A stretch of 31,189 bases of DNA from a virus. Of the stretch, positions 1 to 31,189 are shown one piece after another (the stretch's first letter is position 1; the number at the start of each line of letters is the position of its first letter). Where the stretch lies: positions 1 through 31,189 of the IMG/VR virus record IMGVR_UViG_3300043219_000052. One strand, written 5' to 3'. The position numbers and the translations under genes are program-made. The notes below the pieces were generated by a model. That model did not search any database. It was not told the origin of the DNA and saw only the letters and a program-made list of their open reading frames with translations.

Positions 1-234
1 GCCACCTAAGCACTAATAAGGCTATTAGCCCGCACAAGGACCAACAAGGGGGCAAGGAGGCGATTAAGGGCTATTCCGGTGTAAGGGCAGGGATAAGGGC
101 AGGACAGGCAAGAGACGGGCAGGGGGGCCTATTAAAAAGGCAATGACCCCAAGTGGGGGGCGGGGTTGTGTATAGCATAAGCCCTGACCGAATATATTAA
201 CTAAAGCAATAAAAGACAAGGCAGGCACAGAACT
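1..234. other. G-rich stretch without a confident gene
   Basis: No convincing start with a ribosome binding site is seen. Plus frame 3 is open from the window edge to a TGA at 144-146 and could be the tail of a Gly/Lys-rich protein, but nothing in it is recognisable. The plus strand carries many G runs (68-70, 85-87, 90-92, 97-99, 117-119, 122-127, 155-160, 162-165). A short CCCC-AAGT-GGGG hairpin lies near 147-158. Confidence 0.4.
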
Positions 235-396
235 ATGAGTAAGACAATAATATACGTAAAGCATGTAACTGAGTCCACTAACGTCCCTCTCAGTCCTAAT
301 ATGACCTATTGGCAGTGGTGTCAGTCACATGAACTAAGGCGTGACCCGTCTGTGTCTGTTGAGGATTTCTATGGGGATATACCCAATGACAGATAA
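235..396 (+). CDS. hypothetical protein, 53 aa
   Basis: An unrecognised small protein beginning MSKTIIYVKHV. It contains a compact aromatic/acidic stretch (TYWQWCQSHEL, then EDFYGDIP) that looks like real protein rather than chance translation. The upstream AAGGCAGG is a weak, rather distant ribosome binding site. Its stop lies 11 nt inside the next possible ORF (386). It sits at the promoter-proximal end of the packaging region, where many phages carry small genes and the small terminase subunit. It is too short to be assigned that role. Confidence 0.5.
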   Translation: MSKTIIYVKHVTESTNVPLSPNMTYWQWCQSHELRRDPSVSVEDFYGDIPNDR

Positions 397-571
397 TAAA
401 TCTATAAACGCGAGTGATGTTAACTTAGGCAACCCCCTCCCGCCCCAGAAATGGCGATAGTGCCAAGAAGTGTCGCTATATGCGGGTTATAAGAATTATA
501 AGAAAATAGACGATGTTAAATTAGGTAAGCAATGTCAGACGGAAGTTATGGTAGATTCAAAAGAAGCTTAG
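386..571 (+). pseudogene. small ORF interrupted by an in-frame amber codon
   Basis: From ATG 386 the frame reads 24 codons to TAG at 458-460. It then continues in the same frame for 36 codons of protein-like sequence (CQEVSLYAGYKNYKK and onwards) to TAG 569-571. The first ATG overlaps the end of the preceding gene, the spacing used throughout this phage. Downstream of the amber only a GTG at 470 could restart, and it has no good ribosome binding site. TAG is a genuine stop elsewhere here (portal, scaffold, 8671, 12778), so general recoding is unlikely. Options are a decayed gene, readthrough, or chance. A small terminase subunit would be expected in this area, but no motif proves it. Confidence 0.3.
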
Positions 572-584
572 GGCAACTATGAAT

Positions 585-803
585 AAACAATCGCTTATAC
601 CCCGAATAGGCAGATGGGCGATTGTTTCGGTTGAAATGACCGAGGGGGAATGCAGCCGCCCTCGTAACCAAAAGGGCTAAAGGCGCCGCAAGCCTAAGAA
701 TTGCGAAGGTGAGTGATTCACCTTAAAAGTTAAAGGACGTGCTGGCATCCTTACGGGGCTTCATCGGTTTCGATACCGACAGCACATTGGTTTTATATTT
801 TTC
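585..803 (+). ncRNA. candidate structured RNA upstream of the terminase region
   Basis: Five hairpins follow one another. (1) AAACAATCGC 585-594 pairs perfectly with GCGATTGTTT 618-627. (2) CGAGGG 641-646 pairs with CCCTCG 659-664. (3) AGGC 681-684 pairs with GCCT 692-695. (4) AAGGTGA 706-712 pairs with TCACCTT 718-724 over a 5-nt loop. (5) GTGCTG 739-744 pairs with CAGCAC 780-785 and encloses the hairpin TCGGT/ACCGA (764-779), forming a possible junction. A T-rich run (791-802) follows. A 33-codon ORF (579-680) overlaps hairpins 1 and 2 but has no ribosome binding site. No match to tRNA, tmRNA or group I/II intron cores is visible. Family and function are unknown. Confidence 0.4.
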
Positions 804-831
804 AGAATGTTAAGATAGGTAAGGATTGATA

Positions 832-981
832 ATGTATTATATACCAAAAGGGCACAGAGCAGCATCTCATGTACGGTCTGGCAAACTCCCTCGTCAGCAT
901 AAGATTAGACCGGCATGGAAAAAAGACAATCCTAAGCTAGTTGACGACAAAAAGGATTCGCTAGAAACGGCGGTTCAGTGA
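832..981 (+). CDS. hypothetical basic protein, 49 aa
   Basis: The start is well supported: AAGGA at 821-825 lies six bases before ATG 832. The product begins MYYIPKGHRAAS and is rich in Lys/Arg/His up to an acidic C-terminal third (DDKKDSLET). It has no membrane segment, Cys pairs or recognisable motif. It opens a run of tightly coupled small genes that leads into the terminase: its TGA overlaps the GTG start of the next gene. Function unknown. Confidence 0.65.
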   Translation: MYYIPKGHRAASHVRSGKLPRQHKIRPAWKKDNPKLVDDKKDSLETAVQ

Positions 982-1148
982 AAGACGATACAACGATGCT
1001 TACAGAGCGTGAGACGGTATTGATGAGTATGGATTGGCCCGACGAGCCACAAGAGATGTGTTTGCAGTGTGGGCTTAAGCAGAGAAATGCTTTTAGTTGG
1101 TTTTGTCGTATTGAATGTGAAGATAAATATGTAGAGGATAATTCGTAA
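978..1148 (+). CDS. small zinc-ribbon-like protein, 56 aa
   Basis: I chose the GTG at 978 because it overlaps the previous stop (GTGA), the coupling used between neighbours. ATG 996 in the same frame is the alternative. Neither has a strong ribosome binding site. The protein carries two Cys pairs, MCLQCG and FCRIEC, about 18 residues apart, the spacing of a small treble-clef or ribbon zinc site. The rest is hydrophilic and acidic at the C-terminus. Such mini zinc proteins are common phage accessory genes. The target is unknown. Confidence 0.6.
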   Translation: MKDDTTMLTERETVLMSMDWPDEPQEMCLQCGLKQRNAFSWFCRIECEDKYVEDNS

Positions 1149-1222
1149 TGGAACAGATATTGGCATGGATAGTATTAACGTGTATTTGGTATATTGTTTT
1201 TGGAGCGACTAAAGATTGTTAA
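1148..1222 (+). CDS. 24-aa single-span membrane peptide
   Basis: The start overlaps the previous stop (TAATG). Nearly the whole peptide is one hydrophobic helix (ILAWIVLTCIWYIVFGA) with an acidic residue before it and Lys-Asp-Cys after it, as in a single-pass inner-membrane micropeptide. The gene is very short, so the call rests on coupling and on hydrophobicity. Nothing shows whether it acts in lysis, superinfection exclusion or something else. Confidence 0.45.
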   Translation: MEQILAWIVLTCIWYIVFGATKDC

Positions 1223-1234
1223 GGAATTGAAATA

Positions 1235-1390
1235 ATGGATAGTGCAAAAGGCGAAGACTATTTTGATTGGGATATAAAGATTACCTCTAATGGCGGTATG
1301 AATGGGCAGGCTATACTCGCTCTTGAGGGACAGGGCTTTAAAGTAGTACAAGATAATAATACTGAGATATATTACATTGAAGATGAGTAA
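1235..1390 (+). CDS. hypothetical acidic protein, 51 aa
   Basis: AAGGAA at 1221-1226 lies eight bases before the ATG. The product (MDSAKGEDYFDWDIK start, EIYYIEDE end) is acidic and soluble, with an alternating pattern that suggests a small alpha/beta fold. The stop shares bases with the terminase start (TAATG), so the two are probably translationally coupled. No recognised family. Confidence 0.65.
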   Translation: MDSAKGEDYFDWDIKITSNGGMNGQAILALEGQGFKVVQDNNTEIYYIEDE

Positions 1391-3060
1391 TGCTAAGCAG
1401 TGACCCGAAAATCTTAAACCAGCAAATGATGGCCGCCAACCCCGGTTTCTGGGCAGAACAATGGAAGATCAAGCTCCAGGCCGGTCGGTTTACGTTTAAT
1501 AAGTTTGAGTACCAACAGGAGCCAATGGCTTCTCAGGCAAAGCGTATTTGTTATATGAAGGCTCGGCAATGCTTTGGTGCTACTACTAATGAGGTTTTAA
1601 AAGACCTGCATGGCATGATAATGGGAAAGTACAAGCTGGGCGTTGCTCACATCTTCCCTACTACGGATGAGGTTGGCGAGTTCAGTAAGAGTATATTTAA
1701 GCCATTGATAGCTGCTAATCCAACGGCTATTGGAAAATACGTCAAGAACGTCGCCGGTGGCACTGATACAACTTCCCTAAAGCGTGTACGTGACTCGATG
1801 CTATTCCTACGCGGAGCGCGGCTTGGCCAGAAGGTTGGTGCTACCGACGAGAATACTTCTTCTAAGACTGCTGGATTCTCTTGTGATAAGGTCGTGTTTG
1901 ATGAAGTTGACTTCATGGACCCAGAGGCCGTCGTTAAATATACGTTGAGTATGGGGATGAGTCCTCACCAACACGAAGTTTATCTTGGCAATCCCTCTCA
2001 TGAGGATTTTGGGATTGATCTTATCTTCAAGAAGTCCGATCAAAGGCATTGGTTTAGAAAATGTTCAAAGTGCAATGAGTGGACTTGTGCGGAACTTAGC
2101 TTCCCTCACTGCGTAAAGATACGCAAGGATGGCACTGGGTACGTTGGGTGTGATAAATGCGGCAGTGAGGTTCGCGTATGGGCTGGTAAGGGTACTGCTG
2201 AGTGGGTTCCACAGGTTCCGTCTCAATCAGACTATATGCACGGGTACAGGGCGTCTCAGTTAATGACCCCGTTTAATGACCCTGCTGATATATTAGAGGA
2301 CTTTGTAAATCCTCCGTTTGGTAATCTGGCGGACGTTTGTCGGTTAAGGCTTGGCATGGCTTACTCTGATAGAGCCGAGAAGCTTACTAAGCGGGATGTG
2401 CTTGCGAATTGCACTGGCAGGTTTCCGGTCGATAGAAGTATTGGCCCTTGTGCTATGGGGGTTGATGTTGGCAAGGTTGGGCATGTGGTTATCGGGACAA
2501 AGGCCGGTAAGGATAATTTCGATATACTGCACACTTGCAAGGTTGATCTGATAGCGGACGGGTTTGCGCCTGTCGCTCGGCTTGCAGAGAAGTTCAATGT
2601 TAAGAGTACTGTTATTGACATGCGGCCTTATGAGGCTATGGCGAGAGAATACCAAAGACATCAACCTAAAGATAGTACCTATTTGTGCGAGTACAGTGAT
2701 ACCCAGATAGCGGCTTCAATCTTTAATGAGGGTATAGGTGTGGTTAAGGTTCACAGGACTGGTATATTTGACAGGACTCATAACCTGCTTTCAGATGGAA
2801 GTATTTCATTACCCCATCAGTGTCCAGAGGTAGAAGAGTTTGCAAAGCAGTGTTGTAATTGTGCAAAGTTTGAAGAGAAGGATAAGAGAAAAGGCACTAT
2901 GGTATATCGGTATAGACCGACCGGCGATAAGCAAGAGCATTTCAGGAACGCCCTGAACTACTTCGTGCTGGCGGCATCAAGGAATATACTGCCGAAGGTT
3001 GGGTATAGTGGAAGTAATTCTAAACGACAAACAGAAGCTCTTATCGAAAGGGTTAGATAA
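1390..3060 (+). CDS. terminase large subunit (packaging ATPase-nuclease)
   Basis: This is the motor that pumps DNA into the procapsid through the portal and cuts it into genome lengths. The 556-aa length fits large terminases. The N-terminal ATPase has a degenerate Walker A (KARQCFGATT, about residues 57-66, lacking the usual Lys-Ser/Thr) and a clear Walker B, VVFDEVDFM, near 166-173. A zinc-ribbon insert with CSKC and CDKC pairs (about 224-257) is a GpA-type feature. The C-terminal RNase H-like nuclease shows MGVDVGKVG (about 356), VIDMRP (about 408) and EHFRNALNYF (about 516), the usual acidic triad region. The order ATPase, ribbon, nuclease is seen; the GpA-like label is from memory of the family. 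Start and stop both overlap neighbours (TAATG). Confidence 0.9.
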   Translation: MLSSDPKILNQQMMAANPGFWAEQWKIKLQAGRFTFNKFEYQQEPMASQAKRICYMKARQCFGATTNEVLKDLHGMIMGKYKLGVAHIFPTTDEVGEFSKSIFKPLIAANPTAIGKYVKNVAGGTDTTSLKRVRDSMLFLRGARLGQKVGATDENTSSKTAGFSCDKVVFDEVDFMDPEAVVKYTLSMGMSPHQHEVYLGNPSHEDFGIDLIFKKSDQRHWFRKCSKCNEWTCAELSFPHCVKIRKDGTGYVGCDKCGSEVRVWAGKGTAEWVPQVPSQSDYMHGYRASQLMTPFNDPADILEDFVNPPFGNLADVCRLRLGMAYSDRAEKLTKRDVLANCTGRFPVDRSIGPCAMGVDVGKVGHVVIGTKAGKDNFDILHTCKVDLIADGFAPVARLAEKFNVKSTVIDMRPYEAMAREYQRHQPKDSTYLCEYSDTQIAASIFNEGIGVVKVHRTGIFDRTHNLLSDGSISLPHQCPEVEEFAKQCCNCAKFEEKDKRKGTMVYRYRPTGDKQEHFRNALNYFVLAASRNILPKVGYSGSNSKRQTEALIERVR

Positions 3061-3260
3061 TGAAGAAACAAATTGGTGTAGAAGTTACATTTTCAGGTGG
3101 TGCGATTAAGAAAATACTTGGCGTTAATTGGTATGACTGCGGAGATGTCTGGACTCATATAGGCATATCTTCAGAAGACAGTAAGACGGCGAACGGCACT
3201 CACGCGTACAAGACAGAAAATCTTATGAGCCTTATAGATATTTACGATGAGGTAGACTAA
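3060..3260 (+). CDS. hypothetical protein, 66 aa
   Basis: This small soluble protein is coupled to the terminase (TAATG) and to the next gene (TAATG). The sequence suggests a small beta-rich fold: an N-terminal strand (IGVEVTFSGG), a WYDCGDVW turn, and an acidic end (LIDIYDEVD). There are no Cys pairs or membrane segments. It sits between terminase and portal, where epsilon15-like phages hold small uncharacterised genes. Function unknown. Confidence 0.7.
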   Translation: MKKQIGVEVTFSGGAIKKILGVNWYDCGDVWTHIGISSEDSKTANGTHAYKTENLMSLIDIYDEVD

Positions 3261-3448
3261 TGGGAAATCTTTTTTCAAAACCAAAAGCAACAAAGATACC
3301 AGCCCCCAAGCCGGTCGCTCCCCCTCCTATTGAGACAGCGGCACAGGCTGGCGAAGAAGTGAAGAAACAAAAACCGACTGGTAGAGAAGTTACATTCATA
3401 ACCGGCGACCTTGTACCAGAACAAAAGAAGAAAGATAAACTAGGATGA
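3260..3448 (+). CDS. small Pro/Lys-rich pre-portal protein, 62 aa
   Basis: It begins MGNLFSKPKATK, followed by a Pro/Ala stretch (PAPKPVAPPP) and a C-terminal GREVTFITGDLVPEQKKK. Short proteins with an N-terminal MG.LFS.PK, a proline-rich linker and a late G.-(S/T)-.-T-G segment commonly lie just before the portal gene in phages of this type; their role is not established. It is probably largely disordered. The start overlaps the upstream stop (TAATG) and its TGA overlaps the next ATG (ATGA). Confidence 0.7.
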   Translation: MGNLFSKPKATKIPAPKPVAPPPIETAAQAGEEVKKQKPTGREVTFITGDLVPEQKKKDKLG

Positions 3449-3636
3449 GTGTATGTTATAATATAAATTGCCATAAATGCAAGACTGCTCTTTGGGTTGC
3501 ACAAGGGAGTTCTAATTTTTATTCTGGCGAAAAAGAAACGATGAATGAGTTAGGTAAATTCCTATTCAAACATCAAGGTCACGATTTAAGTTTTGACGAT
3601 GATAATAAATTCGATTGGTATAGCGACCATGAGTGA
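3445..3636 (+). CDS. hypothetical small Cys-containing protein, 63 aa
   Basis: It starts in an ATGA overlap. The N-terminus has Cys4, Cys9 and Cys12 (CYNINCHKCKTALW), a possible zinc knuckle, followed by an acidic, aromatic C-terminus (DDDNKFDWYSDHE). The C-terminal 8 bases overlap the preferred portal start, giving translational coupling. No family recognised. Confidence 0.65.
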   Translation: MSVCYNINCHKCKTALWVAQGSSNFYSGEKETMNELGKFLFKHQGHDLSFDDDNKFDWYSDHE

Positions 3637-5257
3637 CGACAGAGCAATAAAACTATTAGCTGTATATGATAAGGCGTACCACGATGACGCTAACTTCAGG
3701 AACATCTATCAAGAGGTTGCTGACGTAATGTTTCCTCGTGAGAGTGAGATTACTACTGAACGCGCCAAGGGTGAGATACTCGGCAGGGATATTGTTGATG
3801 TTACAGGGCTTATGGCTTCTGTAGATATGGCAGCCGGTCTTTCTATCAATTTGTTCCCACCCGGAGACAAGTTTTATAACGTCCTGATGGAAGATGAGTC
3901 TCTTAATGAGATTGATGCAGTTAAAAGAAAACTTGGCGAGATTACAGAGAAGTCTCATGCTAAACGGGCAAATTCAAACTTCATGTTACAGGCAAACGAA
4001 ACGCTTCGGTCATTGGGTACTTTTGGTACTGGAAATATGTATTCCGAATGGAAGAAAGGCATTGGGCTTAACTACAGAGACTACGACATTGGCATGTATA
4101 CGTTCATGGAGAATGAACAGGGTCTTGTTGATGTAATGATGATAGAGTTCAAGTTCACCGCAAAGCAGGCTTTCCAGAAGTGGGGCGACGATGCAGGTGA
4201 GACCGTCCTTGAGAAGATGAAAGAAGAGACTACTCAGGGCGAAGAGTTTAAGTTTGTATGGATAACCCGCCCCAGAGACCTTAACAAGCAGCAGGGCGAA
4301 GGCAATAAGGCAATGCCGTTTGAATCTGTTTATATATCTCGGACTGATAGTGTAATTGTTGAGGAGAAGGGTTTTGAAGAATTCCCATTCCAGGTTCCAC
4401 GCTGGTCAAAGTCTTCAAGAGAGAAGTGGGGCAGGGGTGTTGGTACATGGGCTATTGGATTAGTGAACGCTTTGCAGGTGAAGCATCGAGACCTTGACGA
4501 AGTTGGTAATCTACATAATAATCCTCCAAAGGAAGTCCTTGAATCGTTTGAAGGCGAGGTTAGAGTTTCTCCGGGTGCATTAAACTTCGTAACAGAGCTT
4601 GGCTCTATTAGAGCAATTCAGCAACAAGCTTTAGGCGACTTCAATACAACCCTTAAATCTATTGAACTTGACCAGCAAGTAGTAAAGAAGATGTTCTTTA
4701 ATGACGCCTTTAACCAGCTCGAGCAATTGAAGGGCGACCGCAGGAATGAGCTAGAGATACGCTCACGTCTCGCTGAAGGGCTTAGGAAGTTAGTTATGCC
4801 CGTAGGCCGTATTCAGACCGAATGGCTCACAGGGCTTGTCACAAGAGACATAGGGCTGCTTGAGCGTAACGGTGAGTTTGGCGATATGCCACCTGAGATG
4901 CAGGGTAAGTCGTTTAAGATCGAATACGTTGGCAGACTTGCTCTTGAACTTCAGGCTGCTCAGTCTATTGGCTGGTTAAGGTGGGTACAAGAGGGAATAG
5001 AGATTGAAGCGTCAGTTCCCGGCACGCTTGATAATGTAGACGTTGACGGTGGGTACAGGCGTAGAGGGATTACGCTTGGTGTCAGTGTCGATGACATGGC
5101 ATCAGAAGAAGAAGTATTAGATAAGAGAGAAGAACGTTTGAGATTGCAACAGCAGGCTCATGAAAAAGAATTAGCACAGATGGCAGGACAGGCTTACCCC
5201 GGAGCTACTAAAGCTCCTGAAGACGGCAGTGCTGCTCAGAAACTTATGGAAGGATAG
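3629..5257 (+). CDS. portal / head-to-tail connector protein
   Basis: The portal forms the ring at one capsid vertex through which DNA is packaged and to which the tail binds. At about 540 aa it matches the podoviral head-tail connector family. Supporting segments are the N-terminal helix LLAVYDKAYHDDANFRNIY, the GLMASVDMAAGLSINLFPPGDKFY region, the SEWKKGIGLNYRDYDIG segment and FQVPRWSKSSREKWGRG before the long helical stem and crown. An in-frame ATG at 3593 lies further upstream. I prefer 3629 because it forms the ATGAGTGA overlap with the preceding stop, used elsewhere here. Neither has an obvious ribosome binding site, so translation is probably coupled. The C-terminus is Gln/Glu-rich and coiled-coil-like. 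Confidence 0.9.
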   Translation: MSDDRAIKLLAVYDKAYHDDANFRNIYQEVADVMFPRESEITTERAKGEILGRDIVDVTGLMASVDMAAGLSINLFPPGDKFYNVLMEDESLNEIDAVKRKLGEITEKSHAKRANSNFMLQANETLRSLGTFGTGNMYSEWKKGIGLNYRDYDIGMYTFMENEQGLVDVMMIEFKFTAKQAFQKWGDDAGETVLEKMKEETTQGEEFKFVWITRPRDLNKQQGEGNKAMPFESVYISRTDSVIVEEKGFEEFPFQVPRWSKSSREKWGRGVGTWAIGLVNALQVKHRDLDEVGNLHNNPPKEVLESFEGEVRVSPGALNFVTELGSIRAIQQQALGDFNTTLKSIELDQQVVKKMFFNDAFNQLEQLKGDRRNELEIRSRLAEGLRKLVMPVGRIQTEWLTGLVTRDIGLLERNGEFGDMPPEMQGKSFKIEYVGRLALELQAAQSIGWLRWVQEGIEIEASVPGTLDNVDVDGGYRRRGITLGVSVDDMASEEEVLDKREERLRLQQQAHEKELAQMAGQAYPGATKAPEDGSAAQKLMEG

Positions 5258-5259
5258 AT

Positions 5260-5694
5260 ATGACTTGGAGAGAAGAAGCGAAAGAACTTGGCGTACCGTT
5301 GTACGACCATAAATTAAAACGGATTAGAAAGAAAATTGATGTACTTCGTGACATTGAAATGAAGAAGATAGATGCACCGAGCGAACCGGAAAATGTAATT
5401 CTTGAAGTCAGGGAAGCAAATAAAATATGCAGGCAGGCTTTGCTCAACTATGTTACAGAAATGGGATTTAAAGATGTTTCCATTGAGGGATGTATAGAGA
5501 CATCTATTAGAAAAGGAAGGTTTTTAAATTGTAAGCGTAGAGGTATTGTATTTAGAGGAATGAAAGATGGCAACGAAACAGACAACAGCAGAACAGATAA
5601 AACAGAAACAGGCGAAAGCGAAGGAACTAGCCCAGACGTTTCAGGCAGTGTTCGAGAGTCCGAACGGGAAAGTAGTCCTGAAGGAACTGAGTAA
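5260..5694 (+). CDS. hypothetical protein whose 3' end is overprinted by the next gene
   Basis: The 144-aa product begins MTWREEAKELGVPLYDHK, a basic helical domain to about residue 100 with no recognised function. The last 42 residues are hydrophilic and Ser/Glu/Thr/Gly-rich, likely disordered. They are encoded by the same 128 bases that encode, in another frame, the start of the Bbp19-like gene. The ATG follows the portal stop by two bases with weak upstream purines. Codon content outside the overlap looks like that of the neighbours. The C-terminal tail may simply have grown into the neighbour. Confidence 0.65.
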   Translation: MTWREEAKELGVPLYDHKLKRIRKKIDVLRDIEMKKIDAPSEPENVILEVREANKICRQALLNYVTEMGFKDVSIEGCIETSIRKGRFLNCKRRGIVFRGMKDGNETDNSRTDKTETGESEGTSPDVSGSVRESERESSPEGTE

Positions 5695-5839
5695 AATGTG
5701 TTACGAAAATGAACCTACATTTGTCGATCAGAACCCTACCGGGTCAGCCTATAAAGAAGGTCGGCGTAGTATCATGATCGGGATAAGAAAACAAATAAAT
5801 AAAACATTTGAATCTAAACAGGAAAGTGCAGAACTATGA
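5567..5839 (+). CDS. Bbp19-like small virion-module protein, 90 aa
   Basis: The core (FQAVFESPNGKVVLKELSK, then SAYKEGRRSIMIGIRK) matches the pattern of the small Bbp19-type family: F-x-x-(L/V)-F-x-(S/T)-x-(D/N)-G-x-x-V-L, followed by A-x-x-E-G-(Q/R)-R-(S/A)-(V/I). These proteins lie between portal and scaffold/capsid genes in BPP-1-like podoviruses; their exact role is unsettled. A strong AGAGGAA (5554-5560) six bases before ATG 5567 fixes the start inside the preceding ORF. Its TGA overlaps the scaffold ATG (ATGA). Confidence 0.75.
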   Translation: MATKQTTAEQIKQKQAKAKELAQTFQAVFESPNGKVVLKELSKMCYENEPTFVDQNPTGSAYKEGRRSIMIGIRKQINKTFESKQESAEL

Positions 5840-6702
5840 GTGAAGAAGTAACTACCGAAACGACCACTGAAACACCAGTGACACCCGCACCGGCAGTAGT
5901 AGAAACTCCGCAGTCATTTACTGACAGCGAGGGGAATTTTACTAAGGGATGGGAAACAGCCTACTTAACAGAAGACCAGAGAGCGAACGCTAGAGTTACA
6001 GGTGGAAGAGTAACAAGCGTACAGAATCTGCTTGATACCGTAATAAACTCTGACAAGATGATTAGCGGCGACAAGATTCTTAAGCCATCAGAGAGCTTCG
6101 GTGATGAAGACTGGGACGCCTTCCACACAGCGGGCGGATGGACAAATGAAGCTATACCGATGCTTGCTCCAGAAGGCTTACCGGATGGTATATGGAACGA
6201 TGATAGAGCTACTTCTTTCTCTGAGGTATTTAATAAGCTCAGGCTTACTCCAGACCAGCAGGCAGGTATTGTCGAAGCATACAACGCTGACATACTCCAG
6301 CAGGTTACAGATAACAATAATAACACAGAGACTTCCAGTGCGGATACTAAGGCACAGTTGTTAGCTGAAAAGGGCAATGCTTATGAGCAGTTCATGCACA
6401 ATGGCAACTTTGCTGTTGAAAAGGGCATGGATGATCAAGATCACAAACAGAGAGTAATAGATAAGTTCGGCAAAGACCCCGACTTTATTCGGCTGATGGG
6501 CAATCTTGGCAGTGACTTTAACGAGTCTGGTGCTATATCGGCAGCGGCGATGGATAATACGCCAGCAGATTTACAGACACAGATAAACGGTTTAATGAAT
6601 TCGGAATCGTTTATGAAGCCAATGCACCCGGAACATAAGGCGACAATGGCAACTATAGCAAGATTACACGAAGAAAAAGCAAAGATAGCAGTACCTGCAT
6701 AG
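5836..6702 (+). CDS. scaffolding / capsid assembly protein
   Basis: Scaffolds fill and shape the procapsid and leave before DNA is packaged. This 288-aa product is acidic, starts with a Thr/Glu/Pro/Ala-rich disordered segment (residues 1-30), continues with FTKGWETAYLTEDQRANA, and ends in a helical region (MKPMHPEHKATMATIARLHEEKAKI). That layout, and the position directly before the major capsid gene, match podoviral scaffold proteins. There is no protease motif. Translation starts in an ATGA overlap. Confidence 0.8.
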   Translation: MSEEVTTETTTETPVTPAPAVVETPQSFTDSEGNFTKGWETAYLTEDQRANARVTGGRVTSVQNLLDTVINSDKMISGDKILKPSESFGDEDWDAFHTAGGWTNEAIPMLAPEGLPDGIWNDDRATSFSEVFNKLRLTPDQQAGIVEAYNADILQQVTDNNNNTETSSADTKAQLLAEKGNAYEQFMHNGNFAVEKGMDDQDHKQRVIDKFGKDPDFIRLMGNLGSDFNESGAISAAAMDNTPADLQTQINGLMNSESFMKPMHPEHKATMATIARLHEEKAKIAVPA

Positions 6703-6843
6703 CAGGCGTGTTTGTGGGATACCCCAGAAATGGACCCCAAGCATGGTAGTGTTTCTACCCGCTTAACGGCGTAAGTAGAGAAGACCCAATAGGATACCCT
6801 TCTCGATTAAATGTAAATTAAATCTAATCAGAAGGAAATTATT
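6703..6843 (+). promoter_or_regulatory. leader of the major capsid gene with small hairpins
   Basis: This is the longest gap in the head module. It holds TGGG-ATAC-CCCA (6715-6726). A second hairpin pairs TCTAC (6754-6758) with GTAGA (6775-6779) around an inner CCG/CGG pair. An A/T-rich stretch (about 6808-6832) ends in AAGGA seven bases before the capsid ATG. No good sigma70 promoter or U-tract terminator is evident. mRNA processing, stability or a phage-specific promoter are possibilities. Confidence 0.35.
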
Positions 6844-7815
6844 ATGGGTAGAGCATTAGGCGCTCCGATACCAACAGGTTTTATCGATAACTTCGATAAC
6901 ACACTGTACCATCTGCTTCAGCAGAAGGACTCAAAGTTTCAACAGGCGGTTGACATCAAACCTATTACAAACGCAGAGGACAAAGCGTTCGATGCGATAG
7001 GCAAACTGGCGTTAGTCGAGAAAACAGAACGTAACCCCAAGACTCCGATTACAGATACCACGCACGAAAGGCGTTGGGTTAATACGACCCCATTCCATCA
7101 AGGTGTACTGATCGACAGAGACGATGACCTTAACAGGATTATCGAACCTACGTCTGACATTATGACCGAGTTGGTCAATGCAGTAAACCGCAAAAAGGAT
7201 GACATAATCCTTGCCTCTATTGATGCCGATGTAGTTCAAGGTAGAACGTCAAAGACTGGTGCTGTAATATCATGGGCATCTCAGGACGGTAACGTGCAGT
7301 ACACCGGTAGAAACACAGGACGTACTATTATTTACAACAGCGCAGTCGGTAATGCAAATGCCGCTGATACAGGCTTGACAGTCGAAAAGGCTGAACTTGT
7401 TCGTGAGTATTTCGCAAACAACGATGCTGACGAAAGTACGCCTATCTGGGGTGCTATCAGTCCTCGTCAAGCAACCAACCTATTCGGTCAGGAAGAGTAT
7501 GTCAACAACGATTACAGTAATGGCAAACCTCTTACCACCGGCCGCATCATTATGGGATGGCATGGTATTAACTGGATTGTATCGACCAAGATCGTTGCTG
7601 GAACTAATAACGACACGGCCTCTAGTTCGGTTGATGTAGTTCGTTGTCCGTTCTGGTTGCAAAGTGGTTTGATTCTTGGTGTTCAGGATATGATCTCTAC
7701 GGAGATTAGTATCCGGTCAGACCTGTCATACTCTAAGCAGATTTATGTTCACATGAATATGGGTGGCATGAGACGTGACGAAGATCGAGTTGTATACGTA
7801 GAAACGATAGAGTAA
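6844..7815 (+). CDS. major capsid protein
   Basis: This protein forms the icosahedral shell. At 323 aa, starting MGRALGAPIPTGFIDNFDN, it has the early RRWVNTTPFHQGVLIDRDDDLNRI segment and the late VVRCPFWLQSGLILGVQDM plus SYSKQIYVHMNMGGMRRDEDRV end. These are typical of the podoviral capsid family that follows a separate scaffold gene; an HK97-type fold is expected from the family. AAGGA seven bases before the ATG with a TATTATG context predicts strong expression. It stands alone between two structured gaps. Confidence 0.88.
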   Translation: MGRALGAPIPTGFIDNFDNTLYHLLQQKDSKFQQAVDIKPITNAEDKAFDAIGKLALVEKTERNPKTPITDTTHERRWVNTTPFHQGVLIDRDDDLNRIIEPTSDIMTELVNAVNRKKDDIILASIDADVVQGRTSKTGAVISWASQDGNVQYTGRNTGRTIIYNSAVGNANAADTGLTVEKAELVREYFANNDADESTPIWGAISPRQATNLFGQEEYVNNDYSNGKPLTTGRIIMGWHGINWIVSTKIVAGTNNDTASSSVDVVRCPFWLQSGLILGVQDMISTEISIRSDLSYSKQIYVHMNMGGMRRDEDRVVYVETIE

Positions 7816-7876
7816 ATACTAACAGGGCGGCGGTTAATTAGTATGCCGGTTAAGCCCTAAATTTTAAGGAACTATT
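7816..7876 (+). promoter_or_regulatory. hairpin-bearing gap after the capsid gene
   Basis: Two overlapping pairings are possible: ATACTAA (7816-7822) with TTAGTAT (7838-7844), or AGGGC (7824-7828) with GCCCT (7854-7858). They exclude one another. Only a short T run follows, so it is a poor intrinsic terminator; a 3'-end stabiliser or partial attenuator is more likely. AAGGA before ATG 7877 follows. Confidence 0.3.
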
Positions 7877-8671
7877 ATGAGTTATTCAAATTACAATCAC
7901 GAACATAGAAGGTCTATCAATTGTGAGCCTTCTCAAATTACAGCCGATTCCAACCTCTGGACACCAACAGTCGATCAGAAGGCCATGCTTGGCATGATCT
8001 ATGAGACTGACCAAGGCGACAGATACAAATACTGCAAGAACAACACAACCGCACTTGCAAAGGCATTGCTAGTGGCAGCCGAGGCAAATGACTCAGCTCA
8101 GTTGGCTAAGATCCAGACCAACGCCGGTGCGTCAGCAGGAGATACCTCATTTACAGTTGAAGTTGCAACTGGGAGCGGTATCGTAGACGACGAACTTATT
8201 GATGGATATATACTCATCAATGACGGTGGCGATGCTATGGGCGACCTTTACATAGTCAAGTCAAATAAGTATACAACTACTGATACGTTTATGCGTGTTG
8301 AGATTGCAGATGCGGGAGGTTTGCGTAATGCAATCCTCGTAACAGACGATGTAACCATCATCAAGAACCAGTGCAACGGCGTTATTGTTAAGCCACAGGC
8401 TTTGACTTCGCCGGTACTTGGAGCAACGACCACAATTATCCCTGCGAGTTACTACTTCTGGGCTAAGGTCAAAGGTGTTGCGGCAGTTCTTGTTGATAAT
8501 GGCGACACGCTTGTTGTAGGCGAACCTGCTGGTCATCCGGGAACATCTGGCGTTGATGGCACAATAGGTGTCGTAGCTAACGATGGAACCGACCCGGTAT
8601 ATGGTACGGTTATATACATCTCGGCTGCCGACGAAGCTGCGTTAATTAACCTTCAGATAACTGGAATGTAG
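7877..8671 (+). CDS. putative head decoration / structural protein, 264 aa
   Basis: It lies directly after the major capsid gene with a strong AAGGA site and a TATTATG start. Residues 1-70 (MSYSNYNHEHRRSINCEPS and following, with KAMLGMIYETDQGDRYKYCK) form a conserved-looking N-terminal part. The rest is beta-rich with Gly/Asp/Thr turns (SAGDTSFTVEVATGSGIVDDEL, DGYILINDGGDAMGDLY) and no membrane helix. Similar proteins accompany this capsid type in environmental phages. A decoration or cement role is inferred from position only. Confidence 0.65.
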   Translation: MSYSNYNHEHRRSINCEPSQITADSNLWTPTVDQKAMLGMIYETDQGDRYKYCKNNTTALAKALLVAAEANDSAQLAKIQTNAGASAGDTSFTVEVATGSGIVDDELIDGYILINDGGDAMGDLYIVKSNKYTTTDTFMRVEIADAGGLRNAILVTDDVTIIKNQCNGVIVKPQALTSPVLGATTTIIPASYYFWAKVKGVAAVLVDNGDTLVVGEPAGHPGTSGVDGTIGVVANDGTDPVYGTVIYISAADEAALINLQITGM

Positions 8672-8686
8672 AAAGGAAGTGCTATT

Positions 8687-9250
8687 ATGACTAAAATTGC
8701 TTCTGACACTAATAACCAGGGTGCATTTACCGGAGATAGAGACGGTACGGCACAAGATGATAATATTAAAGCAGCACTTGATATTATTGTTGACAATCAA
8801 AATGGCGCCGGAGACCTCCTTGTAGGGCAGGTTTATTCTCTGTCTAAAGAAGCCGTATGTACTGGCGCTACCGACGACCTGTTCACGGTCGCTGGCGGTG
8901 AGATTGAGATTATCTCGTTCTTCGGGCAGGTAACTACGATCATAGCTGGCACACCCGGTAACGTGAGTATAAATGTAAACGCTACCGAAGGTGCTACGCA
9001 TGACTTAGATTTCACTGCGGTCGTGGCTCTTGCTGATAACTTGTTTGGTGACGTCATTAAGTTTGACGCACTAAGTGGCGGCGAAAACACAGCCGAAGCT
9101 ACAGTCAATACTGGAGCTGGTATTCCTTTGAGTTGGTTCTGTCCCGCAGGTGTTATTGAGCAAACACTCTCAAGCACAGGCACTGGTAATGTAACATGGT
9201 TCATGAGCTTCAGACCTCTTGTAGCCGGTGTTACAGTAGTAGTTAGTTAA
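8687..9250 (+). CDS. putative virion structural protein, 187 aa
   Basis: An AAGGA site and a CTATTATG start match the neighbouring capsid genes, so expression is probably similar. The protein is beta-rich and low in Lys, with repeated short strands (EIEIISFFGQVTTIIAG, NVSINVNATEGATHDLDF) and a hydrophobic end (VAGVTVVVS). There are no enzymatic motifs. Size and composition fit a head-fibre, decoration or neck protein. It ends just before a GC-rich hairpin (9258-9279). Confidence 0.65.
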   Translation: MTKIASDTNNQGAFTGDRDGTAQDDNIKAALDIIVDNQNGAGDLLVGQVYSLSKEAVCTGATDDLFTVAGGEIEIISFFGQVTTIIAGTPGNVSINVNATEGATHDLDFTAVVALADNLFGDVIKFDALSGGENTAEATVNTGAGIPLSWFCPAGVIEQTLSSTGTGNVTWFMSFRPLVAGVTVVVS

Positions 9251-9257
9251 TTTTAAC

Positions 9258-9279
9258 GGGGCGGCGTAAAACCCGCCCC
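9258..9279 (+). terminator. GC-rich hairpin between structural genes
   Basis: GGGGCGG (9258-9264) pairs perfectly with CCGCCCC (9273-9279) over the 8-nt loop CGTAAAAC. The following bases (ATATCTTAAGG) lack a proper U tract, so it is at best a partial terminator. It may protect the 3' end of the abundant upstream message or tune expression between head and tail genes. Confidence 0.45.
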
Positions 9280-9298
9280 ATATCTTAAGGAATATATT

Positions 9299-9691
9299 AT
9301 GGCTGACGGCGACCAAACAATCGTTAAAACCAGCGATACAAGAGCAAAGGTGAATAACACACCAAAACAAGATGTGTGGGAATTGGTTGTTACGACTGTG
9401 TTTGATGCTGACGACACAACTATTGTGACGTTACCGATTCCGCTAAATGGGATATTGCGACACGTTACAGTGACGTTGCCGCTTACGACTACCACCGGAA
9501 CAACTTCGCAGATTCTCATAAAAGATAATGGAGATAACACGGTCTTTGATACAGGCGAAATAGCAGAAGAAGCTACGCATAATTTCGTAACTGATATTCC
9601 GCTATCTGGTACAATTGATGTTAGCTTAGAACCGTCTGCTGCATCTGGCGATGCTGTAACGACAAGTACGATTACTTTACGAGGCATCTAA
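9299..9691 (+). CDS. putative structural protein, 130 aa
   Basis: AAGGA seven bases before a TATTATG start places it with the strongly expressed virion genes. The sequence alternates Thr/Val/Ile strands (WELVVTTVFDADDTTIVTLPIP, RHVTVTLPLTTTTGTTSQI) and looks like a single small beta-sandwich. Its last base is shared with the start of the LamG-like gene (TAATG), suggesting that the two work as partners. The exact role is unknown. Confidence 0.65.
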   Translation: MADGDQTIVKTSDTRAKVNNTPKQDVWELVVTTVFDADDTTIVTLPIPLNGILRHVTVTLPLTTTTGTTSQILIKDNGDNTVFDTGEIAEEATHNFVTDIPLSGTIDVSLEPSAASGDAVTTSTITLRGI

Positions 9692-10275
9692 TGAAAGAGA
9701 AATACAGACATCCTCAATTCAGTACAAAAGGGCTTGTGGCTTATTATAAGCTATGGGCTGGCTCATTTGATGGTACGAACGTATTCGACTATGCACAGAA
9801 CGGATTTGTAGGCGTACCAGCCAATCTTAACACGGAGGCCTACCCCGGCTTTGCGTTTAACGGAACTGACGACCAGATAGACTTTCCATCTGGCCCAACC
9901 AGTGTATCAACAATCGTGATATGGATTAAGGCAAATGGTGCAACATTAGAGGAACTTATAGACCTTAACCAGACTGATTATATGGAGATAAGCACAGGCG
10001 ATGTGACATCGGATGGATTTGCAGGCGGAACAGTCGTTATATATGTCGATGCAGTGGCAGGTACTGGAATAGATACTGACTGGCACATGGTGACACTTAC
10101 TGATACGGTAGGTAAAGATGCCAGTGCGGGATTTATGACATTAGGCGTTACAGTGTCAGGAGCAGCTCCACTCGACGGCAAGATCGGCGAGGTCATGCTA
10201 TTCGATAGAGTCTTATCCCCTGCCGAGGTAAAGAGTTTGTACGAGTTAAGCAAATGGAGGTATCCAAGTAACTAA
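9691..10275 (+). CDS. LamG / concanavalin-like jellyroll protein, 194 aa
   Basis: The pattern is typical of a laminin-G/concanavalin A-like domain: GLVAYYKLWAGSFDGTNVFDYAQNG near the start, FNGTDDQIDFP, a WIKANG strand, DTDWHMVTLT, and a terminal GKIGEVMLFDRVLSPAEVK helix hook. Such domains bind glycans and appear in phage fibres and head appendages. One domain fills the whole protein, so it is probably an accessory binding protein displayed on the particle. The start is coupled to the previous gene (TAATG). Confidence 0.75.
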   Translation: MKEKYRHPQFSTKGLVAYYKLWAGSFDGTNVFDYAQNGFVGVPANLNTEAYPGFAFNGTDDQIDFPSGPTSVSTIVIWIKANGATLEELIDLNQTDYMEISTGDVTSDGFAGGTVVIYVDAVAGTGIDTDWHMVTLTDTVGKDASAGFMTLGVTVSGAAPLDGKIGEVMLFDRVLSPAEVKSLYELSKWRYPSN

Positions 10276-10276
10276 T

Positions 10277-10546
10277 ATGGCTAATTCAAATACTTCAATC
10301 TGTAATCAGGCGTTAGGCGTAATAGGAGCAAATTCCATTGAGGACTTAGACACTGATACGTCAGTGCAGGCGATACAATGCAGACTTCATTTCGAGGCCG
10401 ATAGAGACGCCCTTATAAGGTCTCACTATTGGCGGTTTGCTTCAGGTAGGGCCGAACTAGTACAGGATACGACAGTCAGTTCATCCTGCCTAGTGACTTT
10501 ATGCGTTTCAAATCGCTATTCGTTGATAATCTATCGCCAAGCTTGA
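10277..10546 (+). CDS. tail adaptor (T7 gp11-like), N-terminal fragment
   Basis: In T7-like phages this protein forms the ring joining portal to tail. The N-terminus (SICNQALGVIGANSIEDLD, then FEADRDALIRSHYWRFASGRAEL) matches the family pattern of an early helix pair and a conserved R(D/A)(A/E)L..HxWxFA...RA.L. After RAEL (about 10459) the frame diverges into unrelated residues and stops at 10546. The family sequence resumes in another frame as GYDSQFILPSDFMRF. Roughly seven to nine residues expected between RAEL and GYD are missing, so a small deletion with a frame change is likeliest. The tail of this ORF is spurious. Confidence 0.6.
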   Translation: MANSNTSICNQALGVIGANSIEDLDTDTSVQAIQCRLHFEADRDALIRSHYWRFASGRAELVQDTTVSSSCLVTLCVSNRYSLIIYRQA

Positions 10547-10881
10547 CTACTCGTATTACGATTGCTATTGAAGGTCAAAGGCTTCTTACTAACGAAACAG
10601 CAATAAATATGAGGTATATCAAAGAGGTCACAGACCCGACAGAGTTTGACCCATTGTTCGTTAAACTTCTTGTATACACCTTAGCTGATGACCTTATAGG
10701 TCCATTGGCAGGTGGAGACAAAGGAATTCAAAAGAAGATAGACGGCAAGATGAATAAGTTAATGCCACAAGTAAGAGCTTTGGATAGACAAGAGACGAAC
10801 AACATTGGCAGAGATGCTCATATTCCGTGGACAGAAGTAAGGGTCAGCGGTGGGGCATCATGGAGGCAAGATCGTGTCTAA
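10501..10881 (+). CDS. tail adaptor (T7 gp11-like), C-terminal fragment
   Basis: This is the remainder of the adaptor: IAIEGQRLLTNETAINMRYI, then VTDPTEFDPLFVKLLVYTLADDL, followed by a long helix. That is the usual C-terminal half of gp11-type adaptors. The reading frame is open back to 10450, and homology begins at about 10465 (GYDSQF), before the first ATG (10501). The ATG is therefore probably an internal Met, not a start; it has no ribosome binding site. No slippery heptamer is visible, so a programmed shift is unlikely. An adaptor is essential for tailed particles, so an assembly or sequencing error, or a defective genome, must be considered. Confidence 0.6.
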   Translation: MRFKSLFVDNLSPSLTTRITIAIEGQRLLTNETAINMRYIKEVTDPTEFDPLFVKLLVYTLADDLIGPLAGGDKGIQKKIDGKMNKLMPQVRALDRQETNNIGRDAHIPWTEVRVSGGASWRQDRV

Positions 10882-11284
10882 TGAAATCTATATGACATAC
10901 GATGAAGGCAATACGCTATACGCTTTAATATGGCGTAAGACTGACGACAAGGTGTGGAACAATACCGATTCGCAGTTTGATACATATACTGATGTAGACA
11001 TAGATAAGTACGACCTGCTGCTAATCAATCAGGCTGACAGTGATTACTACTCTGTAGATTTTCCATCTGCGATCACGACAGAGGGCATTTACCGTGTTCA
11101 GGTAATGCTTCAACCGGGTTCAATAGATGCTGATGCTGACTTTGGAATTGCACAGGGCGAGATAAACTGGAACGGCGAAAGTGAAGACACATTGATTTCG
11201 CTATCTATTCAGATGGATATACTGTCTGCGCAGGGCAGTAGAGTATTGAATAAATATCCAACAAGGAGTCAACCAGATGTCTAA
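10874..11284 (+). CDS. tail-associated structural protein, 136 aa (GTG start)
   Basis: A GTG at 10874 with GGAGG at 10862-10866, seven bases away, is a better start than the ATG at 10850 in the same frame. It overlaps the adaptor stop by 8 nt. The sequence (MTYDEGNTLYALIWRKTDDKVWN, DIDKYDLLLINQADSDYYSVDFP, GIYRVQVMLQPGSIDADADFGIAQGEINWNG) follows a pattern seen in many phage tail or baseplate accessory proteins: G-x-TLYALI(R/W)RK-x-D-x-KVW, a YSVDFP-type motif, and a final WNG. It is probably a small beta-rich virion protein. Its precise position in the tail is unknown. Confidence 0.65.
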   Translation: MSNEIYMTYDEGNTLYALIWRKTDDKVWNNTDSQFDTYTDVDIDKYDLLLINQADSDYYSVDFPSAITTEGIYRVQVMLQPGSIDADADFGIAQGEINWNGESEDTLISLSIQMDILSAQGSRVLNKYPTRSQPDV

Positions 11285-11453
11285 TAATGGAATAATACGT
11301 TTTAATGGCGGCGAGGCTACACCACTGATAGATGTTAGAGTTGACATTGAGAAGTACGATGGGCTTTGCAGGAAGATGGAAAACTTCTTTCCTAGGATAT
11401 ACGGCCCAGCAGAACGTAGAACTGGAACAAGATTCATAAAGGAAGCAAAATGA
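11277..11453 (+). CDS. tail stator/hub protein, N-terminal fragment (58 aa)
   Basis: The sequence (IIRFNGGEATPLIDVRVD, KYDGLCRKMENFFPRIYGPAERRTGTRFI) is the hallmark N-terminus of the podoviral tail tubular B/stator-like family: F-x-GGE-x-(S/T)P-x-x-x-x-RVD-x-x-(K/R)Y, then C(R)x-x-EN, then GPA-x-RR-x-GTRF. That family is normally one protein of about 650-850 aa. Here it stops after KEAK. The expected next segment (TVRMMPFVFSSSIAYPVEFG) is found from 13809, in the same codon phase, as the interior of the 1133-aa ORF. About 2.36 kb separates the two. A good AAGGAG lies upstream, and the stop overlaps the next ATG. Confidence 0.75.
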   Translation: MSNNGIIRFNGGEATPLIDVRVDIEKYDGLCRKMENFFPRIYGPAERRTGTRFIKEAK

Positions 11454-11602
11454 AGATAAGAATTGGTGACAAACTAGTAGAGGCCGATGCCTCTGGAAAA
11501 ATTAAAGCAACAGTAGAAGAGATACCGAACCAAAGTGGCGGTACTGATGTTGTTGTTCATATCCCCTGCCTGACAATACAGGCAAAGAAAGTAGAGGTAT
11601 AA
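11450..11602 (+). CDS. hypothetical 50-aa protein
   Basis: It starts in an ATGA overlap with the stop of the stator fragment. The product (MKIRIGDKLVEADASGKIKA and onwards, ending TIQAKKVEV) looks like a tiny beta-sheet protein with one Cys. It is the first gene of the segment that separates the two stator pieces. Such tiny proteins occur among tail genes of other phages, but I do not recognise a named family. Confidence 0.6.
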   Translation: MKIRIGDKLVEADASGKIKATVEEIPNQSGGTDVVVHIPCLTIQAKKVEV

Positions 11603-11655
11603 CATGGCTTACTTTAAAGGTAAGTCTCCTAATTCCTATTTCTAAGTACAAGGAA

Positions 11656-11871
11656 ATGCAAAAAAAACAAGGCGGTGTTTGTGCAATATGCGAAAAAAAA
11701 GAAACACGAAAATATAAAGGCAAAATTATAAGATTGTCGATTGATCATAATCATAAAACAGGTGAAATTCGTGGATTGTTGTGTCACGGTTGCAATGTTG
11801 GAATTGGACACTTCAGTGACAGTATAGAATTTCTATTAAAAGCAATAAACTATTTAAGAGCAAAGGAGTAG
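11656..11871 (+). CDS. HNH endonuclease, recombination endonuclease VII-like, 71 aa
   Basis: Zinc ligands are at Cys9/Cys12 (GGVCAICEKK) and Cys43/Cys46 (LLCHGCN). The catalytic signature is LSIDHNHKTGEIRGLLC followed by NVGIGHF, with Asp30-His31, Asn47 and His52. This is the pattern of endonuclease VII-type HNH proteins, which nick DNA and in phages often act as free-standing homing enzymes. AAGG lies too close to the ATG for ideal initiation, and the frame is open upstream (YKEMQKKQGG fits the family), so the N-terminus may be truncated or frameshifted. A 13-codon ORF with GAGG (11604-11645) precedes it in another frame. The region is A-rich, with two A8 runs, unlike its neighbours, consistent with foreign origin. 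Confidence 0.78.
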   Translation: MQKKQGGVCAICEKKETRKYKGKIIRLSIDHNHKTGEIRGLLCHGCNVGIGHFSDSIEFLLKAINYLRAKE

Positions 11872-11874
11872 ATA

Positions 11875-12276
11875 ATGGCCTCAGGCATCTACAATCGTTT
11901 CAAGGCGAATTTAATGAACAAAGTAGTGGATTTAGAAGCAGACACTATCAAAATCTCACTGTACGACAATAGTCATAGCTTCACTGCGACAGACACTGAC
12001 TATACCACCAGTAACGAACTGGCTACTACTGGCGGTTATACGCAAGGTGGCAATACGTTGGCGAACTCAGCGGTAACAGAAGCGGCTACTACTAAGTGGG
12101 ACGCTGATGACACTGAGTGGACTACAGCAACGTTTACTGCGTACCATGCAGTAATTTGGGACTCAACCGCTGGTAATGATCTAATAGCTTCCATTGATTT
12201 TGGTGGTGCAAAGACTGTTGCGGCTGGCACGTTTGCTATCCAGTTCGATTCGTCTGGAATTATAACCCTAGCATAA
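11875..12276 (+). CDS. putative virion structural protein, 133 aa
   Basis: The N-terminal pattern (MASGIYNRFKANLMNKVVDL, DTIKISLYDNSHSFTATDTDY) resembles a widespread small phage structural protein: short helix, then D-x-IK(V/I)(A/S)L(Y/V)D and Thr/Asp-rich strands, ending in an FDSSGIITLA-type strand. The AAGGAG before ATG is strong. It lies within the cassette between the endonuclease and the next virion gene. It is probably a particle-surface or tail accessory protein; no catalytic residues are seen. Confidence 0.65.
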   Translation: MASGIYNRFKANLMNKVVDLEADTIKISLYDNSHSFTATDTDYTTSNELATTGGYTQGGNTLANSAVTEAATTKWDADDTEWTTATFTAYHAVIWDSTAGNDLIASIDFGGAKTVAAGTFAIQFDSSGIITLA

Positions 12277-12286
12277 GGAGTCTATT

Positions 12287-12778
12287 ATGGCTACTAAACC
12301 AACTCCCGGTGCATCTGATGGTACGTATGGAACAGAGATGAATGCGTTTCTTGATATATCGCTTGATGTTAATGGGTTTGTAATAAACGAAGCATTGCAG
12401 ACTACGTCTGCTGCTCCAGTCGCAGACGCAGCCTTGGCTAATAAGAAATATGTTGATGACAGAGTAATAGCTGATGTGGCCTTTATATGTAAGGCTTTTG
12501 GTAATATTACCCATCCAAACACAGTTTCAGGAGGTAGCCAAAATATATCAGGAGTAGTAGATACGGCTACGGATGGCGAGTATATTATTAGCTGGGATAC
12601 CAATTTTGCTTCTGCTGATTATGTAATTGGAGTAACTCCAATAGACAGTAATGCAAGAATTTTCAGGATAACAGCTAAAGCGGCTGGAAGTGTTACACTC
12701 CAATTTTCAACCGCCGGAACTACGCCTACGGATGTGGACGTTGATGCTTTTGACATAACAGCATTCGGATCACAATAG
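12287..12778 (+). CDS. tail-fibre-like small structural protein, 163 aa
   Basis: It starts MATKPTPGASDGTYGTEMNAFLD. The motif APVADAALANKKYVDDRV (about residues 43-60) is typical of phage tail fibre or collar proteins before a short coiled coil. The C-terminal 100 residues form a beta domain (VDTATDGEYIISWDTNFASADYV, then NARIFRITAK) that could be a tip or receptor-binding head. AAGGA with a TATTATG start matches the capsid-region genes, suggesting strong late expression. A small trimeric appendage is likely, but inferred. Confidence 0.7.
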   Translation: MATKPTPGASDGTYGTEMNAFLDISLDVNGFVINEALQTTSAAPVADAALANKKYVDDRVIADVAFICKAFGNITHPNTVSGGSQNISGVVDTATDGEYIISWDTNFASADYVIGVTPIDSNARIFRITAKAAGSVTLQFSTAGTTPTDVDVDAFDITAFGSQ

Positions 12779-12794
12779 GAGCATGTTGATATAA

Positions 12795-15700
12795 ATGGCA
12801 CATATATTTGATACTAATTTAAGATTTTCCGGCAGTTCTCAGCCGCTTGATAGCAACTACACAGCAGGTAGTGGAACTACGTTACTTGTCCTTGGTATCG
12901 TTACTGCCGGTTCAGAGCAGCGAAATGGTCGCGCGCCAACTCTTGACAATAAAGTTTTTGTCCAAGCAGACCAGACTAGACAGCACGGTACGAATCCTGA
13001 AATAAGTTGTGAACTATGGTATTTCTTAGAGCCTGAAACTGGTTCTGTAATTAACATAAGTATCCCAAACCCAAACTCTTTAGTTCTTCATGCACAAGTG
13101 TCTACATATAAGGCGTCTAGTGGATTCACCAGCGACATAGACGTTGCTGGTGGTAGCTCTGGAATATCTGCAAGCCCAACTGTGCAATTGACCCCTACAG
13201 AAGATGGTTCAGTCATAGTGGGAGTGTTTGGCGACGGCGAAGACTTCACTCCCACCGGACGGACAGGTATCGAATTAAACACTACCGACAATGGGCTTTA
13301 TTCAGACAGCAATCAATACACGCTACAATCAACGGCGGCTCCAATAAATACAGGGTGGACGACTCAGACCTATGGGGCTGGCGTTTATGGAGGTGGAGTT
13401 TATAACGGTGACGATGACTGGTGCATGTGCGTAGCCTCCTTCAAAGAAACGAATATTAACGTAACAATAGAACCCACCACACAGACGTTATCGTTAAGTA
13501 TTTTACCGCCATCTATTGGAGTAGATGACGACGTTACTGTGATACCTAGTTCAATCAATTTAAGTGCGACGCTTAATGCTCCAGGCATTTCAATAAGCAA
13601 AACTACATCGACTACGGCACAAGCTTTGGCACTTACTCTCCCCTCTCCGACAGTTTCAATATCTGTTACCGTTCAGCTATCTGCATTGTCGTTATCTGCT
13701 ACCTTGACAGTTAATTCTATTCAAATAGAACAAGACGTAACCGTAGGTACGCAAGTATTTGCTATCAGTGCAACGTTAGAACAACCAAACTCATTAGCCC
13801 CGTTGCCGACTGTACGAATGATGCCTTTTGTATTTTCTTCAAGCATAGCCTATCCGGTAGAGTTTGGGGAGGAATACGCTAGATTCTATTTCGATGGAGA
13901 ACCTTTACTTGGGGACTCTGAGGTTCATGTAGAAATAGCAACTCCGTACCAGTCTGTTGATTTACTTCAATTACAAACGGACCAAAGCGCAGATGTTATG
14001 TGGATAGTCCACCCGTCTTACCCACCTGCCAAGCTAAGCAGAACAACGCCGACAACTTTCACGCTGGAAGATATTGTATTCAATAGAGGCCCATTCATAA
14101 AAAGAAACGACCTTGCTAATAACGATGGTGTTACTATGGATGTGGATACGACAGGTGCTGGCGAGGCTGGTACACTGACTAGTTCGTCAAGTATATTCCA
14201 AGACGGTCATATTGGTGCATTGTTTGAGCTTACCCATCCCCGTATTAATCGTCAGACAAACGGGACGAAAGAGGGAACTGATACTGGAATCATAGGCGAA
14301 ACGATAGAAGTTCTTGGCGATTATACTTTCTCCATAACAACGTCTGGTTGGGTAGGTACTGTTAAGCTTCAAAGAAGTACAGACAATTTCGCAACTAGTA
14401 CAGATATTAGGACTTTTACAAGCGGCACACAGACATTCAGCGACACTGAAACCACAGAAGATGTGCAATATCGCATAAACGTGACTGCCCATACCTCCGG
14501 TAAGATTTCCTCAAGCTTGCTTGTAAATACTAATTCAGTGCAAGGCGAAGCTACGAGTATTGGTGTTATAAAAACACCTATAGATATTAAGGGGAGCTTC
14601 AACTTTAATACTCAGGGTAACTGGGGTGCTACGATAGTGCTTGAAAGAAATGAAAACGATTCTGGCTGGGAACCTTTTAGGACGTATAACTCAAAAATAG
14701 TAAATGAGGTCGGCAGTAGAAACATACAGTTTGAGGGTATCGAAGACGCTGATAATGTCAGATACCGTATGAACGTAACGTCGTATACTGACGGAACCGT
14801 GAGTGCTGATCTCGCGGCTACCTCAAGCACGCAGTCTGGTATCGTGCGTATTAACGGGATACAGTCTGGGCTTAAGGCCGACATTACCGTTGTGTCTGAG
14901 GTTAGTCAAACAACAAAAACAAAGCGATGGGCAGAAGGCTCATGGTCTACCTTGCGGGGATTCCCAAGTGCTATTACATTCTTTGAAGAAAGGGCGGTTT
15001 ATGGGTTTACTGATTCTGACCAGCAGACTTTCTGGCTAAGCGAGACGGATGCGTTTGAGGATTTCGCTGCTGGCACAAAAGACGCAGACTCATTTGCTCT
15101 TAAGTTACCCACTGCTAATAGAGGAAGATGGCTGAATTCGCTCGGTACGCTTGCCGCCGGGACTACAGGGAGCGAATGGCGAATAGGTTTATCGCTTGAT
15201 GACCAGGCATTAACTCCTAGTAATTGGAGCATGAAAGAACAGACAGCTTACGGCAGTTCGGATATGCAGTCTATAAAGTTTGGTTCTGTAATCTTATTCG
15301 TTGATTTTGTTGGCAGGAAGGTAAGAGAGTTTACTTTCAGGGAAGCAGACCAGAAATATGTAGCCCCAGACCTTACTGCACTTGCAGAGCATATTACAGT
15401 GTCTGGTATAGTCTCTGTCGCGCATCAGAAAAACCCAGATTCAATTTTGTGGTGTGTGCTTGATAATGGTAATCTAGTTACATTGAGTTACGAGCGAAAT
15501 CAGAATGTTGTTTCATGGTCGAATATGCCTATGGACGGTCTGGTTCAATCAGTAATGGTAATCCCGTCCACTCTAGAAGACGAAGTATGGATTTCAATAG
15601 TACGCGCCGTTGATGGCGAGAACATGGTTTATATAGAACAGTTCCAGCCAAGGATTCTTGATATTAGAAAAGAAAATGCTTTCTTTGTTGATAGTGGGAT

Positions 15701-16196
15701 TATATACCAAGGGCAAGCTACAAATGTCGTAACCGGACTAGGACATCTTGAAAGTAAGGTAGTAAAGATTCTAGCTGATGGTGAAGTTATTAACGATCAG
15801 CGTGTCATCAACGGGCGGATACAACTAACTACTCAGGCATTTAACGTGAGAGTAGGTCTTGGATATGACTCGAAACTGACTCCAATGCGGATGGATGTTA
15901 ATACTAGTTCCGGCACTACACATGGAAGCATCAAGCAGACAACCGAGATGGTGGTAAGTTTCATGGATACTGTCGGTGCTAAATATGGCAAGGATGATTC
16001 TAGTTTGTTTGACATTGACTTTAATAGGGCTGGACTAAAGAACACCAGTAAAGTTGAGGGATTATTTACGGGAGACGTAACCGTTCCATTTGCAGGTGGG
16101 TTTGATATTGACGACTCAATGGTTATATCTCAGTCAGACCCTCTACCATGTATAGTCAGAGCAATAGTGCCAAGAGTTAATAAGACAGGACGATAA
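12795..16196 (+). CDS. chimeric tail stator protein with foreign N-terminal virion domain, 1133 aa
   Basis: Residues 1-215 (GSGTTLLVLGIVTAGSEQRNG ... CMCVASFKE) form a beta domain known as a stand-alone phage virion protein. Residues 220-335 carry about five short beta repeats (TLSLSILPPSI, NLSATLNAPGISI, ALTLPSPTVSI, LSLSATLTVNSIQI, FAISATLEQP). From Thr339 (TVRMMPFVFSSSIAYPVEFG, then FYFDGEPLLG, QSADVMWIVHPSYPPAKLSR) the sequence is the podoviral tail tubular B/stator-like family, missing its first 58 residues. Two Ig/FnIII-like inserts (about 490-680) precede the beta-propeller-like part (WAEGSWSTLRGFPSAITFFEERAV, GTTGSEWRIG). A poorly spaced AGGAG precedes the ATG. The fusion could be real or an evolving pseudogene pair. 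Confidence 0.78.
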   Translation: MAHIFDTNLRFSGSSQPLDSNYTAGSGTTLLVLGIVTAGSEQRNGRAPTLDNKVFVQADQTRQHGTNPEISCELWYFLEPETGSVINISIPNPNSLVLHAQVSTYKASSGFTSDIDVAGGSSGISASPTVQLTPTEDGSVIVGVFGDGEDFTPTGRTGIELNTTDNGLYSDSNQYTLQSTAAPINTGWTTQTYGAGVYGGGVYNGDDDWCMCVASFKETNINVTIEPTTQTLSLSILPPSIGVDDDVTVIPSSINLSATLNAPGISISKTTSTTAQALALTLPSPTVSISVTVQLSALSLSATLTVNSIQIEQDVTVGTQVFAISATLEQPNSLAPLPTVRMMPFVFSSSIAYPVEFGEEYARFYFDGEPLLGDSEVHVEIATPYQSVDLLQLQTDQSADVMWIVHPSYPPAKLSRTTPTTFTLEDIVFNRGPFIKRNDLANNDGVTMDVDTTGAGEAGTLTSSSSIFQDGHIGALFELTHPRINRQTNGTKEGTDTGIIGETIEVLGDYTFSITTSGWVGTVKLQRSTDNFATSTDIRTFTSGTQTFSDTETTEDVQYRINVTAHTSGKISSSLLVNTNSVQGEATSIGVIKTPIDIKGSFNFNTQGNWGATIVLERNENDSGWEPFRTYNSKIVNEVGSRNIQFEGIEDADNVRYRMNVTSYTDGTVSADLAATSSTQSGIVRINGIQSGLKADITVVSEVSQTTKTKRWAEGSWSTLRGFPSAITFFEERAVYGFTDSDQQTFWLSETDAFEDFAAGTKDADSFALKLPTANRGRWLNSLGTLAAGTTGSEWRIGLSLDDQALTPSNWSMKEQTAYGSSDMQSIKFGSVILFVDFVGRKVREFTFREADQKYVAPDLTALAEHITVSGIVSVAHQKNPDSILWCVLDNGNLVTLSYERNQNVVSWSNMPMDGLVQSVMVIPSTLEDEVWISIVRAVDGENMVYIEQFQPRILDIRKENAFFVDSGIIYQGQATNVVTGLGHLESKVVKILADGEVINDQRVINGRIQLTTQAFNVRVGLGYDSKLTPMRMDVNTSSGTTHGSIKQTTEMVVSFMDTVGAKYGKDDSSLFDIDFNRAGLKNTSKVEGLFTGDVTVPFAGGFDIDDSMVISQSDPLPCIVRAIVPRVNKTGR

Positions 16197-16606
16197 TGAA
16201 CTTTAGAGAAGCGACAAAAGAAGACTTCGACTTCGTTGCCGACCATAGCGTTAGCAGGGGTAAGGTTCACCCAGAGAGTATTAGCTTTAGTTATACTCTG
16301 GAACACGAAGGCCATCCGTTGTGCATTGGTGGGTTTCAGTTAATGAACTATGATACAGCATGGTGCTGGATAGACATTACTGACATAGCAGGTAATCACA
16401 CAGTAGCCATGTATAGGGTAATAAGAGACTGGATAGATAGTTTTGTAGAAGAACATAATCTAACAAGGATTCAGGCTACAGTAGAAATAGATTTCACAGA
16501 GGCTATACGAATGGTACAGCACTTAGGTTTTAAGAAAGAAAGTATTATGGAAAGTTACGTAAATAATAAAGACGCTTTTATGTACGTCCGATTGAGAGGT
16601 GAATAA
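16196..16606 (+). CDS. GNAT-like acyltransferase-fold virion-module protein, 136 aa
   Basis: The N-terminus MNFREATKEDFDFVADH is a classic GNAT start (R.AT..D...V). A GGFQLMNYDTAWCWIDIT strand, an acyl-CoA-type helix region (TVAMYRVIRDWIDSFVEE) and an ending ATVEIDFTEAIRMVQHLGFKKES, with the usual A.R....LGF motif, complete the fold. GNAT-like proteins sit before the internal virion genes in T7-like phages (the position of gp13), where a catalytic role is not proven. The canonical Q/R-x-x-G-x-G/A CoA loop is not visible, so it may be structural. TAATG overlaps on both sides. Confidence 0.75.
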   Translation: MNFREATKEDFDFVADHSVSRGKVHPESISFSYTLEHEGHPLCIGGFQLMNYDTAWCWIDITDIAGNHTVAMYRVIRDWIDSFVEEHNLTRIQATVEIDFTEAIRMVQHLGFKKESIMESYVNNKDAFMYVRLRGE

Positions 16607-17061
16607 TGGGAGCAGTTTTTAGCGATATTACTGGAGTTGATACATTTGAGAAGCTCAGCGGCGCAGAAGGCATCAAGGTCGATGCTAAGTCAAGAGAGAA
16701 TCTGGCTAAGTTCAATGCACAGGTTGCAGAGAATGAAGCCACCGCTAAGAGACAAGCCACTAAATTCGCAACCAAGCGGCAAGCTGAAAAAGGTGCAAGG
16801 ATTAAATCCTCGCTTAAAGCAAGAATAGCTGCTTCTGGCGGAACTGGTTCCCCAGTCTCGGAAGACCTCCAAGCAGAGCAAGCCTCAGAACTTGAACTCG
16901 AAAATCTCTTGATTGGATTTGAAGGAGAAGTTTCTGCTCAGCAATCCAAAGAACAGGCAAAGATAGATAGGGCGAAAGGCAGAATAATCCGTAAGAAAGG
17001 TCAGAGTGACGCTTTGGCGGCCAACATTAAATTCGGTACAACTCTATTGGCGGGGTTCTAA
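16606..17061 (+). CDS. internal virion / ejection protein A (gp14-like), 151 aa
   Basis: The sequence is almost all Ala/Lys/Glu/Gln helix (NLAKFNAQVAENEATAKRQA, KQRAEKG-type heptads), with a Gly-rich hinge (AASGGTGSPVSED) and a hydrophobic C-terminus (FGTTLLAGF). This is the layout of gp14-like internal core proteins, which are ejected first and form a pore across the cell envelope. The position, first of three genes after the GNAT-like protein, supports it. Start by TAATG overlap. Confidence 0.78.
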   Translation: MGAVFSDITGVDTFEKLSGAEGIKVDAKSRENLAKFNAQVAENEATAKRQATKFATKRQAEKGARIKSSLKARIAASGGTGSPVSEDLQAEQASELELENLLIGFEGEVSAQQSKEQAKIDRAKGRIIRKKGQSDALAANIKFGTTLLAGF

Positions 17062-17063
17062 CA

Positions 17064-18551
17064 ATGGGAAAATTTAGAATACAAAGAACACAAAGAGGTC
17101 TCACCCCTGCATCGGGTTCGGTACGGGCTGGATTCGACCCAACTACCAATGCGGGTGCGGTTGGGGCGGCAGTGGGTGAAGCGGCGGTTGCTATTGGCAG
17201 GGGCATTAAAAGGCGTAGCGAGAAGAAAGAAGCACTTCGTCAAGCTATCGAAGCAAAGGACAGGCAGAACTTAGATGTCCTTGAAAAGAAGAAAGAGAAG
17301 AACCTCAGAGCCGACACTGAAAGAGAAATAGAGAATATTAAATTTAATACCGACCCTGAGATGTGGGATAACAAAATAAATGAAACTATTGACCGATTCT
17401 CCGCAGAAAGTGGTCAGTTCAATTTATCTGACCAAGCAAGGGCAGAATTGCAAATAGATCAAGAGGGATGGGCAGAGTTCCAGAGAGATACCGCTGTTTT
17501 AGACCGAGCAAAGAGAAATCGAGTTAGTGCAATAGATGAGACAAAAGAATCGCTGACTGACCTATTCCGAACCGGAGACAAAGACAAGATAGCCCAGATG
17601 ACGCGTATTCACTCAAATGTGCTTCGACGCAATGGAGTAACATCAGAGGAAACGTCTGCAATCATAAAGACAGCAAAGGAAGCTGGGAATGAACTATTTA
17701 AGACCGACTCTATAGAAGGACTGAAACCCCTCCTAGTGAATACTGCTGAGGGCGTTGGAAAAGAAGCGGCCTTGCTCGAACTTCGCAACGGGATAAACGA
17801 CCTTATAAAAGACGGAACTTTAACGTCAGTTGAAGGTACCGAGGCGGATAAGATTTTAGGTGATTGGCTAGATAATTTTGTAGCGGGGAGAGAGAGAAAA
17901 GCAAAAGATGCTATAAAACTGACCACTACAGAGACATATAATAACTTTATGCCTCTTGCGGTTGGCGGAGATTTGACTTTCAATGATATAGAAGAAAGCA
18001 AGATGCTTAAGGTTGAAAAGGAAAAGTGGAAGAAGTATATAAAAGGTTCTTATGCAGACGCGCCGAGAAAGACAACAGGCAAAGGCCAATCTGCTGCCTT
18101 TGGCGCTGTATACAGGGCATCAACTTTGGCATTATCTCCAACGGAAGCTTACGATGTTCTCTTAGATGAAAGATTCACAAAAAGGTCTATGACCAACGCA
18201 GAGTTTGAATGGGCTGTGGACAAGATCAATAATCCGTATAAGAAATATACTCTAGAAAACATAAAAACCGTAAGGGGCGTAAATGCGTCGAAGGTTAATA
18301 AAGGATTCAATACCGCCAGTGAAAACCAAAGGCTTGTAGACGTTAATGACGCAACAGTTCAATGGGTTGACGACCAGATAGCGAGTGGGAAAACGCCAAC
18401 ACTAAAAGAGATTGGCGCAATGGCTTCTCAGTTCAGAGTGGCCGGTGGAACTCTTGTAGATGTTGGGCAGGTAATTAAAAAGGGTGGAGTTGAGTGGGAA
18501 GTAATAGGATTCGATGATGACGGCGAGCCTATTGTGGAGGTAGTCGAATAA
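17064..18551 (+). CDS. internal virion / ejection protein B (gp15-like), 495 aa
   Basis: A Gly/Ala-rich head (ASGSVRAGFD, GAVGAAVGEAAVAIGRGIKR) is followed by a long basic and acidic helical region (EKKEALRQAIEAKDRQNLDV). The C-terminus is a compact beta end (VDVGQVIKKGGVEWEVIGFD). Size, helix content and position between gp14-like and gp16-like genes fit the middle ejection protein, which lines the channel through which the genome passes. No lytic motif is present. It overlaps the next gene (TAATG). Confidence 0.75.
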   Translation: MGKFRIQRTQRGLTPASGSVRAGFDPTTNAGAVGAAVGEAAVAIGRGIKRRSEKKEALRQAIEAKDRQNLDVLEKKKEKNLRADTEREIENIKFNTDPEMWDNKINETIDRFSAESGQFNLSDQARAELQIDQEGWAEFQRDTAVLDRAKRNRVSAIDETKESLTDLFRTGDKDKIAQMTRIHSNVLRRNGVTSEETSAIIKTAKEAGNELFKTDSIEGLKPLLVNTAEGVGKEAALLELRNGINDLIKDGTLTSVEGTEADKILGDWLDNFVAGRERKAKDAIKLTTTETYNNFMPLAVGGDLTFNDIEESKMLKVEKEKWKKYIKGSYADAPRKTTGKGQSAAFGAVYRASTLALSPTEAYDVLLDERFTKRSMTNAEFEWAVDKINNPYKKYTLENIKTVRGVNASKVNKGFNTASENQRLVDVNDATVQWVDDQIASGKTPTLKEIGAMASQFRVAGGTLVDVGQVIKKGGVEWEVIGFDDDGEPIVEVVE

Positions 18552-21500
18552 TGGGTGTACGACTAAAAGACATTCCATTCGACCCGCTTAGTCCAGAAGA
18601 AGTGGAGGCTCTGTCTAACGAGACTTTCGACTATGCAGACAGAGAGAATGTGTCATTAAGAGAAGCTAATAGGGTTATTGAAGAAGAAACTCAAGCGGAA
18701 TTGTTTCGGAATGCTATGATGGAGTCCAATAAAGCGTTTGGAACAAATTTTGATGTCACAAATCCAAATTACGACCCAGGCACGTTAGATATTGGCCCTG
18801 GAGACTTTACGTTTGGTCAAAAAACATTAGAAGTTGCAAAAGCCGGGCATAGAGGATTGGGTTCGCTAGTGAAGTTACCTGGGATTTTGCTTAAGGCTGT
18901 AGGCGAAGGGCCTACGACCAGAGCAGACAGAGCAAAGTTAAGGGCGGGCTCAGCAGAAGCGAGAAGGCAGAATGATCCTGTAATAGCGTCAAGAAGAAAA
19001 TTTGCAGATATGCTAAGAAGAACAGGTAATCGGTATATCGAAACAGTAAATAGCATGACCTACGAAGAGTCACTAAAGTCTAAGATTGCAAGAGAGCAAT
19101 CGTTTTCGACAGCCCCTGTTTTTAGAACTGCTATTTCGGTTGCGGAATCTGCCCCGTCTTATGGCTCAGCGGTTGCTGCAAGTATAGCTACGGGGAATCC
19201 AAATGTAGGACTATATTTGCTAGGTGCTACTACGGCAAGTTCTGCTTATGAAACATATAGAGAGCAGGGAGTTGATCCAGAACTTGCATTACTTGGGGCT
19301 GCTATAGAAGGCTCTATTGAAGTAATAACTGAAAAAGTTCCTATGGACGAACTAATGAAGGGGGGGGGTCGTAAATTCCTTGTAAGGGCATTAAGGCTTG
19401 GTACTGCTGAGTCGTTCCAAGAGTTGATGGCTCAGCTTGGACAGAACTATACTTCGGCAGTAGTTAAAGACGTTGATCCAGAGAATTACGCAACAGTATT
19501 CAATGCTGCCAAGCAGGAGTGGTCTGTAATCTCAAAAGGATGGCAGGACTCTATGGCCGCAGGCTTCTTTATGGGAGGCGGTGCGGCTGCATTCTCAGGA
19601 AACCACAGCGATACTGATTTCGGGTTTAGAACAAAAGAAGAGATGAAGTCACAGTATGGAGTCTCTCCCAGAAACATGAATGAGCTTTTATATTTACATG
19701 ACCAGATAAAGAACCAAGTTAGGGCTATCGAGAAGGCCACTGAGAAGCCAGCAGAGGGCGAAACTCAAACAGGCAAGATAAATACATCAGACGTACCTAA
19801 GATCGGCCTAACAGTAGAGGAACAGACCTCTGTGGACCAACTTGTGGAAAAAGGAATGGACCCAGCAGAGGCAGACCGATTGACTAGGGCGTCATCTGAG
19901 GTCCTAGGTGGCGATATACCAGAGATAGAACCATCTGAACTTGATAAGGTTGAGGCTCAGATTCAAGCAGAAAGAACGGGTCAGGTTGAAGATATAGGCG
20001 AGGGAGAAGAATTAACGAGAGGGTCTTCTTTAAGTGTTCTTGCTCAAGCAATAGAAGACGACATGGTAGAGGAAAATGCTGATGTAGCTGACGAACTGCC
20101 AACTTATAGAGCTATGAATATGGCAGAGCAAGCTCAGAAAGTGGCAAAGCTTATTTCCGATGATATAAAATTAGCAAAGAGAATAGCCTTCTATGAAGAA
20201 GCTGCGCCCCCCGGAATTTATCCAGAGAATGTATATACTGGATTAAGAACATACAGTAGAGTAAACTTAGATGTTATCCTGATTATGGAATTAGCCTTGA
20301 ACGAACAAGGCGTAACAGGGCATACCGTTCTTGGCAAGCGGGTTAAATCATTAGACACGGGACAGGACAATGCTGACCCAGTGCAAGCAGTTAAAGAAGT
20401 TGCAGACGCGCGTAAAGAGAAGATGGGTAGAGACGGCAAAGACATCCCTGCTCTTGAAGATAAATTGAAAGCGATGCAGATAGAGTTAGATACTGCGCAA
20501 AAGGCTCTTGGTGATTACACTAAAAAAGCTAAGCGTGAATACGGTAAAACGAACTCTATCGTAACTAAAGAAGAATACGAAAAGATTATAGGCAGAAGAA
20601 ACCAAGAGATTTCCGAGATGCGGCATGGGCGTAATCTTGGTGCGGCTTACATCCCTAATGCACAGGATTTTATTGACCTTGCTAAGATTGCCACATATCA
20701 TCTTGAGGCCACTGGAAGAAACTTTGCTAAGTGGTCTGCCCAAGTAACTAAAGATATGGGCGAATGGGTATCTCCTCACTTGAAGACCGAGTTCGATAAG
20801 GCTTTCGCCGAAGTTGGCGAGAAAATATCCAAGGACGAGGTTACTTCCGCTCTCGATAAACTCAAAAAGAGACTTGAAACACAGATAAAGAATCTTGAAA
20901 AGCAGATTGAATCTGGCGAACTAACGAAGAAAAAAGGCAAAGAAGAAGTATCTGATGCCGAGGTCGTTGCCTTAAGGGCAAGGCTTGAGGCTACCCAGAA
21001 GCAGTTTGCGTCCGTATTCGAGAAGGAACTTGGCGACAAGAAGATAGACTCTGCTATTAAACTTACAGAAAAGTCTATCAAGGAACTCGGCAGAAAGATA
21101 AAGGCTGGTGATACTAGCACTAAGACAAGAAAGAAACTCTCGTCTCCCGAACTTGACAATCTAAAAGCAGAACAGGCAGAACTCCGCAAGGAACTCAAGG
21201 GCTTACGTGACGCCAAGAAGACCAAGAAGACACCAGAAGAAATCGCACTGCAAGCCAAGAAGAGCAGGCTTAAGAGTGGAACAAAGAAATTTGATGCAAA
21301 ACTTAAATCGCTAGATTTTGAGAGGCAAGAACGTGCAGAAATAGAACTTGACGCAGAAGGACAATCTTTACAGGATGCTTACGACCTTGCTAAAGAGAAG
21401 TATAAAGCCGCGCAGTCTGCTCAGGGAATCATCACGGAAGAAGAAGTTCGTATCATAGCCACTCTCGCCAAGGACGTTGCCGTAAAGAAGGCTGAGATGG

Positions 21501-22873
21501 AGAATGGGAAAAGAAGAAAACAAGACTCATTGACGGGGACTCCAAAAGAAAGAGCTTACGGAGTTGCACTTAGCCTATATAACGAATACGTAAAATCATT
21601 AAAGACTGCTGCGAACAAAAGAACTATTCTACAGTCAATAAAAGAATACCTTACTGACCCTGGCAAATTCGTGAGTGATACATTTGGTGTAATGAAAAAC
21701 ACTAAAGCAGCAATAGATAATAGTTTTATTGGGCGCCAGGGGCTTAAGGCATTTCTTAAGGGTATAACAGGCGATTTACATTCATTGAAGATATGGACAG
21801 ATACACTAGTTAAGTCTTTTAAGGTTATGTGGGGCGCTGGCAAAACAGGAAAGAACAAGAAGATGGCAGAGAACGACGCTAGGCGTATGATCTACGCCGA
21901 CATCGTATCTGACCCAGACTATAAGCTACTTAAGACGAGTAAGACCGCTATTGGCTTTGAGGTTATAGAAGAGGATATTCCAGTAGACTTCGCAGAGAAA
22001 TTGCCAATCGTAGGCGTGGCTTTTAGAGTCAGTGACGAGGCGTTCTCTTGGTCTGCTAAATATATGAGATATGCATTAGCGAAGAACTATATGAGGATTT
22101 GGAGGAAAAGCGGACGGCCTCTCAATAAGAAGAATCTCATAGATATAGGGCGGCTAACTAATTCTCAGACTGGCAGAGGTGGCGATGCTGCGTCTCGTGG
22201 AGGTGGGCCTGGAATTATAAATAATGTCTTCTTTTCGCCAAAGATGTTACGGGCGCATTTAGACACACTGACTCTTCATTTATTTGATAAGAATTTCAGT
22301 AAGTTCGCAAGGCTTCAGGCGGCCAAGAACTTAGTACAATACATATCTGGGGCTGCTATGATATTAGCTATAGCAAAATGGATAGACGATGACAGTGTAA
22401 CGTTTGACACTAAGAGTTCTGACTTCGGGAAAATAAGAGCAGGAAATACGAGGTTCTCAGTCGGTGGTGGGTTGGAGATTTTTATTATACTTGCTTCTCG
22501 TCTCGCACAAAGAGAATTTACAAGCGCCAGCACAGGAAAAACTAAATCTATAGACACTGGCAGGTTCGGGTCTTTAGGCGGTAAAGAGTTGGTGTTTAAT
22601 TTCCTAGAGAATAAACTGTCCCCTGGTGCTTCATTCGTGCTTATGATGGCAGACCAAGTAACTCGTGACGGAGACAAAGTAACTATTCCGCAGATGCTAA
22701 ATAAGGCACTCACTCCTATAATAATAGAAACTGCATTCCAATCGAAAGACCAAGAAGATGCCGCAAATATACTTGCCGTCATATTAGCAGAGGCATTCGG
22801 TGTAGGAGTGAACACATTTGATGGGAAATTTAAGAAAAAGAAAAAGAAAGACAGTGAGAGGTATGATCTCTAA
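18551..22873 (+). CDS. large ejection / polyvalent internal virion protein, 1440 aa
   Basis: This is the largest protein here, at the position of T7 gp16. Residues 1-130 are helical (PFDPLSPEEVEALSNETFDY). An Ala/Gly-rich, membrane-seeking region spans about 195-240 and 330-350. About 550-720 (MAEQAQKVAKLI, GHTVLGKRVKSLDT) and the YIPNAQDFIDLAKIATYHLE region resemble large polyvalent phage proteins. About 765-950 holds three basic coiled-coil repeats. The C-terminus (DFGKIRAGNTRFSVGGGLEIF, LENKLSPGASFVLMMADQVT) is a conserved polyvalent-type module, ending in poly-Lys. I see no transglycosylase Glu motif, so cell-wall opening must come from elsewhere. A run of nine G (19360-19368) lies at residue 271. 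Confidence 0.78.
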   Translation: MGVRLKDIPFDPLSPEEVEALSNETFDYADRENVSLREANRVIEEETQAELFRNAMMESNKAFGTNFDVTNPNYDPGTLDIGPGDFTFGQKTLEVAKAGHRGLGSLVKLPGILLKAVGEGPTTRADRAKLRAGSAEARRQNDPVIASRRKFADMLRRTGNRYIETVNSMTYEESLKSKIAREQSFSTAPVFRTAISVAESAPSYGSAVAASIATGNPNVGLYLLGATTASSAYETYREQGVDPELALLGAAIEGSIEVITEKVPMDELMKGGGRKFLVRALRLGTAESFQELMAQLGQNYTSAVVKDVDPENYATVFNAAKQEWSVISKGWQDSMAAGFFMGGGAAAFSGNHSDTDFGFRTKEEMKSQYGVSPRNMNELLYLHDQIKNQVRAIEKATEKPAEGETQTGKINTSDVPKIGLTVEEQTSVDQLVEKGMDPAEADRLTRASSEVLGGDIPEIEPSELDKVEAQIQAERTGQVEDIGEGEELTRGSSLSVLAQAIEDDMVEENADVADELPTYRAMNMAEQAQKVAKLISDDIKLAKRIAFYEEAAPPGIYPENVYTGLRTYSRVNLDVILIMELALNEQGVTGHTVLGKRVKSLDTGQDNADPVQAVKEVADARKEKMGRDGKDIPALEDKLKAMQIELDTAQKALGDYTKKAKREYGKTNSIVTKEEYEKIIGRRNQEISEMRHGRNLGAAYIPNAQDFIDLAKIATYHLEATGRNFAKWSAQVTKDMGEWVSPHLKTEFDKAFAEVGEKISKDEVTSALDKLKKRLETQIKNLEKQIESGELTKKKGKEEVSDAEVVALRARLEATQKQFASVFEKELGDKKIDSAIKLTEKSIKELGRKIKAGDTSTKTRKKLSSPELDNLKAEQAELRKELKGLRDAKKTKKTPEEIALQAKKSRLKSGTKKFDAKLKSLDFERQERAEIELDAEGQSLQDAYDLAKEKYKAAQSAQGIITEEEVRIIATLAKDVAVKKAEMENGKRRKQDSLTGTPKERAYGVALSLYNEYVKSLKTAANKRTILQSIKEYLTDPGKFVSDTFGVMKNTKAAIDNSFIGRQGLKAFLKGITGDLHSLKIWTDTLVKSFKVMWGAGKTGKNKKMAENDARRMIYADIVSDPDYKLLKTSKTAIGFEVIEEDIPVDFAEKLPIVGVAFRVSDEAFSWSAKYMRYALAKNYMRIWRKSGRPLNKKNLIDIGRLTNSQTGRGGDAASRGGGPGIINNVFFSPKMLRAHLDTLTLHLFDKNFSKFARLQAAKNLVQYISGAAMILAIAKWIDDDSVTFDTKSSDFGKIRAGNTRFSVGGGLEIFIILASRLAQREFTSASTGKTKSIDTGRFGSLGGKELVFNFLENKLSPGASFVLMMADQVTRDGDKVTIPQMLNKALTPIIIETAFQSKDQEDAANILAVILAEAFGVGVNTFDGKFKKKKKKDSERYDL

Positions 22874-23122
22874 ATGGACATCCAAGCCCTAATAGACACA
22901 CAAATAGACCGTGGTGACACAACGCTCCAGATGCTGCAATGGAACGACACGACAAAGAGATGGGAGTCAACCCTTAACCCGGTCGCCCCTGCTGATGGTC
23001 AGTTTGGGTTCTGGACAAGAGACTCGGTAACAGGTATAGTAACCTTAGCTACGGCTACGGACGATTTGAATATAGAAGAAACAATAACTACTAAGCGGCT
23101 ATTAGCCGGAGGTATAAAATGA
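22874..23122 (+). CDS. hypothetical small protein at head of fibre module, 82 aa
   Basis: The ATG follows the previous stop directly. The product (MDIQALIDTQIDRGDTTLQML ... TTKRLLAGGIK) has an N-terminal amphipathic helix and a Trp/Thr-rich middle (WNDTTKRWESTLNPV, FGFWTRDSVTGIVTLATAT) with strand-turn-strand spacing. Its TGA overlaps the ATG of the repeat protein (ATGA). It may be a small adaptor or chaperone for the appendage proteins that follow. No recognised family. Confidence 0.6.
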   Translation: MDIQALIDTQIDRGDTTLQMLQWNDTTKRWESTLNPVAPADGQFGFWTRDSVTGIVTLATATDDLNIEETITTKRLLAGGIK

Positions 23123-24117
23123 GTGACTATAAAGGTGACTATGCAGAAGACGCAACAGTACGAATAACATTCAATACGTTTGATTCTAACGGAGCGAGCG
23201 TTACTATAACGCAACTTGCCACTACTGATGTATTTGTCTATAAAGACGGAACTGTATTAGGTGACCCAGATGCAGGCGTAACATTAGATTTAAACGAAGG
23301 GGCTGTCAATGGATCGCATAGAGTATCTGTTGACTTGAGTTCAGATGTTCAATATGCCACCGGCGCAGATTACGAGGTGCAATTTAAGGGAGCTGATATA
23401 GACGGCAATGAAGTTAATATCTTTGTTGGTGAGTTCTCTATTGAGAACAGGTTCATGCGAGGAACAGACGGAGCGAATACTACCGTCCCTGATGCCGCAG
23501 GCGTAGCTCCCACCGCAGTCGAGAATAGGCAGGAAATGGACAGCAACAGCACACAGCTTGCAGCTATCGTCGAAGATACAGGGACGACGCTTGAAAATAG
23601 ACAAGTAGTTATCCTTGCAGACGTCACAGGTCTTGACGGTGACGTCATGAGGGGAACTGATGGAGCTAATACTACAGTCCCCGATGCCGCCGGTGTCGCA
23701 CCTACTGCTGTAGAAAACAGACAGGAAATGGATAGTAACAGTACGCAATTAGCGGCAATTATAGAGGATACGGGGACTACTTTAGAGAATAGGCAAGTGG
23801 CTATATTGGCTGATGTAACAGGTATAGACGGGGACGCCATGCGTGGAACCGATGGTGCGAATACGACAGTGCCGGACGCAGCAGGAACAGCACCCACTGT
23901 TGATGAGATATGGGCAAAGGCTATGAGTGACCTTGCTGGCATACCAGCCTTCAATGCTTCAGTCTTAGACGCAATTAACATCAGCTTCATGGCACTAAGA
24001 AACAAACAGACAGGAACGGCAGCGGCTCAGACAATAGCCAATGACGCCGGGGCAACAATAGCAACTGCCGTCCTGAGTGACGCAGCTGGAACTACCACTA
24101 AAGAGGAATACAGTTAA
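23119..24117 (+). CDS. virion appendage protein with recoded 64-aa repeats, 332 aa
   Basis: Residues 1-112 form a beta domain (DYAEDATVRITFNTFDSNGAS ... VGEFSIENRF) seen in many environmental phage structural proteins. Then a 64-residue unit beginning MRGTDGANTTVPDAAG occurs twice in full and once in part (23455, 23647, 23839). Copies 1 and 2 agree at 60 of 64 residues, but 40 of those 60 codons differ. A helical end (NISFMALRNKQTGTAAAQTI) follows. The repeats probably set the length of a fibre or spacer. Start by ATGA overlap; end by TAATG with the next gene. Confidence 0.75.
   Translation: MSDYKGDYAEDATVRITFNTFDSNGASVTITQLATTDVFVYKDGTVLGDPDAGVTLDLNEGAVNGSHRVSVDLSSDVQYATGADYEVQFKGADIDGNEVNIFVGEFSIENRFMRGTDGANTTVPDAAGVAPTAVENRQEMDSNSTQLAAIVEDTGTTLENRQVVILADVTGLDGDVMRGTDGANTTVPDAAGVAPTAVENRQEMDSNSTQLAAIIEDTGTTLENRQVAILADVTGIDGDAMRGTDGANTTVPDAAGTAPTVDEIWAKAMSDLAGIPAFNASVLDAINISFMALRNKQTGTAAAQTIANDAGATIATAVLSDAAGTTTKEEYS
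23455..23901 (+). repeat. protein-level tandem repeat, 192-nt unit, 2.3 copies
   Basis: Copies are 23455-23646, 23647-23838 and a partial 23839-23901. Over the first 16 residues all three copies are identical in protein. Codon counts differ at 8 (copies 1/2), 11 (1/3) and 11 (2/3) of 16 positions; Arg2 is CGA, AGG and CGT, and Thr4 is ACA, ACT and ACC. Differences lie almost entirely at synonymous sites. Confidence 0.95.
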
Positions 24118-24746
24118 TGGCTCTTGATACTGCAACGAAACGTAGATCAATGTTTGCTATGGGGTTAGTGGCTCTAGTAGTCCAGCCAATCCCTGATGGT
24201 ACGATTGCGGATGTAGACCAGAGGCACTTCTTGGGGTTGTCTGCGGCTAGGGCGGCACAGGCGGGACTAGCAACAGACTTCTTGCACATCTTCAGCACTG
24301 GCGTAGTAGAGCCTGTCAGTATAGCCGACTCTGGCAGTAACGTCCTTGTGGCTGGCGACACAGAAGTGCAGGGCGATGCTTACACGGGTGGAACTGAATG
24401 GGTTACTGGCGACCTGAATGTAACAGGTAATGTCCAGATAGACGGCAGGACAGTGCTTAATGCTTTATTTGTAGATGTTGTTCGTGTGACCTCTTCGCCT
24501 TATGCAGTATCAACAACAGACCATACCATCATGGTAGATACTGATAGCGGAGCAATAATAGTAAACTTGCCGGGTTCGGCTGGGACAGGTAGACATCTTA
24601 GGATCGTGAACGTAGGCAGTTCCGATAACGATGTAACCGTAACCCCTGACGGAGCAGAACTCTTGACAGGAGCTAACGCAAGCCGTACACTATCTGATAG
24701 AAGTGTAATTATACTAGAGAATCATCAATCAGAAGGATGGTGGTAA
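24117..24746 (+). CDS. tail-fibre-type protein with C-terminal beta tip, 209 aa
   Basis: Residues 1-45 (MALDTATKRRSMFAMGLVALV, then PDGTIADVDQRHFLGL) match a short conserved protein often found among phage tail genes. The second half (VRVTSSPYAVSTTDHTIMVD, SGAIIVNLPGSAGTGRHLRIV, NVGSSDNDVTVTPDGAELL) is a common C-terminal beta domain of tail fibres, ending in a Trp-Trp. The middle (GDTEVQGDAYTGGTEWVTGD, LNVTGNVQIDG) has beta-helix-like periodicity. It is probably a short receptor-binding or baseplate fibre. TAATG start. Confidence 0.72.
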   Translation: MALDTATKRRSMFAMGLVALVVQPIPDGTIADVDQRHFLGLSAARAAQAGLATDFLHIFSTGVVEPVSIADSGSNVLVAGDTEVQGDAYTGGTEWVTGDLNVTGNVQIDGRTVLNALFVDVVRVTSSPYAVSTTDHTIMVDTDSGAIIVNLPGSAGTGRHLRIVNVGSSDNDVTVTPDGAELLTGANASRTLSDRSVIILENHQSEGWW

Positions 24747-25841
24747 ATGAGTAGATTTGAAAATTTAACAATAGAAGGCGACCCCTCTGGTAACTTAGCA
24801 GAGGTCAATGACAGTCAGCAACTCTTAGTCACTCCCTCTAACTTCATATTAGAAGTAGCAAAGAGAACCGTCTCAGGCCATACCCAGATGAATAAGTATG
24901 GACATAACGAAGCAGTTGCTTCTGGCCCAGAAGATGTCTGGGGCGGAGGCGGGTTATATGCTTTCTATTTCGACACGAACCAAACTGTAGAGGCTGTCAG
25001 CACCGACGTTGACGATGTAGGGTCAGTCCCTTCAAGCGGCACAGCAACTGGCGGTAGCCTTACTACTTTAGTTGACAGCGGCGCAGACTTTGTAGGCGAC
25101 GGCGTAGCTATAGGCGATGTTGTAATAAATGACACTAATGGCGAATGGGGTACGGTTAATATAGTTGCCGCCACAACCCTGACTCATACTACCATGACTA
25201 ATGCTTCAACGGCCTCTCCTGCGAATAACCCGAACGAGAGCGGCGACACTTACCGTATAGCCACAAGCGCAGATACTGGCGCTGGGGTTATCCATATTGA
25301 AGGGCTTACTGATTCTGGTGGTGGTGTATGGGATGTAGCTACAGAGACTATTGTAATGAATGGGCAAACCGACGTAGCGATAACCAAGACATTCGTAAGG
25401 CTATATAGAGGGTTCGTTCTCCATGCAGGCTCATCAAGTGCGAACGAAGGTGATATAACGGTCGAGGTTGACGCTACAACCAATGCGGGCGTCTTTATAA
25501 CAACGGGTGACGGTCAAACTCAACAAGCTATCTACACGGTTCCATCAGGCAAAACAGGTTACTTTATGAAAGGATATGTTGGTATCGGGTCAAGAGCTAA
25601 TCCCGCAGCCTCGGCCAGTGCCGTGTTTACGTGGAGAGCAAGGATCAATAATGGGGCAACAGGTGTATTTGCTATCAAGGGACAAGTGGAGGTTATGACA
25701 ACTGCAAACCAGTTCTGGATATACGAGTATGGAGTGCCTGTAGCGATACCAGAGAAATCAGATATACTAATCAGATGCGATTCAACATCAGCAACAGTGG
25801 GCGTAATTGGAGCCTTCGATTTAATACTAGTAGATAATTAA
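24747..25841 (+). CDS. structural protein of a widespread environmental phage family, 364 aa
   Basis: The pattern includes MNKYGHNEAVASGPEDVWGGGG near residue 50, IHIEGLTDSGGGVWDVATET, a TIVMNGQTDVAITKTFVRLYRGFV segment, AGSSSANEGDITVEV and AIYTVPSGKTGYFMKGYVG. This set is typical of a common marine/soil phage virion protein near tail fibres. Between residues 92 and 170 there is an extra Thr/Asp/Gly-rich stretch (VPSSGTATGGSLTTLVDSGA) that interrupts the usual ladder and looks inserted. Function unknown; particle association is inferred. Confidence 0.7.
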   Translation: MSRFENLTIEGDPSGNLAEVNDSQQLLVTPSNFILEVAKRTVSGHTQMNKYGHNEAVASGPEDVWGGGGLYAFYFDTNQTVEAVSTDVDDVGSVPSSGTATGGSLTTLVDSGADFVGDGVAIGDVVINDTNGEWGTVNIVAATTLTHTTMTNASTASPANNPNESGDTYRIATSADTGAGVIHIEGLTDSGGGVWDVATETIVMNGQTDVAITKTFVRLYRGFVLHAGSSSANEGDITVEVDATTNAGVFITTGDGQTQQAIYTVPSGKTGYFMKGYVGIGSRANPAASASAVFTWRARINNGATGVFAIKGQVEVMTTANQFWIYEYGVPVAIPEKSDILIRCDSTSATVGVIGAFDLILVDN

Positions 25842-25852
25842 AGGAGAACAGC

Positions 25853-26173
25853 ATGGCAAAAGAACAATGGCACAGATGGGGACAGACAGTAGTGACAATA
25901 CTTACCTTGGCGTTTGTATGTGGATTAACCTACAGCCGGATCGAGGTGAACACCGACGACATAAATGACAACAAGGATGATATTGGGATTGTCGAAACAG
26001 ATGTCCATAGGCTCCAGGTCAATCAGCAGATGGAGATCGCCCTGAAGCAATCGCTCTTGAGAGCATTGACCCGACTAGAAGGTAAGGTTGACACAATAAG
26101 TATCGACCAGACCCAGATAAAGATAGACGTAAACTCCACTAAAGTAAAAATAGACACTCTAACAAAGGACTAA
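25853..26173 (+). CDS. membrane-anchored coiled-coil protein, 106 aa
   Basis: AAAGGAG lies seven bases before the ATG. An N-terminal cytoplasmic stub (MAKEQWHRWGQ) is followed by one membrane segment (about residues 11-27, TVVTILTLAFVCGLTYS) and about 75 residues of heptad-rich helix (DVHRLQVNQQMEIALKQSLL, then DQTQIKIDVNSTKVKIDTL). The shape fits an inner-membrane spanin or another lysis/envelope accessory. No holin or endolysin is found nearby, so the assignment stays open. It begins the last group on the plus strand. Confidence 0.6.
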   Translation: MAKEQWHRWGQTVVTILTLAFVCGLTYSRIEVNTDDINDNKDDIGIVETDVHRLQVNQQMEIALKQSLLRALTRLEGKVDTISIDQTQIKIDVNSTKVKIDTLTKD

Positions 26174-26175
26174 TC

Positions 26176-26271
26176 ATGCCAACCCATACAGTATCAGAAC
26201 GTAAGAAACGTAAGGTTCGCCAGAAGAAACACAAGGTCAAGGTGAAGAAGCATAAGGTTAAAAAGAAGTAG
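26176..26271 (+). CDS. 31-aa Lys-rich miniprotein
   Basis: AAAGGAC gives a proper ribosome binding site for ATG 26176. After MPTHTVSER the protein is nearly all Lys/Arg/His/Val, with a KKHKVK motif occurring twice. Charge this dense suggests nucleic acid or membrane-phosphate binding, in the style of histone tails or cationic peptides. It lies two bases after the preceding stop, so it is cotranscribed with the membrane protein. No family known. Confidence 0.6.
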   Translation: MPTHTVSERKKRKVRQKKHKVKVKKHKVKKK

Positions 26272-26275
26272 TCCA

Positions 26276-26380
26276 ATGGACAAGGATAAGGAAATTGACC
26301 GTCTACGGGATATAATCCAAACACTGCTCAGGAAGATAGAAGAGCTAAAGGATTATATCCGTGAAGACTTAAAGAGATAG
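26276..26380 (+). CDS. 34-aa amphipathic helix protein
   Basis: The whole product (MDKDKEIDRLRDIIQTLLRK and onwards) is one predicted heptad helix with Ile/Leu at a/d positions, like a short leucine zipper. AGAAG 8-12 bases upstream is a weak ribosome binding site. It is the last plus-strand gene before the terminator and may pair with the coiled-coil or Lys-rich protein beside it. Confidence 0.5.
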   Translation: MDKDKEIDRLRDIIQTLLRKIEELKDYIREDLKR

Positions 26381-26398
26381 TTCATCTTCCTCCCTCCG

Positions 26399-26431
26399 CC
26401 CCGCATTGCTTACGAGCGGTGCGGGGTTTTA
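26399..26431 (+). terminator. strong intrinsic terminator of the structural operon
   Basis: A 12-bp stem (26399-26410 with 26415-26426, two G-U pairs) is capped by the tetraloop TACG, a UNCG-type sequence, and followed by TTTTATTT. It ends the plus-strand virion transcript. The stop codon of the opposite-strand Lar-like gene (26429-26431) lies inside the T tract, so the two operons abut directly. Confidence 0.9.
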
Positions 26432-26656
26432 TTTCTGCCTTGATATTTCCGTGAATGGATGTGGTTTTATCGCGTCTTGCCATTCAGTTGCCGCCTCCTC
26501 TTTTGTGTCAAAGTTGTAATCAGCGCCGTCAACAAGATAACAATCATCATTGAGGCAATGGACTTCATAGTGTTCATGGATACTGTAGGAATTCCCCCTT
26601 CCACGTACTTCCACTCGGCTACCACAAAACGGACACGGTTTAAGTTCTTCGTTCAT
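26429..26656 (-). CDS. Lar-like restriction-alleviation zinc protein, 75 aa
   Basis: The N-terminal MNEELKPCPFCGS is the Lar-family signature (LKPCPFCG). It is followed by a second Cys pair (HCLNDDC) and a C-terminal KEEAATEWQDA that matches the family's EEAI..WN-like helix. Lar of E. coli reduces type I restriction by modulating EcoKI; in phages the activity is usually assumed from homology. AAAGGA precedes ATG 26656. It is the last gene of the minus operon, and a second Lar-like copy lies at 29349-29789. Confidence 0.75.
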   Translation of the reverse strand: MNEELKPCPFCGSRVEVRGRGNSYSIHEHYEVHCLNDDCYLVDGADYNFDTKEEAATEWQDAIKPHPFTEISRQK

Positions 26657-26674
26657 CTTCTTATCCTTTCAAAA

Positions 26675-26893
26675 TTATATCACACGTTCCGGTTTATTCC
26701 TTGCCTTAAATAACCCTATCCCGTTCTCTCTGAAATCCGTAGCCTCTGCCAATACCCCGAACCTGCACTTCGCATGCCTGCCTAAGTAGTGGGCCGGTTC
26801 CATGCTGGATATCTTCTCGATCTGCTCTGGCGTAAAGCATACAAGGTTGTCTAGGAACATCTGGGTTAGAGGAGTGGTTCTAGTTTCACTCAT
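26675..26893 (-). CDS. hypothetical protein, 72 aa
   Basis: It starts in an ATGAGTGA overlap with the upstream 59-aa gene. The sequence has helix-rich segments (TPLTQMFLDNLVCFTPEQIEK) and a Gly/Phe-rich end (FRENGIGLFKARNK), with two isolated Cys. No membrane segment or recognised motif. Function unknown; the operon context suggests an early accessory role. Confidence 0.6.
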   Translation of the reverse strand: MSETRTTPLTQMFLDNLVCFTPEQIEKISSMEPAHYLGRHAKCRFGVLAEATDFRENGIGLFKARNKPERVI

Positions 26894-27065
26894 CTTTCTT
26901 GCCCTTCCAGAGTTTTATTTGAATATCGAGAAAGCAGATATGTAAGGCTAAACACCACCAACCGGCCCATCCAGGATAGTAGTAATATCCGCCGTGTTGT
27001 TTGATCCCTACTCCTAAGCCTATCACCCAGAAGTTCCAGTTTGCTTTGATGAATTTTTTCTTCAT
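26886..27065 (-). CDS. small hydrophobic protein, 59 aa
   Basis: AAAAAGGAGAAAAC before ATG 27065 is the best ribosome binding site in the operon. The product (MKKKFIKANWNFWVIGLGVG, then QHGGYYYYPGWAGWWCLALH) is rich in Trp/Tyr/Gly and ends KLWKGKKDE. One or two weak membrane segments flank a Tyr-rich loop, so a membrane-associated role is likely. A longer 68-codon frame over the same bases (26890-27096) lacks a good site and is a shadow. Confidence 0.65.
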   Translation of the reverse strand: MKKKFIKANWNFWVIGLGVGIKQHGGYYYYPGWAGWWCLALHICFLDIQIKLWKGKKDE

Positions 27066-27085
27066 GTTTTCTCCTTTTTAAAATA

Positions 27086-27117
27086 CCCCGCCCCACGTAT
27101 CGCGTCGCAGGGCGAGG
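27086..27117 (-). terminator. GC-rich hairpin inside the minus operon
   Basis: Bases 27106-27117 pair with 27086-27097 over an 8-nt loop: 12 pairs read from the minus strand, three of them wobbles. Only ATTTT follows, so termination would be partial. It sits directly upstream of the ribosome binding site of the 59-aa membrane gene and may reduce or protect the distal message. Confidence 0.45.
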
Positions 27118-27129
27118 CAGTCGTGTGGG

Positions 27130-27357
27130 TTATTCTATCTCGTTATTATCTAATACTTCTGTCCTTGTCACATTGTCTTCTGTATCAATCGACAAGGCTG
27201 GGCCATTTCCGGCTGTCGTTATGTTACATCCGTGGATTGTTACGTTTGGAGTTTGATTTAGTGCGTTAGCTAAAGTTCTTACGGCACTACATAGTTCGTT
27301 GATAGCATGGAGCCTATCTTCTCTTTGTACGGTTACTCTTATTGTACCTTCACTCAT
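27130..27357 (-). CDS. hypothetical protein, 75 aa
   Basis: ATG 27357 with AAAGGAA nine to ten bases upstream is preferred over a TTG two codons earlier. The product starts MSEGTIRVTVQREDRLHAIN and contains a helix (ELCSAVRTLANALNQTPNV) with beta strands on each side, an ordinary small alpha/beta fold. The C-terminus is acidic (EVLDNNEIE). No recognised family; it lies between the lipoprotein gene and a strong hairpin. Confidence 0.6.
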   Translation of the reverse strand: MSEGTIRVTVQREDRLHAINELCSAVRTLANALNQTPNVTIHGCNITTAGNGPALSIDTEDNVTRTEVLDNNEIE

Positions 27358-27377
27358 CTTCAATTTCCTTTCTAAAA

Positions 27378-27668
27378 TTAGTTACTTTCCAGACCAGCTT
27401 CGATGCCGGTCTTGGGTTCTTTGATTATAAGTTTACCTGGGTTAACCTTACTGCTGGGGTTCTCCAGAATGATCGTGACGGTGGTAGCAATGTCTTTCAG
27501 TATAAACTCTACCCGTGAGGCCGACCCCCAGTAGAATAGCTTCTGGTGGATGATCTCCGTGCCGTTGGGGAGTGTTACTTTGTCGGTCGTACACCCTGTA
27601 ATCAAAAGCGTAACCCACAAAGCCAGTGCCGCCGCTGTTATTATTGCAATGTCTCTTAGTTTGTTCAT
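27378..27668 (-). CDS. small lipoprotein, 96 aa
   Basis: The start is ATG 27668, preceded by AAAAGGAC; the frame is open further upstream without a better site. A hydrophobic signal (MNKLRDIAIITAAALALWVT) ends in the lipobox LITGC with Cys26, predicting a lipid-anchored envelope protein of about 71 residues. The mature part is beta-rich (KVTLPNGTEIIHQKLFYW, VTIILENPSSKV). It could be an outer-membrane spanin or an exclusion lipoprotein. It lies on the strand opposite to the coiled-coil membrane gene, so a spanin pair is not proven. Confidence 0.65.
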   Translation of the reverse strand: MNKLRDIAIITAAALALWVTLLITGCTTDKVTLPNGTEIIHQKLFYWGSASRVEFILKDIATTVTIILENPSSKVNPGKLIIKEPKTGIEAGLESN

Positions 27669-27689
27669 GTTAGAGTCCTTTTCTGGCAT

Positions 27690-27860
27690 TTAGCCAAGAC
27701 CTATTTCAGCAAGCTCTCTGGTTATGCCCTTGTCAATCAAAGTCTGGCAAATGACTTGAGCATCTTCGTCTGTTTGTATTTCTCCACCTATGTCTTGAGC
27801 GATCTTTTGGAGCATATCACACTGATCTTCCGTTAATACTATTGTTAATTCTTTGCTCAT
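27690..27860 (-). CDS. hypothetical acidic protein, 56 aa
   Basis: AAAGGGAAATT precedes the ATG. The product (MSKELTIVLTEDQCDMLQKI then DEDAQVICQTLIDKGITREL) has strand-helix-helix spacing like a small antitoxin- or DNA-binding-like fold, with two Cys. It could be a ribbon-helix-helix-type regulator, but no key residues confirm this. It lies in the middle of the operon with ordinary spacing. Confidence 0.6.
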   Translation of the reverse strand: MSKELTIVLTEDQCDMLQKIAQDIGGEIQTDEDAQVICQTLIDKGITRELAEIGLG

Positions 27861-27881
27861 AATTTCCCTTTCAAAAGCGGC

Positions 27882-28550
27882 TCAGTCTTGTAGCCGAGTT
27901 TCGTTAATTTCAAAATAATGCCTTACCATGTACTCAAACTGGTCTGGCGTGAGGGTGGCGGGGTCTTTTTTGTTCAAGAATAAATCCGGCAATCGGTCTG
28001 CGTATTTATCAGCTATAAGCAAGTCCGGCCACTCTGTAAGCATCACCTCGGCCACGGCTTCGTTACAGATCATACGTTCAGGGTGCATCCGCCAAAGCCT
28101 CCACTTGCTGATAAAGGCAAAGGACGCGCCCCAGCGGTCGTATTTGATGTGGTGGGGGCCGTAGTAAGGATTGCTATCGGCATGGTCAATTGCTAAGTCT
28201 TTTATCGTTCGGTATCCATCAAGGGCGTCTTTAATAAATTTAACATCCGCCATCTCACAAGCCTTAGTAAACAGCCTCGCCTCCTGCTCTGCCGTAACAG
28301 CAATCCTGACCGTTGACCACTGGTAAGCAGTAGAGAAACCGATCATCTTAAATCCACATCCCCCCATACCGTCAGCAAGGGTGCAGTGCCAGCTTATCCT
28401 ACCGTATCTATCCGTAAACCTTATCACAACGTGTAAGCCGTTAGATCGAAGCCCTATGGCCTTCTGAGTGCCGGTGAGCTTGTCGCCATACATTAACTTC
28501 ATTTTACGGTTGACTGTTTTGATTTCTATGTATTTAATATCTTCGCTCAT
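27882..28550 (-). CDS. possible permuted NlpC/P60-like protein, 222 aa
   Basis: AAAGGATAATGTA precedes the ATG. Residues 33-44 (GLRSNGLHVVIRF) could hold the His of a permuted papain/NlpC fold. Later segments (YDRWGASFAFISKWRL at about 137-152, MICNEAVAEVML with Cys162, DPATLTPDQFEYMV) follow the order seen in phage permuted NlpC-like proteins: YDW.G..GF, (F/I)CSE.VA..L, LTP.(D/Q). Substitution of Ser by Asn after Cys is unusual. If active it would be a cysteine hydrolase acting on peptidoglycan or lipids. This is an inference from spacing; the family needs a profile search. Confidence 0.5.
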   Translation of the reverse strand: MSEDIKYIEIKTVNRKMKLMYGDKLTGTQKAIGLRSNGLHVVIRFTDRYGRISWHCTLADGMGGCGFKMIGFSTAYQWSTVRIAVTAEQEARLFTKACEMADVKFIKDALDGYRTIKDLAIDHADSNPYYGPHHIKYDRWGASFAFISKWRLWRMHPERMICNEAVAEVMLTEWPDLLIADKYADRLPDLFLNKKDPATLTPDQFEYMVRHYFEINETRLQD

Positions 28551-28554
28551 TACA

Positions 28555-29043
28555 TTATCCTTTCAACTCATTGTATGCCAGTTCATAATCCGGGTCTTGA
28601 TACTTACGGTCGTGCTTATGTTCTTGATACCATTCGTATTGACCTGGCCTGTTTTCTTTTAGCCATCGTAGAAATTCCTCGCCAGAGGCAAGTGTGGTGT
28701 GAGGCGATATTTCCACATTCATTACATGGTAGTCGGAGTTTAGACAAATACCATTGCTTAGGTCACGGCTTAGGTGTGGCCATACCGACTTCTCTAAGAG
28801 GTGGTGCGCGTGCAGGTCGTAATCCCTGCTGGATATTTCACACACGCCTACCTTTTTGATCTCCTCAGCCCACAGCTTCTCTGATTCGTCTTTGTACTTT
28901 TTGCGGGCAAAGAGCTTGATGGCGGTAGCGGTGTAACCTACCTCGATCCCGATAGTCTTATAGTCTATCCCTGCCCGTACCATCTCCCAAGCCTTGCGGG
29001 ACTTCTGGGATTTGAGCTTGCTACTGGTTTTTAATCTAGCCAT
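28555..29043 (-). CDS. HNH endonuclease with N-terminal HTH-like region, 162 aa
   Basis: Residues 13-45 (SRKAWEMVRAGIDYKTIGIE, VGYTATAIKLFARK) look like a helix-turn-helix. The HNH core (DLHAHHLLEKSVWPHLSRDL, then NGICLNSDYHV) provides His80/His81, Asn97 and His106, the motif of metal-dependent nicking nucleases. Only two Cys are present, so zinc is not required by this sequence. Free-standing HNH enzymes act in homing, packaging or host DNA attack. The start overlaps the upstream gene (TAATG). Confidence 0.75.
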   Translation of the reverse strand: MARLKTSSKLKSQKSRKAWEMVRAGIDYKTIGIEVGYTATAIKLFARKKYKDESEKLWAEEIKKVGVCEISSRDYDLHAHHLLEKSVWPHLSRDLSNGICLNSDYHVMNVEISPHTTLASGEEFLRWLKENRPGQYEWYQEHKHDRKYQDPDYELAYNELKG

Positions 29044-29219
29044 TATACTTTTCCTTTATAGTTAGAGAGAGCTTCGTCTATATCAATCCTGAGCTTGGCC
29101 GGGATAGCCCTGCCTACGGATGTTATTACTCTGTCAAGTAATTCTACCAGCCCTTGTTCCGGTTTCGCCTGGCCTTCCCACGGTACGATGTGGCCGGGGT
29201 TCTTTTTCTTCTTAGCCAT
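29043..29219 (-). CDS. hypothetical protein, 58 aa
   Basis: GAGGAGGA before ATG 29219 is strong, and both ends overlap neighbours (TAATG). A basic start (MAKKKKNPGHIVPWEGQAKP) precedes an amphipathic helix (GLVELLDRVITSVGRAIPAK). It looks like a small nucleic acid- or protein-binding peptide. No recognised family. Confidence 0.6.
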   Translation of the reverse strand: MAKKKKNPGHIVPWEGQAKPEQGLVELLDRVITSVGRAIPAKLRIDIDEALSNYKGKV

Positions 29220-29356
29220 TATTCGTCCTCCTCAGGGTCGCATTCGCTATTGTTTATCATTGGAATCTCTATTAGTAGATTGCATACAGAACAATACCTA
29301 AACTGCTCACCGCTCTCTAATTCCGTTACTTCTTTACTTAGCTTGTGCTTAGCCAT
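29219..29356 (-). CDS. hypothetical small protein with one CxxC, 45 aa
   Basis: ATG 29356 (AAGAGGTATCTA upstream, 8-nt overlap with the Lar-like gene) is preferred over the longer open frame reaching 29446, which runs through that gene. The product (MAKHKLSKEVTELESGEQFR, then YCSVCNLLIEIPMI) has one CxxC and an acidic tail (CDPEEDE). It could bind one zinc as a dimer. Function unknown. Confidence 0.6.
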   Translation of the reverse strand: MAKHKLSKEVTELESGEQFRYCSVCNLLIEIPMINNSECDPEEDE

Positions 29357-29789
29357 TAGATACCTCTTCTTTCTTGGGCTCTGGGAGGGGTGTGTTCTTT
29401 TTAATAAAGTCTTTGATAGGTTTTTGGAGTAATGACCCCCAAACAAAGCCAGTGGATTTTTTCAATAACAGAATTGCAGATTCAAGCTCTTCCTTCAACC
29501 GCTCATTCTCATCAGCTGCGTGATGGATCAGGTCTTTGGCTTTTTGGAGCTGGGTTTCGAGATGTCGTGTGTTCCAGATTTCTGCCGCTTTTTCTTTTGT
29601 TAACTCCCAATCCGTCTGAGCTTCCATTGGACACCAATCCTCAGACACACCTTCTTCGCCGTGATGGTCTGAGTTGTCCGCCATACACGATACTTTATGT
29701 ATGTCTTTTCTGTTTTCTTCACCGACATACTTTAAAAACTCTGCTTTGCTTCCGCAAAACGGGCAAGGTTTTAATTTATCTTCATTCAT
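29349..29789 (-). CDS. Lar-like zinc protein fused to a coiled coil, 146 aa
   Basis: Start MNEDKLKPCPFCGSKAEFLK carries the Lar signature. Further Cys (SCMADN, DWCPMEA) and a KEKAAEIWNTR helix complete the domain by residue 80. The second half is a coiled coil (ETQLQKAKDLIHHAADENER) followed by a basic/Pro tail. ATG 29789 is chosen over 29816 by alignment with the second Lar-like gene and by its 8-nt overlap (ATGAATGA) with the upstream stop. The coiled coil suggests dimerisation. Alleviation of type I restriction is inferred from the family. Confidence 0.72.
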   Translation of the reverse strand: MNEDKLKPCPFCGSKAEFLKYVGEENRKDIHKVSCMADNSDHHGEEGVSEDWCPMEAQTDWELTKEKAAEIWNTRHLETQLQKAKDLIHHAADENERLKEELESAILLLKKSTGFVWGSLLQKPIKDFIKKNTPLPEPKKEEVSNG

Positions 29790-29934
29790 TTTTCTTCTTA
29801 CTCCTATCTCTTTCATTTCTATAATTGCCTTTTTTAGTCTTACTTAGCCTGATTCCGAGTCCCCACAGTATGTCATCAGGGTACGTGGTGCATTTATGGA
29901 ACTTTAATTTAAGCCATTTGAAAAATCTAGCCAT
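29782..29934 (-). CDS. hypothetical basic protein, 50 aa
   Basis: GGAGAG seven bases before ATG 29934 supports the start. The product (MARFFKWLKLKFHKCTTYPD then DILWGLGIRLSKTKKGNYRN) is strongly basic with a Phe/Trp-rich N-terminal helix, like a membrane-surface or nucleic acid-binding peptide. It ends in the overlap that starts the coiled-coil Lar-like gene. No family recognised. Confidence 0.6.
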   Translation of the reverse strand: MARFFKWLKLKFHKCTTYPDDILWGLGIRLSKTKKGNYRNERDRSKKKNE

Positions 29935-29938
29935 TATA

Positions 29939-30262
29939 TCACTCTCCTATTATTGGCTTTACTATCAATGTCATGTGTTCTATTGGATTATGGTAAGGTT
30001 TAAGTGTTGTCGGCTCCGGCGTTGGAATCTTCTGTGTAGTCTCTTCAAATGGCTCGCCTAATAGCTCTACGAGCTTGTCGGATAGCCATGTCATGTTCTC
30101 ACTAAAATTCTGGCCTGTCTCGCAGTTCTCTTGCGGAAACTCCCATTTACCACACACATTACAGATAGTCTGTCGCAGACCGCCTTTGTGCTGTATCTCT
30201 GCCCACTCATGCCATGCGTTATATCCTTTAGGGGGTTGACTGCCTACTTCAAAGCGTTTCAT
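29939..30262 (-). CDS. hypothetical protein with Cys cluster, 107 aa
   Basis: AAAAGG is eight bases before ATG 30262. Residues 1-50 (MKRFEVGSQPPKGYNAWHEW then TICNVCGKWEFPQENC) include a CxxC and a third Cys, a likely zinc site. The C-terminal half is Thr/Pro-rich (TTQKIPTPEPTTLKPYHNP) and probably disordered. It looks like a small zinc adaptor, but the partner is unknown. Confidence 0.6.
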   Translation of the reverse strand: MKRFEVGSQPPKGYNAWHEWAEIQHKGGLRQTICNVCGKWEFPQENCETGQNFSENMTWLSDKLVELLGEPFEETTQKIPTPEPTTLKPYHNPIEHMTLIVKPIIGE

Positions 30263-30274
30263 TTATCAAGCCTT

Positions 30275-30415
30275 TTATGATGTTATAATAATAGGGTTTT
30301 CTTTATTTTGCTTCCGGTAGACTTCCTGCCGGGCCATAGCCTTGTTCAGTCTTTTGCCTAACGCTGTCTTGCCGGAGCAAACTTTCTTTCTTGTTATTTT
30401 TTTGCCACCTACCAT
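30275..30415 (-). CDS. hypothetical basic protein, 46 aa
   Basis: It starts in a TAATG overlap with the upstream Cys-rich gene. The product (MVGGKKITRKKVCSGKTALG then KRLNKAMARQEVYRKQNKEN) is strongly basic, with one Cys and a short helix; nucleic acid binding is plausible. A longer frame on the same bases (30303-30524) is a shadow. Function unknown. Confidence 0.55.
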   Translation of the reverse strand: MVGGKKITRKKVCSGKTALGKRLNKAMARQEVYRKQNKENPIIITS

Positions 30416-30582
30416 TATTTAGCCCTCCAGAACTTCCAAAAATTCCGCCACTTCCCAGCATAGCATCGGCATAAATCTGGATTGACATATTTAGAACCGA
30501 TGCTACAGCCTGAGATGGTGTCAAGGCTACTGAGTCGGCATTTGAGGCCGTTATGATTCCTACAATCCTTACATCGTTTCAT
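30415..30582 (-). CDS. Cys-rich miniprotein, 55 aa
   Basis: GGAGGAG precedes ATG 30582. It has seven Cys in 55 residues (MKRCKDCRNHNGLKCRLSSL, then GCSIGSKYVNPDLCRCYAGK) and ends in a Trp/Phe/Lys tail (WRNFWKFWRAK). This suggests one or two zinc sites followed by an amphipathic basic tail. Similar CxxC miniproteins are frequent in phage early regions. Role unknown. Confidence 0.65.
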   Translation of the reverse strand: MKRCKDCRNHNGLKCRLSSLDTISGCSIGSKYVNPDLCRCYAGKWRNFWKFWRAK

Positions 30583-30737
30583 TTTGGCTCCTCCGTCTCA
30601 AACCAGATTATATTTTCGCCCATTGGGTTACAAAAAAGTCCTGTTACAGGTAGATCGTATTCATCCTGAACCGGATACTCACCGCACCCAACGCTTATGA
30701 GGTATTTAATTTCTTTTTCTAGTTCCTTTAAGTTCAT
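30579..30737 (-). CDS. first gene of the minus operon, hypothetical, 52 aa
   Basis: It is the first gene after the promoter and attenuator-like leader; AAGGTGAT lies just upstream of ATG 30737. The acidic product (MNLKELEKEIKYLISVGCGE then YPVQDEYDLPVTGLFCNPMG) has two Cys and a helix followed by strands. Its TGA overlaps the next ATG (ATGA). Position suggests an early-expressed protein; function unknown. Confidence 0.6.
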   Translation of the reverse strand: MNLKELEKEIKYLISVGCGEYPVQDEYDLPVTGLFCNPMGENIIWFETEEPK

Positions 30738-30750
30738 AAATCACCTTAAT

Positions 30751-30826
30751 AAAAAAGCCCGTAGCGATTACCCTTGAAAGTGTTCGCATACGAGCTTGGG
30801 TGATGATTAGTTCTACTTTCAAGGGT
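30751..30826 (-). promoter_or_regulatory. attenuator-like leader with competing helices
   Basis: Read on the minus strand: ACCCTTGAAAGT (30826-30815) pairs perfectly with ACTTTCAAGGGT (30781-30770), 12 bp. Separately, GCTCGTATGCGA (30795-30784) pairs with TCGCTACGGGC (30767-30757), 11 pairs with one bulge and one wobble, followed by six T (30756-30751), an intrinsic terminator. The 5' arm of the terminator lies in the loop of the first helix and vice versa; with only two bases between the 3' arms, they cannot form together. This is the layout of a terminator/antiterminator switch. The signal is unknown. Confidence 0.65.
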
Positions 30827-30838
30827 CTATCTGCCTTA

Positions 30839-30866
30839 ACTATACCACAATATCAGGGGAAGTCAA
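30839..30866 (-). promoter_or_regulatory. sigma70-type promoter of the minus operon
   Basis: TTGACT (30866-30861) and TATAGT (30844-30839) are 16 bases apart, with TGG before the -10 (extended -10). This is close to consensus and lies about 100 bases before the first gene. Surrounding DNA is A/T-rich. Transcription should start near 30832, giving a leader that contains the switch. Confidence 0.75.
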
Positions 30867-30946
30867 GGACTATTTTAAATATTTATTAAAAACGGCATTA
30901 CCGACCTGCCCGGTACGAGGCTTACTCCCCTTTGCCGATTGGGGTG

Positions 30947-31189
30947 CTATTTCTTCTTTGACCTTACATATTCGTTATAATCAAAATCCTCAAATGCAAT
31001 AGTCTTGTGAAAGAAGAAATTAACCCACTTCTGGAATCTCTTTTGTTCGGGATCATTGCGGTCAATACACATAGCGTAGGGGGTTATCTTAAGTTTATGC
31101 AATTCCCTTACCCTGTAAATGTCCTGTTCTACTGTAGAATCATGCCCTATAAGGACGTAACACATTACTGTACTTGGGCTTACGTATCT
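30947..31189 (-). CDS. C-terminal end of a probable radical SAM protein (partial)
   Basis: The frame is open to the window edge, so the gene starts outside. Visible residues (MCYVLIGHDSTVEQDIYRVR, then ELHKLKITPYAMCIDRNDPE) match the C-terminal strand-helix-strand pattern of many phage radical SAM proteins: (F/V)Y(V/M)L(I/V)G, an E.D..R...L...G/I.PY.M segment, and a late W.N/FVN....K helix. The CxxxCxxC cluster would lie upstream and cannot be checked. Its role (DNA or nucleotide modification in other phages) is not inferable here. Confidence 0.45.
   Translation of the reverse strand, partial: RYVSPSTVMCYVLIGHDSTVEQDIYRVRELHKLKITPYAMCIDRNDPEQKRFQKWVNFFFHKTIAFEDFDYNEYVRSKKK

Follow-up and report, generated by a model that had tools for sequence, protein, structure and literature searches.

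The nozzle gene pieces and the genes between them

The window analysed here, the whole 31,189-nucleotide stretch of the IMG/VR virus record IMGVR_UViG_3300043219_000052, comes from a family of uncultured short-tailed phages. It carries in two pieces the gene that encodes the tail nozzle, a tube through which DNA passes into the host. The upstream piece, N58 (11277–11453, plus strand), encodes a 58-residue N-terminal nozzle segment that stands apart, is preceded by an AAGGAG ribosome-binding-like sequence and is present in one copy in the whole record. The rest of the nozzle, referred to here as the body (13809–16196, plus strand), corresponds to residues 339–1133 of an ORF of 1133 amino acids (12795–16196). 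In PHROG profile searches, N58 matched positions 11–60 of phrog_376 ('tail protein'; E = 4.6e-13) and window positions 13809–16193 matched positions 66–709 (E = 9.5e-154). As these stretches of phrog_376 adjoin, N58 and the body are neighbouring parts of one protein, as an earlier note on this DNA had proposed; together they cover the family over its full length, with no gap where they adjoin. Among solved structures, the best relative is the 'Tail Nozzle' of Carin-1 (PDB 8ck1), which matches the body (E = 1.7e-94) and, through its residues 17–65, also N58. Judged from these matches, the gene product is a tail nozzle or tail tubular B protein of the T7 gp12/Carin-1 type, a better name than the 'stator' used previously. 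Both breakpoints fall on codon borders in the window.

The nozzle is preceded by an adaptor gene (phrog_394, as identified in the copy of the near-identical contig L006) and, farther upstream, by terminase, portal and capsid genes; the order adaptor then nozzle is also found in epsilon15 and Carin-1. The window copy of the adaptor (tail tubular A) gene is disrupted at 10467, where 22 nt flanked by direct repeats (ATACGAC) have been lost; the deletion is either a minority variant or an assembly fault, and the L006 copy is intact (208 amino acids).

The first gene of the cassette that separates the two pieces is a 50-aa ORF (11450–11602, plus strand), which overlaps N58 through ATGA; it is kept across the clade of relatives described below, is under purifying selection and has no family match in PHROG or Pfam. 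Beyond the HNH insert lies the gene for a 133-aa virion-type protein (11875–12276, plus strand; phrog_644, E = 4e-20), conserved in the clade and with a weak likeness, under the cut-off, to podophage GP4 fibre I (PF23140, E = 0.036). It is followed by a 163-aa fibre-like protein (12287–12778, plus strand; phrog_3484 tail fiber, E = 0.00024), the N-terminal part of which is conserved in the clade. The last element, NTD (12795–13808, plus strand), consists of a foreign N-terminal domain and a linker and runs in frame into the nozzle body as a single fused ORF. The domain itself is β-rich and comprises about 220 amino acids, and the linker (residues 219–336) has a pLDDT below 50. NTD is conserved in the clade and absent from 21 records of intact or differently split relatives. 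Its 338-aa region has no PHROG match and no Pfam match above the cut-off, and a tblastn comparison with cultured phages gave no match; a fold search of the fused model hardly probed it, the rows being filled by nozzle and propeller. NTD further appears, either on its own or attached to other repeat proteins, in contigs of unrelated phages with no nozzle nearby (L060:8001-10427, L063:8001-11087 and L064:8001-8660).

The HNH insert (272 nt; 11603–11874, plus strand) contains an EndoVII-type core (ORF 11656–11871; PF02945, E = 1e-21) and separates the 50-aa from the 133-aa ORF, away from both breakpoints; in ten relatives with the same split this gap measures 1–57 nt and holds no endonuclease. 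The core spans just the C-terminal part of its families (positions 77–139 of 142 in phrog_2633), and an upstream ATG at 11605 (MAYFKGKSPNSYF) lies in a different frame from the 71-aa HNH core; for both reasons, this endonuclease may have suffered a frameshift and be in decay. L006 ends 8 bases short of where the HNH region of the window starts, which would fit presence/absence variation of this element without proving it. Elsewhere, L010 carries a 179-aa HNH_3 endonuclease between the 133-aa and fibre-like genes (L010:5817-6356), and a 56% identical copy of this gene occupies the same place in L053 (L053:6668-7439). The gaps of the cassette seem to draw endonucleases.

Relatives sharing the split and other cuts in the nozzle family

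Scans of IMG/VR with N58, the 50-aa ORF and NTD revealed the same arrangement in other genomes. The contig L006, from another metagenome, is 99.6% identical to the window, equalling positions 5472–11597 bar one 22-nt gap, and repeats the 5′ break, including the stop codon of N58 and the following gene almost in full. L002, whose body is 79% identical, displays N58, the 50-aa, 133-aa and fibre-like genes and a fused ORF of 1131 amino acids in the same order, with no endonuclease. At least ten further IMG/VR contigs have the order N58, 50-aa, 133-aa, fibre-like gene and foreign domain fused to the nozzle body, the split of the window being shared by L002, L010, L011, L012/L013, L052, L053, L054, L057, L059, L075 and L097; the scans also returned the partial contig L089. 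The view of the earlier note that a block of virion genes interrupts an essential tail gene is supported. N58 sits immediately upstream in every clade member, and the operon-like order is the same throughout; the N58-to-50-aa junction is an ATGA overlap in six genomes and a separation of a few bases in the rest, and the NTD-to-body junction runs in frame through ...LAPL(P/D)xVRMMPF..., giving complete fused ORFs of 1096–1135 amino acids. In L054 (3072-5776) the body stops at 818 amino acids and continues in another frame, reflecting either a sequencing error or another break.

One N58 and one body each are found in the window, L002, L011, L013, L052, L053, L075 and L097, and no intact nozzle copy was detected in these eight whole records, which are fragments or possibly incomplete. 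A single intact nozzle gene is present in L003/L004 and in the cultured relatives, among them Carin-1, epsilon15, Vibrio phage 1.182.O and Piluca. A scan of genome contigs with the N58 profile yielded no prophage relatives. The refuting case named in the earlier note, in which the 58-aa ORF would be an independent gene in close relatives and the family would naturally lack this N-terminus, applies by half: the ORF is indeed an independent gene in close relatives, but intact relatives carry this N-terminus, and the ORF is therefore a fission product. The common codon phase of the two pieces was likewise confirmed in the window (1518 nt from start to start) but not in the relatives (1325 nt in L002, 1187 nt in L011, 1342 nt in L013 and 1271 nt in L052), and since the phase varies it is uninformative.

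Among nozzle genes with enough sequence in a first sample, N58 lay inside the body ORF in 64 and apart from it in 14, with both states in one. A second sample comprised 78 loci fetched by body sequence, and because 70 of these were uncut, fission is, as far as the sampled sequences indicate, concentrated in one part of the nozzle family. In a tree built by a quick method, the nine split bodies of the window kind formed one fully supported clade, and the split label had to change four times, starred branches forcing three of these changes. The tree thus points to at least three independent changes of split state at this same loop.

The composition of the split loci also varies outside the window clade. 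In L069, L085, L109 and L127 the body starts at its own ATG, a further sign of independent splitting at this loop. L061 and L062 each have two versions of N58, one plain and one joined to a laminin-G-like domain (PF13385, E = 6.7e-11), as well as the 133-aa gene and a shorter form of NTD. This NTD is fused to the body in L061, and the L062 contig ends within it. L069 and L109 have, besides a plain N58, one that is joined to different sequence (in L109, GLUG repeats), and L085 and L127 combine two decorated N58 copies with a free body. Because some second copies of N58 bear lectin-like or GLUG domains, the ends freed by the cut may serve as points where domains are mounted. In L114 (3670-5160), the nozzle gene is intact and is accompanied by a second N58 that carries an InlB-repeat-like domain, possibly a stage between the intact and the split state.

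Other loops are cut as well. A cut near residues 440–450 (L004 numbering) was found in L067, L072, L073, L122, L123 and L126, being clean in L126, and cuts farther down occur in L124, L102/L104, L106 and L167, in part accompanied by C-terminal pieces that are duplicated and attached to foreign proteins.

Selection and predicted structure

Between the window and L002, dN amounts to 0.130 for N58 and 0.131 for the body. Synonymous sites are near saturation and usable ratios come from the closest pairs only; for the closest pair, L011–L013, dN/dS is 0.12 for N58 and 0.11 for the body. Judged by these rates, both halves are under equal purifying selection and N58 is no decaying remnant. The conserved nozzle motifs are kept in N58, the end of which is the family's own sequence.

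The model of the intact nozzle of L004 (pLDDT 89.3, pTM 0.82) displays the nozzle fold with a central β-propeller and superposes on 8ck1 with a Z-score of 43.1 and an r.m.s.d. of 3.8 over 683 residues, and on T7 gp12 with a Z-score of about 28. Strands are formed by residues 50–55 and 64–69 of L004, and the cut lies inside the loop between them (56–63). Unrelated propellers align to L004 from residue 34–47 or so to residue 660, and judged from these alignment ranges, the final N58 strands are probably part of the first propeller blade. The fused window protein, modelled without N58, gave a weak model (pLDDT 62.4, with 18 rows against 31 for the intact relative), in which the body still aligns to residues 67–829 of 8ck1 (Z = 15.6).

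Fission of the nozzle gene, alternative explanations and known systems

The arrangement probably reflects a genuine fission of the tail-nozzle gene that is ancient and has become fixed. One ancestral nozzle coding sequence is cut in the loop after approximately residue 58; the 50-aa, 133-aa and fibre-like ORFs and the NTD gene lie in the cut, the last of them fused in frame to the body, and selection conserves both pieces across the clade. N58 and the fused body would be made as two chains and reunited non-covalently in the hexameric nozzle, with N58 probably contributing strands of the first blade in trans. The freed loop ends would carry the added domains: NTD on the new N-terminus of the body in the window clade and, in other clades, a lectin-like, GLUG-repeat or other domain on a second N58 copy.

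It is unlikely that N58 has instead left the nozzle to become a small protein with another role, the fused body working without it. Its status as an ORF of its own and the second N58 copies on unrelated domains would suit such a departure, but N58 retains the nozzle motifs and the rate of change of the body, is always found directly upstream and is missing from no split genome in which the region is present. A causal role of a homing endonuclease, which would have inserted itself and its neighbouring genes into the nozzle gene before being lost from most relatives, is decidedly improbable. HNH genes do reside in the cassettes of the window, L010 and L053, and an HNH insertion is known to have split nrdA in phage Aeh1 (PMC2988022); however, in no member does an HNH gene lie at either breakpoint, the types and gaps differ between the window and L010/L053, and most members have none. 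The endonuclease-linked insertion envisaged in the earlier note is thus not sustained and, on sequence evidence, the window HNH gene is a later insertion, a hitch-hiker outside the split itself.

Rejoining of the pieces by RNA splicing, an intein or ribosome bypass is very improbable. The codon-border breakpoints and the completeness of the family sequence would be expected of it, and the earlier note had surmised that precise removal could restore the frame. Nevertheless, an Rfam scan of the window returned no family at the gathering threshold, and thus no group I or group II intron RNA, and no Hint-type or intein domain was matched by Pfam in the pieces or the cassette ORFs. The inner ORFs are conserved genes, the distance and phase between the pieces vary, further loops are cut in relatives, and complete relatives keep a foreign domain in frame with the body, which would be unneeded under splicing. 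Least probable of all, to a vanishing degree, is an assembly chimera: the window has one local anomaly, the deletion in the adaptor gene, but the 5′ break recurs in the 99.6% identical contig from another metagenome and both junctions recur in diverged relatives.

A fission of the nozzle gene sets the locus apart from the known nozzles examined. T7 gp12, Carin-1 gp36 (PDB 8ck1), epsilon15 gp12 and phrog_376 represent the same family over its full length; they fold like the intact relative and share with the window the gene order adaptor, nozzle and acetyltransferase-like protein. Those examined are one chain from one gene, whereas here the family sequence lies in two pieces, with N58 apart and the body bearing a foreign N-terminal domain. 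Phage genes in pieces are exemplified by Aeh1 nrdA, split by mobE, by gene 43A/43B and by T4 genes 60/39 (PMC2988022). The likeness lies in a phage coding sequence that is stably cut, its pieces being translated apart and having to reassemble, as would be the case here. However, those systems are replication enzymes, mostly cut by endonucleases, whereas the nozzle is a multimeric part of the virion with a cassette of virion genes in the cut, a secondary endonuclease and several loops cut; compared with Aeh1 nrdA, selection acts on both pieces but no endonuclease is located at the break. Modular receptor-binding proteins such as tailspikes and fibres resemble the N58::LamG and N58::GLUG fusions in joining a short anchor to exchangeable distal domains, but the anchor here is a segment of the nozzle itself. 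The papers searched, largely from outside the subscription journals, describe no split nozzle, nor one whose pieces are decorated. Split phage enzymes being already known, what appears to be new is a split, and repeatedly re-split, virion nozzle.

More tentatively, and with considerable doubt, the cut nozzle might be viewed as a mounting system, in which N58 acts in trans, plain and decorated copies could be mixed among the six slots of one virion (candidates being L061/L062, L069 and L109) and further slots are available at other loops. Such a system could have arisen by duplication of the 5′ end, as in L114, and subsequent loss of the nozzle's own N-terminus, and would allow receptor-binding domains to be hung on the nozzle with its core unchanged. 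The stable splitting of an essential multimeric virion part has arisen independently several times, at loops that recur, and the newly formed ends bear receptor-binding-like domains; this suggests a route by which tail proteins acquire domains. It also offers natural split points for the study of two-chain β-propeller assembly, and gene callers are prone to miss or misname the nozzle genes of such phages.
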